DNA of 64,000 nt from Agrococcus jenensis (GTDB lineage: Bacteria > Actinomycetota > Actinomycetes > Actinomycetales > Microbacteriaceae): positions 2,418,001 through 2,482,000 of the forward strand of contig NZ_RKHJ01000001.1 in the NCBI RefSeq assembly GCF_003752465.1, given 5' to 3'. The position numbers were made by a program, and so were the translations under genes. Shown piece after piece: positions 1 to 64,000 of the stretch (the stretch's first letter is position 1; each line of letters opens with the position of its first letter). The notes beneath the pieces were generated by a model that had not been told where the DNA came from, did not search any database, and saw only the letters and a program-made list of their open reading frames with translations.

Positions 1-1181
1 CGCGGCAGATCCGCGCGATCTCGCAGCAGCACCTGCGCGAGCCCGTCGAGATCACGGTGCGCGGCAGCGCGTCGACGTCGCCGAGCATCACCCAGCGCGC
101 GCTGATGGTCTCGTACCAGCAGAAGCTCGAGGCGCTCACGCGCGTGCTCGAGGTCGAGCCGTTCGAGGCGGCGATCGTCTTCACCCGCACGCGCAACGAG
201 ACCGAGACGGTCGCGGAGCGCCTGCGGGCGCGCGGCTACGCCGCCGCCGGCATCTCGGGCGACGTCGCGCAGCCGCAGCGCGAGAAGATGATCGAGCAGC
301 TGCGCTCCGGCGACCTCGACGTGCTCGTGGCGACCGACGTCGCGGCGCGCGGGCTCGACGTCGAGCGCATCAGCCACGTCATCAACTACGACCTGCCGAT
401 CGACACCGAGTCGTACGTGCACCGCATCGGCCGGACGGGCCGCGCGGGGCGCACGGGCGACGCGATCAGCTTCGTCACCGCGCGCGAGCGGCGCATGCTC
501 AGCCAGATCGAGAAGGCGACCCGCGGCACGGTCGCCGTCATGCCGATGCCGAGCGCCGACGAGGTGAACTCGACGCGCCTGACGCGCTTCGACGACGCCA
601 TCACCGCCGCGCTCGGGCAGAGCGACCGGATCGAGCGGTTCCGCGAGATCGTCGCCCACTACGTCGAGCACCACGACGTGCCGCAGGAGGACGTCGCCGC
701 TGCGCTCGCCGTCGTCGCGCAGGGCGAGACGCCGCTGCTGCTCGACGAGCGCGCCGACCGCGCGCTGCAAGCGTCGCGCGCCGACCGACCCGACCGGCCG
801 GACCGCCCCGCCCGCGCTGAGGGCGACGGCGAGCGCCGCTCGCGCCGCGGACCGTCGGATGCGACGACGTACCGCCTCGCCGTGGGCAGCCGCAAGGGCG
901 TCGAGCCGCGGCAGATCGTCGGCGCGCTCGCGAACGAGGGCGGCCTGGGCCGCGACGACTTCGGACGCATCCAGATCCGCTTCGACCACACGCTCGTCGA
1001 GCTGCCCGAGCTCGACCGCTCGCAGCTCGAGCAGCTCTCGAAGACCCGCATCATGGGTGTGCCGATCGACATCCAGGTCGACACGGGTGCGCGGCCGTCG
1101 CGCGGCGACCGCGGTGACCGCGGTGGGCGCGGGTCCGACGAGCGTCCGCCGCGGAAGCCGCGCCAGGGTCGGGAGCGCTGA
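1..1181 (+). CDS. DEAD-box ATP-dependent RNA helicase, C-terminal part (5' end outside window)
   Basis: The reading frame is open from the first bases, so the gene begins upstream and only about 392 residues are visible. Motifs I to III (Walker A and DEAD) lie outside. Visible are the second RecA-like domain with VATDVAARGLD (motif V) and YVHRIGRTGRAG (motif VI), then a spacer rich in R, D and P, then a DbpA-type RNA-binding domain starting near YRLAVGSRKGVEP, and a basic RGD/RGG-rich tail. This is the layout of DeaD/CsdA-type helicases that remodel structured RNA in ribosome assembly or cold adaptation; the exact paralogue cannot be told. The GTG at position 57 is an internal codon, not a start. 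A small unknown gene follows after 7 bp. Confidence 0.9.
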   Translation, partial: RQIRAISQQHLREPVEITVRGSASTSPSITQRALMVSYQQKLEALTRVLEVEPFEAAIVFTRTRNETETVAERLRARGYAAAGISGDVAQPQREKMIEQLRSGDLDVLVATDVAARGLDVERISHVINYDLPIDTESYVHRIGRTGRAGRTGDAISFVTARERRMLSQIEKATRGTVAVMPMPSADEVNSTRLTRFDDAITAALGQSDRIERFREIVAHYVEHHDVPQEDVAAALAVVAQGETPLLLDERADRALQASRADRPDRPDRPARAEGDGERRSRRGPSDATTYRLAVGSRKGVEPRQIVGALANEGGLGRDDFGRIQIRFDHTLVELPELDRSQLEQLSKTRIMGVPIDIQVDTGARPSRGDRGDRGGRGSDERPPRKPRQGRER

Positions 1182-1188
1182 CCGCTCG

Positions 1189-1542
1189 GTGCCCCACCCA
1201 GAAGCCCACCTGCCCGAGCCGCGCAGGCGCGCGAGCCTCGAGGTGCTGCGCGCCGAGGCCGCAGACGAGCGCTCGGTGCTCGTCGAGGAGCGCCTGCGCG
1301 CCGGCGAGGACCCCTGGGAGTTCATGACCGAGCTGCCGAGCGTCGACGAGATCGTCGTGCTGCTGCTGCGCGCCGAGCGGATCCTCCTGCCCGCCGCGGT
1401 GCGCCCGGACCACGAGACCAGCGACCGCGTGCTGCGCCGCATCGTCGACGACTACCCGCCGCTCGCCACCACCGTCTGGTCGATGCTGTCGGTGGCGGAG
1501 CCGGAGCGGGCGTGGGCGCCGCGGGTGAGTCGGGCGGGGTGA
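1189..1542 (+). CDS. Small conserved-looking protein of unknown function
   Basis: A 117-residue frame starts with GTG 7 bp after the helicase stop and ends just before a strong hairpin, so it is probably the last gene of the helicase transcription unit. The product is acidic and mostly helical, with no membrane segment, signal peptide or known motif. It contains the stretch WEFMTELPSVDEIVVLLLRA. No convincing Shine-Dalgarno sequence precedes the GTG, so translation may be coupled to the helicase. The frame continues backwards as an overlap with the helicase, but the composition looks protein-like only after position 1189. I do not recognise the family. Confidence 0.6.
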   Translation: MPHPEAHLPEPRRRASLEVLRAEAADERSVLVEERLRAGEDPWEFMTELPSVDEIVVLLLRAERILLPAAVRPDHETSDRVLRRIVDDYPPLATTVWSMLSVAEPERAWAPRVSRAG

Positions 1543-1561
1543 ACGGGCCCTGGATGCGCGA

Positions 1562-1591
1562 GAAGGGGACGACCCTGGGGTCGTCCCCTTC
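1562..1591. terminator. Rho-independent-type hairpin between convergent units
   Basis: A perfect 13-bp stem (arms 1562-1574 and 1579-1591) closes on the 4-nt loop CTGG. It lies 20 bp after the small gene at 1189-1542 and downstream of the suf operon on the other strand, so it can serve both. No clear T-run follows, as is common in GC-rich actinobacteria. Confidence 0.75.
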
Positions 1592-1635
1592 GTGCTGGTC
1601 GGGATCTTCTCAACCGTGAGGCCGGGAGAGCTCGC

Positions 1636-1655
1636 TCGCCAGATGGTGAAACCCA
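1636..1655 (+). repeat. Partial copy of the 3' end of the sufT-like gene
   Basis: This 20-bp stretch matches 18 of 20 bases of positions 1749-1768, which hold the last codons and stop of the sufT-like gene. It is probably a remnant of a small local duplication downstream of the operon. It has no evident coding role. Confidence 0.5.
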
Positions 1656-1688
1656 GATCGCTCGCTTGCGCTCGCGACGGCGTTGGGT

Positions 1689-1711
1689 CGGACGATCCAC
1701 TGGATCGTCCG
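1689..1711 (-). terminator. Hairpin downstream of the suf operon
   Basis: Perfect 10-bp stem CGGACGATCC / GGATCGTCCG with a 3-nt loop, 41 bp past the stop codon of the last suf gene. It is a likely terminator or mRNA 3' end stabiliser for the operon; no T-run is seen. Confidence 0.55.
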
Positions 1712-1751
1712 GGTCCTGCAGCTCGAGCTCACCCCGAGCTCACGCGGTTCG

Positions 1752-2084
1752 CTAGATCGTGAAACCCAACGCCCTCATCATCTCGCGGCCGTCCTCGGTG
1801 ATCCGCTCCGGACCCCACGGCGGCATCCACACCCAGTTGATGCGGAACTGCTCCACGACGCCGTCGAGCTTCTCGGCGATCTCGGTCTCGATCACGTCGG
1901 TGAGCGGGCAGCCCGCCGAGGTGAGCGTCATCGAGATCACGAGCGCGCGCTGCTCGTCGTCCCAGGCGAGGTCGTAGACCAGGCCCAGGTCGACGATGTT
2001 GACGTCGAGCTCGGGGTCGACGACATCCTTGAGCGCCTCGGTGACCTCGTCGAACTTCGTCGCGTCGATCTCGACGAGGGCCAT
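1752..2084 (-). CDS. Metal-sulfur cluster assembly factor (SufT/PaaD-like, DUF59)
   Basis: A 110-residue protein consisting of a single MIP18/DUF59 domain. It carries the conserved VVDPELDVNIVDLGLVY stretch near residues 21-37 and the cysteine motif TSAGCPLTD near residues 55-63. Proteins of this family help deliver or mature Fe-S clusters in the cytosol, typically as the last gene of an actinobacterial suf operon, as here. The ATG overlaps the sufC stop codon by one base (TGATG), so translation is coupled. A hairpin follows downstream. The family is clear; the exact biochemical role of this paralogue is less so. Confidence 0.88.
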   Translation of the reverse strand: MALVEIDATKFDEVTEALKDVVDPELDVNIVDLGLVYDLAWDDEQRALVISMTLTSAGCPLTDVIETEIAEKLDGVVEQFRINWVWMPPWGPERITEDGREMMRALGFTI

Positions 2085-2842
2085 CAGACGCCGGCCTTCA
2101 GGTAGCGGTCGTAGCCCTCGTCCTCGAGGCGGTCGGCCAGCTCGCGGCCGCCCTGCTCGGCGATGCGCCCGTTGACGAACACGTGCACGAAGTCGGGCTG
2201 GATGTAGCGCAGGATGCGCGTGTAGTGCGTGATGAGCAGCACACCGAGGCCGGTCTCGCCCTTGATGCGGTTCACGCCCTCCGAGACGATGCGCAGCGCG
2301 TCGACGTCGAGGCCCGAGTCGGTCTCGTCGAGCACGGCGAACTGCGGGCGCAGGAGCTCCATCTGCAGGATCTCGTGGCGCTTCTTCTCGCCGCCCGAGA
2401 AGCCCTCGTTCACGTTGCGCTCGCCGAACGACGGGTCCATGCGCAGCTGCTCCATGGCCGTGCGCACGTCGCCGATCCACTGGCGCACGCGGGGAGCCTC
2501 GCCCGACACCGCGGTCTTCGCGGTGCGCAGGAAGTTCGAGACCGTCACGCCGGGGATCTCGACCGGGTACTGCATCGCGAGGAACAGGCCGGCGCGAGCG
2601 CGCTCGTCGACGCTCATCTCGAGCACGTCCTCGCCGTCGAGGGTGATCGAGCCACCGTCGACGGAGTACCGCGGGTGACCCGCGATCGTGTAGGCGAGGG
2701 TCGACTTGCCGGAGCCGTTCGGCCCCATGACCGCGTGGATCTCGCCCGATGCGATCCGCAGGTCCACGCCCCGCAGGATCTCCTTCTTGCCCTGCTCGGT
2801 CTCGATGGAGACCTGCAGGTCCTTGATGTCCAGCACGCTCAT
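2084..2842 (-). CDS. sufC: Fe-S cluster assembly ATPase SufC
   Basis: A 252-residue ABC ATPase of the normal SufC length. Walker A is GPNGSGKST near residues 40-48, the signature motif is FSGGEKKRHEILQM, and Walker B is FAVLDETDSGLD. The K-rich region after SGGE is typical of SufC rather than of transporters. SufC binds the SufB-SufD scaffold and uses ATP hydrolysis to open it for Fe-S assembly on SufB. It lies downstream of sufB, sufD and a Rieske ferredoxin gene, with a 66-bp gap before it, and its stop overlaps the start of the sufT-like gene. No membrane partner is encoded nearby, consistent with a cytosolic role. Confidence 0.97.
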   Translation of the reverse strand: MSVLDIKDLQVSIETEQGKKEILRGVDLRIASGEIHAVMGPNGSGKSTLAYTIAGHPRYSVDGGSITLDGEDVLEMSVDERARAGLFLAMQYPVEIPGVTVSNFLRTAKTAVSGEAPRVRQWIGDVRTAMEQLRMDPSFGERNVNEGFSGGEKKRHEILQMELLRPQFAVLDETDSGLDVDALRIVSEGVNRIKGETGLGVLLITHYTRILRYIQPDFVHVFVNGRIAEQGGRELADRLEDEGYDRYLKAGV

Positions 2843-2908
2843 GGCGCTTCCTTCCTCGGCGGCCGAAGCCGCGCAACAGTCTCGGCTGCAGCTACTGCAG
2901 GGTCGGTG

Positions 2909-3238
2909 TCAATTCTGCTTCAGGGGGTTCTGCACGTCGACGAGCACGTCGTCGCCGTCGATGATCACCGGGAACACCGGCACCGGCTCGTAGGCCGGGA
3001 GGTTCATGGGCTTGCCGGTGCGGAGCGCGAACTGCGAGCCGTGCGCCCAGCACTCGATCGCCTCGTCCTCGACGAAGCCCTCCGAGAGCGAGATCTCGCC
3101 GTGCGTGCAGGTGTCGCCGATCGCGTGGATCGCGCCGGACGAGTCCTTCACGATCGCGATGGCGATGCCGTCGAGCTCGACCTTCATGGCCGCGCTCACC
3201 GCGACGTCGCCCACCCCGCAGGCGCGCTGTGCGGTCAT
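2909..3238 (-). CDS. Rieske-type [2Fe-2S] ferredoxin in the suf operon
   Basis: A 109-residue protein with both Rieske ligand pairs: CTHGE near residue 44 and CWAHGSQF near residue 63, spaced as in the small non-heme oxygenase ferredoxins. It has no membrane anchor, so it is a soluble electron carrier. Its start overlaps the sufD stop by four bases (ATGA), so it belongs to the suf operon. In actinobacterial suf operons such a ferredoxin sits between sufD and sufC and is thought to supply electrons for cluster assembly; that role is inferred from context. The first residues include two extra cysteine or glycine codons whose role is unclear. Confidence 0.9.
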   Translation of the reverse strand: MTAQRACGVGDVAVSAAMKVELDGIAIAIVKDSSGAIHAIGDTCTHGEISLSEGFVEDEAIECWAHGSQFALRTGKPMNLPAYEPVPVFPVIIDGDDVLVDVQNPLKQN

Positions 3239-4458
3239 GCCCCAGCCTTCGACGCGGGGGCGAGGCCGGCGCCGCGTCGCAGCTCCTCCTCGATCGCCTC
3301 GGCGAGGCGCTGCTCGATCTCGGGCACGCCGATCTTCTGCACGATCTCCATGAGGAAGCCGATCACGACGAGCCGGCGAGCCTGCTCCTCGTCGATGCCG
3401 CGCGACTCGAGGTAGAACAGCTGCTCGTCGTCGAAGCGGCCGGTCGCGGATGCGTGGCCGGCGCCGGCGATGTCGCCCGTCTGGATCTCGAGGTTCGGGA
3501 TGCTGTCGGCGCGGGCGCCGTCGGTGAGCACGAGGTTCTGGTTCTTCTCGTAGCTGTCGGTGCCGGTCGCGTCGCGGCCGATGAGCACGTCGCCCACCCA
3601 CACCGAGCGTGCGCCGATGCCCTGCAGGGCCCCCTTGTAGAGCACGTTGCCGCGCGTCTCGGTGCCCTCGTGGAACATGAACACCTGGCTCTCGATGTGC
3701 TGGCCGGCGTCGGCGAACGACAGGCCGTACATCTCGCCCTCGGCGCGGTGGCCCGCGAGGCGCATCGAGGGGTTCACCCGCACGACGCCGCCGCCGAACG
3801 AGACGACCATGTGCTTGAGGAACGCGCCCTCGCCCACGACCGCCTGGTGCGTCGAGGCGTGGACGGTGTCGTCCTCCCAGTCCTGCACCGAGATGACCGT
3901 GAGGCGTGCGCCGTCGCGGACGATGATCTCGACGTTCTGCGCGTAGCGCGCCGAGCCCGAGTGGTGCAGCACGACGGTGCCGATCGAGCCGGGCATGGCC
4001 TCGATGACGATGTGCGCGTTCGCGTGGCGGTCGGCGCCCGTGCCGTGCAGGCGCGCGATGACCGGCTCGGTCTGCTCGCTGCCCTCCGGCAGCCGCACGT
4101 GCAGCGCGTTGACGCCGCGCTTCCACGCGATGGCGCTGACGACGTCCTCGGGACGGAAGATCTCGCCGCGCACCGGGGCGTCGAGGCCGGTCGACTCGAC
4201 GAGCAGCCCCCGCTTCACGAGCGCCGCGACGTCGTGCTCGATCCCGGGCGTGCCGGTCTCGGTCTCCTCGTCGACGAACAGCGGCGCGAGGCGTCGCACG
4301 TCGGAGAGCTTCCAGTTGATCTCACGGCCGGTCGGCACGCCGAAGTCGGCGGGCTCGAACGACGTCGGGCGCTCCGAGCGCGTCTGGATCGGGACGAAGC
4401 GCTCGGCCGGCGCGGGCACGGCGCCCAGGGGGGCGGGGGTCGTGTCTGTCGCAGTCAT
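3235..4458 (-). CDS. sufD: Fe-S cluster assembly scaffold protein SufD
   Basis: A 407-residue SufB/SufD-family protein with the right-handed beta-helix core and the family C-terminus (TGRFDDEQLFYLESRG, then EEQARRLVVIGF). It forms the SufBC2D scaffold with SufB and SufC. The N-terminal 60 residues are variable and Pro/Ala-rich, as in other actinobacteria. The ATG at 4458 overlaps the sufB stop by one base, and the stop overlaps the Rieske gene by four bases, so the operon is translationally coupled throughout. Compared with sufB it lacks the longer N-terminal region, which separates the two paralogues. Confidence 0.95.
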   Translation of the reverse strand: MTATDTTPAPLGAVPAPAERFVPIQTRSERPTSFEPADFGVPTGREINWKLSDVRRLAPLFVDEETETGTPGIEHDVAALVKRGLLVESTGLDAPVRGEIFRPEDVVSAIAWKRGVNALHVRLPEGSEQTEPVIARLHGTGADRHANAHIVIEAMPGSIGTVVLHHSGSARYAQNVEIIVRDGARLTVISVQDWEDDTVHASTHQAVVGEGAFLKHMVVSFGGGVVRVNPSMRLAGHRAEGEMYGLSFADAGQHIESQVFMFHEGTETRGNVLYKGALQGIGARSVWVGDVLIGRDATGTDSYEKNQNLVLTDGARADSIPNLEIQTGDIAGAGHASATGRFDDEQLFYLESRGIDEEQARRLVVIGFLMEIVQKIGVPEIEQRLAEAIEEELRRGAGLAPASKAGA

Positions 4459-5876
4459 CAACCGACGGATCCTTCCATGCTCATCTCGATGAGCTTGTTG
4501 AGCTCGAGCGCGTACTCCATGGGCAGCTCGCGGGCGATCGGCTCGATGAAGCCGCGCACGATCATCGCCATCGCCTCGGTCTCGGCCAGGCCGCGCGACA
4601 TGAGGTAGAACAGCTGCTCCTCGCTCACCTTCGACACGGTCGCCTCGTGGCCGAGCACCACGTCGTCGACCCGGATGTCGATCGCCGGGTACGTGTCGGA
4701 GCGCGACATCGTGTCGACGAGCAGGGCGTCGCAGACGACGCTGTTCGCCGAGTGGTGCGCGTTCGCGTCGACCCGCACCTCGCCGCGGTAGCCGGCTCGG
4801 CCGCCGCCGCGCGCGATCGACTTCGAGACGATCGACGACGTCGTGTACGGCGCCATGTGGATCATCTTCGCGCCGGCGTCCTGGTGCTGGCCGGGGCCCG
4901 CGAACGCGACCGACAGGGTCTCGCCCTTCGCGCGCTCGCCCACGAGGTAGATCGACGGGTACTTCATGGTCACCTTGGAGCCGATGTTGCCGTCGATCCA
5001 CTCCATCGTCGCGCCCTCCTCGGCGATGGCGCGCTTCGTGACGAGGTTGTAGACGTTGTTCGACCAGTTCTGGATCGTCGTGTAGCGCACGCGGGCGTTC
5101 TTCTTCACGATGATCTCGACGACCGCGGAGTGCAGCGAGTCGGACGAGTAGATCGGGGCGGTGCAGCCCTCGATGTAGTGCACGTACGAGCCCTCGTCGG
5201 CGATGATGAGCGTGCGCTCGAACTGGCCCATGTTCTCGGTGTTGATCCGGAAGTAGGCCTGCAGCGGGATCTCGACGTGCACGCCCTTCGGCACGTAGAC
5301 GAACGAGCCGCCCGACCACACCGCGGTGTTGAGCGCGGCGAACTTGTTGTCGCCGGCCGGGATCACGGTGCCGAAGTACTCCTCGAAGAACTCCGGGTGC
5401 TCGCGGAGCGCCGTGTCGGTGTCCATGAAGATGACGCCCTGCGCCTCCAGGTCCTCCTGGATCTGGTGGTACACGACCTCCGACTCGTACTGCGCGGCGA
5501 CGCCGGAGACGAGGCGAGAGCGCTCGGCCTCCGGGATGCCCAGCCGGTCGTACGTGCTGCGGATGTCCTCGGGCAGGTCCTCCCAGGTCTGAGCCTGGCG
5601 CTCGGTCGACCGCACGAAGTACTTGATGTTGTCGAAGTCGATGCCGGAGATGTCGGCACCCCACGTGGGCATCGGCTTGCGCTCGAAGAGCTGCAGGCCC
5701 TTGAGGCGCCGCTCGAGCATCCAGTCGGTCTCGCTCTTCAGCTCCGAGATGTTGCGGACCACCGCTTCGCTGAGCCCTCGCTTGGCGACGGCTCCAGCCT
5801 CGTCGGAGTCGTGCCACCCGAACTCGTACTGCCCCAGGCTCTCGAGCTCTGGCCGGTCGATCAGGACGTCAGACAT
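4458..5876 (-). CDS. sufB: Fe-S cluster assembly scaffold protein SufB
   Basis: A 472-residue scaffold on which nascent [4Fe-4S] clusters form. It holds the SufB hallmark region [10 protein letters not shown], the beta-helix core and the C-terminal [20 protein letters not shown]. It is the first gene of the suf operon. A GTG at 5891 is in frame, but the ATG at 5876 is preceded by a strong ribosome binding site (AAGGGGGAG with a short spacer) and gives the usual N-terminus MSDVLID, so it is preferred. No sufS, sufU or SufR-type regulator gene is visible in this operon or directly upstream, where ctaA is divergent. Confidence 0.96.
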
Positions 5877-5953
5877 CGCTCCCCCTTCCACATCGTGTGC
5901 AACCCGGCGGTGCTCCTCGGCATTCCGCGCGAATCCGAACCGCCGCGCTCAGC

Positions 5954-5959
5954 CATACT
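5954..5959 (+). promoter_or_regulatory. Possible -10 element for ctaA in the sufB-ctaA divergent region
   Basis: The 138-bp region 5877-6014 separates the divergent sufB and ctaA genes. CATACT at 5954-5959 is the most -10-like hexamer on the ctaA strand, about 55 bp before the start. No convincing -35 is visible and no SufR or other operator was recognised. Confidence 0.25.
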
Positions 5960-6014
5960 TGTAGGGCCTTCGCACATGCCTCGCCGCTGTCAGCGGCATG
6001 GGGGTTCGGAGCCG

Positions 6015-6980
6015 ATGGGCTCTCCCACATCCTACCGCGAACGGCATGAGAGGTGCATCTTGCTCGAGCGCTCGCGGAGCCTCATCATCGCGGCATGGGC
6101 CACGCTCGTGTCCCAGATCATCATCGTCGGCACGGGCGGTGCCGTCCGCCTGACGGGATCGGGCCTCGGCTGCTCGGAGTGGCCGAACTGCGTGCCGGGC
6201 TCCTTCACGCCGGTCGCGGCGCAGGGCATCCACGGCATCATCGAGTTCGGCAACCGCGTGTGGGGCGGGATCGTCGTGGCGATCGCGCTCGTCATGCTCG
6301 TGCTCGTCATCCGCAAGGCCGCCGGTCGCACGAACATCGTGCTCGCGGCGATCGTGCTCGGCCTCACCCTCGCGCAGGCGCTCATCGGCGCGGTCGTCGT
6401 GTGGATGTCCCTCCGTCCCGACACGGTCGGGATCCACTTCATCATCTCGGTCGTGCTCGTCGCCGTCTCCGCGGTGCTCGCGTGGCGCATCGTCGTGGGC
6501 ACGCCCGGAGCTCGCACGGCGCCGCGCTGGCAGTCGGCGCTCGTGCACTCGATGACGGCGGTGCTCGCGGTCGTCGTCTTCGTCGGCGTGCTCACCACCG
6601 GCTCGGGTCCGCACGCGGGCGACGGCGGCGCAGCGCGCAACGGCCTCGACCCGGCGATCATGCAGCACGTGCACTCGTGGCCCGGCTACCTGCTGCTCGC
6701 GCTCATCGTGGCCGTCGTGGTCGCCGCTGCCGCGCGCGGCCCCCGGCGGCACCTCGGCTGGTCGCTCGCGCTGCTCGGCGCGGTGCTCGTCCAGATCGTC
6801 GTGGGCATCGTGCAGTCGCGCATCGGCCTGCCGATCGGCCTCGTCGGCATCCACATGGTGCTGTCGGTCGTCGCGACCGCGATCGCGGTCGCGACGGTGC
6901 TGTCGCTGCGGGGCACGGCGGATGCAGCCCTGCCCGCGGCTCGGGACGCCGCCGTCGTGCAGGGCCGCGTCGACGCGTGA
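6015..6980 (+). CDS. ctaA: Heme A synthase (COX15/CtaA family)
   Basis: A 321-residue membrane protein with about eight hydrophobic helices. Conserved histidines sit in the repeated helix motifs GIHGIIEFGNR, GIHFIIS, HVHSWPG and GIHMVLS, which bind heme b and heme o. A cysteine pair lies in LTGSGLGCSEWPNCVPG, in the first extracytoplasmic loop, as in Bacillus-type CtaA. The enzyme oxidises heme O to heme A for the aa3-type cytochrome oxidase. It is paired with ctaB nearby (8115-9059). I chose the ATG at 6015, preceded by CGGAG at a suitable distance; an ATG 39 bp upstream would add a poorly conserved basic leader. Confidence 0.94.
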   Translation: MGSPTSYRERHERCILLERSRSLIIAAWATLVSQIIIVGTGGAVRLTGSGLGCSEWPNCVPGSFTPVAAQGIHGIIEFGNRVWGGIVVAIALVMLVLVIRKAAGRTNIVLAAIVLGLTLAQALIGAVVVWMSLRPDTVGIHFIISVVLVAVSAVLAWRIVVGTPGARTAPRWQSALVHSMTAVLAVVVFVGVLTTGSGPHAGDGGAARNGLDPAIMQHVHSWPGYLLLALIVAVVVAAAARGPRRHLGWSLALLGAVLVQIVVGIVQSRIGLPIGLVGIHMVLSVVATAIAVATVLSLRGTADAALPAARDAAVVQGRVDA

Positions 6981-6996
6981 TGGCAGGATCGGGCGC

Positions 6997-7971
6997 ATGA
7001 CCTCCACCCGCCCGATCGACGGCGCGATCGGCGCCGCCCGGCACGGCGCGCGCCTCGGCGTGCTCGACATCGGCTCGAACACCGTGCACCTGCTCATCGT
7101 CGACGTGCGGCTGGGCGGCAGGCCGATCCCGCAGCGCTCGCACAAGCTCACCCTGCGGCTCATGCGCTACCTGCAGGACGACGGCTCGATCAGCGACGAG
7201 GGCGTCGATGCGCTGCTGGCGGCGATCGGCGAGTGCGCCGCGATCGCGCGCAGCGAGCAGCTCGACGACTTCGTCGTGATGGCGACGAGCGCGCTCCGCG
7301 AGGCCGCGAACGGCGAGGAGGTCGTCGCGCGCATCGAGCGCGAGGCGGAGGTGACGCTCGACATCCTCTCGGGCGCCGACGAGGCGAGGCTCACGTTCCT
7401 CGCCGTCCGGCGCTGGTTCGGCTGGTCAGCCGGCCGCATCCTGCTGCTCGACATCGGCGGCGGCTCGCTCGAGATCGCCTCGGGCATCGACGAGGAGCCC
7501 GACGTGGCGATCTCGGTGCCGCTCGGCGCGGGCCGCAGCACCGTCGGGTTCTTCCACGCCGATCCGCCGAGCGCCGCCGACCAGCGCGCGCTGCGCATCT
7601 ACGCGAAGGCGGTCCTCGACGACGCCGTCGCGCAGGTCAAGCCCTTCGGCCGGCCCGACCACGTGATCGGCTCGTCGAAGACCATCCGCTCGCTCGCCCG
7701 GCTCGCGGGCAACCTGCTGCCGGGCGTCGGCGACGCCGATCGCGCCGTGCTCACGCGCGCGCAGCTCGACGACTGGGTGCCGCGGCTCGCGCGCATGGAC
7801 GCGAAGTCGCGCGCCGCGCTGCCCGGCATCACGCCGGACCGCACGTTCCAGATCGTCGCCGGCGGCATCGTGCTCTCGGAGGCGATGCGCGCGTTCGGCG
7901 TGCGCGAGCTCGACGTGAGCCCCTGGGCGCTCCGCGAGGGCCGCCTGCTGCAGATGCTCGACCGCGTCTAG
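6997..7971 (+). CDS. Ppx/GppA family exopolyphosphatase
   Basis: A 324-residue protein of the ASKHA fold. The phosphate-1 loop LGVLDIGSNTVHLLIVD is near residues 15-31 and the second loop LLDIGGGSLEIASG is near residues 150-163. The length covers only the two Ppx/GppA domains, without the HD-type C-terminal domain of E. coli Ppx, which matches short actinobacterial Ppx1-like enzymes. Members release phosphate from polyphosphate or convert pppGpp; the choice cannot be made here. It starts 16 bp after ctaA. A CAGGAT hexamer lies 7 nt before the ATG, so a separate leaderless transcript is possible. Confidence 0.88.
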   Translation: MTSTRPIDGAIGAARHGARLGVLDIGSNTVHLLIVDVRLGGRPIPQRSHKLTLRLMRYLQDDGSISDEGVDALLAAIGECAAIARSEQLDDFVVMATSALREAANGEEVVARIEREAEVTLDILSGADEARLTFLAVRRWFGWSAGRILLLDIGGGSLEIASGIDEEPDVAISVPLGAGRSTVGFFHADPPSAADQRALRIYAKAVLDDAVAQVKPFGRPDHVIGSSKTIRSLARLAGNLLPGVGDADRAVLTRAQLDDWVPRLARMDAKSRAALPGITPDRTFQIVAGGIVLSEAMRAFGVRELDVSPWALREGRLLQMLDRV

Positions 7972-8114
7972 CGGCGACGCCGACGGCGAGCAGCGCGCCG
8001 CCGGCCACTGCGACGCCGCGTGCCCGATCGGGCTGAGCCCGACGCCGATGCCGCATCCGGCACGCCTCGGCGCTCAGGCCGATCGACGTCACGCCGCCCG
8101 GCGCGAGTCGGCCG

Positions 8115-9059
8115 CTAGAAGGGCAGCAGCGGGTCGATGCCGACCGCGAGGAAGATGAGCGTCAGGTACGTGTTCGAGGCGTGGAAGACGCGCATCGCGC
8201 GCACCTCGCGCTCGCCGCGGATCGCGCGGCTGTAGAGCCCGTGCGCCTCGGCGACGAACCAGGCGCCCGCGACCACCGCGATGCCCGAGTAGAGCAGGCC
8301 CATGCCCGCGACCGGGATGAGCAGCAGCGTGCACGCGAGCGACGCCCACGCGTAGAGGATCACCTGGATGCCGACCATCGGCTTGCCGCGCACGACCGCG
8401 AGCATCGGCACGTCGGCCGCCTGGTAGTCGTCGCGGTACTTCATCGACAGCGGCCAGTAGTGCGCGGGCGTCCACAGGAAGACGAGCGTGAAGAGGATCC
8501 ACGCGGGCCAGTCGAGCGAGCCGGTGACGCCGGCCCAGCCGATCACGACCGGGAAGCATCCGGCGATGCCGCCCCAGACGATGTTCTGCTCGGTGCGGCG
8601 CTTCAGCAGCATCGTGTAGACGAGCACGTAGAAGGCGATCGCGGCGACCGACAGCGCTGCGGCGAGCCAGTTGGCGAAGAGGCCGAGCACGAGCGTCGAG
8701 ACGACCGCGAGCGTCCACGCGAACACCCGCGCCTCGGTCACCGACAGCGTGCCGGTGACGAGCGGCCGGCGCTGCGTGCGGTGCATGACGCGGTCGATGT
8801 CGCGGTCGAGGATCATGTTGAACGCGTTGGCGCTGCCGGCGCTCAGGAAGCCGCCCAGGAGCGTCGCGAGCAGCGCGCCGATCGGGGGGACGCCGCCGGC
8901 CGCGAGGAACATCGTCGGCAGCGCGGTGACGAGCAGCAGCTCGATGACCCGCGGCTTCGTCAGGGCGACGTACGCCTCGGCCTTCACCGCGACGCGCGAG
9001 CGCTCCCGCTCCCCCGCGACCTGCGGCCTCTCGACGCCGTGCGAGGTGGCGTTCGACAT
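8115..9059 (-). CDS. ctaB: Protoheme IX farnesyltransferase (heme O synthase)
   Basis: A 314-residue UbiA-family prenyltransferase with about nine membrane helices. The catalytic motif NMILDRDIDRVMHRT in the first aspartate-rich loop binds the farnesyl diphosphate-Mg complex, and the second, DYQAADVPMLAVVRG, is also present. It converts heme B to heme O, the substrate of CtaA. It is divergent from tkt. I chose ATG 9059 (MSNATSHG); an in-frame start upstream would add residues with no family likeness. A TAGGAT -10 element lies about 50 bp before the ATG. The 143 bp between this gene and the convergent Ppx gene show no clear terminator. Confidence 0.95.
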   Translation of the reverse strand: MSNATSHGVERPQVAGERERSRVAVKAEAYVALTKPRVIELLLVTALPTMFLAAGGVPPIGALLATLLGGFLSAGSANAFNMILDRDIDRVMHRTQRRPLVTGTLSVTEARVFAWTLAVVSTLVLGLFANWLAAALSVAAIAFYVLVYTMLLKRRTEQNIVWGGIAGCFPVVIGWAGVTGSLDWPAWILFTLVFLWTPAHYWPLSMKYRDDYQAADVPMLAVVRGKPMVGIQVILYAWASLACTLLLIPVAGMGLLYSGIAVVAGAWFVAEAHGLYSRAIRGEREVRAMRVFHASNTYLTLIFLAVGIDPLLPF

Positions 9060-9108
9060 GCAGCGGTATCCGTTCGACTGAGCGTGTGGGGGGCCCGGAG
9101 GCCCCTCC

Positions 9109-9114
9109 ATCCTA
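9109..9114 (-). promoter_or_regulatory. -10 element of the ctaB promoter
   Basis: TAGGAT reads on the minus strand 50 bp upstream of the ctaB ATG, in the divergent region shared with tkt. A clear -35 was not recognised. Confidence 0.45.
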
Positions 9115-9171
9115 TCGGACGCGCAGCGTCACACTGCGGGATTCGCGCCGGGGCGGGATGCGCTCCCTCAC

Positions 9172-9177
9172 TATGCT
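9172..9177 (+). promoter_or_regulatory. -10 element of the tkt operon promoter
   Basis: TATGCT lies 60 bp upstream of the tkt TTG start in the ctaB-tkt divergent region. The hexamer fits actinobacterial TANNNT. A well-spaced -35 is not obvious. Confidence 0.45.
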
Positions 9178-9226
9178 GGGGGCGTCGCAATCGTCCGCCC
9201 CGCAAGCGGCTCCGTGCCGCCAGATG

Positions 9227-9232
9227 AAGGAG
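9227..9232 (+). promoter_or_regulatory. Ribosome binding site that decides the tkt TTG start
   Basis: AAGGAG is followed by a 5-nt spacer and TTG at 9238-9240. The GTG at 9214 lies in the same frame but upstream of this site and has no such element, so TTG is taken as the start. Confidence 0.75.
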
Positions 9233-9237
9233 CCTCC

Positions 9238-11352
9238 TTGGCATTCGAATGGACCACCACCGACCAGCAGGCCGTCGACACGGCCAGAGTCCTCGCGGCG
9301 GACGCCGTCGAGAAGGTCGGCAACGGACACCCCGGCACGGCGATGAGCCTCGCGCCGGTCGCGCACCTGCTGTTCCAGAAGGTGATGGACCGCGACCCGG
9401 CCGACGACCGCTGGCTGGGCCGCGACCGCTTCATCCTCTCCGTCGGCCACTCCTCGCTGACGCAGTACATCCAGCTCTACCTGACCGGCTCCGGCCTCGA
9501 GAAGGGCGACCTCGAGTCGCTCCGCACCTGGGGCTCGCTCACCCCCGGCCACCCGGAGTACGGCCACACCAAGGGCGTCGAGATCACCACCGGCCCGCTC
9601 GGCCAGGGCCTCGCGTCCGCCGTCGGCTTCGCCTACGCGCAGCGCTTCGAGCGCGAGCTGCTGGACCCCTCGACGCCGGACGGCGAGAGCCCGTTCGACC
9701 ACTACACCTACGTGATCGCCGGCGACGGCGACCTGCAGGAGGGCGTCACGAGCGAGGCGGGCTCCCTCGCGGGCCACCACGAGCTCGGCCGCCTCATCGC
9801 GATCTACGACTCCAACGCCATCTCGATCGAGGACGACGTCAACATCGCCTTCACCGAGGACGTCAAGGGCCGCTACGAGGCCTACGGCTGGCAGGTGCTC
9901 GAGGTGTCGTGGCGCCAGGGTGACGACCCCACCTCCCCCGAGTACGTCGAGGACGTCGAGTCGCTGCACGACGCGATCGCCCAGGCGCAGGCCGAGACCG
10001 CCAAGCCGAGCCTCATCATCCTCAAGACCATCATCGGCTGGCCCGCCCCCAAGAAGCAGGGCACCGGCAAGATCCACGGCTCGAAGCTCGGCGGCGAGGA
10101 GGTCGCGGCGCTCAAGGAGGTGCTCGGCTTCGACCCCGAGCAGTCGTTCCAGGTCGACGACGCCGTGCTCGAGTACACGCGCGGCAACGCCGCCGAGCGC
10201 GCCGCCGCGGCGCGCAGCGCCTGGCAGGAGCGCTTCGACGCGTGGGCCGAGGCCAACGCCGACAAGAAGGCGCTGCTCGACCGCCTGCTCTCGGGCGCGC
10301 TGCCCGAGGGCGTCGAGGACGCGCTCCCGGTCTTCGAGGCCGGCACCGAGGTGTCGACCCGCGCGGCGTCCGGCAAGGTGCTCAACGCGCTCGCCGACGT
10401 CATCCCCGAGCTGTGGGGCGGCTCCGCCGACCTCGCCGAGTCGAACAACACGACGCTCGAGGGCAAGGGCTCCTTCGCGCCCTCGCAGCACGCGACGAAG
10501 GCCTGGCCGAACGCCTCCGCCGCCGGCCGCACGCTGCACTTCGGCATCCGCGAGCACGCGATGGCGTCGATCCTCAACGGCATCGTGCTGCACGGCCCGA
10601 CCCGCCCCTACGGCGGCACGTTCCTCATCTTCAGCGACTACCAGCGCCCCGCGCTGCGCCTCGCCGCGCTGATGGGCGTGCACCCGATCCACGTCTGGAC
10701 GCACGACTCCGTCGCGCTCGGCGAGGACGGGCCCACGCACCAGCCGATCGAGCAGCTCGCGACCCTCCGCGCCATCCCCGGCTTCGAGGTCGTCCGCCCG
10801 TCGGACGCCAACGAGACCGCCTGGGCGTGGAAGACGATCCTCGAGCGCCGCGACCAGCCGGTCGGCATCGCGCTCACGCGCCAGAACCTGCCGGTGCTCG
10901 AGCGCGGCGACGGTGCGGCCGAGGGCGACACGCTCGCGCACGCGTCGAACGTCGCCAAGGGCGCGTATGTGCTAGCCGAGGCGACCGGAGGCACCCCCGA
11001 GGTGCTGCTCATCGCGACCGGCTCCGAGGTGCAGCTCGCCCTCGCCGCCCGCGAGCAGCTGCAGGCGGACGGCGTCGCCGCCCGCGTCGTCGCGGCGCCC
11101 TCGCTCGAGTGGTTCGCCGAGCAGCCGGCCGAGTACCGCGAGTCGGTGCTGCCCGCGGCCGTGCGCGCTCGCGTCTCGGTCGAGGCGGGCTCCGCGCTCA
11201 CCTGGCACGGCATCGTCGGCGACGCCGGCCGCACCATCGGCATCGACCACTTCGGCGCGAGCGCCGACTGGCAGACGCTCTTCCGCGAGTTCGGCTTCAC
11301 GGTGGAGGCCGTGGTCGAGGCTGCTCGCGCATCTATCGAGGCTGCCCGCTGA
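9238..11352 (+). CDS. tkt: Transketolase
   Basis: A 704-residue thiamine-diphosphate enzyme. The N-terminal domain holds [15 protein letters not shown] and the TPP-binding [13 protein letters not shown] motif near residue 160; the pyrimidine domain holds the catalytic FGIREHAM region and [17 protein letters not shown]. It moves two-carbon units between sugar phosphates in the non-oxidative pentose phosphate pathway. It heads the tkt-tal-pgi-zwf-opcA-pgl operon, with tal 17 bp downstream. The start is TTG at 9238 with an AAGGAG site, giving [20 protein letters not shown], the usual actinobacterial N-terminus. Confidence 0.97.
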
Positions 11353-11369
11353 GCGGGCGAGGAGGCACC

Positions 11370-12485
11370 ATGAACGAGAACACCAAGGCACTCAGCGACG
11401 CCGGCGTCAGCATCTGGCTCGACGACCTCTCGAGCGAGCGGCTCACGAGCGGCTCGCTCGCCGCCCTCATCGAGGAGCGCAACGTCGTCGGCGTCACGAC
11501 GAACCCGACGATCTTCGCGAACGCGATCGCCGCCGGCGACTCGTACGAGGCGGCGGTCGTCGAGCTCGCGGGCGAGGGCGCGACCGTCGACCAGGTCATC
11601 ACCGCGCTCACGACGAAGGACGTCGCCGACGCGTGCGACCTCTTCGAGCCCGTCTACCGCGCGACGAACGGCCGCGACGGCCGCGTCTCGATCGAGGTCG
11701 AGCCCGGCCTCGCGCGCGACACCGAGGGCACGATCGCGCAGGCCGCGATGCTCCACGAGCGGGTCGGGCGCGAGAACGTGCTCATCAAGATCCCCGCGAC
11801 GCAGCAGGGCCTCGAGGCGATCGCGGCGACGATCGGCGCTGGCATCAGCGTCAACGTCACGCTGATCTTCTCGCTCGACCGCTACCGCGACGTGATGAAC
11901 GCCTACCTCACGGGTCTCGAGCGCGCGCAGCAGGCAGGCATCGACCTGTCGAAGATCCACTCCGTCGCCTCGTTCTTCGTGTCGCGCCTCGACGCCGAGA
12001 TCGACAAGCGGCTCGACGCGATCGGCACCGACGAGGCGTCCGCGCTCAAGGGCAAGGCGGGGCTCGCGAACGCCCGCCTCGCGTACCGCGCGTGGCAGGA
12101 GACCTTCGCGACCGAGCGCGCGCTGACGCTGCTCGAGGCCGGCGCCAACACGCAGCGGCCGCTCTGGGCGTCGACCGGCGTCAAGGACCCGTCGCTGCCC
12201 GACACGCTGTACGTCACCGAGCTCGTCGCCCCGCAGACGGTCAACACGATGCCCGAGAAGACGCTCGAGGCGCTCGCCGACCACGGCCGCGTCACGGGCG
12301 ACACCGTCACCGGCACCGCCGACGAGTCGAACGCGGTGCTCGACGCGCTCGACGCGCTCGGCGTCTCGTACGTCGAGGTCGTCGAGCTGCTCGAGACCGA
12401 GGGGCTCGACAAGTTCGACGCCTCGTGGGCCGAGCTCGTCGAGACCGTGCAGGGCCACCTGGACCAGGCGGGAGCGGAGCGATGA
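11370..12485 (+). CDS. tal: Transaldolase
   Basis: A 371-residue transaldolase of the long actinobacterial type. The Schiff-base lysine is in [12 protein letters not shown] near residue 137, and the family signature [10 protein letters not shown] is near residues 44-53. It transfers dihydroxyacetone units from sedoheptulose 7-phosphate to glyceraldehyde 3-phosphate. The ATG is preceded by GGAGG with a short spacer. The stop overlaps the pgi start by four bases (ATGA), so downstream translation is coupled. Confidence 0.96.
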
Positions 12486-14077
12486 CCTTCACGATCACGG
12501 CGTCCGGCGCCGCTCACGAGGCGATCGAGCGGCTCGTGCCGCAGCTCGTCGCCGACGGCGTCGCCGGCCGCCTGGTCGCGGGCGACGCCACGCTCTGGGG
12601 CGAGGCCGCGGAGGCCGAGGCGTCGATCCGGCTCGGCTGGGTCGAGGCCGCCAGCGAGACCCGCGGGCTCGTCGACGAGATCGAGGCGCTGCGCAAGCAG
12701 CTGCGCCTCCGCGGCGTCGACCGCATCGCGCTCGCCGGCATGGGCGGATCGTCGCTCGCGCCGGAGGTCATCACCCGCACCGAGGGCGTGAACCTCACCG
12801 TGCTCGACTCGACCGAACCCGGGCAGGTGCGCCGCGCCCTGCGCGACGGCCTGCAGCGGACGGCGCTCGTCGTCTCGTCGAAGTCGGGCTCGACGCTCGA
12901 GACCGACAGCCAGCGCCGCGCGTTCGAGGCCGCCTACCGCGAGGCGGGCATCGACCCCGTCGAGCGCATCATCGTCGTCACCGACCCGGGCTCGCCGCTC
13001 GACGGCGACGCGCGGGCCGCCGGCTACCGGGTCTTCAACGCCGACCCCAACGTGGGCGGGCGCTACTCCGCGCTCACCGCCTTCGGCATCGTGCCCTCCG
13101 GGCTCGCGGGCGTCGACGTGCGCGAGCTGCTCGACGAGGCGATCGCCGCCCTGCCCGAGATCAGCGAGGACGCCGACGACAACCCGGGGCTCATGCTGGC
13201 CGCCGCGATCGCCGGCACCCGGCCGCTGCGCGACAAGCTCGGCATCGTCACCGACGGCACGCACATCGTCGGCCTCGGCGAGTGGGCCGAGCAGCTCATC
13301 GCCGAGTCCACCGGCAAGGACGGCGTCGGTGTGCTGCCGGTCGTGCTCGAGCGGGATGCCCCGGAGCTCGCGGCGGACGTCGCCGACCTCCAGGTCGTGC
13401 GGCTCGTCGGCTCCGCCCGCGAGGCCCGCGAGGTCGCGCACGGCGAGGTGGAGGTCGCCGGCACGCTCGGCGCGCAGCTGCTCGTCTGGGAGTTCGCGAC
13501 CGCGGTGGCGGGCCGACTGCTCGGCATCAACCCGTTCGACCAGCCCGACGTCGAGTCCGCGAAGATCGCGGCACGCGGCCTGCTCGACGACCTCGCCCCC
13601 GCCGCGGAGCCCGTGGCCGTCGACGCGTGCATCGAGATCCGCGGCACGCAGGACGTCGCGCTCGACTCGCTCGAGGCATCCGTCGACGCGCTGCTCGCGC
13701 AGCTCGGCGACGGCGGGTACCTCGCGGTGCACGCCTACCTCGACCGCATCGGCCAGCCCCGCTTCGAGCGGCTGCGCGCGGCCTTCGCCGCCCGCACCGG
13801 TCGCCCGGTGACGTTCGGCTGGGGCCCGCGCTTCCTGCACTCGACCGGGCAGTACCACAAGGGCGGCACGCCGAACGGCGTCTTCCTGCAGCTGCTCGGT
13901 CAGCCGCACGAGGACCTCGAGATCCCCGGCCGGCCGTTCACCTTCGGGCAGCTCATCCAGGCGCAGGCCTCCGGCGACGCGAGCGTGCTCGCCGAGCACG
14001 GACGCCCCGTGCTGACGCTGACGCTCGACGAGCTCGACGAGGGCCTGGACCGGCTCCTCGCCCTCACCGGACGATGA
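12482..14077 (+). CDS. pgi: Glucose-6-phosphate isomerase
   Basis: A 531-residue two-SIS-domain isomerase. Visible are [11 protein letters not shown] in the first sugar-binding domain, [11 protein letters not shown] (phosphate-binding loop), and [14 protein letters not shown]. It interconverts glucose 6-phosphate and fructose 6-phosphate and so links glycolysis with the pentose phosphate genes around it. The protein is of the divergent actinobacterial type found between tal and zwf, not the longer E. coli-like Pgi. The start overlaps tal and the stop overlaps zwf, both by ATGA. Confidence 0.92.
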
Positions 14078-15660
14078 CCGACGTGACGACCGGGGCCGCC
14101 GTGGCGGCCCCGGTCGCTCCCGGCGCGAGCATCGCCGCGGGGCGCAACCCGCTGCGCGACGCCTCCGACCACCGCCTCACGCGCATCCCCGGGCCGAACG
14201 CCATGACGTTCTTCGGCGTCACCGGCGACCTGGCGCGGAAGAAGCTGCTGCCGGCCGTCTACGACCTGTCGAACCGCGGCCTCCTGCCGCCCGGCTTCGG
14301 GCTCGTCGGCTTCGGCCGCCGCGACTGGACGCACGAGCAGTTCGCCGAGGTCGTGCGCGAGGCCGTGCAGCAGCACGCCCGCACGCCCTTCCGCGAGGCC
14401 GCCTGGCGGCAGCTCGCCGAGGGCATCCGCTTCGTCGAGGGCGACTTCGACGACGACGACGCCTTCGACCGGCTGGCCGACGTGCTCGCCGAGCTCGACG
14501 AGACGCGCGGCACGATGGGCAACCACGCCTTCTACCTCTCGATCCCGCCGAACGCCTTCCCGCTCGTCACCCAGCAGCTGAAGCGCTCGGGGCTCGCCGA
14601 GTCCGAGGACGGCCGCTGGCGCCGCGTCGTGATCGAGAAGCCCTTCGGCCACGACCTCGCCTCCGCGCGCGAGCTCAACGCGGTCGTCGAGTCGGTGTTC
14701 CCCGCCGACAGCGTCTTCCGCATCGACCACTACCTCGGCAAGGAGACGGTCCAGAACATCCTCGCGCTGCGGTTCGCCAACGCGCTGTGGGAGCCGATCT
14801 GGAACGCCAACCACATCGACCACGTGCAGATCACGATGGCCGAGGACATCGGCGTCGGCGGCCGTGCCGGGTACTACGACGGCATCGGCGCCGCGCGCGA
14901 CGTCATCCAGAACCACCTGCTGCAGCTCTTCGCGCTCACCGCGATGGAGGAGCCGGTCTCGTTCGACGCGCGCGACCTGCGCGTCGAGAAGGAGAAGGTG
15001 CTGCGCGCCGCGCGCGTGCCCCTCCCCCTCGGGTCGTCGACGGCCCGCGGGCAGTACGACGCCGGCTGGCACGGCGGCGCGCACGTCAAGGGCTTCCTCC
15101 AGGAGGAGGGCATGCGCCCCGACTCCGCGACCGAGACGTACGCGGCGATCAAGCTCGAGGTCGACACCCGCCGCTGGGCGGGGGTGCCCTTCTACCTGCG
15201 CGCCGGCAAGCGGCTCGGCCGCAGGGTGACGGAGATCGCGATCGTGTTCAAGCGCGCCTCGCAGTACCTCTTCGACGCCTCCGACATGCGCACGATGGGC
15301 GAGAACGCGCTCGTCATCCGCGTACAGCCCGACGAGGGCGTGTCGATGCGCTTCGGCTCGAAGGTGCCGGGCCCGGGGATGCACGTGCGCGACGTGACGA
15401 TGGACTTCGGCTATGGCCACGCCTTCACCGAGGAGAGCCCGGAGGCCTACGAGCGCCTCATCCTCGACGTGCTGCTCGGCGACCCGCCGCTCTTCCCGCG
15501 CCACGAGGAGGTCGAGCTCTCCTGGAAGATCCTCGACCCGATCGAGGAGCACTGGGAGGCGGAGGGCGGCCCGATCGAGCAGTACCAGCCCGGCTCGTGG
15601 GGGCCGCAGAGCGCGAACGCGCTGCTCGGGCACGACGGCAGGCACTGGAGGCGACCGTGA
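14074..15660 (+). CDS. zwf: Glucose-6-phosphate 1-dehydrogenase
   Basis: A 528-residue enzyme. The dinucleotide-binding motif GVTGDLARKKLLPAVY lies near residue 49 and the active-site motif RIDHYLGKE near residue 215, including the catalytic histidine region and substrate lysine. It oxidises glucose 6-phosphate to 6-phosphogluconolactone, making NADPH. The N-terminal 40 residues are an Ala/Pro/Val-rich extension seen in several actinobacteria. ATG overlaps the pgi stop; the stop overlaps opcA (GTGA). The next two genes supply its partner OpcA and the following lactonase. Confidence 0.97.
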   Translation: MTDVTTGAAVAAPVAPGASIAAGRNPLRDASDHRLTRIPGPNAMTFFGVTGDLARKKLLPAVYDLSNRGLLPPGFGLVGFGRRDWTHEQFAEVVREAVQQHARTPFREAAWRQLAEGIRFVEGDFDDDDAFDRLADVLAELDETRGTMGNHAFYLSIPPNAFPLVTQQLKRSGLAESEDGRWRRVVIEKPFGHDLASARELNAVVESVFPADSVFRIDHYLGKETVQNILALRFANALWEPIWNANHIDHVQITMAEDIGVGGRAGYYDGIGAARDVIQNHLLQLFALTAMEEPVSFDARDLRVEKEKVLRAARVPLPLGSSTARGQYDAGWHGGAHVKGFLQEEGMRPDSATETYAAIKLEVDTRRWAGVPFYLRAGKRLGRRVTEIAIVFKRASQYLFDASDMRTMGENALVIRVQPDEGVSMRFGSKVPGPGMHVRDVTMDFGYGHAFTEESPEAYERLILDVLLGDPPLFPRHEEVELSWKILDPIEEHWEAEGGPIEQYQPGSWGPQSANALLGHDGRHWRRP

Positions 15661-16592
15661 TCATCCGACTCTCCCGCACCACCACCGCAGAGGTGCAGCG
15701 GCGCATGCTCGAGATCCGCGACGAGGGCGGCGTCGTCGCCCTCGGCCGCGTGCTCACGCTCGTCGTGCACACGCAGATCGGCGCCGAGGAGGAGGCGATC
15801 CGCGCCGCGAACGCCGCCTCCCGCGAGCACCCGATGCGCGTCATCGTGGTCTCGCGCAACCCCGACCGGGTGAGCGCCAAGGAGGAGCCGCGCCTCGACG
15901 CGGAGCTGCGGGTCGGTGCCGACGCGGGTGCGAGCGAGGTCGTGCTGCTGCAGTGCTACGGCGAGCTCGGCTCGCACCTGCTCGGCATCGTGCAGGGCCT
16001 GCTGCTGCCGGATGCGCCGGTCGTCGCCTGGTGGCCGTCGTTCATGCCCGACCGCCCCTCGGGCGCGCAGCTGGGCCAGATCGCCCAGCGGCGCATCACC
16101 GACTCCGGCAAGCAGAAGGATCCGCGCGGCGCGATCCTCTCGCTCGCCGCCTGCTACGCGCCCGGCGACACCGACCTCGCGTGGACGCGGCTGACGAACT
16201 GGCGCGGCCACCTGGCCGCCCTGCTCGACCAGCCGCCGTACGAGGCGGTGCGCTCCGGGCTCGTCTCGGGCGACCTCTCGAACCCGAGCGTGCACCTCAT
16301 GGCCGCGTGGCTCGAGCTGCGGCTCGGCATCGAGGTCGAGAAGGTCGAGGCGGGCGACACCCCGGTGGGCTCGAGCGGCCTGCACGCCGTCGAGCTGCAC
16401 CGCGAGACCGGCGACTCCTCGCTCACGCGCGTGCGCGACTCCGTCGGCGTGCTCGAGCAGCCGGGGCAGCCGTCGCACCACGTCGCGCTCTCGACCCGGG
16501 GGCTCGAGGATCAGCTCGCGGAGGAGCTCCGCAAGCTCGACGCCGACGACATGTACCGCCAGGTGCTCGTCTCGACCCTCGAGGGCCGCTGA
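15657..16592 (+). CDS. opcA: Glucose-6-phosphate dehydrogenase assembly protein OpcA
   Basis: A 311-residue OpcA-family protein with a GTG start overlapping the zwf stop. Family features include the N-terminal LSRTTTAEVQRRM segment and the central VVAWWPSFMPDRPSGAQLG stretch. OpcA is needed for full activity or oligomerisation of glucose-6-phosphate dehydrogenase in cyanobacteria and actinobacteria; in cyanobacteria it relays redox control. Two cysteines are visible (LLQCYGE and LAACYAP), but whether they act as a redox switch here is unknown. The tight zwf overlap supports equimolar production. Confidence 0.94.
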   Translation: MIIRLSRTTTAEVQRRMLEIRDEGGVVALGRVLTLVVHTQIGAEEEAIRAANAASREHPMRVIVVSRNPDRVSAKEEPRLDAELRVGADAGASEVVLLQCYGELGSHLLGIVQGLLLPDAPVVAWWPSFMPDRPSGAQLGQIAQRRITDSGKQKDPRGAILSLAACYAPGDTDLAWTRLTNWRGHLAALLDQPPYEAVRSGLVSGDLSNPSVHLMAAWLELRLGIEVEKVEAGDTPVGSSGLHAVELHRETGDSSLTRVRDSVGVLEQPGQPSHHVALSTRGLEDQLAEELRKLDADDMYRQVLVSTLEGR

Positions 16593-17287
16593 TGCGCGCC
16601 ATCGTCGAGGGCGACCGCGTCGCGCTCGTCGCCGCGACGGCCGAGCGCCTGACGTCGCTGATCGCCGAGCTGATCGCGGAGCGCGGCGGCGCGGTCATCG
16701 CGCTCACCGGCGGCAGCGTCGGCATCGAGCTGCTGAGCGCGCTCGCCGACCGCGACATCGACTGGGAGCACGTCGTCGTCACCTGGAGCGACGAGCGCTT
16801 CGTCGAGGCGGACTCGTCGGACCGCAACGCGCGCCAGGCGCGGGAGGCGCTGCTCGACCGGGTGCCGATCCCCGCGGGCAGCGTGCTCGAGCTGCCGGCT
16901 GCCGACGGAGCGTCGCTCGACGCGGCGGCCGCGGCGGCCACCGAGCTGCTGGCCGGCGTGGGCGTCATCGACCTCACGCTCCTCGGCATGGGGCCCGACG
17001 CGCACGTCGCCTCGCTCTTCCCCGGCCTGCCGGGCGTGCGCGACACCGGCAGCCGGGTGATCGCCGTGCGGGACTCGCCCAAGCCGCCGCCGGAGCGGCT
17101 CAGCTTCACGCTCGAGGCGATCAACGCCTCCGACCGGGTCTGGCTCATCGTCGCCGGTGCCGACAAGGCGGACGCCGTCGCGCTCGCCGCGAGCGGCGCG
17201 AGCGCCGACGAGGCGCCGGCCGGCGCGGTGCACGGCCGGCTCGAGACGCTCATGCTGCTCGACGAGGACGCGGCCGCCCGCCTGTAG
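16592..17287 (+). CDS. pgl: 6-phosphogluconolactonase
   Basis: A 231-residue DevB/Pgl-type lactonase. Visible are ALTGGSVGIELL near the N-terminus, VVVTWSDERFV, and DLTLLGMGPDAHVASLFPG, the family motif that contains the catalytic histidine. It hydrolyses 6-phosphogluconolactone formed by Zwf. The ATG overlaps the opcA stop by one base, and this is the last gene of the operon. Gene gnd, for the next step, is not in the operon. No classical terminator follows; the first 20-bp repeat array begins 23 bp after the stop. Confidence 0.95.
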   Translation: MRAIVEGDRVALVAATAERLTSLIAELIAERGGAVIALTGGSVGIELLSALADRDIDWEHVVVTWSDERFVEADSSDRNARQAREALLDRVPIPAGSVLELPAADGASLDAAAAAATELLAGVGVIDLTLLGMGPDAHVASLFPGLPGVRDTGSRVIAVRDSPKPPPERLSFTLEAINASDRVWLIVAGADKADAVALAASGASADEAPAGAVHGRLETLMLLDEDAAARL

Positions 17288-17310
17288 CGGCGCTGCCCGC
17301 TCCCTGCTGG

Positions 17311-17490
17311 TGAGTGGTCACTCCCGCCCGTGAGTGGTCACTCCCGCGGGTGACTGGTCACCCCCGCAGGTGAGTGGTCACTGCGGCACGTGAGTGGTCA
17401 CTCCCGCGGGTGACTGGTCACTGCGGCACGTGAGTGGTCACTCCCGCACGTGAGTGGGCACGCCTGCAGCTGAGTGGCCACTCCGTACGT
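17311..17490 (+). repeat. Tandem array A1: nine units of a 20-bp repeat
   Basis: Nine head-to-tail units of exactly 20 bp, with no spacers. A typical unit is TGAGTGGTCACTCCCGCGGG. The first half holds an imperfect dyad GAGTG-GT-CACTC; the last three or four bases vary most. The last two units are the most diverged. The array starts 23 bp after pgl. The same unit occurs inverted in array A2 and again in arrays B1 and B2 near 54-55 kb. Confidence 0.95.
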
Positions 17491-17613
17491 CAGTCGCGTA
17501 CCCGAGCAGGAACGGGTCCGCAGGATCCCGTGACGCACCCCCTTCCGCACCTGCTGCTGAGTTCCCGTATACGCGACGCACGCGCAGCATCCAAGGCCGG
17601 CGGCAACGCTGGT
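17491..17613. other. Spacer between facing arrays A1 and A2
   Basis: About 120 bp of non-repeat sequence between two inverted arrays. No ribosome binding site with an ORF, no tRNA and no strong hairpin is seen. Open frames cross it only because the flanking repeats lack stop codons. The matching position at the second site holds a DUF559 gene. Confidence 0.6.
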
Positions 17614-17620
17614 GGCCGCT

Positions 17621-17820
17621 CACGCGCGGGACTGACCGCTCACGCGCGGGGTCGACCGCTCACACGCGGGATCGACCACTCACACGCGGGATCGACCACT
17701 CACACGCGGGATCGACCACTCACACGCGGGATCGACCACTCACACGTGGGATCGACCGCTCACGCGCGGGGTCGACCGCTCACGCGCGGGGCTGATCGCT
17801 CACACGCGGGGCTGACCGCT
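17621..17820 (-). repeat. Tandem array A2: ten units of the 20-bp repeat, inverted
   Basis: Ten units of exactly 20 bp. On the minus strand they read close to TGAGTGGTCGATCCCGCGTG, the same family as A1. Four consecutive units (17661-17740) are identical, indicating recent local duplication. The array ends just before the rbpA terminator hairpin. A partial eleventh unit (GGCCGCT) precedes it at 17614-17620. Confidence 0.95.
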
Positions 17821-17843
17821 CGCCTGCGCCGTGTGCGCGCGAA

Positions 17844-17885
17844 CGACGAAGCGGCCGCCCTCGCGAGAGGGCGGCCGCTTCGTCG
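17844..17885 (-). terminator. Terminator of the gap-pgk-tpiA-secG-rbpA unit
   Basis: Perfect 19-bp stem (arms 17844-17862 and 17867-17885) with a GCGA tetraloop, 14 bp after the rbpA stop. It is the strongest hairpin in the region. It may also act on the opposite strand. Confidence 0.85.
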
Positions 17886-17898
17886 CTGAGGTCGTGGG

Positions 17899-18255
17899 TC
17901 AGCCACGGCCTTCTGACGAGCGCAGCTTCTGCAGCGCCTCGTCGAGGAGCGAGACCGCCTCCTCGGGGGTGCGGCGCTCCTTCACGTACGCGAGGTGCGT
18001 CTTGTACGGCTCGTTCTTCGCCACCTGGGGCGGGTTCTCCTTGTCGCGACCCGCGGGCAGGCCGGTCGACGGGGAGTCGATCACCTCGGGGATCTCGTCC
18101 TCGGGGAGGTCGGCCGCGAAGTAGCGCACCGTCTCGTTGCCCATCGCGTCCCAGTAGGAGATGGCCACGCGCTCGGCGTGGAAGCCTCGGTCCTGCTCGC
18201 CCATGGGGCCCGCGCCGACGCGGGAGCCACGGATCGCACTGCCGCCGGACGCCAT
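17899..18255 (-). CDS. rbpA: RNA polymerase-binding protein RbpA
   Basis: A 118-residue actinobacterial RNA polymerase-associated factor that stabilises open complexes with the principal sigma factor. Visible are the disordered N-terminus (SAIRGSRVGAGPMGEQDRG), the central beta-barrel core, and the C-terminal sigma-interacting helix TPEEAVSLLDEALQKLR. The usual zinc cysteines of some homologues are absent, as is common outside Streptomyces. The ATG at 18255 overlaps the secG stop by one base (TGATG). It is the last gene of a glycolytic operon, followed by a strong terminator. Confidence 0.94.
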   Translation of the reverse strand: MASGGSAIRGSRVGAGPMGEQDRGFHAERVAISYWDAMGNETVRYFAADLPEDEIPEVIDSPSTGLPAGRDKENPPQVAKNEPYKTHLAYVKERRTPEEAVSLLDEALQKLRSSEGRG

Positions 18256-18503
18256 CAGATGCCCGCGAACTTGGTGATGAGGCCGAGCACGACGATCGAC
18301 GAGAGCCACGCGAGGCTGACGACGACCGTGATCGTGTTGAGGTTGCGCTCAGCGACGCCCGACGAGCCGAGCGACGAGCCGACGCCGCCGCCGAACATGT
18401 CGGACAGGCCGCCGCCGCGCCCCTTGTGCAGCAGGATGAACAGCGTCAGCAGCACGGATGTGACGCCGAGGATCACCTGCATGATGATCTGGAGAATCTC
18501 CAC
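18255..18503 (-). CDS. secG: Preprotein translocase subunit SecG
   Basis: An 82-residue membrane protein with two hydrophobic helices (residues about 3-24 and 58-78) joined by a Gly/Ser-rich loop containing HKGRGGGLSDMFGGG, the SecG signature. It is part of the SecYEG channel. It lies between tpiA and rbpA, the usual actinobacterial order, and its stop overlaps the rbpA start. The gap of about 109 bp to tpiA could hold an additional promoter, but none is clear. Confidence 0.95.
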   Translation of the reverse strand: MEILQIIMQVILGVTSVLLTLFILLHKGRGGGLSDMFGGGVGSSLGSSGVAERNLNTITVVVSLAWLSSIVVLGLITKFAGI

Positions 18504-18612
18504 TAGCCCTCTTTCCGGATGCGCGGCACCCGCATCGGCTGCGGGTCCACGAGAAGTCCAACGAGCATCCTACCGCAGCGATGCCCGGCCGCCCGATTCC
18601 GGCGCGAGCCGA

Positions 18613-19398
18613 TCAGGTGCCGACGTGCTGCTGGAACCGGCTGATCGCCGCGAACTCCGCCGCGTCGAGGCTCGCGCCGCCGACGAGCGCGCCGTCGACG
18701 TCGGGCTCGCGCATGAAGCCGGCGATGTTGCCCGACTTCACGCTGCCGCCGTAGAGGATGCGCGTCGCGGCCGCTGCCTCGTCGCCGCGGACCTCCGCGA
18801 TCGCCTGCCGCAGCGCCTGGCACACCTGCTGCGCCTGCTCGGCCGTGGCGGCCTGGCCGGAGCCGATCGCCCAGACGGGCTCGTACGCGACGACGATGTC
18901 GCCGGAGGCCGGCAGCTCTGCGAGCACGTCGCGCAGCTGCTGGACGGGCACCGCCGAGGCGCCGTGCTGCTCGAGGTCCTCCGCCGTCTCGCCGACGCAG
19001 ATGACCGGGGTCACGCCGTGGCGGAGCGCGGCGGCGGCCTTGCGGCCGACGATCGCATCGGTCTCGCCGTGGTGCTGCCGGCGCTCGGAGTGGCCGACGA
19101 TCGCGTACGAGCACTCGAGCTTCGCGAGCATCGCGGCCGACACCTCGCCGGTGTGCGCGCCCGAGTCGTGCTCCGACACGTCCTGCGCGCCGAAGCGGAG
19201 CTCGAAGCGCTCCGCCGAGATGAGCGTCTGCACGCTGCGGAGGTCGGTGAAGGGCGGGAACACCGCGACCTCGACCGCCGCGTGGTCGTGCTTCGCGTCC
19301 TGCAGCGTCCACGCGAGCTTCTGCACGAGCGCGATCGCCTGCAGATGGTCCTGGTGCAGCTTCCAGTTGCCCGCGATCAGCGGGATGCGGTTCGCCAT
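18613..19398 (-). CDS. tpiA: Triosephosphate isomerase
   Basis: A 261-residue TIM barrel. AGNWKLH holds the active-site Asn and Lys, [10 protein letters not shown] the catalytic His, and [11 protein letters not shown] the catalytic Glu. It interconverts the two triose phosphates. Two adjacent ATG codons (19401 and 19398) are possible; the second has better spacing from GGAAGG and shares one base with the pgk stop. It is coupled to pgk upstream, followed by secG. Confidence 0.97.
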
Positions 19399-20618
19399 CA
19401 TCGTCCTTCCCAACCCAGTGCTTCCAGTCCCGGCAGCGCCGCGCCCTCGAGGAACTCGAGGCTCGCGCCGCCACCGGTCGAGATGTGCCCGAAGGCGCTG
19501 TCGTCGAAGCCGAGCTGGCGCACGGCCGCGGCGGAGTCGCCGCCGCCGACGACGGCGAGGCCGTCGACCTCGGTGAGCGCCTGCGCGACGGCCTTCGTGC
19601 CGGCCGCGAAGGCCTCCATCTCGAACACGCCCATCGGGCCGTTCCAGAAGACGGTGCGGGCGCCGCGGATGGCCTCCGCGAACGCGGCGGCCGAGTCGGG
19701 ACCGATGTCGAGGCCGATGCCGGCGTCGCCGAAGCGCGAGCCCGCGATCGCGTCGGCCGCGACCGTCTCGTGCTCGGCGTCCGCGGCGAACGCGGATGCG
19801 ACGACGACGTCGGTCGGCAGCAGCAGGTCGACGCCGAGCTCCTCGGCCTGCGCGAGGTAGCCCCGCACGCGATCGAGCTGGTCGGCCTCGAGCAGGCTCG
19901 AGGCGACCTCGTGGCCCTGCGCCTTCAGGAACGTGAAGAGCATGCCGCCGCCGATGAGCAGGCGGTCGACGCGCGGCAGCAGGTGCTCGATGACGCCGAG
20001 CTTGTCGCTCACCTTCGAGCCGCCGAGCACGACCGCGTACGGACGCTCCGGGGTCTCGGTGAGCCGCGACAGCACCTCGAGCTCGCGCTCGACGAGCAGG
20101 CCGGCGGCGCTCGGGAGCACCTGCGCGATCTCGACGACGCTCGCCTGCGCGCGGTGGACGACGCCGAAGCCGTCCGAGACGAACGCGTCGGCCCCCGCGG
20201 CGAGCTCGGCGGCGAACGAGGCGCGCTCGGCCGCGTCGTCGCTCGTCTCGCGGGGGTCGAAGCGCAGGTTCTCGAGCAGCGCGAGCTGCCCGTCCCGCAG
20301 GGCGATCCGCACGCGGTGAGCGTCCTCCCCCACCGTGTCGGCCGCGAACGCGACCTCCGCGTCGAGCAGCTCGCCGAGCCGTCGGGCGACGGGGGCGAGC
20401 GAGTACTTCGCCTCCGGCGCGCCCTTGGGGCGGCCGAGGTGCGACATCGCCACCACCTTCGCGCCCTGCTGGAGCAGGGCCCGAAGGGTGGGCAGCGACG
20501 CGACGATGCGGCCCTCGTCGGCGATCACGCCGTCCTGCAGCGGCACGTTGAAGTCGCAGCGGATCAGGACGGTGCGGCCGGAGAGGTCGCCGAGGGAGTC
20601 GAGCGTGCGGATCGCCAT
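19398..20618 (-). CDS. pgk: Phosphoglycerate kinase
   Basis: A 406-residue kinase. The N-terminal RCDFNVP motif, SHLGRPKG, and the C-terminal nucleotide loop [15 protein letters not shown] are present. It makes ATP from 1,3-bisphosphoglycerate. It lies 5 bp after gap, and its stop overlaps tpiA. The ATG at 20618 gives [20 protein letters not shown], the family N-terminus. Confidence 0.97.
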
Positions 20619-20623
20619 GGGGA

Positions 20624-21709
<1,086 letters not shown>

Positions 21710-22333
21710 TCAGCGGAGGATGAGGCCGGAGGTCTGGGCCTTGGCCGCGTCGAAGCGTGCCTGCGCATCCTGCCAGTTGACGATGTTCCAGAACGCCTTG
21801 ACGTAGTCCGCCTTGACGTTGAGGTAGTCGAGGTAGAAGGCGTGCTCCCACATGTCGAGCATGAGGATGGGGTGCGTGCCCACCGGGATGTTGCCCTGCT
21901 GGTCGAACAGCTGGAAGATGTTCAGCCGCGAGCCGACCGAGTCCCAGGCGAGCACCGACCAGCCGGAGCCCTGGATGGCCGTGGCGTTCTGGCTGAAGTG
22001 GCTCTGGAACTTGCCGAAGCCGCCGAAGAACTCGCCGATCGCGGCCTGCAGCTCGCCCTCGGGCTCACCGCCGCCGTCGCCCGACAGGTTGTTCCAGAAG
22101 ACGGTGTGGTTCGTGTGGCCGCCGAGGTGGAACGCGAGGTCCTTCTCGAGCTTGTTCACGGCGCCGAAGTCGTCGGCGTCGCGCGCGGCCTCGAGCTTCT
22201 CGAGCGCGGTGTTCGCGCCGTCGACGTACGTCTTGTGGTGCTTGTCGTGGTGGAGCTCCATGATCTTCGCGGAGATGTGGGGCTCGAGCGCCGCGTAGTC
22301 GTACGGCAGCTCCGGAAGGGTGTAGACGGCCAT
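21710..22333 (-). CDS. sodA: Superoxide dismutase, Mn/Fe family
   Basis: A 207-residue enzyme starting MAVYTLPELPYDYAALEP. Metal ligands are visible in LHHDKHHKTYV (first His), HLGGHTNHTVFW (second His), and LDMWEHAFYLDY (Asp and His). The metal, Mn or Fe, cannot be decided with certainty. It lacks a signal peptide, so it acts in the cytosol. The ATG at 22333 has an AGAGGAGAG ribosome binding site, which decides against upstream in-frame starts. A TAGGAT -10 element lies about 50 bp upstream. Confidence 0.96.
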   Translation of the reverse strand: MAVYTLPELPYDYAALEPHISAKIMELHHDKHHKTYVDGANTALEKLEAARDADDFGAVNKLEKDLAFHLGGHTNHTVFWNNLSGDGGGEPEGELQAAIGEFFGGFGKFQSHFSQNATAIQGSGWSVLAWDSVGSRLNIFQLFDQQGNIPVGTHPILMLDMWEHAFYLDYLNVKADYVKAFWNIVNWQDAQARFDAAKAQTSGLILR

Positions 22334-22381
22334 GGCTGGCTCTCCTCTCTGGCGCGCCGGGCGCACCGGTGGGTCGTTCCG

Positions 22382-22387
22382 ATCCTA
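22382..22387 (-). promoter_or_regulatory. -10 element of the sodA promoter
   Basis: TAGGAT on the minus strand, 48 bp upstream of the sodA ATG, in the gap between whiA and sodA. A good -35 is not apparent. Confidence 0.45.
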
Positions 22388-22420
22388 GCCACCGCCGCGG
22401 TCCCGCGGCTGGGGGCCGGG

Positions 22421-23398
22421 TCAGTCGTCGATGTCGTCCGGGACGGCTGCCTCGGTGTCGGGGATGCCGCGATCCTGGGCGGCCCGATCGGCCATCGCGA
22501 GCAGGCGGCGGATGCGTCCGGCCACCGCGTCCTTCGTCATCGTCGGGTTCGCGAGGTGGCCGAGCTCGTCGAGGCTCGCGTCGCGGTGCTCGAGCCGCAG
22601 CCTGCCCGCGTAGGACAGGTGCTCGGGCACGTCGTCGGCGAGGATCTCGAGCGCGCGCTCGATGCGGGCGCAGGCCGCGACCGCTGCCTGGGCGCTGCGG
22701 CGCAGGTTCGCGTCGTCGAAGTTCACGAGACGGTTCGCCGTCGCGCGCACCTCGCGGCGCTGGCGCAGCTCGGCCCACGCCTGCACCGTCTCGTGCGCGC
22801 CCATCGTCGTGAGCATGCGCGAGATCGGCTCGCCCTCGCGGATCACGACGCGGTGCGCACCGCGCACCTCGCGCGACTTCGCGGGGACGCCGAGGCGGCC
22901 GGCCGCGCCGACGAGCGCCATCGCGGCCTCGTTGCCGGGGCAGGCGACCTCGAGCGCCGCGGAGCGGCCCGGGTCGGAGAGCGTGCCCTGCGCGAGGAAC
23001 GCGCCGCGCCAGATGCCGGCGAGGTCCTCGAGCGAGCCCGTCGTCACCTTGTTCGGCAGCCCGCGCACCGGGCGGCGTCGCGCATCCATGAGCCCGGTCT
23101 GGCGGGCGAGGGTCTCGCCCTCGGCGATCACGCGCACGAGGTAGGCGCCGGAGGTGCGGTTCGACGACGACGAGATCTTCGCGATCTCGGCGCGCACGCC
23201 GTACAGCTCCAGGATGCTCTTGGCGAGCCGGCGCGCCACCGCGGCGGAGTCGAGCTCGCTCTCGACCGCCACGCGGCTCGAGATCACGTGCAGGCCGCCG
23301 GCGAAGCGCAGCAGCGTCGCGACCTCCGCCGCCTTCGTCTGGGGTCGCGTCACGCGCACGCGCGCGAGCTCCTCCTTGACGTCGTCGGTCAGTGTCAC
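22421..23398 (-). CDS. whiA: DNA-binding protein WhiA
   Basis: A 325-residue WhiA with its degenerate LAGLIDADG homing-endonuclease-like core and the C-terminal helix-turn-helix ([23 protein letters not shown] is split across the HTH region). In actinobacteria WhiA is a developmental and cell-division regulator and usually follows uvrC and rapZ, as here. I chose GTG 23398 ([14 protein letters not shown]), preceded by GAGGAG with a 5-nt spacer. An ATG at 23416 overlaps the rapZ stop by ATGA and would add six residues; it cannot be excluded. Confidence 0.92.
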
Positions 23399-23412
23399 GC
23401 CTGCTCCTCTCG

Positions 23413-24275
23413 TCATTCGCGCCCCAGGTCTCGATGCTTCACGGCGACCCGCAGCCCGGGCCGGCCGGAGAGGCGCTTCGCGAAGTGCTCGGCCATCGCG
23501 ACCGAGCGGTGCTTGCCGCCGGTGCAGCCGACGCCGAGCACGGCGTGCAGCTTGTTCTCGCGCGCGAACCCCTCGAGCACGGGCGCGAGCGCCTCGAGGT
23601 AGCGGTCCGCGAACTCCGCCGCGCCCTGCTGGTGCAGCACGTACTCGGAGACGACCGACTCGGTGCCGTCGTGGCCCGCAGCTCGGGCATCCAGAACGGG
23701 TTCGGCAGGAAGCGCATGTCGGCGATCAGGTCGGCGTCGACCGGCAGCCCGTACTTGAAGCCGAAGCTCATCACCGTGAGGGTCACCTCGAGCTCGCCGC
23801 CGGGAGCGAAGCGCTCCCCCACGCGTCGCGTGAGCTGGTGCGGGTTGAGGCCCGTCGTGTCGAGCAGCTCGTCGGCCATGCCGCGCAGCGGCTCGAGCCG
23901 CGTGCGCTCGGTGCGGATGCCGTCGAGGATCGTGCCGTCGCCCTGCAGCGGGTGGGGCCTGCGCACCTGCTCGTAGCGGCGCACGAGCTCGGCGTCGCTC
24001 GCCTCGAGGAAGAGCACGCGCACGGTCTGCTCGGCGCGCAGCATCTCGACGAAGCGCTTCGCGTCGTCGAACAGGGCGCCGCCGCGCACGTCGACGACGA
24101 TCGCGAGCTTCGGCTCCGTCGAGTCGCCGGTCGCCGCCGTGCGCACGAGCGCCTTCAGCATGGTGGGCGGGAGGTTGTCGACCACGAACCAGCCGAGGTC
24201 CTCGAGCGCGTTCGCGACGGTCGTCCGCCCTGCGCCGGACATGCCGGTGATGATGACGATCTCTCTGGCGTTCAC
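23413..24275 (-). pseudogene. rapZ: RapZ-family RNase adapter / nucleotide-binding protein, interrupted by a 1-nt frameshift
   Basis: Read as one gene, this would be about 287 residues, normal for RapZ/YvcJ. The first frame gives the Walker A motif ITGMSGAGRTT and continues to [13 protein letters not shown]. There the frame must change by one base, near 23673-23675, to resume with [17 protein letters not shown] and the C-terminal motif [18 protein letters not shown]. One missing G (plus strand) in the GG run before CCC explains it; restoring it gives LRAHDGTE. A sequencing or assembly error is the simplest cause, a true inactivation the second. GTG 24275 overlaps the uvrC stop (GTGA). RapZ proteins link cell-envelope sugar supply to RNA or nucleotide signals. 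Confidence 0.88.
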
Positions 24276-26196
24276 GCTTCCGGTTCCTGTCGCTGGGCTG
24301 CTCCCTCCATCGTATCGGCACCGCTCGGCTCGCCAGCCAGGGCCCGTGCGATCGTCAGCGCGAGCGCAGGGCCGACGCCTGCGACCTCGCGCAGCTGCTC
24401 GGGGCTCGCCTCGCGCACGCGCTTCGCGGACCCGAAGTGCTTGAGCAGCGCGCGCACGCGGTTCGGGCCGAGGCCCGGGATGCCGCTCAGCTGCGACTCG
24501 ATCGCGCTCGAGCGCTTCTGCCGCTGGTAGCCGATCGCGACCCGGTGCGCCTCGTCGCGCAGCCGCTGCACGAGGTAGAGCGCCTCGCTCGAGCGCGGCA
24601 GGATCACCGGGAACTCCTCGCCGGGCAGCCACAGCTCCTCGAGGCGCTTCGCGATGCCGGCGAGCGCGACGCCGCGCACCCCCGCCTCGTCGAGCGCGCG
24701 CTTGGCGGCCTGCACCTGCGGCCGGCCGCCGTCGACGAGCAGCAGCTGCGGCGCGTAGGCGAAGCGCGAGCCGGTGTCGTCGGGGTCGCCGTCGACGAGG
24801 TAGCGCGCCCTGCGCGTCATCACCTGGTAGATCGAGTCGGTGTCGTCGGTCGTCTGGGCGATCGCGAAGCGCCGGTACTGGTCCTTGCGCGGCAGCCCGT
24901 CCTCGAACACGACCATCGAGGCGACCACCCCGGTGCCGCCGAGGTGCGAGACGTCGAAGCACTCGATGCGCAGCGGCGCCTCGGCCATGCCGAGCGCCTC
25001 CTGCAGGTCGGCGAGCGCCTGCGAGCGGGTGACGTAGTCGCTCGTGCGCTTGGTGCGCGACACCTGCAGCGCGTGCGCAGCGTTCACGGCGGCGGAGTCG
25101 GCGAGGCGCCGCTTCTCGCCCCGCTGCGGCACCCGCACCGCGACGCGGCCGCTCAGGCCGTGGTCGGCGCGCCGGTCGGTGAGCCACGCCTCCACCTCGG
25201 CGACGCTGTCGGGCTGCTTGGGCAGCAGCACCTCCCGCGCGGGCGGGTCGCCGCCGTCGTAGGCGATGCGCAGCACCTGGGTCGCGAGCTCGCCCTCGGT
25301 GAGGTCGATCTCGGTGTCGACGACCCACGACTTCGTGCCGCGGATGCGGCCGCCGCGCACGACGAACAGGTGCACCGCCGCGCTGAGCTCGTCGTGCACG
25401 AGCCCGAGCACGTCGGCGTCGACGCGGTCCGACAGCACGACGCTCGTGCGCTCGAGCACCGACTCGAGGGCGACGAGCTGGTCGCGCAGGCGCGCGGCGC
25501 GCTCGAACTCGAGCCGGGCGCTCGCGCGCTGCATCTCGTCGCGCACGCGGTCGACGAAGTCCTGGTCGCCGCCGTTCATGAAGCCGACGAGGTCGTTCGC
25601 GGTCGCGCGGTGCTCGGCGAGCGTGACCCGGCCGACGCACGGCGCCGAGCACTTGCCGATGTCGCCGAGCAGGCACGGCCTGCCGGTGCGCTCGGCGCGG
25701 TCGTAGATCGACTGGCTGCACGAGCGCATCGGGAACGCCTTGAGCAGCAGGTCGAGCGTCTCGCGGATCGCCCAGACCTTCGTGTACGGACCGAAGTAGC
25801 GCGCGCCGCGGATGCCGCGGTTGCGCGTGATGAGCGCGCGGGGCACGTCGTCGCCCATCGTCACCGCGAGGTACGGGTACGACTTGTCGTCCCGGAACTG
25901 CACGTTGAACGGCGGCTCGTACTCCTTGATCCAGGTGAACTCGAGCTGCAGCGCCTCGAACTCGCTCGCGACGATCGTCCACTCGACGCGCACCGCGGTG
26001 AGCACCATCCGGCGGGTGCGCTCGTGCAGCGCCTCGAGCGGCTGGAAGTAGTTCGAGAGCCGCTGGCGCAGGTTCTTCGCCTTGCCGACGTAGAGCACGC
26101 GCTCGTGCTCGTCGCGGAAGCGGTACACGCCCGGCGCGGTCGGGATGGTGCCCGGCGCGGGCTTGTACGGCACCGTGCGGGAGGTGCGCCCCGCGC

Positions 26197-26200
<4 letters not shown>
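24272..26200 (-). CDS. uvrC: Excinuclease ABC subunit C
   Basis: A 642-residue UvrC. In order: GIY-YIG nuclease domain ([20 protein letters not shown]), the four-cysteine region (RSCSQSIYD and [13 protein letters not shown]), a UVR motif ([14 protein letters not shown]) for UvrB binding, an RNase H-like endonuclease domain ([11 protein letters not shown] and [11 protein letters not shown]), and a C-terminal tandem helix-hairpin-helix ([19 protein letters not shown]). It makes both incisions in nucleotide excision repair. ATG 26200 overlaps the uvrA stop by ATGA, and its own stop overlaps rapZ by GTGA. Confidence 0.97.
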
Positions 26201-29073
<2,873 letters not shown>

Positions 29074-29079
29074 CTGACG

Positions 29080-29085
29080 AGTCTA
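29080..29085 (-). promoter_or_regulatory. -10 element of a leaderless uvrA promoter
   Basis: TAGACT ends 6 nt before the GTG start of uvrA. This spacing places the transcription start at or next to the start codon. No LexA box was recognised in the 52-bp gap upstream. Confidence 0.6.
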
Positions 29086-29125
29086 CGAGCGGCCACTGAC
29101 ACGCGGACCCGCGTTCGCCAACGGC

Positions 29126-30850
29126 TCAGCGGTCGGAGCGGTCGACGACCCGCGCGAGCGGCTCGTCGACCGCGACGCTCGCGCCCTGCGCGACGACGTG
29201 CTCGAGCGTGCCGGCGCGGTGGGCGGCGACCCGCGTCTCCATCTTCATCGCGTCGAGCACGACGACCTCCTGGCCCTCGGCGACGGCGGCGCCGTCGTCG
29301 ACGAGCCAGGTGACGACCGTGCCGGGCACCGGCGACGGCAGCGCCGCGTCGTCGGCGGTCGCCGCGACGGGCGCACCTGGCGCGCCGGCGGCCGCCGCGA
29401 GCAGCGCGTCCGGCAGGCCCAGCACGACCCGGCGGCCGTCGACCTCGATCGGCACGCGCCGGAGCGCGGCGCCGGCGGCGGGCGCGGGGCGCAGCTGCGG
29501 CTTGAGCCGCGGCATGAGCTCGGCCTCGATCCACTGCGTCGACACGGCGAAGCCGTCGGTCGAGAAGTCGGGCTCGTCGAGCACCGCGCGCGCGAACGGC
29601 GCGACGGTCGCGATCCCGGTGACCTCGAGCTCGCCGAGCGCGCGCCGCATGCGGACGAGCGCCGCATCCCGGTCGGCCGCGTGCACGATGAGCTTCGCGG
29701 CGAGCGAGTCGAACGCGGCCTCGACCGCGTCGCCCGCCTCGACGCCGGCGTCCCAGCGCACGCCCGGACCCCCGGGCACGCGCAGGGCCGTGATGCGGCC
29801 AGGGCTCGGCAGGAAGCCCCTCCCCGGGTCCTCCGCGTTCAGCCGCAGCTCCATCGCGTGCCCCGAGGGCGCGGGCGTCTCGGCGATCGAGGGGCCGTGC
29901 CCCTCGGCGATGCGGAGCTGCTCGCGCACGAGGTCGATGCCGGTGACCGCCTCCGTGACGGGGTGCTCGACCTGCAGCCGGGTGTTGACCTCGAGGAACG
30001 AGATCGTGCCGTCGGCGCCGAGCAGGAACTCGACCGTGCCAGCGCCGCGGTAGTCGACGGCCGCGCAGATCGCGCGCGACGACTCGTGGATGCGGGCGCG
30101 CTGCTCGTCGGTGAGGCCGGGCGCGGGCGCCTCCTCGACGAGCTTCTGGCTGCGACGCTGCAGCGAGCAGTCGCGGTCGCCGACGACCACGACGCCGCCC
30201 CGGCCGTCGCCGAGCACCTGCGCCTCGACGTGGCGCGGGCGCTCGAGGAAGCGCTCGATGAAGCACTCGCCGCGCCCGAACGCGGCGACGGCCTCGCGGG
30301 TGGCGGAGTCGAACGCGTCCGGCACCTCCTCGATCGTGCGGGCGACCTTGAGCCCGCGGCCGCCGCCGCCGAACGCGGCCTTCACGACCACCGGCAGCCC
30401 GTGCTCGCGCGCGAACGCGACGGCCTCGTCGGCGTCGGCGAGCGGCCGGTCGGTGCCCGCCGCGAGCGGTGCGCCCGCCTCCTGCGCGATGCGCCGCGCG
30501 GTGACCTTGTCGCCGAGCGCCTCGATGCTCGCCGGGGTGGGGCCGATCCAGGTGAGGCCGGCATCCTCGACGGCGCGCGCGAACGCGGCGCTCTCCGAGA
30601 GGAAGCCGTAGCCCGGGTGGACCGCGTCGGCACCGGTCGCGCGCGCGGCCGCGAGCAGCGCATCCGCGCTCAGGTACGTCTCCGCGGCAGTGGTGCCGCC
30701 GAGCGCGACCGCCTCGTCGGCGTGCCGCACGTGCATCGCGTCGATGTCCTGGTCGGCGTACACGGCGACGGAGCGGTATCCGCCCTCGGCGCAGGCGCGG
30801 GCGATGCGCACGGCGATCTCGCCGCGGTTGGCGATCAGGATCTTGTCCAC
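29126..30850 (-). CDS. Biotin carboxylase fused to biotin carboxyl carrier domain
   Basis: A 574-residue protein. Residues 1-445 are a biotin carboxylase (ILIANRGEIAVRIARA at the start, glycine-rich ATP-grasp loop FGGGGRGLKVA, and EVNTRLQVEHPVTE). The C-terminal 70 residues are a biotinyl domain with the modification site VLDAMKMETRV, lysine near 536. It has no carboxyltransferase domain, and none of the AccD type is encoded nearby; the upstream pxpBC protein carries the domains that serve as carboxyltransferase in urea carboxylase. GTG 30850 has an AGGAGG site with a 5-nt spacer and overlaps pxpBC by 16 bp. It could otherwise serve acyl-CoA carboxylases. Confidence 0.92.
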   Translation of the reverse strand: MDKILIANRGEIAVRIARACAEGGYRSVAVYADQDIDAMHVRHADEAVALGGTTAAETYLSADALLAAARATGADAVHPGYGFLSESAAFARAVEDAGLTWIGPTPASIEALGDKVTARRIAQEAGAPLAAGTDRPLADADEAVAFAREHGLPVVVKAAFGGGGRGLKVARTIEEVPDAFDSATREAVAAFGRGECFIERFLERPRHVEAQVLGDGRGGVVVVGDRDCSLQRRSQKLVEEAPAPGLTDEQRARIHESSRAICAAVDYRGAGTVEFLLGADGTISFLEVNTRLQVEHPVTEAVTGIDLVREQLRIAEGHGPSIAETPAPSGHAMELRLNAEDPGRGFLPSPGRITALRVPGGPGVRWDAGVEAGDAVEAAFDSLAAKLIVHAADRDAALVRMRRALGELEVTGIATVAPFARAVLDEPDFSTDGFAVSTQWIEAELMPRLKPQLRPAPAAGAALRRVPIEVDGRRVVLGLPDALLAAAAGAPGAPVAATADDAALPSPVPGTVVTWLVDDGAAVAEGQEVVVLDAMKMETRVAAHRAGTLEHVVAQGASVAVDEPLARVVDRSDR

Positions 30851-32430
30851 GACGTCCTCCTGGTGGGGGTCGGCTCCGCGATGCGGAAGCGGATGCGGGC
30901 GCCCGGCGGCAGCTGGCCGGCCAGGTCGAGGTCGCGGTCGACGACCGCGCCGATGATGGGATACCCGCCGGTGAGCGGGTGGTCGGGCAGGAAGAGCACC
31001 GGCTGCCCGTCGGGCGGCACCTGGATCGCGCCGGTCACGGCGCCCTCGCTGTCGAGCTCGCCCTCCTTGGCTCGCTCGAGCGGCGTCGCCCCGTCGAGCC
31101 GCACGCCCACGCGATCGGAGCGGGGCGTCACCGTCCACGGCTGCCCGACGAGCGCGGCGAGCGCAGCCTCGGTGAACCACTCGGTGCGCGGGCCGAGCAC
31201 GATGCGGAGCTCGACCTCCTCCCCCGCCGTCGGCAGCGGCATGCGCGTCGCCCGGGTGCGCTCGACGGCCCGGATGCCGGCGGCCGGACCGCGCAGCGGC
31301 AGCACGTCGCCTGCAGCGAGCGGTGCGGGGCCGAGGTGCGCGAGCGTGTCGGTCGCGAGGCTGCCGAGCACGGGCTCGAGCGCGATGCCGCCGCGCACGG
31401 CGACGAGGGAGCGCAGCCCGTCGCGGACGGCGCCGACGCGCAGCTCGTCGCCGTCGTCCACCGCGACGGCGCGGCCCGGCTCGACCGGCTGCGTGCCCGC
31501 CTCGCCGTGCACCGCCGCATCGACGAGGGCGCCGGTGAGGGCGACGACCGCCGGGCCGCGGAAGCGGAGGGTCGCGCCGCCGCCGGCGAGCTCGAGCCCC
31601 GCCTCGTCGGCGGCGTTCCCGACGGCGCGGTTCGCGTCGCGGAGCGCGCGGCGGTCGGCGGTGCCGGACGCGGCGACGCCCTGCGCCGCGAGCCCCTGCC
31701 GTCCGAGGTCCTGCACGAGCAGCTGCAGCCCGGGGCGCACGACCTCGAGGGCGTGGGCAGCGGTGACCGGCTCGCGCGCCGCGGGCGCGGCGGTGACGAG
31801 CTCGCGCTCGACGCGCTCGAAGCGCACGGTGGCGCCGGGCGCGAGCAGCGCCGGCTGCGGCCGCGAGAGGTCCCACATCAGTGCATCCGTGCGCCCGATG
31901 AGCTGCCAGCCGCCTGGGCTCTCGCGCGGGTAGACGCCCGAGAAGCGGCCGGCGAGCCCGACGGATCCGGCCGGGATGCGCGTGCGCGGCGATGCGCGCC
32001 GCGGCACGTCGAACAGCGGGTCGTCGCCCACGAGGTAGCCGAAGCCCGGCGCGTAGCCCGTAAAGGCGACGGTCCACGTCGCCGCCTGGTGCCGGGCGAC
32101 GATCTCGTCGGCGCCGACGCCGAGCAGCTGCGCGACCTCGGCGAGGTCCTGGCCGTCGTAGCGCACGGGGATCGTCACGGCGTCGCCGCTCGCGGCGCTC
32201 CGGGCCGCCGGCTCGACCGCCACGAGCAGCTCGGCGAGGGCGTCGGCGGCGACGAGCGAGGGGTCGAAGCGCACGAGCACCGTGCGCGCTGCAGGGACGA
32301 GCTCGGTCACGCCCGGCAGCTCGGCCGCCTGGAGCGCGGGCAGGAGGCGCATCGCCTCGTCGAGGTCGGCCGTCTCGAGCAGGAGTGCGGTGTCGGCGGC
32401 CGGCAGCACCCGCCGCGCGTGGGCGGTCAC
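30835..32430 (-). CDS. Fused 5-oxoprolinase subunits PxpB-PxpC (KipI-KipA, AHS1-AHS2)
   Basis: A 531-residue fusion. Residues 1-220 match the AHS1/KipI domain (FTGYAPGFGYLVG and PRRASPRTRIPAGSVGLAG), and residues 221-531 match AHS2/KipA (VVRPGLQLLVQDLGRQG, SDRVGVRLDG, and HPLTGGYPIIGAVV). In most bacteria these are separate genes. PxpB and PxpC work with PxpA in ATP-dependent opening of 5-oxoproline to glutamate; homologous domains form the carboxyltransferase of urea carboxylase. GTG 32430 follows the DUF1445 stop by 10 bp, with AGGGGG as ribosome binding site. An earlier ATG at 32460 would overlap that gene and is less likely. Confidence 0.9.
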   Translation of the reverse strand: MTAHARRVLPAADTALLLETADLDEAMRLLPALQAAELPGVTELVPAARTVLVRFDPSLVAADALAELLVAVEPAARSAASGDAVTIPVRYDGQDLAEVAQLLGVGADEIVARHQAATWTVAFTGYAPGFGYLVGDDPLFDVPRRASPRTRIPAGSVGLAGRFSGVYPRESPGGWQLIGRTDALMWDLSRPQPALLAPGATVRFERVERELVTAAPAAREPVTAAHALEVVRPGLQLLVQDLGRQGLAAQGVAASGTADRRALRDANRAVGNAADEAGLELAGGGATLRFRGPAVVALTGALVDAAVHGEAGTQPVEPGRAVAVDDGDELRVGAVRDGLRSLVAVRGGIALEPVLGSLATDTLAHLGPAPLAAGDVLPLRGPAAGIRAVERTRATRMPLPTAGEEVELRIVLGPRTEWFTEAALAALVGQPWTVTPRSDRVGVRLDGATPLERAKEGELDSEGAVTGAIQVPPDGQPVLFLPDHPLTGGYPIIGAVVDRDLDLAGQLPPGARIRFRIAEPTPTRRTSWTRS

Positions 32431-32440
32431 GGGAGCCCCC

Positions 32441-33244
32441 TCACAGCGCGTACGCCGCATCCGGCACGTCGGTGACGAACATGTGGCCGGGCGCGTGCGT
32501 GACCGCGAAGGGCGGCCGCGACGCCATGATCGCGGCCTGCGGGGTCACGCCGCACGCCCAGAACACCGGCACGTCGCCGTCCTGCATGACGGGCGGGTCG
32601 CCGAACTCGGGAGCGCTGAGGTCGGCGATGCCGAGCGAGCCGGGATCGCCGATGTGCACCGGTGCGCCGTGGACGGCGGGGAACCTCCCGGAGATCGTGA
32701 CGGCGTCGGCGACGCGGCTCGCGGGGATCGGCCGCATCGAGACCACGAGCTCCCCGTGCAGCCGGCCGGCCGGCGCGCACGCCGTGCTCGTGCGGTACAT
32801 CGGCACGTTGCGGTCGTGCTCGCGATGGCGGATGGGGATGCCGTCGTCGACGAGCCCCGCCTCGAACGTGAACGAGCAGCCGATCAGGAAGGCCACGAGG
32901 TCCGGGTGCTCCTCCCAGGCGGCCGACGCATCCGTCGTCTCGTCCGCGAGCTCGCCGTCGCGCCACACCCGATAGGCGGGGATGTCGGTGCGCACGTCGC
33001 TGCCGGGCGCGAGCCGCGACTCGACCCGTCCCGCCTCGAGCACCTCGAGCACCGGCATCGGCTTCGGGTTGCGCTGCGCGAACAGCAGCGTCTCGAACGC
33101 CCAGTCCGCGGGCAAGGCGATGAGGTTGGCCTGCACGAGCCCGTGCGCGACCCCGCTCGTCGGCGCCACGGCTCCCGCCCGGTAGGCGGCACGCGCCTCG
33201 CGCGCCTGCGCGAGCTGCGCGGCCGTCGCGGCGGCGGCGCTCAT
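32441..33244 (-). CDS. DUF1445 putative hydro-lyase / D-glutamate cyclase-like protein (YcsI type)
   Basis: A 267-residue DUF1445 protein. Family features are [15 protein letters not shown] near residue 32, [13 protein letters not shown] near residue 119, and the C-terminal [16 protein letters not shown] with TDVPD at the end. The family is annotated as a putative hydro-lyase and is related to part of the mammalian D-glutamate cyclase, which makes 5-oxo-D-proline; that activity would fit the oxoprolinase genes around it. The ATG overlaps the pxpA stop by ATGA. The order pxpA, DUF1445, pxpB/C with a transporter resembles the ycsFGI-kip region of Bacillus subtilis. Confidence 0.88.
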
Positions 33245-34008
33245 CGGGCCACCGCGAAGGGCGCGATCGCGACGCCGGCGTCCTCGAGCGCAGCGCGCGT
33301 GGCCTCGGCCATCGCGATCGCGCCTGCGCTGTCGCCGTGCACGCAGATCGACTCGGCGCGCACCGCGACGTCGCTGCCGTCGACCGCCTCGAGCACGCCC
33401 TCCTGCGCGAGCCGCACCATCCTGGCCGCGACGAGGGCCGGATCGTGCAGCACCGAGCCGGGCTCCGTGCGCGAGACGAGCAGCCCCTCCGGGGTGTAGG
33501 CGCGGTCGGCGAACGCCTCGGCGGCGGTGCGGAGGCCCGCCCGCTCGGCGACCTCGAGCACGACGCCGCCCGCGAGGCCGAGCAGCACGAGCGACGGGTC
33601 GACGGCGCGGATGGCCGCGACGACGTCCTTCGCCTGCCGCTCGTCGCGCGCGATCGTGTTGTAGAGCGCGCCGTGGGGCTTGACGTAGGCCACGCTGCCG
33701 TCGACCGCGCCGGCGAGGGCCTGCAGGGCCCCGAGCTGGTACTCGACGTGCGCCTGGAGCGTCGCGGAGTCGACGTCCATCGCGAGCCTCCCGAACCCCT
33801 CGTAGTCGCGGTAGCCCGGATGCGCCCCGATCGTCACGCCGTTCGCCACGGCGGCCTCGAGCGTGGCCCGGATCCCCTCGGGGCTGCCGGCGTGGAAGCC
33901 GCACGACACGTTCGCGCTCGTCACCACCCGCAGCATCGCCTCGTCGTCGCCGACGATGCGGTCGGGCACGTTCTCGCCGAGGTCGGAGTTCAGGTCGATC
34001 GTGCTCAT
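33241..34008 (-). CDS. pxpA: 5-oxoprolinase subunit PxpA (LamB/YcsF family)
   Basis: A 255-residue protein starting [11 protein letters not shown], the signature of the family. Further conserved stretches are [28 protein letters not shown], and [12 protein letters not shown]. With PxpB and PxpC it forms the prokaryotic ATP-dependent 5-oxoprolinase, which recycles pyroglutamate formed from glutamine or glutamate. It lies 4 bp after the transporter gene and overlaps the DUF1445 gene by ATGA, so it is part of a five-gene operon under the divergent GntR regulator. Confidence 0.93.
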
Positions 34009-34012
34009 GCGG

Positions 34013-35311
34013 TCAGGCTCCCACGCCGAGCAGGGCGAAGATCGGCCCGATCGAGACGGCGCCCATGTAGAGGCTCAGCAGCGTCGCGAGCGTGCCGACG
34101 ATGAGCAGCCAGCGCGGGTAGCGGTAGCCGCCCAGCACGTCGTGCTGGCGGAACCAGCCGATGTACATGAAGATCGCGAGGCCGATCGGCAGGATCAGGC
34201 CGTTGAAGCCGCCGACGAAGACGAGCAGCGCCGCAGGGGCGGTGCCGATGAAGGCGTAGACGGCGAGCGACACGAGGATGAACGCGACGGTGGCCAGCTG
34301 CAGCGGCCAGCCGCCCGCGAGCCGCTTCGCGAAGACCGACAGGAAGGTCGCCGACGTGTAGGCGGCGCCGATGACCGACGTGATCGCCGCGGCCCAGAAG
34401 ATGAAGCCGAAGATGCGGATGCCCGCGTCGCCGAGCACGACCCCGAACGCCTGCGCCGCGGGGTTCGCCGCCTGGCCGGAGATGTCGAGCGCCACGCCCG
34501 AGGCGACGACGCCCAGGATCGCCAGGAACAGCACGTAGCGCATAATGCCGGTGACGAGGATGCCCTGCATCGACGCGCGGTGCACGCCCTTGACGTGGTC
34601 GGGGCCGACGAGGCCGGACTCGAGGTAGCGGTGCGCGCCGGCGTAGGTGATGTAGCCGCCCACCGTGCCGCCGACGATCGTGGTGATGCTCGCGAAGTTG
34701 AGCGTGTCGGGCAGGAACGTCTGGCGGAGCGCGTCGCCGACCGGCGGCTGCGACGCGATCGCCACGAACACCGTCATGAGGATCATCGCGACGCCGAGCA
34801 CCATGACCACGATGTCGACGGCGCGGCCGGCCTTCTTGAACAGGAAGATGCCGATCGCGAGGAGGCCCGTGAGCAGGCCGCCGAGCTTCGGGTCGATGCC
34901 GAGCAGGGCGTTGAGGCCGAGGCCGCCGCCCGCGATGTTGCCGATGTTGAAGGCGAGGCCGCCGATGACGATGAGCACGGCGAGGACGTGGCCCGAGTAC
35001 GGCACGGCGTCGTTCGCGAGGTCACCCGCGCGCTTGCCCGAGACGGTGATCATGCGCCAGATGTTCATCTGCACGGCGAAGTCGATGAGCACCGAGATGA
35101 GGATCGCGAACGCGAACGCGGCGCCGAGCGACGCCGTGAAGGTCGCGGTCTGGGTGATGAAGCCAGGCCCGATCGCAGAGGTCGCCATGAGGAAGATGGC
35201 GCCGAGGATCGGTCCCCTGCGGCTCTTGGCGAACGCCTTCGCCTTCGCGGCCGCGTCGGGCTCGGACTCGGTGGTGTGCTGTGCGTCGGGCATCGCCGTC
35301 CCCATCTCCAT
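34013..35311 (-). CDS. Nramp-related membrane transporter (YcsG type)
   Basis: A 432-residue protein with about eleven membrane helices and a LeuT-like Nramp fold. The first helix reads [16 protein letters not shown]; canonical metal transporters have DPGN there, with Asp and Asn binding the metal. The sixth-helix Met-Pro-His motif is also missing. A metal substrate is therefore doubtful; pyroglutamate or a related compound is a context-based guess. Starts at 35311, 35305 and 35293 are possible; 35311 has GGAG at 7 nt. It is the first gene of the oxoprolinase operon, and a palindrome lies about 65 bp upstream. Confidence 0.82.
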
Positions 35312-35376
35312 CGGTGGGCTCCGGTGCGCGGGCCGCGCGACCTGGAGTCCCATCACTGTAGAGCAGAATCGCATTG

Positions 35377-35389
35377 ATTGTTGAACAAT
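35377..35389. promoter_or_regulatory. Palindromic operator candidate for the divergent GntR regulator
   Basis: ATTGTT-G-AACAAT is a perfect 6+1+6 palindrome, and AT-rich against a very GC-rich background. It lies between the divergent transporter and gntR genes, 66 bp before the former and 50 bp before the latter. FCD-type GntR proteins bind palindromes of this length. It overlaps a possible -35 element (TTCAAC) of the transporter promoter, whose -10 may be TACAGT, so binding would repress. Confidence 0.6.
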
Positions 35390-35427
35390 GTGGGTCGGCC
35401 GTGTTTCGGTCGTGTTGCGCCCGGCCC

Positions 35428-35433
35428 TACGCT
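35428..35433 (+). promoter_or_regulatory. -10 element of a leaderless gntR promoter
   Basis: TACGCT ends 6 nt before the ATG at 35440. The GGAG between them is too close to the ATG to act as a normal ribosome binding site. Confidence 0.5.
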
Positions 35434-35439
35434 CGGAGC

Positions 35440-36081
35440 ATGACCGAGCCCTCGACGACGCTGGCGGATGCCCTGCGCGAGCAGATCATCGCCGGCGAGT
35501 TCGCGCCCGGCGAGCGGTTGTCGGAGACCGCGGTCGCCGCGCGGCTCGACGTCTCGCGCAACACCCTCCGCGAGGCCTTCCGCGTGCTCGCGCAGCACGG
35601 GCTCGTCGAGCACGTGCCGCATCGCGGCGTCTCGGTCGCCTCGCCGAGCACGGCCGACGTCGTCGACATCTACCGCGCGCGCCGGCTCCTCGAGTGCGGC
35701 GTGCTGCGTGGTGCCTCCGCCCTGCACCCGAGCGTCGCCGACATGCGAGCCGCGCTCGAGCGCGCCGAGGCGGCGCTCGAGCTGGGCGACTGGGCGACCG
35801 TGGGCACGGCGAACATGGCCTTCCACCGCGCCCTCATGGCCCTCTCCGACAGCCCTCGGCTCGAGCGCTCCCACGGGCACCTCGCGGCCGAGCTGCGGCT
35901 CGCATTCCTCGCCATCGACGACCCGGAGTCGCTGCACCGCCCGTTCGTCGCGCGCAACCGCGCCGTGCTCGAGGCGCTCGTCGGCGACGGCCCGGAGGCA
36001 GCCGCGGACGAGCTCGAGCACTACCTCACGGAGTCCGAGCGGCGCGTGCTGGGCGCCTACGCGCGGATGGGCCGCGCGTAG
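35440..36081 (+). CDS. GntR family transcriptional regulator, FCD (FadR-C) subfamily
   Basis: A 213-residue regulator. Residues 5-70 are a GntR winged helix-turn-helix (LADALREQIIAGEFAPGERLSE, here split, followed by ARLDVSRNTLREAFRVLAQHGLVE). Residues 75-205 are an all-helical FCD ligand domain with the metal-binding His/Asp pattern suggested by MAFHRALMAL. It is divergent from the oxoprolinase operon and probably controls it from the palindrome at 35377-35389. The ligand may be a pathway substrate such as oxoproline, an inference from position. The 3' end is followed by a bidirectional terminator shared with uvrB. Confidence 0.9.
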   Translation: MTEPSTTLADALREQIIAGEFAPGERLSETAVAARLDVSRNTLREAFRVLAQHGLVEHVPHRGVSVASPSTADVVDIYRARRLLECGVLRGASALHPSVADMRAALERAEAALELGDWATVGTANMAFHRALMALSDSPRLERSHGHLAAELRLAFLAIDDPESLHRPFVARNRAVLEALVGDGPEAAADELEHYLTESERRVLGAYARMGRA

Positions 36082-36130
36082 CCTGCTAGCTCGCCTCCTC
36101 GGCCCGGGACGGGCCTCGGCGTCAGGCCAG

Positions 36131-36154
36131 GCGGGGGCCCGAAAGGGCCCCCGC
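36131..36154. terminator. Bidirectional terminator between gntR and uvrB
   Basis: Perfect 10-bp stem GCGGGGGCCC / GGGCCCCCGC with a GAAA tetraloop. It is nested within a second inverted repeat, GTCAGGCCAG (36121-36130) and CTGGCCTGAC (36160-36169), the latter inside the last codons of uvrB. Confidence 0.85.
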
Positions 36155-36155
36155 T

Positions 36156-38207
36156 CTAACTGGCCTGACGCATCTGCCGGAGGTCTCGCTTGAGGTCGTG
36201 CAGCTCGTCGCGGATGCGCGCCGCGAGCTCGAACTTCAGCTCGCCCGCCGCCTCGGTCATCTGCGCCGACAGGTCGGCGATGATCGACTCGAGCTGCGTC
36301 GGCCCGTCCATCGCCGAGCGGTCGCGGGCGAGCCGGGGCGTCGGGGCGCCGCGGCGAGTGCCCTGCAGCAGGTCGTCGGTGTCGGCCTGCTCGCGGTTGA
36401 GCACGTCGGTGATGTCGGCGATGCGGCGGCGGAGCGGCGTCGGGTCGATGCCGTGCTCGAGGTTGTACGCGACCTGGACCGCTCGGCGCCGGTCGGTCTC
36501 GTCGATCGCCAGCCGCATCGAGTCGGTGATCCGGTCGGCGTACATGTGCACCTCGCCCGAGACGTTGCGGGCCGCGCGGCCGATCGTCTGGATGAGCGAC
36601 GTCGAGGAGCGCAGGAAGCCCTCCTTGTCGGCGTCGAGGATCGACACGAGCGACACCTCGGGCAGGTCGAGGCCCTCGCGCAGCAGGTTGATGCCGACGA
36701 GCACGTCGAACAGCCCCTGCCGCAGCTGCGTCAGCAGCTCGACGCGGCGGAGCGTGTCGACGTCGGAGTGCAGGTAGCGCACCCGCACGCCCGCCTCGGT
36801 GAAGTACTCCGTCAGCTCCTCGGCCATCTTCTTGGTCAGCGTCGTCACGAGCACGCGCTCGTCGCGCTCCGCGCGCACCCGGATCTCCTCGAGCAGGTCG
36901 TCGATCTGCCCCTTCGTCGGCTTCACGACGAGCTTCGGGTCGACGAGCCCGGTCGGGCGGATGATCTGCTCGACCACCGTGTCGGCGAGCCCCATCTCGT
37001 ACTTGCCCGGCGTCGCCGAGAGGTAGACCTTCTGCGGCGTCCGCTCGAGGAACTCGTCGAACTTCAGCGGTCGGTTGTCGAGCGCGCTCGGCAGCCGGAA
37101 GCCGTGCTCGACGAGCGATCGCTTGCGGCTCGCGTCGCCCTCGTACATCGCGCCGATCTGCGGCACGGTGACGTGCGACTCGTCGATGACGACGAGGAAG
37201 TCGTCGGCGAAGTAGTCGAGCAGGCAGTGCGGCGGCTCCCCCGCCTCCCGCCCGTCGATGTGGCGCGAGTAGTTCTCGATGCCGGAGCAGAAGCCGATCT
37301 GCTCCATCATCTCGAGGTCGAAGGTGGTGCGCATGCGCAGCCGCTGCGCCTCGAGCAGCCGGCTCTCGCGCTCGAGCACCTTGAGCCGCTCGTCGAGCTC
37401 GTCGCGGATGCGGTCCATCGCCTTCTGCATGCGCTCGTTGCCCGCCACGTAGTGGCTGCCGGGGAAGATCGAGACCGACTCGTGCGTCTCGATGATCTCG
37501 CCGGTGAGCGGGTGCAGCGTCGACAGCGCCTCGATCTCGTCGCCGAAGAGCTCGATGCGGATCGCGTGCTCCTCGTACATCGGGATGATCTCGATCGTGT
37601 CGCCGCGCACGCGGAACGTGCCGCGCGTGAACGCCACGTCGTTGCGCTGGTACTGCATCGCGACGAAGCGGCGGAGCAGCGCCTGGCGGTCGATCCGCAT
37701 GCCGACCTGCAGCGCGACCATCGCCTCGAGGTACTCCTCGGGGGTGCCGAGGCCGTAGATGCACGAGACGGTCGAGACGACGATGACGTCTCGGCGCGAG
37801 AGCAGCGCGTTCGTCGCCGAGTGCCGCAGCCGCTCGACCTCGGCGTTGAGCGACGAGTCCTTCTCGATGAAGGTGTCGGTCTGCGGGATGTACGCCTCGG
37901 GCTGGTAGTAGTCGTAGTACGAGACGAAGTACTCGACCGCGTTGTTCGGGAGCAGCTCGCGGAACTCGTTCGCGAGCTGCGCGGCGAGCGTCTTGTTGTG
38001 CGCGAGCACGAGCGTCGGCCGCTGCACCTGCTCGACGAGCCAGGCGGTCGTCGCGCTCTTGCCCGTGCCGGTCGCGCCCAGCAGCACCACGTCGGTCTCA
38101 CCGCGGCCGAGCGCCTCGGTCAGCTCGCGGATCGCCTTCGGCTGGTCGCCAGAGGGGGTGTACTCGCTGATGACCTCGAACGGCCGGACGGCACGGGTCG
38201 GTTCCAT
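36156..38207 (-). CDS. uvrB: Excinuclease ABC subunit B
   Basis: A 683-residue UvrB helicase. Walker A is [15 protein letters not shown] near residue 43; the beta-hairpin region follows at [12 protein letters not shown]. Later come the DEAD-like [17 protein letters not shown], helicase motif [14 protein letters not shown], and the C-terminal UVR motif ([20 protein letters not shown]) that binds UvrC. UvrB verifies lesions delivered by UvrA and loads UvrC. The ATG lies 6 nt after a TAGGCT -10 element that overlaps the coaE stop, so uvrB can be transcribed as a leaderless mRNA in addition to any coaE cotranscript. Confidence 0.98.
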
Positions 38208-38213
38208 GGGTCC

Positions 38214-38219
38214 AGCCTA
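38214..38219 (-). promoter_or_regulatory. -10 element of a leaderless uvrB promoter overlapping the coaE stop
   Basis: TAGGCT ends 6 nt before the uvrB ATG. Its first three bases are the TAG stop codon of coaE (38217-38219). Confidence 0.6.
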
Positions 38220-38834
38220 CGAGCGCCCACCCACACGGCCGCTCGAGAGCCGCTCCCACAGCGCGTCCGCCTGCGCGAGCGTCGCCGAGAGCTCGCCGTC
38301 GGTCTCGATGACGACGTCGGCGATCGCGAGCCTGCGCTCGTCGCTCGCCTGCGACGCCACGCGTGCGCGGGCATCCTGCTCGGTCATGCCCCGCAGCTCG
38401 ACGAGCCGACGCACGCGCACGTCCTCGGGCGCGTGCGCGACGACCACGAGGTCCCACGGGTCGTCGGGACGCGCCTCGACGAGCAGCGGCACGTCGTAGA
38501 CCACGACCGCGCCCGGGTCCGCCGCGAGGGCCGCGGCGAACCGGCGGCCGGACTCGGCGGAGACCGCGGGATGCACGATCGCGTTGAGGCGGCGACGGGC
38601 GCGGTCGTCGGCGAACACGACGGCGCCGAGCGCCGCGCGGTCGAGCGAGCCGTCGGGCAGCAGCAGGTGGTCGCCGAACTCGGCCGCGATCGCGCGCAGC
38701 ACGGGCATGCCCGGCTGCTGCAGCTCGCGCACCACCGCGTCGGCGTCGATGACGACGGCGCCGCGCTCCGCGAGGCGGGCGGAGATCGTGGACTTGCCGG
38801 ACGCGATGCCGCCGGTGAGCGCGACGAGGGGCAT
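38217..38834 (-). CDS. coaE: Dephospho-CoA kinase
   Basis: A 205-residue P-loop kinase. LTGGIASGKSTISARL is the Walker A region at the N-terminus, DADAVVRELQQPG follows, and VVYDVPLLVEA is the family motif near residue 112. It adds the 3' phosphate in the last step of CoA synthesis. It sits directly upstream of uvrB, a common actinobacterial arrangement after rpsA. AAGACT lies 7 nt before the ATG and could be a weak leaderless -10. The gene ends with a TAG that forms part of the uvrB promoter. Confidence 0.95.
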   Translation of the reverse strand: MPLVALTGGIASGKSTISARLAERGAVVIDADAVVRELQQPGMPVLRAIAAEFGDHLLLPDGSLDRAALGAVVFADDRARRRLNAIVHPAVSAESGRRFAAALAADPGAVVVYDVPLLVEARPDDPWDLVVVAHAPEDVRVRRLVELRGMTEQDARARVASQASDERRLAIADVVIETDGELSATLAQADALWERLSSGRVGGRS

Positions 38835-38972
38835 GCCGACGAGTCTTGCACGGCAGGTCCTGAGCGAGTCCCGCGCGCCCCTTGGGCGAGCGGTCCCGGC
38901 GCGCTGAGCCGCCGGTCATAGCCTCGCCGCAGCGCACCGATTCCGGAGCGCGCGCCGATGGAGGGAGGGCAC

Positions 38973-39482
38973 GTGGTCGCCATGCGACGCTTCGCCATCG
39001 CCCTCCTCCTGCTGAGCGGCATCGCCGCCGGCGTGACCGCCACCCTCTGGGGCGCGGCCCTCGCGGGCGTCGCGCACACCTCGGTGATCGGCTCCGACGC
39101 GATGCGGCCGGCCTTCCTGACCGGCGACCTCGTCATCTCGACGCCCGTCGCGACGGACGGGCTGCGCGCGGGCGACGTGATCAGCCTGCCCACCGAGGGC
39201 GCGCCGCAGCTCGTCACCGAGCGCGTGCTCGAGATCGTCCGGCTGCCCGACGGGCAGTGGTCGATCCTCGCCCGCACGGACGCGGGCCCGGGCATCGCCG
39301 CGGAGCACATCGTCGGCGCCCAGGTGTGGGAGCCGACGCTCCGGGTGCCGGTCGTTGGGGGTGCCGCGAGGGCCGTGCTCGAGCCGCGCCTCGGGCTGCC
39401 GCTGCTCTCGGCGTTCGCCCTGCTGGTCGTCGCGGCGCTGCTCTGGGGAGCCCCGCGGGCACGGTCGACGCGCGCCGCGTGA
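38973..39482 (+). CDS. Signal peptidase I-like membrane protein (S24/S26 fold), catalytic base replaced
   Basis: A protein of about 169 residues: an N-terminal membrane helix (about 7-33), an S26-like beta domain, and a C-terminal membrane helix (about 143-163) followed by a basic tail, as in ER-type/SipW-type signal peptidases. The serine motif GSDAMRPAFLTGD is present (Ser near 41). Where ER-type enzymes have the histidine base in a THRV motif, this protein reads LVTERVLEIV with Glu near 83. The Asp-rich segment is also altered (RTDAGPG). It may be inactive or have another role. GTG 38973 follows GGAGGG; ATG 38958 and ATG 38982 are alternatives. It is followed by a response regulator gene. 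Confidence 0.75.
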   Translation: MVAMRRFAIALLLLSGIAAGVTATLWGAALAGVAHTSVIGSDAMRPAFLTGDLVISTPVATDGLRAGDVISLPTEGAPQLVTERVLEIVRLPDGQWSILARTDAGPGIAAEHIVGAQVWEPTLRVPVVGGAARAVLEPRLGLPLLSAFALLVVAALLWGAPRARSTRAA

Positions 39483-39525
39483 GGCCCGCCCGGGCGCGCA
39501 TGCGCTCGACGCCGCCAGACGACGG

Positions 39526-39531
39526 TACGAT
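39526..39531 (+). promoter_or_regulatory. -10 element upstream of the OmpR-type regulator gene
   Basis: TACGAT lies 45 bp upstream of the regulator ATG, in the 94-bp gap after the signal-peptidase-like gene. A -35 is not clear. Confidence 0.4.
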
Positions 39532-39576
39532 CTCCCCCAATGCGCCGTGTCACGCGGTGGGGAACGTGGGGTTGTG

Positions 39577-40422
39577 ATGCACGAGGACGTCGCGGTCGTC
39601 ATCGAGGATGGCGAGGACATCCGGGAGCTGCTGGCGCAGGTCCTGACGCAGGGCGGCTTCGCCGTGCACACGGCATCCGACGGCGCGACCGGCGTGGAGC
39701 TCGTCCGGGAGCACGACCCCATCGTGGTGACGGTCGACGTCAACATGCCGGGCATCGACGGCTTCGAGACCGCTCGCCAGATCCGCAGCATCAGCACCGC
39801 GTACCTCGTGATGATCACGGCGCGCGGTGACGAGATCGACACGCTCGTCGGCCTGCAGACCGGCGCCGACGACTACATCGTCAAGCCGTTCCGGCCGCGC
39901 GAGCTCCGCGCGAGGATCGAGGCCATGATGCGCCGGCCGCGCTCGCTCGCCTCCTCGCACCCCTCTGCCGCGCACCAGCAGGCCGCCGTGCCGGCATCCG
40001 CGTCCGAGCCCGTCTCGCTCGCCACCGCGCCGGTCAGCACGGCGGCCCCCGGCATGACGACCCCCGGCTCGACGCCGTGGCTCGACGAGGACTCCGACGC
40101 CGCCCCGCTCGAGCACCGCGGTCTGCGGCTCGAGCCGGGAGCCCGCGTCGTCGAGCTCGAGGGCGCCGAGGTCGAGCTGACGCGCAGCGAGTTCGACATC
40201 CTGCGGATGCTGCTGGGCTCCGGCAGGCGCGTGGTCAGCAAGCTGCAGCTCGCCGGCATGCTCCGCGGCGAGCGCGGCGAGCCCGACCACTACCTGAGCG
40301 AGCACGACGCGCGCGCCATCGAGGTGCACGTCGCCAACCTGCGCCGCAAGCTGGGCGAGTCGCCCTCCGAGCCGCGCTGGATCGAGACCGTGCGCGGAGT
40401 GGGCTACCGCCGCACGGCCTGA
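39577..40422 (+). CDS. OmpR/PhoB-family response regulator with long linker
   Basis: A 281-residue regulator. Residues 4-120 are a receiver domain with the acidic pocket VIEDGED, phosphoacceptor Asp in VTVDVNMPGIDGFE (near 53), and Lys in YIVKPFRP. A low-complexity Ala/Ser/Pro linker of about 80 residues follows, unusually long for OmpR types. The C-terminal winged helix (LTRSEFDILRMLLGSG, IEVHVANLRRKLG, and WIETVRGVGYR) binds DNA. The start may be GTG 39574 or ATG 39577. Its 3' end overlaps that of the GGDEF gene by 19 bp. The kinase at 41609-43231 is the most likely partner by position. Confidence 0.9.
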   Translation: MHEDVAVVIEDGEDIRELLAQVLTQGGFAVHTASDGATGVELVREHDPIVVTVDVNMPGIDGFETARQIRSISTAYLVMITARGDEIDTLVGLQTGADDYIVKPFRPRELRARIEAMMRRPRSLASSHPSAAHQQAAVPASASEPVSLATAPVSTAAPGMTTPGSTPWLDEDSDAAPLEHRGLRLEPGARVVELEGAEVELTRSEFDILRMLLGSGRRVVSKLQLAGMLRGERGEPDHYLSEHDARAIEVHVANLRRKLGESPSEPRWIETVRGVGYRRTA

Positions 40423-41612
40423 TCGCCGCGCGCGGCGCTGTCGGCGTCGTCGTCCTCGCCGGCGACCACCACGGTCACGTCGTCGCTCGCGATCGCGCGG
40501 CGCGCCGCAGCACGCGCGGCGTCGAGCAGCGTCTCGCGGTCGTACCCGCTCGTGCTCGTCACGCTGAGCCCCATGCCGATGGGCGGGATCACGGGCACGC
40601 CGGCCGTGCGCAGCTGGTCGAGCATCGCGCGGTGCATGCGCGCCGCGAGCTGCCGCGCCTCGGCGGGCGACTTGGGCTGGAACGCGAGCAGCAGCTTGCC
40701 CTCGTCGTCGGTGCCCATCGCCGCCGTCGTCGGCGACAGCCGCCGCACGGCCGCCCTCGCCGCCTGGCGCACGTGCTCCGCCTCGTCGGCGCCGAAGGCC
40801 GTCGAGATGCGCGACAGGGCGTCGATCTTCACCACGAGCACCGCGAAGAGCTCCGCCCGGCGATTGGCGCGCATGAGCCGTCCGCCGAGCACGCGCACGA
40901 ACGACGGCTCGAGCAGCACCCCGTCGGGCGCGATCGCCATGAGCGTGGAGTCCTCGGTGCCGCGGAGCCGCACCTGCTCGGCGCGCAGCACCGAGGTGAG
41001 CACGACCACGATCACGATGAGCGACATCGTGACGATCCCGACCAGGCTGTTCGAGAGCCAGGTCTGGAAGACCGGGTGCTCGGTGCCGAGCGCGAGCGCC
41101 GTGAGGCTCCGCGTGAGCTGGAAGGCGGCGGCGAGCCCGAGCGTCACGCTCAGGCCGAGCGCCGTGCGGGTGCGTCGCATCGCGCCGCGCGTCGCCTCCG
41201 AGGCCGTCAGCGCCGAGAACAGCGCGTTCGCGCCGAACACGAGGGGCGACGCCGACCAGCCCTCGGTCGGGGTCTCGAGCAGCACCATGACGACGGTCGC
41301 GACCGAGGCGGCGATCACCGCCACCGCCGACCGTCGCAGGCGGTGCCCGTTGAACACGCGGCATCCGAGCCACAGCAGTCCGAGCGCGGCGACCCACGCC
41401 GCGTTGCCGATCGCGACGAGCCACCACGCGTCGGTGCTGACCGCGCGCACGATGTAGGCCTCCGTCGCGATCATGCCGCCGATGAAGCCCAGCGCCCACA
41501 CCCGGCCGGCGCGGTCGTCCTTGCGCAGCATCGTCTCGAGCACGAACACGCCGCCGGCGACGTGCATCACGACGGCGGTGAGGAACTGGATCGTGGGGAC
41601 GTCGAGGGTCAT
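40404..41612 (-). CDS. Membrane protein with degenerate GGDEF domain
   Basis: A 402-residue protein: about seven membrane helices in residues 5-225, a short linker, and a GGDEF-fold domain in residues 235-390. At the position of the GG(D/E)EF active site it reads AMGTDDEGKLLL, so it is unlikely to make cyclic di-GMP. It may be a sensor or a receptor-like output. The ATG overlaps the stop of the histidine kinase by four bases (ATGA), so the two are made together. The 3' end overlaps the convergent response regulator gene by 19 bp. Confidence 0.8.
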   Translation of the reverse strand: MTLDVPTIQFLTAVVMHVAGGVFVLETMLRKDDRAGRVWALGFIGGMIATEAYIVRAVSTDAWWLVAIGNAAWVAALGLLWLGCRVFNGHRLRRSAVAVIAASVATVVMVLLETPTEGWSASPLVFGANALFSALTASEATRGAMRRTRTALGLSVTLGLAAAFQLTRSLTALALGTEHPVFQTWLSNSLVGIVTMSLIVIVVVLTSVLRAEQVRLRGTEDSTLMAIAPDGVLLEPSFVRVLGGRLMRANRRAELFAVLVVKIDALSRISTAFGADEAEHVRQAARAAVRRLSPTTAAMGTDDEGKLLLAFQPKSPAEARQLAARMHRAMLDQLRTAGVPVIPPIGMGLSVTSTSGYDRETLLDAARAAARRAIASDDVTVVVAGEDDDADSAARGDQAVRR

Positions 41613-43231
41613 GCTGCGGCTCCTCGCCGGATGAGCGGCAGCCGGACGACGAACGTCGCCCCGCCGCCGGGCTCGCTCTGGACGGTGATCTCGCCGCCGT
41701 GCGCGCGCACGAGATCGCGGCTGATGGCGAGCCCGAGCCCGTTGCCGGGCGCCATGTTGCCCGCCTGGGCGGCGCGGTAGCGGCGCTCGAAGAGCCGCGG
41801 CAGCGACTCCTCGGCGATGCCTGGCCCGTCGTCGCGCACGACGAGCCAGGCGTGCTTGTCGTCGGAGGTGACGCCGACCTCGATGAGGCCGTCGCCCGTG
41901 TGGTAGTTGACCGCGTTGCCGACGAGGTTGTCGACGACCTGGCGGATGCGGATCGGATCGATGTCGGCCTCGACCGACTCGATCCCGGTCGTGTCGATGC
42001 GGATGTTGCGCGCCGCCGCGCGCGGCTCCATCGCCTCGGCGGACGCCTGCACGACGCGCGCGATGTCCTCGCGCACGAGCCGGACGTCGAACCGCCCGGG
42101 GCCGTCGCCGGTCGCTGCGAGCACGTCGCCGATGATGACGAGCAGTCGGGAGGCGTTGCGCTCGGCGATCTCGAGGCTGCGGCGGGCGTGGGGGCCCACG
42201 TCGCCGCCGTCGAGCGCGAGGTCGAGGTGGCCGAGCACGCTCGTCAGCGGCGTGCGCAGCTCGTGCGAGACGGAGGCGACGAGCTCGTCGCGCATCTGGC
42301 CGGCGAGCTGCTCGGCGGTGACGTCGCGCGTGATGAGGATCGCCCCGACGTCGGCGCCGTCGACGTCGACGAGCCGGCGGACCGTCGACTGCAGCGCACG
42401 GCGGCTGTCGCCGGGAGGCCCCTGCCAGCAGAGCACGTTCTCGAACACCTCGCCGCGCCGGGCTCGCGCCGCGGGCGACTGGCCGGGCTCGACGGGCGTC
42501 ACGCCGTCGGCGTCGTACAGCTCCGCCGTGTCGTCGAACGCGTTGAGGCGCAGGTGGGCGTCGTTCTCGACGGAGACCGAGCCGTCGGCGCCGATGCGCA
42601 CGACGCCGAAGTCGACGGCGTCGAGCACCTCGCTCACGGCATCCTCCTGGCGCCTCGCGCGCTCCACCGCGTGGTCGAGGTAGGTCGCCTGCTCGTCGAG
42701 CAGCGTGCGCTGCGCCGCCGCGCGCCGGGCGGCGACGAAGGCGACGATCGATCCGGCGGTGAGCACGAGCGGCCCGAGGTACGTGTGCACCGGGTCGACC
42801 TCCTGCTCGAGCATGATGCTCGCGGCCCAGAACAGCAGCGACGAGCCGCCCGCGCCGACGACGAGGCCGCGCCAGCCGCCGACGGTCGCCAGCCACGTCG
42901 CGGGCACCATCCACAGCAGCCACAGCTCGGAGTCGGGGTCGCCGATCTGCAGCAGGAAGATGGCGAGCAGGTCGCCGGTCGGCACGACGCCGACCCAGAT
43001 CGGGTGCACGCGGTTCCACGGCACCACGAGGGCCAGCACCGTGAGGGCGAACAGCAGCAGCATGCCCACGAAGAGCACGTCGCCCGCGGCGAGCTCGCCC
43101 ACGACGACGACGAGCCCGCAGGCGACGAGGCACGCCGCGGCGAGCAGCAGCTGGTTGACAGCGGTGACGCGCTCTCGAGTGCGGTCTGGGCGCACCGCGT
43201 CGGTGCGACTCACCGTCACGGCCGCGTCCAT
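41609..43231 (-). CDS. Membrane sensor histidine kinase
   Basis: A 540-residue kinase. Six membrane helices span residues 25-200. A PAS-like region follows (about 210-320), then HisKA with the phosphoacceptor VSHELRTPLTSVLGH near residue 338, and HATPase with the N box VDNLVGNAVNYH, G1 box RDDGPGIAEES and G2 box GNGLGLAISRDLVRAHGG. All catalytic boxes look intact. It is cotranscribed with the degenerate GGDEF gene and faces the OmpR-type regulator. A TACCGT -10 element lies 6 nt before the ATG, indicating a leaderless mRNA. Confidence 0.92.
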   Translation of the reverse strand: MDAAVTVSRTDAVRPDRTRERVTAVNQLLLAAACLVACGLVVVVGELAAGDVLFVGMLLLFALTVLALVVPWNRVHPIWVGVVPTGDLLAIFLLQIGDPDSELWLLWMVPATWLATVGGWRGLVVGAGGSSLLFWAASIMLEQEVDPVHTYLGPLVLTAGSIVAFVAARRAAAQRTLLDEQATYLDHAVERARRQEDAVSEVLDAVDFGVVRIGADGSVSVENDAHLRLNAFDDTAELYDADGVTPVEPGQSPAARARRGEVFENVLCWQGPPGDSRRALQSTVRRLVDVDGADVGAILITRDVTAEQLAGQMRDELVASVSHELRTPLTSVLGHLDLALDGGDVGPHARRSLEIAERNASRLLVIIGDVLAATGDGPGRFDVRLVREDIARVVQASAEAMEPRAAARNIRIDTTGIESVEADIDPIRIRQVVDNLVGNAVNYHTGDGLIEVGVTSDDKHAWLVVRDDGPGIAEESLPRLFERRYRAAQAGNMAPGNGLGLAISRDLVRAHGGEITVQSEPGGGATFVVRLPLIRRGAAA

Positions 43232-43237
43232 GGGACG

Positions 43238-43243
43238 ACGGTA
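43238..43243 (-). promoter_or_regulatory. -10 element of a leaderless histidine kinase promoter
   Basis: TACCGT ends 6 nt before the ATG at 43231. Confidence 0.5.
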
Positions 43244-43328
43244 CCGCGCGCGGCGTTCGCGGCGCACGCTCGGCACGCGCGGCTACGATCGCGGCAGGCG
43301 GCCGCAGCGGCCGCGGACGGGAGGCGTC

Positions 43329-43949
43329 GTGCTGGAGTTCCTGACAGGCTCGGGCCTCGCCGCGGCCGCGGGCATGAACGCGTACATCCCGCTGCTGGTC
43401 GTCGGCCTCGCGAACCGCTTCTTCCCGGATGCCATGCAGCTGCCGGACGGCTGGGCGTGGCTGTCGAACGGCTGGGTGCTCGGCATCGTCGCGGTGCTGC
43501 TCGTGGTCGAGGTGGTGGCCGACAAGATCCCCGCCGTCGACAGCGTCAACGACGTGCTGCAGTCGATCGTGCGACCGACCGCTGGTGGCCTCGCCTTCGG
43601 CTCGTCGTCGACGGCCTCCACCGTCGCCGTCACCGATCCGGCCGCCTTCTTCGCCTCGAACCAGTGGGTGCCGATCGTGGTCGGCGCGGTGATAGCGCTC
43701 GGCGTGCACACGGCGAAGTCGCTCACGCGGCCGGCCGCGAACGTCGCGACCGCGGGCACGGCGGCGCCGGTGGTCTCGACGATCGAGGACGTCGGCGCGA
43801 TCGGCCTCTCGCTGCTCGCGATCGTGGCACCGGTGCTCGTGCTCGTCGCCCTCGCGCTGCTCGGCCTGCTGGGCTGGTCGCTCTGGCGACGGGCGAGGCG
43901 CCGCGGCTCGGACCTCCGAGCGGCGACCGAGCGGCCGGCGGAACCCTAG
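43329..43949 (+). CDS. DUF4126 membrane protein
   Basis: A 206-residue integral membrane protein with about five hydrophobic helices. It starts LEFLTGSGLAAAAGMNAYIPLLVVGL, typical of DUF4126, and contains VVADKIPAVDSVND and RPTAGGLAFGSS. The function of the family is unknown. The GTG at 43329 is preceded by GGGAGG at a good distance. Its stop codon shares the bases CTAG (43946-43949) with the stop of the convergent serine hydrolase gene, so the two genes overlap by four bases. Confidence 0.85.
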   Translation: MLEFLTGSGLAAAAGMNAYIPLLVVGLANRFFPDAMQLPDGWAWLSNGWVLGIVAVLLVVEVVADKIPAVDSVNDVLQSIVRPTAGGLAFGSSSTASTVAVTDPAAFFASNQWVPIVVGAVIALGVHTAKSLTRPAANVATAGTAAPVVSTIEDVGAIGLSLLAIVAPVLVLVALALLGLLGWSLWRRARRRGSDLRAATERPAEP

Positions 43950-45346
43950 GCGGGCCGGGCCGCCGAGGCCCCGCCCTCGGCCGTCGCGTCCGCGGGCACG
44001 GGTGCGACGGCATCCATGCGCCACGCGCCGCGCCAGCGGACCACGCGCCCGTCGTCGTCGCGCTCGGCGATCGCGTGCTCGTGGCCCGAGCCCATGCCCG
44101 TGGCGGCCGCGATGCGGACGCGGTCGTCGCCCTCGGGCGTGAGCACGTCCACCGCCTGCAGCGGGTCCGGCGCCGTGGGCGCGATCGCGAGCAGCCGGCC
44201 GCCGAGCTCCACGACGTCGACGCGGCCCCAGATGCTCGCGTAGGCGCCCTCGAACGAGCGGGCGAGGTCGAGGTCGCGGACATCGGTCGAGGACGCATCG
44301 AGCGCCGTGCCGACGATGCGCGCGATGCCGACCGCCAGCTCCTCGGCGGGTGCGTCGATCGCGTTCGTCAGCACGGTCACGACCACGTCGCGCTCGGCGT
44401 CCACGAGCGTGCGCGTCGCCTGCCCTGTCCAGGCACCGCCATGGCCCGCCCACGTGCGGCCGTCGATCGTGCGCAGCATCATGCCGAGGCCGTAGCCGGC
44501 GCTGCCGCCGTCGCGCGCCGTGGTCGTCCAGAGCTGCTGCCGCATCCGCCGCCGGCTCGCGGCGTCCAGCAGCCGGTCGTCGCCGTCCGCGACCGTGCGG
44601 AGCAGGTCGGTGAGCTCCGCAGCCGTCGCCACGGCGCCCGTCGCGGCGGCCAGCGCGCCGGTCGAGGGGCTGCCGAGCACGACCCGGCCCTCGTGCGAGT
44701 GCAGCGCGGAGTGGCCTGCCACGAGCGGGCCGCTGCCGGTGCCGAGGTCGGCGCTCGTGGCGCCGAGCCCGAGCGGCTCGACGAGCAGCGCCTCGATCGC
44801 GTCGGCGTACGAGCGGCCGGTGACGGCCTCGATCACGAGCCCGAGCAGCCCGAAGCCGATGTTCGAGTACTTGAACTCGGTGGATGCAGGCACGCGCGAG
44901 ACGCCGGCGCGGGCGATGCCGAGCAGGCGGTCGGCGTCGGGGAAGTCGTCCTCGAGGTGCCAGAAGGCGACGTCGTCGCCGTCGCGGACGGCGCCGCCGC
45001 CGTGCGACAGCAGCTCGCGCAGCAGCAGCGCGCCGGCGTCGGTGCCGCGGAGCGCGGTCACGTGCAGCTGCGCCTCGTCGTCGAGCCGCAGCCTGCCGTC
45101 GTCGACGAGCCGCATCGTGGCGATCGCGGCGAGGGCCTTCGAGTGCGAGGCGATGCGGAACCGGTGCGCGGGCGTGAGCGCCTCCCCCGTCGACGCGTCG
45201 GCGACGCCGTGCGCGCGCTCCAGCACGAGCTCGCCGTCGATCCGCACCGCGACCTGCACGCCGGGGATCCGCAGCCGCCACCGGCGGTAGGCGAGCCAGC
45301 GGTCCGCGTAGTCGAGGGCGTGCGGGAGCGACGGATACGCAGGCAT
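43946..45346 (-). CDS. Serine hydrolase, beta-lactamase/penicillin-binding fold (class C-like)
   Basis: A 466-residue protein of the beta-lactamase-related family. Active-site motifs are SHSK (Ser and Lys, near residue 68), YSN (near 157) and HGG (near 300, in place of KTG). The last 120 residues form an extra C-terminal domain. No signal peptide is evident, so a cytoplasmic esterase or peptidase is more likely than a beta-lactamase. The ATG at 45346 gives MPAYPSLPHALDYADRW. A CAGGAT hexamer lies 6 nt upstream, compatible with a leaderless start. It is separated from rpsA by a terminator. Confidence 0.88.
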   Translation of the reverse strand: MPAYPSLPHALDYADRWLAYRRWRLRIPGVQVAVRIDGELVLERAHGVADASTGEALTPAHRFRIASHSKALAAIATMRLVDDGRLRLDDEAQLHVTALRGTDAGALLLRELLSHGGGAVRDGDDVAFWHLEDDFPDADRLLGIARAGVSRVPASTEFKYSNIGFGLLGLVIEAVTGRSYADAIEALLVEPLGLGATSADLGTGSGPLVAGHSALHSHEGRVVLGSPSTGALAAATGAVATAAELTDLLRTVADGDDRLLDAASRRRMRQQLWTTTARDGGSAGYGLGMMLRTIDGRTWAGHGGAWTGQATRTLVDAERDVVVTVLTNAIDAPAEELAVGIARIVGTALDASSTDVRDLDLARSFEGAYASIWGRVDVVELGGRLLAIAPTAPDPLQAVDVLTPEGDDRVRIAAATGMGSGHEHAIAERDDDGRVVRWRGAWRMDAVAPVPADATAEGGASAARPA

Positions 45347-45379
45347 GCTCCGATCCTGCCATGCCCCCGCCAACGCGAA

Positions 45380-45407
45380 GCGGGCCGCACCCGGAGGTGC
45401 GGCCCGC
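45380..45407 (-). terminator. Terminator of rpsA
   Basis: Perfect 12-bp stem GCGGGCCGCACC / GGTGCGGCCCGC with a CGGA loop, 17 bp after the rpsA stop. Confidence 0.85.
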
Positions 45408-45423
45408 AGGCGTGGTGCGGTGC

Positions 45424-46884
45424 TTACTCGGCGGAGCCGGTGAGCTTCTCGCGGAGGGCGGCGAGGGCCTCGTCGTCGGCGAGCGTGCCGGCGCCGGACT
45501 CCTCGGAGGAGCCGCCGAACGACGATGCGCCCGAGGGCACGTCGTTCGAGTGCACGTCGGCGTCGCGGGCCGCGGCGACCTGCGCCTTGTGCGCCTCCCA
45601 GCGCGTCTGCGCTGCGGCGTACTCGGCCTCCCAGGCCTCGCGCTGCTCGTCGAAGCCTTCCTTCCACTCGTTCGTCTCGGGGTCGAAGCCCTCCGGGAAC
45701 TTGTAGTTGCCCTGCTCGTCGTACTCGGCGAGCATGCCGTAGAGCGCGGGGTCGAAGTCGGTGCCGTCGGGGTCGACGCCCTCGTTCGCCTGCTTGAGCG
45801 AGAGCGAGATGCGGCGGCGCTCGAGGTCGATGTCGATGATCTTGACGAAGACCTCGTCGTTGACCGCGACGACCTGGTCAGCCGTCTCGACGTGCTTCGA
45901 CGACAGCTCCGAGATGTGCACGAGGCCCTCGATGCCGTCCGCGACGCGGACGAACGCACCGAACGTGACGAGCTTCGTGACCTTGCCCGGCGCGACCTGG
46001 CCGATGGCGTGGGTGCGCGCGAAGATCTGCCACGGGTCCTCCTGCGTCGCCTTGAGCGACAGCGAGACGCGCTCGCGGTCGAGCTCGACCGTGAGGATCT
46101 CGACGGTGACCTCCTGGCCGACCTCGACGACCTCCGACGCGTGCTCGATGTGCTTCCACGAGAGCTCGGAGACGTGCACGAGGCCGTCCACGCCGCCCAG
46201 GTCGACGAACGCACCGAAGTTGACGATCGACGAGACGACGCCCTTGCGGACCTGGCCCTTCTGGAGCGACTGGAGGAACTGGCCGCGCGAGGCCGACTGG
46301 GTCTCCTCGAGCAGCGCACGGCGCGAGAGCACGACGTTGTTGCGGTTCTTGTCGAGCTCGAGGATCTTCGCCTCGATCTCCTGGCCGAGGTACGGCGTGA
46401 GGTCGCGGACGCGGCGCAGCTCGATGAGCGAGGCCGGCAGGAAGCCGCGGAGGCCGATGTCGACGATGAGACCGCCCTTGACCACCTCGATGACCGTGCC
46501 GGTGACGACGCCGTCCTCGTCCTTGATGCGCTCGACGTCGCCCCAGGCGCGCTCGTACTGCGCGCGCTTCTTGGAGAGGATCAGACGACCCTCCTTGTCC
46601 TCCTTCTGGAGGACGAGCGCCTCGACGGTGTCGCCGACCTCGACGACCTCCGTCGGGTCGACGTCGTGCTTGATGGAGAGCTCGCGCGAGGGGATGACGC
46701 CCTCGGTCTTGTAGCCGACGTCGAGAAGGACCTCATCGCGGTCGATCTTGACGACGGTGCCCTCGATGAGGTCGCCGTCGTTGAAGAACTTCAGGGTCTT
46801 CTCAACGGCGGCCATGAAGTCATCGGCCGAGCCGATGTCGTTCACAGCGACCTGCTTGGGAGCCGTGGTCGTTGCAGTGGTCAT
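45424..46884 (-). CDS. rpsA: 30S ribosomal protein S1
   Basis: A 486-residue S1 with four S1 RNA-binding domains between residues 30 and 360 (for example GDLIEGTVVKIDRDEVLLDV and GAFVDLGGVDGLVHVSELSW) and an acidic, low-complexity C-terminal tail of about 120 residues. Actinobacterial S1 usually has four domains against six in E. coli. It helps load mRNA on the ribosome. ATG 46884 gives MTTATTTAPKQVAVNDIGS, the expected N-terminus. A promoter lies about 100 bp upstream, leaving a leader with a hairpin. Confidence 0.97.
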   Translation of the reverse strand: MTTATTTAPKQVAVNDIGSADDFMAAVEKTLKFFNDGDLIEGTVVKIDRDEVLLDVGYKTEGVIPSRELSIKHDVDPTEVVEVGDTVEALVLQKEDKEGRLILSKKRAQYERAWGDVERIKDEDGVVTGTVIEVVKGGLIVDIGLRGFLPASLIELRRVRDLTPYLGQEIEAKILELDKNRNNVVLSRRALLEETQSASRGQFLQSLQKGQVRKGVVSSIVNFGAFVDLGGVDGLVHVSELSWKHIEHASEVVEVGQEVTVEILTVELDRERVSLSLKATQEDPWQIFARTHAIGQVAPGKVTKLVTFGAFVRVADGIEGLVHISELSSKHVETADQVVAVNDEVFVKIIDIDLERRRISLSLKQANEGVDPDGTDFDPALYGMLAEYDEQGNYKFPEGFDPETNEWKEGFDEQREAWEAEYAAAQTRWEAHKAQVAAARDADVHSNDVPSGASSFGGSSEESGAGTLADDEALAALREKLTGSAE

Positions 46885-46919
46885 AGAGTTCAAGGTGCCT
46901 TGTTGGTGGTCTCGGGCCG

Positions 46920-46939
46920 ATGGGCATGCGGATGCCCAT
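46920..46939 (-). promoter_or_regulatory. Hairpin in the rpsA mRNA leader
   Basis: Perfect 8-bp stem ATGGGCAT / ATGCCCAT with a 4-nt loop, about 36 bp upstream of the rpsA ATG and within the transcribed leader. S1 represses its own translation in E. coli; whether this hairpin has that role is not known. Confidence 0.4.
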
Positions 46940-46983
46940 CCAGCGCTTCGGATTGGGGTCGTCACCACACGAGTGACCCGGCA

Positions 46984-47013
46984 ACTCTACACGGCGTTCG
47001 CACAGGTCGACAA
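46984..47013 (-). promoter_or_regulatory. rpsA promoter
   Basis: On the minus strand, TTGTCG (47008-47013) and TAGAGT (46984-46989) are separated by 18 bp, the best -35/-10 pair found in the window. It lies 100 bp upstream of the rpsA ATG. Confidence 0.6.
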
Positions 47014-47039
47014 GCGAGGCCCCGGCTCGCCGGGACGCG

Positions 47040-47495
47040 TCAGTCGTGCGCGAGCGCCGAGCGCACCATCATCGTGCCGAGCGGCTCGGCGCACGAGCCC
47101 TCCGCGAGCGTGCGATCGAACAGGTCCCGGTCGGCGAGCGACCGGATGGCGGCGTCGCGATCCGCCGTCGCGGCCTCGACGAGCCCGGGGGCGCAGCTCG
47201 CGCGCCAGCGGGCGAGCGCCGCCTCGGTCTCGGCCTCCAGCGCGTCGAGCGCCTCGTGCCACGCGTCCACGCTCGCCTCGTGCTCGCGCTCGGCCGCGCG
47301 GCGTCGCCAGAGGCCGACGCGCGGTGCCGGTCCCGGCTCCTCGGCGCGGAGCCGCAGCGATTCGGCGTGGGCGCGGTCGCAGACCCCGATCGGCTCGCCG
47401 GCGTGGGCGCCGAGCGCCGCACGCTCGAGCAGCGCGAGCTGGTCGAAGTGCTCGACCGGCTCGCGCATGCCCGAGGCGACCTCGAGCGCCGTCAC
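47040..47495 (-). CDS. Small protein of unknown function coupled to the DUF885 gene
   Basis: A 151-residue protein rich in Ala, Glu and Arg, mostly helical by appearance, with a possible coiled coil at AEREHEASVDAWHEALDALE. No signal peptide or membrane helix is seen. GTG 47495 overlaps the stop of the DUF885 gene (GTGA), so it is translated with it. Two or three cysteines (VCDRAH, SCAPG, SCAEP) are spread without a metal-binding spacing. I do not recognise the family. Confidence 0.6.
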   Translation of the reverse strand: MTALEVASGMREPVEHFDQLALLERAALGAHAGEPIGVCDRAHAESLRLRAEEPGPAPRVGLWRRRAAEREHEASVDAWHEALDALEAETEAALARWRASCAPGLVEAATADRDAAIRSLADRDLFDRTLAEGSCAEPLGTMMVRSALAHD

Positions 47496-49186
47496 GCCCC
47501 GCGGAGCACGGCACCGCGCAGCGTGTCGAGGCCGACACCGCCGATGTTCAGCACGCGCGAGTGGAACGACTTCAGGTCGAACGCGTCGCCCTCCGCCTCC
47601 TTCGCCGCATCGCGGATCTGCTCGAAGATGCGCTGGCCGATCTTGTAGGACGGCGCCTGCCCCGGCCAGCCGAAGTAGCGGTTCACCTCGAAGCGCACGA
47701 ACGGCTCGTTCATGTTCACGTTCGACTTCATGAACTCGAACGCGTAGTCGAAGTCCCACTCCCCCGTGCCGTCGAGGCGCGGCTTGCCGAGGTGCACGCC
47801 GATGTCGAGCACGACGCGTGCCGCGCGCATCCGCTGGCCGTCGAGCATGCCGAGTCGGTCGGCCGGGTCGTCGAGGTAGCCGAGCGACTGCATGAGGCGC
47901 TCGGCGTACAGCGCCCAGCCCTCCGCGTGCCCCGACGTGCCGGCGAACGCGCGCCGCCAGAGGTTGAGCTGCCCGCGGTTGTAGGTCGCCTGCGCGATCT
48001 GCAGGTGGTGGCCCGGGACGCCCTCGTGGTAGACGGTCGTCAGCTCGCGCCAGGTGTCGAACTCGGTGACGCCCTCGGGCACCGACCACCACATGCGGCC
48101 GGGACGCGAGAAGTCGTCGGCCGGGCCGGTGTAGTAGATGCCGCCGGTCTGCGTCGGCGCGATCATGCACTCGAGGGCGCGGATCGGCTCGGCGATGTCG
48201 AAGTGCGTGCGGCCGAGCTCCTCGATCGCGCGGTCGCTCGTCTCCTGCATCCAGGCCTTGAGGGCGTCGGTGCCGTGCAGCTTGCGGCTCGCGTCGCCGT
48301 CGAGGTGGGCGATGGCCTCCTGCACCGTGGCGCCGGGCTTGATCTCGCGGGCGATCGCCTCCTGCTCGTCGCGCATCCGCTCGAGCTCCTCGATGCCCCA
48401 CGCGTAGGTCTCGTCGAGGTCGACGTCGGCGCCGAGGAAGCGGCGCGACATGAGCGAGTAGAACTCGCGGCCGACGGCGTCGACCGGGTTCGCGGAGGCG
48501 GCGAGCTCGCCGCGCAGGAAGGTGGCGAGCCGGTCGTGGGCCTCGGTGGCGACGGCGGCCGCGTCGGCGAGGTCGCCCCGCAGCGACTCGGGCAGCTCGG
48601 CGTCGCCCGCCTTGGCCGACTGGGCGAGCTCGTGGAAGAAGCCCGTGCCCGGCTGGTAGTCGGCGAACTGCTCGAGCACGTTCTCGATCTGGCGGCCGGC
48701 GGGCGTGCTGCCGGTCGCGATGCCGTTGCGCAGCGACGCGATGTAGCCGTCGATCGCGGCAGGCACGTTGCGCATGCGCTCGGCGACCGTCGCCCAGTCG
48801 TCCTCGGTGCCGGTCGGCATGAGGTCGAAGATGTCGCGGATGCCCGTGGCGGGGCTGGCCAGGTTGTTGAGGTCGCGGTCGCCCCAGCCGGAGGCCTCGA
48901 CGTCGAGGTCGAGCTGCAGCTCGCGCGACAGGTCGGTCTTCGTGACCCAGTCGATGTCGTCGGCGGGCTCGACCGCCGCGAGGCTCGCGAGCGTCTCGCT
49001 CGCGAGGGCGGCGCCGGCGGCGCGCCCCTCCGGGGAGTAGTCGCCGAAGCCGGCCTTGTCGCCCTCGAGGCCGACGTAGACGTTGATCTCGGGGTTGAGG
49101 GCCGCCGCGCGGTGGACGTAGTCCTCGGCGATGCGGTCGATGTCGGTCTGCGGGCGCGAGGGGGCGCCGACGTTCGCGTCAGTCAT
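47492..49186 (-). CDS. DUF885 family metallopeptidase-like protein
   Basis: A 564-residue DUF885 protein. The zinc-site motif VYHEGVPGHHLQ is near residue 383 and EGWALYAERLMQ near 416, the usual pair of the family. These proteins are thought to be zinc-dependent carboxypeptidases of broad specificity; no substrate can be named. There is no signal peptide, so it is cytoplasmic. TAGGCT lies 6 nt before the ATG, indicating a leaderless mRNA. A small unknown gene follows with a GTGA overlap. Confidence 0.9.
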   Translation of the reverse strand: MTDANVGAPSRPQTDIDRIAEDYVHRAAALNPEINVYVGLEGDKAGFGDYSPEGRAAGAALASETLASLAAVEPADDIDWVTKTDLSRELQLDLDVEASGWGDRDLNNLASPATGIRDIFDLMPTGTEDDWATVAERMRNVPAAIDGYIASLRNGIATGSTPAGRQIENVLEQFADYQPGTGFFHELAQSAKAGDAELPESLRGDLADAAAVATEAHDRLATFLRGELAASANPVDAVGREFYSLMSRRFLGADVDLDETYAWGIEELERMRDEQEAIAREIKPGATVQEAIAHLDGDASRKLHGTDALKAWMQETSDRAIEELGRTHFDIAEPIRALECMIAPTQTGGIYYTGPADDFSRPGRMWWSVPEGVTEFDTWRELTTVYHEGVPGHHLQIAQATYNRGQLNLWRRAFAGTSGHAEGWALYAERLMQSLGYLDDPADRLGMLDGQRMRAARVVLDIGVHLGKPRLDGTGEWDFDYAFEFMKSNVNMNEPFVRFEVNRYFGWPGQAPSYKIGQRIFEQIRDAAKEAEGDAFDLKSFHSRVLNIGGVGLDTLRGAVLRGA

Positions 49187-49192
49187 GGCGAC

Positions 49193-49198
49193 AGCCTA
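49193..49198 (-). promoter_or_regulatory. -10 element of a leaderless DUF885 promoter
   Basis: TAGGCT ends 6 nt before the ATG at 49186. Confidence 0.6.
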
Positions 49199-49216
49199 GG
49201 GGCGCGGGGGCCGGAT

Positions 49217-50227
49217 CTACGCGAGCGCGGCCATCACGTCGCGCTCGAACAGCTCGATGCCGTCCTGCTCGAACGCGACCTCCGGCATGTAGGCGATGAG
49301 CGTGCCGAGCCCCGCCTCGCGCAGCGCGCCGACGTGGTCGACGACCTGCTGCGGCGTGCCGACGACGGCGCCGCGCGTCGAGAAGCCGGTGCCGGCGTGC
49401 TCGGCCGGCATCGCCGAGTCGGCCCGGGCGTTCACCTCGTCGACCACGCGGCGGGCCTCCGCCTCCGTCTCGCGCACGACGATGTTGAGGTTCGAGGTCA
49501 GCCGCACCTCCGCCGGGTCGCGGCCCTCCTTGTCGAGGTGGCCGAGCAGCACGTCGCGCTTGCGCGCGAACTGCTCCGGGCTGCCGCCGAAGTTCGTGGC
49601 GTCCGCCCACTTCGCCGCGTAGCGCAGCGTGCGCTGCTCGCCGCCGCCCGCGATCCAGGTGGGGATGCGGGGGCGGCCGTCGCGGCCGCGCTGCAGCGGC
49701 TGCGGCCGGCAGATCGCGCCGTCGACCGTGAACGTCTGCGACTCGATCGTCGCCTCGCCCTCCGCCCAGAGCCGCTGGATGATCTGCACGCCGTCGCGGA
49801 GCGCCGAGATGCGGTCGCCGACGCCGGGGAAGCCGTAGCCGTAGGCGCGCCACTCGTGCTCGTACCAGCCGGCGCCGATGCCGAACTCGAGCCGGCCGCC
49901 CGAGATGAGGTCGACGGTCGCGGCGATCTTCGCGAGCAGCGCGGGGTTGCGGTAGCCCATGCACGTGCACATCTGGCCGAGCCGCACGCGCGACGTGCTC
50001 GCGGCGAGCGCGGCCATGAGCGTCCACGCCTCGTGCGTCGCCTCATCCGTCGGCTGCGGCGTCGTGTGGAAGTGGTCGTAGACCCAGATGGAGTCCCATG
50101 CGCCGGCGTCGGCGCGCTGGGCGACGTCGAGCATCCGCCCCCACTGCTCTGCGGGGTCGATGCCGACGAGGTCGAGGCGCCAGCCCTGCGGGACGAAGAG
50201 GCCGAATCGGAGTGCGTCTGCGGTCAT
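49217..50227 (-). CDS. LLM-class F420-dependent oxidoreductase
   Basis: A 336-residue luciferase-like barrel. Family features are the N-terminal FGLFVPQGW, AWDSIWVYDHFH (near residue 43), and the cofactor region LISGGRLEFGIGAGWYEHEWRA. This subfamily in actinobacteria generally uses coenzyme F420; use of FMN cannot be excluded. The substrate is unknown. It is 18 bp upstream of the DUF885 promoter and has its own TAGGCT -10 element 6 nt before the ATG. Confidence 0.9.
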   Translation of the reverse strand: MTADALRFGLFVPQGWRLDLVGIDPAEQWGRMLDVAQRADAGAWDSIWVYDHFHTTPQPTDEATHEAWTLMAALAASTSRVRLGQMCTCMGYRNPALLAKIAATVDLISGGRLEFGIGAGWYEHEWRAYGYGFPGVGDRISALRDGVQIIQRLWAEGEATIESQTFTVDGAICRPQPLQRGRDGRPRIPTWIAGGGEQRTLRYAAKWADATNFGGSPEQFARKRDVLLGHLDKEGRDPAEVRLTSNLNIVVRETEAEARRVVDEVNARADSAMPAEHAGTGFSTRGAVVGTPQQVVDHVGALREAGLGTLIAYMPEVAFEQDGIELFERDVMAALA

Positions 50228-50233
50228 CCCGCC

Positions 50234-50239
50234 AGCCTA
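50234..50239 (-). promoter_or_regulatory. -10 element of a leaderless LLM oxidoreductase promoter
   Basis: TAGGCT ends 6 nt before the ATG at 50227. Confidence 0.6.
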
Positions 50240-50369
50240 GGCCGAGCGGCGCTCGCGTTCGCCGTGATGCTCGGCGGACGATGCCCGCGACGCCCCGTTG
50301 ACCGCCGCAGCCCGCGGGAGGACGATGGCGCCGAGCCGCGCCCGACGCGCGGCGGTCGCGGAGGGCGAC

Positions 50370-50969
50370 ATGCGGGATGCGACGGAGATGGCGGTGCTCC
50401 GCCGACCGGCGGGTGCGACGGAGCCGCTGACCGCGGCGGCGATCGGCGCGCTGCTCGGGCTCACGTGGGCAGCCGCGCTCCGCGCCTACATGGTCACGAT
50501 CGCGGGCCCCGGCTCGTCGTTCACGTGGTGGACGCTCGCCGCCATCCTGCTGCCGGGCGCGATCGCGGGCGCGTGCATCGGCGTCGCGCACGCGCGCCGC
50601 GCGCGCGGGCGCGCGTGGCTGCTCGGCCTCGCCCCGTTCGCGTTCACCGCGCTGACGATGCTGGAGCCGGGCGCGCTCACCGCGCTCGTGACGACCGGGA
50701 TCGGCGGGGGCGCGATCGCCGTGCCGGCCGCGCTCGTGCTGGGCGGGTTCGGTCTCGGGACGATCGGCCCGCGCGCGGCGCGCATCCCGTGCCTCGTGCT
50801 GGCGCTGCTCCTCGCCGCCGGCTTCGCCGCCGCGGTGCCGCTCGCCGGTGGCCCTGCTGTTGCCGCGACGACGGCGCGGGGCGCGTGGGCGATCCTGCTG
50901 GCCGCGGGACTGCTGCTGACCGGGATGCTGGGCACCGCGCTCGCGTTCCGGCGCGACCGGCGCGCCTGA
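50370..50969 (+). CDS. Small polytopic membrane protein of unknown function
   Basis: A 199-residue protein with about five to six hydrophobic helices and a basic C-terminal end. It contains TWWTLAAILLPGAIAGACIG and a Gly/Ala-rich central region (VTTGIGGGAIAVPAALVLGG). No family is recognised. ATG 50370 is preceded by GGAGG with a 5-nt spacer; ATG 50325 with GGGAGG at 3 nt is also possible and would add 15 residues. The gene is divergent from the LLM oxidoreductase gene and convergent with polA, with 58 bp between the stops. Confidence 0.7.
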   Translation: MRDATEMAVLRRPAGATEPLTAAAIGALLGLTWAAALRAYMVTIAGPGSSFTWWTLAAILLPGAIAGACIGVAHARRARGRAWLLGLAPFAFTALTMLEPGALTALVTTGIGGGAIAVPAALVLGGFGLGTIGPRAARIPCLVLALLLAAGFAAAVPLAGGPAVAATTARGAWAILLAAGLLLTGMLGTALAFRRDRRA

Positions 50970-51027
50970 CGCAGGAGGCGTCCGAGCGCCGCGGCGCGCT
51001 TGCGGCGGGGCCCAGTGCGCGAGGGGC

Positions 51028-53673
51028 TCAGTGCGCGGCGGCGTCCCAGTTCGGGCCGACGCCGACCTGCACCTCGAGCGGCACCGACAGGTCGGCGGCG
51101 CCGCCCATCTCGGCGCGCACGATCGCCTCGAGGGCCTCGCGCTCCCCTGTCGCCACCTCGAACACGAGCTCGTCGTGCACCTGCAGGAGCATGCGCGAGC
51201 CGAGGCCCTCGTCGAGGATGCGGCGGTCGATCGCGATCATCGCCCGCTTGATGATGTCGGCCGCGGAGCCCTGGATCGGCGAGTTGAGTGCCTGCCGCTC
51301 GGCGTTCTCGCGCAGCACGCGGTTCGACGACGTGAGGTCGGGGAACGGCCGGCGGCGGCCGAAGATGGTCGTCGTGTAGCCGTCGTCCTTCGCCTGCATG
51401 ACGACGCCACGCAGGTAGTCACGGATGCCGCCGAAGCGCTGGAAGTAGTCGAGCATGAGCTGCTTCGCCTCGGCCTGCGTGATGCGCAGCTGCTTCGAGA
51501 GGCCGAACGCGCTCAGCCCGTAGGCGAGCCCGTAGCTCATCGCCTTGACCTTCACGCGCTGGAGCGCCGTGACCTCGCTCGGGTCGACGCCGAAGATGCG
51601 CGAGCCGACGAAGCGGTGCAGGTCCTCGCCCGAGAGGAACGCCTCGATGAGGCCCTCGTCGCCTGAGAGGTGCGCCATGATGCGCATCTCGATCTGCGAG
51701 TAGTCGGCGGTCAGCATCGTCTCGAACGCGGGCCCGTGCACGAACGCGGAGCGGATCTCGCGGCTCACCTCGGTGCGCACCGGGATGTTCTGCAGGTTCG
51801 GGTCGTTCGACGAGAGACGGCCCGACGCGGAGCCGGTCTGGTCGTAGCGGGTGCGGATGCGCCCGTCGTCGTGGATCGCCTTGAGCAGCGACTCGATGAT
51901 CTGCGCGAGCTTCGTCGTCTCGCGGTGCTGCAGCAGCAGCCCGAGGAACGGATGCGGGTTCGTCTCCTGCAGGTCGGCGAGCGACTGCGCGTCGGTCGAG
52001 TAGCCCGTCTTCGTCGCGCGCGTCTTCGGCATGTCGAGCTCCTCGAAGAGCACGCTCTGCAGCTGCTTGGGGCTGCCGAGGTTCACCTCGCGCCCGATCA
52101 CGCCGTACGCGGCCTCGGCGTGGCGGGCCGCCTGCTCGCGCATCTGGTCGAGGATGCGCTGCAGCACGTCGCGGTCCATGTGCACGCCCTGCTGCTCCAT
52201 GCGGATGAGCGCGGGCATGAGCGGCAGCTCGATGTCGTCGAGCACGCCGAGCGTGCCGGGGTCGAGCCGCGGCCGCTGGGCGCGGGCGAGCTCACCGGTG
52301 AGCCACGCGACCGTGCCGAGCTCCTCGGGCTCGATCTCGGGGACGAGCTGGTTCGGGTCGGGCGCCGGCAGCGTCGCGCCGAGCAGCGCCTCGGTCTGCC
52401 AGTCGAGCTCGAAGGTCTTCGGGGGCGCGGTCGGCGTCTGCAGCCACGCGGCGACGCGCGTGTCGTGGGCTGCGCCGCCGAGCGCGAGGCCGGCGCGCTC
52501 GAGCGCCTTCTTCGACGCCTTGACGTCGTGGAGCGCCTTCGGTGCGTCCGACGCGAGCCAGGTGGCGAATCCGTCGTAGTCGCCGGTGCCCGCCTTGTAG
52601 GGCACGTACGCGCTCGCGCCCTCGGTCGCGACGCCGAAGCCGGCGATGCCGCCGACGCCGTCGTGGGCGATCGAGACGGCGACCGTGCCCTTCGCGCGCG
52701 AGAGCCACAGGTCGAGCTCCTCGTCGACGAGCTTCTGCACGGCGGGCGCCTGCACCTCCGGCTCGAGGGCGGCGACGGCCTCGCCGCTGCCCTCCTGCTT
52801 GAGCACGCGGTCGAGCAGCGTGCGGAACTGCAGGCGCTGGAAGACCTCGCGCAGCTTCGCCTCGTCGACCTGCCCGCGCGTGAGCTCGTCGGGCGTCACG
52901 CCGAGGTCGACGTCGGTGAGCAGCTTGTTGAGCCTGCGGTTGCGCTCGGCGCGCTCGCGCTGCTCGCGCAGGTTGTTGCCAACCACGCCCTTGATCTCGT
53001 CGGCATGGGCGAGCAGGTTCTCGACGGTGCCGTACTGCGTGATCCACTTGACGGCCGTCTTCTCGCCGACCTTGTCGATGCCGGTGAGGTTGTCGCTCGT
53101 CTCGCCGACGAGCGCGGCGATCTCGGGGTACTGCTCGGGCTCGATGCCATAGCGCTCGCGCACCGTCTCTGGCGTGTAGTGCTTGAGCTCGGAGACGCCG
53201 CGCACCGACGGGTAGAGCAGCGTGACGTCGTCGTTGACGAGCTGGATGGTGTCGCGGTCGCCGGAGACGACGAAGACGTCCATCCCCGCCTTGCGTCCCT
53301 CGACCGAGAGCGTCGCGAGGATGTCGTCGGCCTCGTAGTCCTCCTTCGAGATGGTGCGCACGCCCATCGCGTGCAGCGCCTCCTCGAGCAGCGGCACCTG
53401 GCCCTTGAACTCCTTCGGCGTCTCGTCGCGGGTGCCCTTGTACTCCGCGTACTCGCGGGTGCGGAACGAGAAGCGCGAGATGTCGAACGCGACCGCGAGG
53501 TGCGTCGGCTTGTGGTCCTGCAGCAGCTTGAGGAGCATCGACAGGAACCCGTGGATGGCGTTGGTGTGCTGCCCCTCCGAGTTGACGAAGTTCTCGAGCG
53601 GCAGGGCGAAGAACGCCCGGAACGCGAGGGAATGGCCATCGATGACCATGAGGGTAGGCTTCGTGTCCGACAC
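51028..53673 (-). CDS. polA: DNA polymerase I
   Basis: An 881-residue family A polymerase. Residues 1-300 are the 5'-3' exonuclease (DGHSLAFRAFFAL, DYEADDILATL, and SGDRDTIQL). The central 3'-5' exonuclease domain lacks the DxE motif (it reads TVAVSIAHDG), so proofreading is probably lost, as in other actinobacteria. The polymerase domain has DYSQIEMRIMAHLSGD (motif A), KAMSYGLAYGLS (B) and QVHDELVFEV (C). GTG 53673 is chosen because TAGGCT lies 7 nt upstream, pointing to a leaderless mRNA; GTG 53706 has no such support. Confidence 0.96.
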   Translation of the reverse strand: MSDTKPTLMVIDGHSLAFRAFFALPLENFVNSEGQHTNAIHGFLSMLLKLLQDHKPTHLAVAFDISRFSFRTREYAEYKGTRDETPKEFKGQVPLLEEALHAMGVRTISKEDYEADDILATLSVEGRKAGMDVFVVSGDRDTIQLVNDDVTLLYPSVRGVSELKHYTPETVRERYGIEPEQYPEIAALVGETSDNLTGIDKVGEKTAVKWITQYGTVENLLAHADEIKGVVGNNLREQRERAERNRRLNKLLTDVDLGVTPDELTRGQVDEAKLREVFQRLQFRTLLDRVLKQEGSGEAVAALEPEVQAPAVQKLVDEELDLWLSRAKGTVAVSIAHDGVGGIAGFGVATEGASAYVPYKAGTGDYDGFATWLASDAPKALHDVKASKKALERAGLALGGAAHDTRVAAWLQTPTAPPKTFELDWQTEALLGATLPAPDPNQLVPEIEPEELGTVAWLTGELARAQRPRLDPGTLGVLDDIELPLMPALIRMEQQGVHMDRDVLQRILDQMREQAARHAEAAYGVIGREVNLGSPKQLQSVLFEELDMPKTRATKTGYSTDAQSLADLQETNPHPFLGLLLQHRETTKLAQIIESLLKAIHDDGRIRTRYDQTGSASGRLSSNDPNLQNIPVRTEVSREIRSAFVHGPAFETMLTADYSQIEMRIMAHLSGDEGLIEAFLSGEDLHRFVGSRIFGVDPSEVTALQRVKVKAMSYGLAYGLSAFGLSKQLRITQAEAKQLMLDYFQRFGGIRDYLRGVVMQAKDDGYTTTIFGRRRPFPDLTSSNRVLRENAERQALNSPIQGSAADIIKRAMIAIDRRILDEGLGSRMLLQVHDELVFEVATGEREALEAIVRAEMGGAADLSVPLEVQVGVGPNWDAAAH

Positions 53674-53680
53674 GGTGGCC

Positions 53681-53686
53681 AGCCTA
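53681..53686 (-). promoter_or_regulatory. -10 element of a leaderless polA promoter
   Basis: TAGGCT ends 7 nt before the GTG at 53673, in the gap shared with the divergent thioesterase gene. Confidence 0.55.
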
Positions 53687-53720
53687 GCCGCCGCATCCGA
53701 CACCACCTCCGGGAGCCCAC

Positions 53721-54152
53721 GTGACCCAGCTCGACGCCCAGACGCAAGCGGTGCTCGATGCCCAGGGCGAGGTGCCCGGCGGCGAGCTCTCGGCGCGGAT
53801 GGGCATCGAGTTCGTGAAGCTCTCGGCCGAGCACTCGATCGCGCGGATGCCGGTCGACGGCAACCGGCAGCCGGCCGGCTTCGTGCACGGCGGCGCGTAC
53901 TGCGTCATCGCCGAGAGCCTCGGCTCGATCAGCGCGAACATCCACGCCGGCGAGGGCGGCTACGCCGTGGGCGTCGACATCAACGCGACCCACACGCGCT
54001 CGATCACGAGCGGCTGGGTCAACGCGGAGTGCAAGGCGGTCCACCTCGGGCGCTCGATGACCGTGCACGAGATCGTCTGCACCGACGACGACGGCAACCG
54101 CGCGTCGACCCTCCGCATCACGAACTTCATCAAGCGCCACCCGAGCGCGTAG
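53721..54152 (+). CDS. Hotdog-fold thioesterase (PaaI type)
   Basis: A 143-residue protein of the 4HBT/PaaI family. The catalytic-loop motif GFVHGGAYCVIAESLGS is near residue 53, and VGVDINATHTRSI near 85 is typical of acyl-CoA thioesterases. The substrate is not evident. GTG 53721 is preceded by GGGAG at 5 nt. It is divergent from polA, a common actinobacterial pairing. The first unit of repeat array B1 begins 15 bp after the stop. Confidence 0.88.
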   Translation: MTQLDAQTQAVLDAQGEVPGGELSARMGIEFVKLSAEHSIARMPVDGNRQPAGFVHGGAYCVIAESLGSISANIHAGEGGYAVGVDINATHTRSITSGWVNAECKAVHLGRSMTVHEIVCTDDDGNRASTLRITNFIKRHPSA

Positions 54153-54167
54153 CCCCTCCTTCCCGCA

Positions 54168-54367
54168 CGAGCGGTCACTCCCGAACGTGAGTGGTCACTC
54201 CCGGATCTGAGCGGTCAATCCGGAGCCTGAGTGGTCACTCCCGAGCGCGAGCGGTCAATCCGGAGCCTGAGCGGTCACTCCGGAGCCTGAGCGGTCAATC
54301 CGGAGCCTGAGCGGTCAATCCGGAGCCTGAGTGGCCACTCCGGAGCCACAGCGGTCACTGCCGAGCG
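54168..54367 (+). repeat. Tandem array B1: ten units of the 20-bp repeat
   Basis: Ten head-to-tail units of exactly 20 bp with a degenerate eleventh to about 54387. The commonest unit is TGAGCGGTCAATCCGGAGCC; others are closer to TGAGTGGTCACTCCCGAGCG. Orientation matches A1. It fills the space between the 3' end of the thioesterase gene and the 3' end of the DUF559 gene. The dyad GAGTG-GN-CACTC is retained in some units only. Confidence 0.95.
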
Positions 54368-54415
54368 CGAGAGGCCGTGACCTCACCCGTCCGTACGCGG
54401 CCTGAGGGAGATCGC

Positions 54416-55297
54416 TCAAGCAGCGCTCCAGGAGGAGTAGCGCTCGTACGCGGCCACGATCCCCCGCAGGAGCTGCTGTCCGCCGTCGAGCAGATCGTCC
54501 TTCGTGACCACGATGATGTGCCAGCCCAACGCCCGCAGCTTCTGACGGCGGATGCGGTCGCGCTCCTGCTGGGCAGGATCCGTGTGATGCTCGCCGTCGT
54601 ACTCCACGGCCAGCTTCAGGCGGGGCCAGCTGAGGTCGAGTCGCGCGACGAACATGCCCGTCGCGTCGAACACCTCATGCTGGAGCACCGGCGCGGGCAG
54701 CGCGCCGATGATCAGGAGGCGCAGCAGGGATTCCCGCGGCGATTCCGCCCCGACGCAGACGAGCGCCAGCGCTCGCCGAGCCAGGTGGAGCCCACGGGCT
54801 CCCTCGTAGCGCCGCAGCGCATCCGTCAAGTCTTGGACCGTGAGCGGATCACGCCGCTTCGTCGACACCAGCCAGTCCCCGACCGCGACCAGCTCCTCGA
54901 GGCTCAGCATGGTGGCCAGGTGCACGAACGTGTCGGCTCTCGCTTCCACCCGCAGCCCGTCGACCTCCTCCACCGCAGACTTGAGGCGGTGGCCGACGAC
55001 GCCGGGCCGTCGCATGCGGGAGCCGCCAGTCGGAGACGCGAGGTGGACTCTGGCCTCCCTCTCGAACCGCGACGGCAGCGGCATGCCATGGATGCGTGCA
55101 GCGGTCGTGTGGCAGAAGAAGCTGTCCTGCCGCGCGAGCACGCGAACTGCCTCGAGCAGCGCTCGCGCCTCGTCGCCGACGGCCGCGGTGATGCGGGCGC
55201 CGCGGGCCGGTCTCGTGAACGCCATCGAGCGCAGCTCTGCTGCGGTGTATCCCCGCTCCAGGCCTTGCCGGATCGTGAAGCCGTGCGGACTCTCCAT
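54416..55297 (-). CDS. DUF559 / Vsr-fold endonuclease-like protein between inverted repeat arrays
   Basis: A 293-residue protein. The N-terminal 60 residues (GFTIRQGLERGYTAAELRSM) look like the winged-helix segment found in AbiEi-like and related actinobacterial proteins. The C-terminal 110 residues are a DUF559/PD-(D/E)XK nuclease fold with the active-site set ARLDLSWPRLKLAVEYDGEH and a following RRQKLRALGWHIIVVT strand. ATG 55297 gives the family-like start; an in-frame GTG at 55444 would add 49 unconserved residues. CATCAT lies 7 nt upstream as a weak -10. Codon use is less extreme than in neighbours. It interrupts the expected thioesterase-pdtaR order and is flanked by arrays B1 and B2. 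Confidence 0.8.
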   Translation of the reverse strand: MESPHGFTIRQGLERGYTAAELRSMAFTRPARGARITAAVGDEARALLEAVRVLARQDSFFCHTTAARIHGMPLPSRFEREARVHLASPTGGSRMRRPGVVGHRLKSAVEEVDGLRVEARADTFVHLATMLSLEELVAVGDWLVSTKRRDPLTVQDLTDALRRYEGARGLHLARRALALVCVGAESPRESLLRLLIIGALPAPVLQHEVFDATGMFVARLDLSWPRLKLAVEYDGEHHTDPAQQERDRIRRQKLRALGWHIIVVTKDDLLDGGQQLLRGIVAAYERYSSWSAA

Positions 55298-55461
55298 GCG
55301 GAGGATGATGCCTGCAGCGCTGCAGCCCGGCGGGCCACTGCCGTCCCGGCTGTGGAGAGACGCGGTGCTCAGCGGATGCCCACGCAGCCCGCTGATGACC
55401 GCTCGGGCGATCGCAAGCCGCTCGCGCACGGTGACGACCCTCACCGGCGAGCGTCACCACT

Positions 55462-55640
55462 CGCAGGCGGGGCTGACCGCTCACGGGAGGCGTGACCACT
55501 CATGCGCGGGGATGACCACTCACGCGCGGGGATGACCACCCACGCGCGGGCATGACCACTCACGCGCGGGAATGACCACTCACGCGCGGGAATGACCACT
55601 CACGCGCGGGAATGACCACTCACGCGCGGGCGCGACCACT
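55462..55640 (-). repeat. Tandem array B2: nine units of the 20-bp repeat, inverted
   Basis: Nine units, eight of 20 bp and one of 19 bp. On the minus strand they read close to TGAGTGGTCATTCCCGCGCG. Three consecutive units (55561-55620) are identical. It lies upstream of the DUF559 gene and 25 bp beyond the pdtaR stop. Together with B1 it forms an inverted pair around the DUF559 gene, in the same relative orientation as A1 and A2. The remaining bases of 55298-55461 hold no gene or clear signal beyond the alternative start at 55444. Confidence 0.95.
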
Positions 55641-55665
55641 CGCGGGCGCGGAGGGCCGCGGCGGG

Positions 55666-56307
55666 CTACTTCTTGGGGGCGCCGAGCTGCTCGATGACAG
55701 CCTGGGCGACCTCGGCCATCGTGAGGCGGCGGTCCATCGAGGCCTTCTGGATCCAGCGGAACGCCTCCGGCTCGGCGAGGCCCATGCGCTGGTTCAGCAG
55801 GCCCTTCGCGCGGTCGACGAGCTTGCGCGTCTCGAAGCGGTCGGCGAGGTCGGCGACCTCGCTCTCGAGCGTGCGGATCTGGTCCCAGCGGGCCAGCGCG
55901 ATCTCGATCGCCGGCAGCAGGTCGTTCTGCGTGAACGGCTTCACGACGTAGGCGAGCGCCCCAGCCTCGCCGGCGCGCTCGACGAGCTCCTTCTGGCTGA
56001 AGGCGGTCAGCAGCACGACGGGCGCGATCTTCTCGGCGCTGATGCGCTCGGCCGCGGTGATGCCGTCCATCTTGGGCATCTTCACGTCCATGACGATGAG
56101 GTCGGGCTTCAGCTCCTTCGCGAGCTCGACCGCGCGCTCGCCGTCGCCCGCCTCGCCGATCACGTCGAAGCCTGCGGCCTGGAGCGTCTCGACGATGTCG
56201 AGGCGGATGAGCGACTCGTCCTCGGCGACGAGCACGGTGCGCGAGGTGGAGGGCGTCTCAGCAGGTGCGGACCCGAGCTCGGGCTCGGCGAAGAGGTCGT
56301 CGGTCAT
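55666..56307 (-). CDS. pdtaR: ANTAR-domain response regulator (PdtaR type)
   Basis: A 213-residue regulator. Residues 20-140 are a receiver domain with the acidic pair in LVAEDESLIRLD, phosphoacceptor Asp in LIVMDVKMPKMDG (near 72), and Lys in YVVKPFTQ. Residues 150-205 are an ANTAR RNA-binding domain (RKLVDRAKGLLNQRMGLAEP and DRRLTMAEVAQAV). Such proteins act as transcription antiterminators by binding paired hexaloop hairpins; Mycobacterium PdtaR is the nearest named relative. The partner kinase PdtaS is not in the window. The ATG lies 7 nt after TAGGCT, indicating a leaderless mRNA. Confidence 0.93.
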   Translation of the reverse strand: MTDDLFAEPELGSAPAETPSTSRTVLVAEDESLIRLDIVETLQAAGFDVIGEAGDGERAVELAKELKPDLIVMDVKMPKMDGITAAERISAEKIAPVVLLTAFSQKELVERAGEAGALAYVVKPFTQNDLLPAIEIALARWDQIRTLESEVADLADRFETRKLVDRAKGLLNQRMGLAEPEAFRWIQKASMDRRLTMAEVAQAVIEQLGAPKK

Positions 56308-56314
56308 GAGCACT

Positions 56315-56320
56315 AGCCTA
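56315..56320 (-). promoter_or_regulatory. -10 element of a leaderless pdtaR promoter
   Basis: TAGGCT ends 7 nt before the ATG at 56307. Confidence 0.55.
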
Positions 56321-56354
56321 GTCTTCGGGCGAGGCGGGCTCCGCCCCGACCAGG

Positions 56355-56436
56355 GCCGGTGTGGCGGAATCGGCAGACGCGGCGCACTCAAACTGCGCTT
56401 CCGCGAGGAGTGTGGGTTCGAGTCCCACCACCGGCA
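56355..56436 (+). tRNA. tRNA-Leu (anticodon CAA)
   Basis: An 82-nt class II tRNA. The acceptor stem GCCGGTG (56355-56361) pairs with CACCGGC (56429-56435), with discriminator A at 56436. The anticodon stem GCGCA/TGCGC closes on loop CTCAAAC, giving anticodon CAA at 56389-56391, which reads UUG. A long variable arm (TTCCGCGAGGA region) precedes the TGGGTTCGAGTCCCA T arm. The 3' CCA is not encoded. A terminator follows. Confidence 0.95.
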
Positions 56437-56443
56437 CGAGACA

Positions 56444-56485
56444 CCGAAGGGCTCAAGCCAGCGTCAGCCGGCTTGAGCCCTTCGG
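56444..56485. terminator. Terminator shared by tRNA-Leu and pyk
   Basis: Perfect 16-bp stem (arms 56444-56459 and 56470-56485) with a 10-nt loop, 7 bp after the tRNA and 34 bp after the convergent pyk stop. Confidence 0.85.
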
Positions 56486-56519
56486 CCGCGCGGTCGCGCA
56501 GCAGCCCGAGGGCCGCCTG

Positions 56520-58013
56520 CTACCCCTCTGCGGGGTGCGGCGCCGACGGGTGCGGCACCTGGATGCGGCGCAGGCCGTGGTAGGCCGGCACGGCCTCGGC
56601 GTGCACGTCGCCGACCCGGTGGATGCGCAGGTCGTTCGTCGAGCCGGACGTGCCGGGGGGCATGCCGGAGATGACGACGACCTTCTCGCCGACGGCCACG
56701 AGGCCCTCGCCGATGAGCACGTCGTCGACCTGGGCGATCATCTCGTCGGTGTGCGTGACGCGGTCGACCAGGCGGGTGTTCATGCCCCAGATCATCTGCA
56801 TCCGGCACTCGATCTCGGGGTCGGGCGTGAAGCCGAACATCGGGATCGCGGGCCGAAGCCGCGACATGCGGCGCGCGGAGTCGCCGGACTCGGTGAAGAC
56901 GACGATCGCCTTCGCCTCGACGAAGCTCGCGACCTCCATCGCGGCGAGCGTCACGGCGCCGCCCTGCGTGCGCGGCTTCGTGCCGAGCGGCGGGATGCGG
57001 CCGAGGCCCATCTCCTCCGCCGCGGAGACGATGCGCGCCATCGTCTCGATGGTCGTGATCGCGTGCTTGCCGACGCTCGTCTCGCCCGAGAGCATCACGG
57101 CGTCCGCGCCGTCGAGGATCGCGTTGGCGCAGTCGCTCGCCTCGGCGCGGGTGGGGCGCGAGTTCTCGATCATCGACTCGAGCACCTGCGTGGCGACGAT
57201 GACGGGCTTCGCCCAGCGGCGGGCGAGCTCGACCGCGCGCTTCTGCACGAGCGGCACCTGCTCGAGCGGCAGCTCGACGCCGAGGTCGCCGCGGGCGACC
57301 ATGATCGCGTCGAACGCGTCGATGATGTCGGCGAGGTTGTCGACCGCCTGCGGCTTCTCGATCTTCGCGACGACGGGCAGCTTCCTGCCCTCCTCCGCCA
57401 TGATCTCGTGCACGCGCACGATGTCGGAGGCGTCGCGCACGAACGAGAGCGCGATGATGTCGGCGCCGAGGTCGAGCGCCCACCGCAGGTCGGACTCGTC
57501 CTTCTCGCTGAGCGCCGGCACGTTGACGGCGACGCCGGGCAGGTTGATGCCCTTGTTCGAGCTCACCGGGCCGCCGACGACCACCTCGGTGATCACGTCG
57601 GTCTCGGTGACCTCGAGCGCGCGCAGCGTGATGCGGCCGTCGTCGATCAGCAGCGGGTCGCCCGGCTTCACGTCGGCGGGCAGGCCCTTGAAGGTCGTGC
57701 CGGCGCGCTGGCCGTCGCCCTCGATCTCGTCGGTGGTGATCGTGAAGCGCTCGCCCTCGACCAGCTCGAACGGACCTCCGGGGATCTTGCCGAGGCGGAT
57801 CTTCGGGCCCTGCAGGTCGACCAGGATGCCGACCGGCATGTGCAGCTCGTCAGAGGCGCGGCGGATGTTCGCGTACACCTCCTCGTGCACGCTGCGGTCT
57901 CCATGGCTGAGGTTCATGCGCGCGACGTTCACGCCGGCCGCGATCGCGGCCTTCGTGTGCTCGTAGCCGGCGAGGGCGGGCCCCCACGTCGCGACGATCT
58001 TGGCTCGTCTCAT
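56520..58013 (-). CDS. pyk: Pyruvate kinase
   Basis: A 497-residue kinase. Motifs are VNVARMNLSHGD near the N-terminus, the substrate loop VVAKIEKPQAV with the catalytic lysine, MVARGDLGVELP, and KPVIVATQVLESMI. The C-terminal allosteric domain (AIVVFTESGDSARRMSRLRP) is present. It makes pyruvate and ATP from phosphoenolpyruvate. ATG 58013 gives MRRAKIVATWGPALAGYE, the family N-terminus with an unusual Trp in place of the common Leu or Ile. It is separated from gltD by about 110 bp that contain a hairpin. Confidence 0.97.
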   Translation of the reverse strand: MRRAKIVATWGPALAGYEHTKAAIAAGVNVARMNLSHGDRSVHEEVYANIRRASDELHMPVGILVDLQGPKIRLGKIPGGPFELVEGERFTITTDEIEGDGQRAGTTFKGLPADVKPGDPLLIDDGRITLRALEVTETDVITEVVVGGPVSSNKGINLPGVAVNVPALSEKDESDLRWALDLGADIIALSFVRDASDIVRVHEIMAEEGRKLPVVAKIEKPQAVDNLADIIDAFDAIMVARGDLGVELPLEQVPLVQKRAVELARRWAKPVIVATQVLESMIENSRPTRAEASDCANAILDGADAVMLSGETSVGKHAITTIETMARIVSAAEEMGLGRIPPLGTKPRTQGGAVTLAAMEVASFVEAKAIVVFTESGDSARRMSRLRPAIPMFGFTPDPEIECRMQMIWGMNTRLVDRVTHTDEMIAQVDDVLIGEGLVAVGEKVVVISGMPPGTSGSTNDLRIHRVGDVHAEAVPAYHGLRRIQVPHPSAPHPAEG

Positions 58014-58053
58014 CGGGTTCTCTTTCCGTTTTCGCGCCGCCTGGGTGTTCGGC

Positions 58054-58089
58054 GCGGACGCCCCCATCCTTCCAGAGGGAGGCGTCCGC
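58054..58089 (-). terminator. Hairpin between gltD and pyk
   Basis: A 9-bp stem GCGGACGCC / GGCGTCCGC with a weaker inner CCC/GGG pairing, 37 bp after the gltD stop. It is a likely terminator for gltBD. Confidence 0.5.
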
Positions 58090-58125
58090 TGCCGACGTGC
58101 GCGGCTCGGCCCGAGCGGCGTGGCG

Positions 58126-59580
58126 TCAGACCGCTGCGAAGGGCCGGTCCGTGGCGCGCACGGGGGCCGGCAGCTCGGTCGAGCCCTCGAGGTACGCGTC
58201 GACCGCGGCAGCCGCGGCGCGGCCCTCGGCGATCGCCCACACGATGAGCGAGGCGCCGCGACCGGCGTCGCCCGCCACGAACACGCCGGGCGCGTCCGTC
58301 GCGAAGTCGGGACGCCGCTCCGGCACGCCGCGCTGGAACGGCACGTCGAGCGCCTCGCCGATCGAGGCGTCCGCACCGGTGAAGCCGAGGGCGAGCAGCA
58401 CGAGGTCCGCGGGGATCTCGCGCTCGGTGCCCGGCTTCGCCCGGCGCACGCCGTCGACGATCTCGGTGTCGGCGACGAGCAGCGCCCGCACCTCGCCGGC
58501 CTTGTTCGCGAGGAACTCGACGGTCGAGACGAGGTAGCTGCGCTCGCCGCCCTCCTCGTGGCTCGACTGCACCTCGAAGATCGCCGGGTGCACGGGCCAC
58601 GGCTGGTGCTCCGGGCGCTCCGACGGCGGCTGCACGCCGATCGCGAGGTTGGTGACCGAGACCGCGCCCTGGCGGTGCGCGGTGCCGATGCAGTCGGCGC
58701 CGGTGTCGCCGCCGCCGAGGACGACGACGTGCTTGCCGGCCGCGGTGATCTGGTGCTCCGGCGTCGTGCCGGCGACCGCTCGGTTCTGCTGCACGAGGTA
58801 GTCCATCGCGAGGTGCACGCCGTCGAGGGAGCGCCCGGGGATCTCGAGCTCGCGCGCGACGGGCGCGCCGGTCGCGATCACCACGGCGTCGAAGCGCGCG
58901 CGCAGCTGCTCCCACGTGAGGTCGCGGCCGATCTCGACGCCCGCGCGGAAGCGGGTGCCCTCGGCGGTCATCTGCGCGAGGCGCGCGTCGAGCTGCCGCT
59001 TCTCGAGCTTGAAGTCGGGGATGCCGTAGCGCAGCAGGCCGCCGATGCGGTCGTCGCGCTCGTAGACGGCGACCGTGTGGCCGGCGCGCGTGAGCTGCTG
59101 CGCGGCGGCGAGCCCGGCGGGCCCGGACCCGACCACGGCGACCGTCTTGCCGGTGAGGCGGGCGGGCGGGTGCGGCTCGGTCCAGCCGTTCGCGAACGCC
59201 TCGTCGGCGATCGACTGCTCGATCGACTTGATCGTCACGGCCGGCTGGTTGATGCCGAGCACGCACGACGACTCGCACGGCGCCGGGCAGAGCCTGCCGG
59301 TCAGCTCCGGGAAGTTGTTCGTCGCGTGCAGGCGGTCGCTCGCCGCCCTGCCCTCGCTCCGCCAGGTGAGGTCGTTCCACTCCGGGATGAGGTTGCCGAG
59401 CGGGCAGCCCTGGTGGCAGAAGGGCACGCCGCAGTCCATGCAGCGGCCCGCCTGCCGTCGGAGCACGGCCTTGTCGCCGGGCTCGCCGATCTCGCGCCAG
59501 TCGAGGATGCGCACGGGCACCGGGCGCTTCTTCGGGAGCTCTCGCTCCGTCACCTTTAGGAATCCACGAGGATCAGCCAC
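58126..59580 (-). CDS. gltD: Glutamate synthase small (beta) subunit
   Basis: A 484-residue FAD- and NADPH-binding subunit. N-terminal cysteine motifs [18 protein letters not shown] and [12 protein letters not shown] hold two [4Fe-4S] clusters; [15 protein letters not shown] binds FAD and [14 protein letters not shown] binds NADPH. It passes electrons from NADPH to GltB, where glutamine and 2-oxoglutarate give two glutamates. GTG 59580 overlaps the gltB stop by 8 bp, so the two are translated together. Confidence 0.96.
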
Positions 59581-62500
59581 CGGTCACCTCCAGGATCTGC
59601 CGCCAGATGTTGTCCGAATCGGGGTCGACGCCCTGCCGCTCCGCATCGAGGCGGATGGATCGCACCATCGCCCAGTCGCGCGGCACGAGCTTCGAGACGC
59701 GCTGCAGGCCGTGCTCGAGCAGGGCCTCCGCGACGGTCGAGCCGGTCAGCTCGACGTGGCGCGCGAGGATCGCGCGCAGCTCGATCTCGTCCTCCTCGTC
59801 GAGCTGCTCGACGCGCAGCTCGCCCTGGTGCCACGCGTCCTGGTTGAGCAGCCGCTCGTCCAGGTCGAGCACGTAGGCGATGCCGCCCGACATGCCGGCG
59901 CCGATGTTGCGCCCGGTCGAGCCGAGGATGACGGCGATGCCGCCGGTCATGTACTCGAGCGCGTGGTCGCCCACGCCCTCGCAGACCGCGGTCGCGCCGG
60001 AGTTGCGCACGAGGAAGCGCTCGCCGACGATGCCGCGCAGGTAGAGCTCGCCGCTCGTCGCGCCGTAGCCGATGACGTTGCCGGCGATGACGTTCTCCTC
60101 GGCGACGAGCGCCGCGCCCTCCGCGGGCTGCACCGTCACGAGGCCGCCGGAGAGGCCCTTGCCGACGTAGTCGTTCGCGTCGCCGTGCAGGCGCAGCGCG
60201 ATGCCGCGGGGCACGAAGGCGCCGAGCGACTGCCCCGCGGAGCCGCGGAGCGTCAGGTCGACGGTGCCGGGCTCGAGGCCCTCCGCGCCGGCGTGCAGCG
60301 TCACCGCGTTGCCGAGCATCGTGCCGACCGCGCGGTCGGTGTTGGCGATCTCGAGGTCGAGCACGAGCCGCTCCCCCGCCTCGAGCGCGCGACGCAGCGG
60401 CTCGAGCAGTCGCGTGTCGAGCTGCTGCTCGAGCTCGTGGTCCTGCTCGGTCGTGCGGCGCGGCGCGCCCAGCGCGCCCTGCGGCTGCGCGAGCACCGGC
60501 GCGAGGTCGAGCCCGTCGGCCTTCCAGTGCGCGACGGCGTGGTCGACCTCGAGCAGGTCGCCGCGGCCGATCGCCTCGTCGAGGCTGCGCAGGCCCAGCG
60601 ACGCGAGCAGCTCGCGCACCTCCTGGGCGATGAACTCGAAGAACTGGACGACGAACTCCGGCTTGCCGGTGAAGCGCTGCCGCAGCACGGGGTTCTGCGT
60701 CGCGACGCCCACCGGGCAGGTGTCGAGGTGGCAGACGCGCATCATGATGCAGCCGGAGACGACGAGCGGCGCCGTGGCGAAGCCGAACTCCTCCGCGCCG
60801 AGCAGCGCGCCGACGATGACGTCGCGGCCGGTCTTCAGCTGGCCGTCGACCTGCACGCTCACGCGCTCGCGCAGGCCGTTGACCATGAGCGTGTGCTGCG
60901 TCTCGGCGAGCCCGATCTCCCACGGCGTGCCCGCGTGCTTGAGCGAGTTCAGCGGGCTCGCGCCGGTGCCGCCGTCGTGGCCGGAGACGAGCACGACGTC
61001 GGCCTTCGCCTTCGCGACGCCCGCGGCGACCGCGCCGATGCCGGACTGCGAGACGAGCTTCACGTGCACGCGCGCGGCCGGGTTCGACCGCTTGAGGTCG
61101 AAGATCAGCTGCTTGAGGTCCTCGATCGAGTAGATGTCGTGGTGCGGGGGCGGCGAGATGAGGCCGACGCCGGCGGTCGCGTGCCGCGTGCGCGCGACCC
61201 ACGGGTACACCTTCTGCGGCGGCAGCTGGCCGCCCTCGCCGGGCTTCGCGCCCTGCGCCATCTTGATCTGGATGTCGTCGGCGTGCGTCAGGTACATGCT
61301 CGTCACGCCGAAGCGGCCGGAGGCGACCTGCTTGATCGCGCTGCGGCGCTCGGGGTCGAGCAGCCGGTCGACGTCCTCGCCCCCCTCGCCGGTGTTCGAC
61401 TTCGCGCCCAGCCGGTTCATGGCGATCGCGAGCGTCTCGTGCGCCTCCTGCGAGATCGAGCCGTAGCTCATCGCACCGGTCGAGAAGCGCTTGACGATGG
61501 ACGCGACCGACTCGACCTCGTCGAGCGGCACGGGCGTCGCGCTCTCGCGCAGCCGCAGCAGGCCGCGGAGCGTCTTGAGCTCCTCCGCCTGGTCGTCGAC
61601 CATGCGGGTGTACTCGCGGAACACGTCGTAGCGACCGGTGCGCGTCGAGTGCTGCAGCTTGAAGACGGTCTCGGGGTTGAACAGGTGCGGGGCGCCGTCG
61701 CGGCGCCACTGGTACTCGCCGCCGGTCGTGAGCCGCTCGTGGGCGATCGGCGCCCGCTCGTCCGGGTAGGCGGAGCGGTGGCGGAGGCGGTTCTCCTCGG
61801 CGATCACGTCGAGCCCCACGCCGCCGAGCGGCGAGTGCGTGCCCGTGAAGTAGCGGTCGACGACGTCGCGCGAGAGCCCGATCGCCTCGAACGCCTGCGC
61901 GCCGCCGTAGGCGCCGACGGTCGAGATGCCCATCTTGGACATGATCTTCGTGACGCCCTTGCCGAGCCCCTTGATGACGTTGCGCACGGCGGTGTCGACG
62001 TCGGCGCCGAGCTGGCCCGACAGCGCGAGCTGCTCGGCCGTCTCCATCGCGAGGTACGGGTTCACGGCGCTCGCGCCGTAGCCGATGAGCAGCGCGACGT
62101 GGTGCACCTCGCGCACGTCGCCGGCCTCGACGACGATGCCGACGCGCATCCGCGTGGATGCCTTGATGAGGTGGTGGTGCACCGCGCTCGTCATGAGGAG
62201 CGTCGGGATGGGCGCGAGCTGGTCGGTCGAGTCGCGGTCGGAGAGGATGACGAACTGCGCGCCCTCGGCGATCGCCTCGTCGACCTCGCGGCACATCGCG
62301 TCGATGCGGCGCTCCATGGCCTCAGGGCCGTCCTCGACCCGGTAGAGCCCCTTGACGACGACGGTGCGGCGCGAGCCGGGCGTGCGGTCGATCGAGCGGA
62401 TCTTGGCGAGCTGGTCGTTGTCGATCACCGGGAAGTCGACGATGATCTGGCTCGCGTGCGACGGCGTGGCCGTGAGCAGGTTGCGCACCGGGCCGATGCC

Positions 62501-64000
62501 CATCGTCATGCTCGTGACGATCGACTCGCGCAGCGAGTCGAGCGGCGGGTTCGTCACCTGCGCGAACGCCTGCTTGAAGTAGTCGAACAGCAGGCGCGGC
62601 CGGTCGGAGAGCGCCGCGATCGGGGTGTCGGAGCCCATCGCGCCGAGCGGCTCGGCGCCGGTCTTCGCCATCGGGGCGATGAGGATCCGCACCTCCTCCT
62701 CGGTGTAGCCGAAGGTGCGCTGGCGGCGCACGACCGACGCGGCGGTGTGCGCGACGTGCTCGCGGTCGGGCAGGTCGGCGAGGTGGATGCGGCTCGACTC
62801 GAGCCACTCCCCCCACGGCTCCATGGCGGCGAGCTCGCGCTTGACCTCCTCGTCGGGCACGAGCCTGCCGGCCTCCGTGTCGACCAGGAAGAGCCTGCCC
62901 GGCTGCAGCCGGCCGCGGCGGACGACGCGGCTCGGGTCGATCGGCAGCACGCCGGTCTCGCTCGCGAGCACGACGAGGCCGTCGGAGGTCTCGAGCCAGC
63001 GGCCCGGGCGCAGGCCGTTGCGGTCGAGCGTCGCGCCGACGATGCTGCCGTCGGTGAAGCTGATCGCGGCGGGGCCGTCCCACGGCTCCATGAGCAGCGA
63101 GTGGTACTCGGCGAAGTCGCGCAGGTCCTGCGGCATGTCCGGCTGGTTCTCCCACGCCTGCGGCACCATCATCATGATCGCGTGCGGCAGGGAGCGGCCC
63201 GCGAGGGTCAGCAGCTCGAGCACCTCGTCGAACGAGGCGGAGTCGCTCATGCCGGGCGTGACGATGGGCTTGAGCGGGCGCAGGTCGCCGAGCAGCTCGC
63301 TCGCGAGCTGCGACTCCCTCGCGCGCATCCAGTTGCGGTTGCCCTCGACGGTGTTGATCTCGCCGTTGTGCGCGATCATGCGCATCGGCTGCGCGAGCGG
63401 CCACGACGGGAACGTGTTCGTCGAGTAGCGCGAGTGGACGATCGCGAGCTTCGTCTCGAAGCGCTCGTCCGAGAGGTCAGGGTAGAACGGCTCGAGCTGG
63501 AGCGTCGTCACCATGCCCTTGTACGTGATGGTGCGGCTCGACAGCGACGGCAGGTACTCGCCGACCTCGCGCTCGATGCGCTTGCGGAGCCGCCAGGCGA
63601 GCCGGTCGAGCTCGATGCCGGCGACAGGCGAGCCGGCGGCGGTGACGAAGAGCTGCTCGATGGCGGGCATGGCGCCGCGCGCGAGCTTGCCGAGCGCGTC
63701 GGGTGCGATCGGCACCTCGCGCCAGCCGAGCACGCGCAGGCGCTCCTGGCCGGCGATCTCCTCGATCCGGGCGCGCGCGTCGGTGCGCTCGGCGGGGTCG
63801 AGCGGCAGGAAGGCGAGCCCGGCGGCGTAGGCGCCGGCGGCGGGCAGCTCGAAGCCGACCACCGCGCGCAGGAACGCGTCGGGCATCTGCGTGAGGATGC
63901 CGGCGCCGTCGCCGGTGCCGGCATCGGAGCCGACCGCGCCGCGGTGCTCGAGGTTGCGCAGCGCGTCGAGCGCGAGCGCGACGATGTCATGGCCCGCGGT
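59573..64000 (-). CDS. gltB: Glutamate synthase large (alpha) subunit, 5' end outside window
   Basis: About 1475 residues are visible and the frame is open to the window edge, where it reads [20 protein letters not shown]. The N-terminal catalytic cysteine of the glutaminase domain is just outside, so only a short piece (some tens of residues) is missing. In order: glutaminase domain, central domain, FMN-binding synthase domain ([15 protein letters not shown]), the [3Fe-4S] site [19 protein letters not shown], and the C-terminal beta-helix GXGXG domain. An internal ATG at 63886 is not the start. It forms the NADPH-GOGAT enzyme with GltD. Confidence 0.96.

Follow-up and report, generated by a model that had tools for sequence, protein, structure and literature searches.

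REP-type palindromes are common repeats of bacterial genomes. In the literature consulted, they are linked to enzymes of the Y1 HUH transposase class, and for one large group, the CGTC-tagged REPs, mostly of Alphaproteobacteria, no dedicated transposase was reported (PMC3733652). The cassette analyzed here resembles the REP/REPIN-RAYT units (REPtrons) portrayed in PMC3733652 and PMC3116915: a nuclease gene is framed by inverted palindromes; as in REPINs, dispersed inverted pairs have conserved arms and a variable spacer; and, as in REPs, the palindromes lie between convergent or co-directional genes near 3′ ends, with a short tag at the palindrome end. In contrast to REPtrons, the enzyme is an AbiEi-DUF559 nuclease, the tag is YGA(G) rather than GTAG, and in Agrococcus the arms are amplified into 20-bp arrays. 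Since the layout is REPtron-like and the enzyme unrelated, we place the cassette outside the REP/REPIN-RAYT family. The palindromes are like the CGTC-tagged REPs of PMC3733652 in that no Y1 transposase was found with them in the 20 genomes searched, but the CGTC tag occurs in just two of 62 arms (2.7 expected).

On balance, we lean toward reading the cassette as a gene-bearing copy of a REPtron-like unit, in which an AbiEi-like/DUF559 nuclease is framed by its own cognate palindromes and gene-less copies are dispersed. A nuclease framed by its own repeats suggests an undescribed kind of self-spreading DNA unit. We found no open-access paper joining DUF559 or AbiEi-DUF559 proteins with such repeats, and “repeats”, “palindrom” and “inverted” are absent as words from the text consulted on a Vsr-like protein of Caulobacter (PMC12907096). 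The AbiEi-like N-terminal domain may be shared with the AbiE (AbiEi/AbiEii) toxin–antitoxin systems; unlike there, it is fused to a nuclease, and no AbiEii toxin gene lies beside the nuclease gene at the window locus or, by annotation, in five relatives (one neighbor is an unnamed hypothetical).

The window, that is, the whole 64,000-nucleotide stretch analyzed, corresponds to C1:2418001-2482000 of a 2.96-Mb Agrococcus genome (code G000). A preliminary description had placed a DUF559 gene between two inward-facing arrays, B1 and B2, at the junction of a thioesterase gene and pdtaR; the positions, orientations and 20-bp period of the arrays were confirmed, and the neighbors proved to be a 4HBT thioesterase and an ANTAR-domain response regulator (Table 1). 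The second array pair that it had reported in the window (A1/A2) is also present and inward-facing, with no gene called between its arrays. Each pair is bordered by convergent genes, and every one of the four arrays follows a stop codon. The array unit consists of GAGYGGTCRNTCCSG and a variable tail, with a period of 20 bp. Allowing up to two mismatches, GAGYGGTCRNTCCSG gave 46 matches in the window versus a shuffle mean of 17.9, and 46 was reached in none of 100 shuffles. Among 136 units from the eight pairs of the window genome, the most constant part is the first nine bases except position 4. A CRISPR array was considered and rejected, as the 20-bp units abut without spacers.

Table 1. Array pairs, nuclease gene and neighboring genes in the window (window coordinates)
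Feature	Position	Strand	Description
Array A1	17310..17484	+	Inward-facing pair without a gene; 3′ of 6-phosphogluconolactonase-type gene (16592-17287, +)
Array A2	17613..17821	-	Partner of A1; 3′ of RbpA gene (17899-18255, -)
4HBT thioesterase gene	53721..54152	+	Left neighbor, convergent toward the cassette
Array B1	54168..54367	+	About ten 20-bp units, GAGYGGTCAMTCCSG.., in sense orientation, directly 3′ of the thioesterase gene
AbiEi-like/DUF559 nuclease gene	54416..55297	-	293 aa; Pfam and PADLOC scans, orthologue alignment, dN/dS
Array B2	55454/55462..55641	-	About ten 20-bp units; directly 3′ of pdtaR, 5′ of the nuclease gene
pdtaR-like response regulator gene with ANTAR domain	55666..56307	-	Right neighbor, convergent toward the cassette

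The start of the nuclease gene was assigned to the ATG at 55297, because orthologues support it over the longer GTG reading frame, which extends to 55444. The C-terminus of the window protein is a nuclease domain of Vsr/DUF559, PD-(D/E)XK type; here the Pfam match to DUF559 was above the cut-off and that to MTES_1575, a name that originates from PMC3710099, below it. The N-terminus was AbiEi-like by PADLOC, weakly so in the window protein (E 9.6e-5), whose Pfam scan returned no AbiEi; an AbiEi match was obtained in five of six scanned relatives, at best 5e-11, L237 being the one without. This N-terminus is probably a DNA-binding winged-helix domain. Two scanned DUF559-domain proteins of other types gave no AbiEi match. 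The nuclease is under purifying selection (dN/dS 0.14–0.27 against 12 orthologues) and has conserved active-site-type residues: E189, R193, D221, H238 and R250 are invariant among 80 homologues, and D247 and E232 are conserved in 99% and 94%, respectively. One phage record matched the protein (E 3e-8), which touches on the idea of a phage origin.

Each locus was scored by the best ungapped inverted repeat between its two 450-bp flanks, with a threshold of at least 15. The supposition that DUF559 genes of relatives lie within inverted repeats above expectation was borne out. The threshold was reached at 26 of 28 Agrococcus loci, a set that includes 15 non-independent orthologues at one junction and leaves out L186 and L199, the two pieces of the G005 gene. 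It was also reached at 31 of 50 loci from other genera of Microbacteriaceae (32–43% identity), a non-random set of 30 of the best matches and 20 further ones out of more than 100 listed. Scores of at least 17 were obtained at 23/28 and 25/50 loci, respectively, and the two Agrococcus loci below the threshold (L185 and L194) both scored 14. Among controls, the threshold was reached by 0 of 78 gene-centered loci, 0 of 70 genes between convergent neighbors, two of 93 random positions and three of 329 genes in a larger set, one of which reached 17 (Fisher P 5e-29 for 31/50 versus 3/329). The larger set excludes DUF559 genes and genes with at least three array words in both flanks; the word filter was effective without the CCA word, which only makes the control stricter.

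The repeats differ between genes, and within one gene the upstream and downstream copies are near-identical. At the 31 positive loci, the arm has a hairpin partner in both flanks in 18 cases, in one flank in nine and in neither in four. Among the 36 other-genus homologue genes with both neighbors called, 25 lie between convergent genes and one between divergent genes. In a plasmid collection, four of the first five loci and two of three further Tsukamurella loci were framed: three of three in Arthrobacter (two strains) and three of four in Tsukamurella (one strain), with one partial Nonomuraea match (L264) unframed and counted as a miss; for L260 and L262 the match defined the gene ends, and L274 (Rhodococcus) was unscored, its left flank being too short. 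No inverted repeats were detected at six DUF559-domain proteins of other types (Bacillota, a cyanobacterium, Streptomyces and Sphingobium), including one locus from the alphaproteobacterium Sphingobium.

Homologues with 45–58% identity occupy two other Agrococcus sites, each found in several genomes. One site has a luciferase-like monooxygenase gene and typA/BipA as convergent neighbors, the other a peptidase M50 gene and GcpE as co-directional ones; here too, inverted repeats frame the homologues, with other sequences. By eye, the ends of L194, L195 and L197 hold plain hairpins, and L187 and L198 carry the outer arm in several copies, suggesting that the arrays arise by duplication of the outer arm of an end palindrome. 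Elsewhere in the window genome, at 291, 504 and 800 kb (L050, L049 and L045), DUF559-type genes have other inverted repeats in both flanks (scores 18, 29 and 29), and a fourth further gene of this type (L048) scores 11. A distant homologue in G001 (L190; 37–38% identity) is framed by repeats with a period of about 41 bp that contain GGTACC.

The palindromes might be moved by something else, with the nuclease gene as cargo or passenger. Such a division would accommodate the 19 of 50 other-genus loci below the threshold, the seven of eight array pairs of the window genome that are gene-less, and the lack of correlation between protein and arm similarity over the 31 loci (Mantel 0.055; 420 of 2000 permutations as high). 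We nevertheless consider it distinctly improbable: the association is far above controls and extends to other genera and orders, the repeats are gene-specific, and the Y1 transposase (Y1_Tnp, PF01797), the only transposase class searched, was found in none of 20 genomes (15 Agrococcus and five other Microbacteriaceae; a search control matched in five of 14 named genomes). A RAYT as the mover was rejected on the result of this search.

The arms also have a common tag. YGA stands within the first ten bases of 47 of the 62 arms, which form 31 non-independent up/down pairs, and YGAG in 33, versus about 13.8–13.9 and about 4 in shuffles; the REPtron tag GTAG occurs in one arm (1.6 expected). Ordinary intrinsic terminators or chance tandem repeats would agree with the location at gene 3′ ends, and a separate terminator-like hairpin does stand behind the RbpA gene. 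This explanation is already contradicted by the controls and is hardly credible, since neither the similar repeats that flank the gene on either side, seen at none of the control genes between convergent neighbors, nor the common YGA tag conforms to it.

In all three genomes outside Agrococcus examined for dispersal, the palindrome of the gene is dispersed. The arm from G046, with at most one mismatch, gave 12 matches in its own genome versus one for the reversed control. They comprise four inverted pairs, spaced by about 41 bp and in one case beside the gene, and three further single arms; the second gene-side copy has a more diverged partner arm. The arms are constant and the loops variable. 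The Tsukamurella palindrome was found at 20 places in eight records of one strain, with three short matches only elsewhere, and the Arthrobacter palindrome at 12 places in two records of one strain and nowhere else; because a palindrome matches on both strands, the sites probably number about half of these counts. The records NZ_LR134451 to NZ_LR134468, labeled as plasmids of Tsukamurella tyrosinosolvens NCTC13231, carry purB, ftsH, gatA and pcrA and look like chromosome pieces.

Most gene-less palindrome copies directly follow a stop codon, and convergent genes are a frequent setting. Of the seven Tsukamurella copies that were fetched, five have convergent and two co-directional neighbors. 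Six begin 0–10 bp behind a stop codon; the seventh is 30 bp from the 3′ end of one gene and reaches the annotated start of a second one. The arms are conserved among these copies, the loops unrelated. The combination of gene-flanking and dispersed 3′-end palindromes fits REP/REPtron-like behavior better than homing.

The palindromes could instead be immobile binding sites, with the AbiEi-like domain repressing its own gene and binding dispersed chromosomal or regulatory sites, for example to insulate convergent genes, and the nuclease domain serving another purpose. AbiEi binds inverted repeats, and the N-terminus of the nuclease is AbiEi-like. The preference of array pairs for convergent junctions and the resemblance of arrays of like units to multi-site binding platforms also speak for this model. 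We regard it as unlikely, though deserving of some weight, because the copies stand on both sides of the gene, its 3′ end included, because six of the seven dispersed Tsukamurella copies are away from promoters, because their arms are conserved and their loops unrelated, as in REPINs, and because the active-site-type residues are retained.

An exact two-unit pattern of the arrays gave 35 + 40 matches in the window genome versus 0 + 0 for the reversed control, and was present in 11 of 24 Agrococcus genomes and five of 175 other genomes searched. The window genome has eight array loci, all of them inward-facing pairs, at 1.852, 2.370, 2.436 (window), 2.472 (window, nuclease), 2.513, 2.673, 2.746 and 2.944 Mb; a called gene is enclosed only by the 2.472-Mb pair. 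Among the six pairs outside the window, five are between convergent genes by our own gene calls, and that at 2.513 Mb is between co-directional genes. All eight pairs fall within one part of the chromosome, 1.85–2.95 Mb.

We collected 46 stretches by the exact TCA-core pattern from the window genome, G005, G007, G011, G014, G016, G020, G022 and G181 (the last from another family), excluding seven weaker stretches (L033, L038–L043) and opposite-strand echoes and keeping runs of fewer than three units only if exact. They yielded 36 pairs and 11 single arrays, and every pair is inward-facing (36/36). The pairs lie between convergent genes in 24 cases, between co-directional genes in 7 and 4, and between divergent genes in one. 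For comparison, eight of 51 adjacent gene pairs in the window are convergent, as are 37 of 142 pairs of adjacent genes more than 60 bp apart in the same stretches, array junctions themselves included. The mostly convergent and hardly divergent context indicates that the arrays are mainly 3′-end elements. Unit similarity is 0.764 within one arm (without self-pairs), 0.685 between arms of different loci and 0.66 between opposite arms of one pair. The high likeness within an arm but not between opposite arms fits local duplication rather than pairing of two arrays. A long hairpin kept by array pairing was rejected as well: the opposite arms of a pair resemble each other no more than arms taken from different loci do.

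The thioesterase–pdtaR junction was compared in 24 Agrococcus genomes. A nuclease-family gene stands there in 19, in 18 of them within one stretch and in G014 split by a contig end. The search for empty sites called for in the preliminary description was productive, as five genomes (G001, G002, G009, G012 and G015) have the junction without the gene. In G009, whose pdtaR is 98% identical, both the gene and the arrays are missing and one unit-like word is left, the genome being a 65% complete metagenome bin. TRF detects 20-bp arrays on both sides in 13 of the 16 genomes whose copy is at least 58% identical; degraded units are visible at the junction in G007 and G017. Inverted repeats also stand on both sides of each of the more diverged copies in G008, G021 and G023 (44–48%), with scores of 25, 50 and 16. 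In G005, the junction gene is interrupted (L131, about 3613–4600) with both arrays still present, and relatives have intact copies. In G014 (A. lahaulensis), the upstream array side runs into a reading frame with an integrase core domain (rve) at the contig edge (L116, 9488–9965), which is an insertion sequence.

The 15 junction copies placed on the tree, which leaves out those of G005, G008, G021 and G023, form one clade. This and the high occupancy make the junction gene look like an old resident rather than a recent insertion. The gene tree groups largely by junction, so that moves of the whole cassette look rare. By eye, filled and empty junctions were too diverged to define ends for a target-site duplication, the mark of a TIR transposon or MITE.

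These data bear on a homing-endonuclease-like selfish gene, which would cut cassette-less junctions and be copied in by recombination, the repeats being its mere ends. The closest solved structure is 3r3p, a mobile intron protein, with a marginal E of 0.028, so that the nuclease possibly shares the fold of the Vsr-fold homing endonucleases, such as I-Bth0305I. The existence of insert-less alleles at the same place, next to 19 occupied ones, is also like homing endonuclease genes. Unlike the Vsr-fold homing endonucleases, however, the gene here lies outside introns and its cognate palindromes are dispersed; homing leaves the dispersed gene-less palindromes and arrays unexplained, and the single clade of the placed copies gives no sign of recent invasion. 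We therefore think this account very improbable. The initial idea of a mobile or homing-like cassette accordingly held in part: the nuclease is tied to inverted repeats and junctions without the gene exist, but a homing-like entry was not supported, given the 19/24 occupancy, the one clade and the predominance of gene-less array pairs.

Returning to the REPtron-like unit that we prefer, we infer that the nuclease binds and cuts its palindrome and takes part in its spread. The AbiEi-like N-terminus would bind the palindrome arms, the nuclease domain would nick or cut at the palindrome, and repair or copying would then disperse the palindrome and, on rare occasions, the entire cassette. Local tandem duplication of the palindrome arms would have produced the 20-bp arrays of Agrococcus and with them the inward-facing pairs. 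A broader proposal, about which we are almost evenly divided with doubt slightly prevailing, is that, across Actinomycetes, AbiEi-DUF559 nucleases act as dedicated spreaders and keepers of dispersed palindromes that form a large set so far undescribed. They would make up a REPtron-like class in which a PD-(D/E)XK nuclease replaces the HUH transposase; the Agrococcus arms would have become tandem arrays marking many convergent junctions, and the enzyme that the CGTC-tagged REPs lack might be a nuclease of this kind. If this is true, a second, unrelated nuclease class is tied to its own palindromes, which amounts to a new route of origin for bacterial intergenic repeats. It would also give a testable function to a family named only “DUF559 domain-containing protein”, and provide new nucleases, each with a predicted cognate site adjoining its own gene.

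The arrays further differ in the unit core. The core is TCA in G000, G005, G020 and G007, CCA in G010 and G018, and CGC in G003, G004, G006, G011, G013, G014, G016, G019 and G022, with few CGC units in G017. On the nuclease tree, the core type changes three times versus a shuffled mean of 4.8 (as low in two of 200 shuffles), a low count that may reflect common descent alone. Unit matches number 11–78 in the 15 Agrococcus genomes with a nuclease copy at least 63% identical versus 0–5 in the other nine; these counts sum TCA pairs and CGC/CCA units, junction units included, in related genomes of unequal completeness. G014, G016 and G022 have CGC-core arrays at the thioesterase–pdtaR junction, but many of their dispersed arrays are TCA-core; in G014, CGC arrays are dispersed too. 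Either older elements made the TCA arrays, or the link between nuclease and array is loose. At C2:146811-147160 of G014 (L148), a CGC-core array lies beside TCA-core arrays, as if two generations were layered.

Two further repeats were noticed. A second palindrome family in the window genome, with the arm CGATTGGTCGC.. and in some cases a 30-bp spacing, occurs on C1 at about 425 (L039), 496 (L040), 615 (L038) and 2382 kb (L033), and by eye resembles the ends of L195 and L197 in style. The 7.8-Mb genome G181, of another family in the same order, has one isolated array of the Agrococcus type, with six 20-bp units (GAGTGGTCACCCCCCAACGT; L168, 3040–3148).
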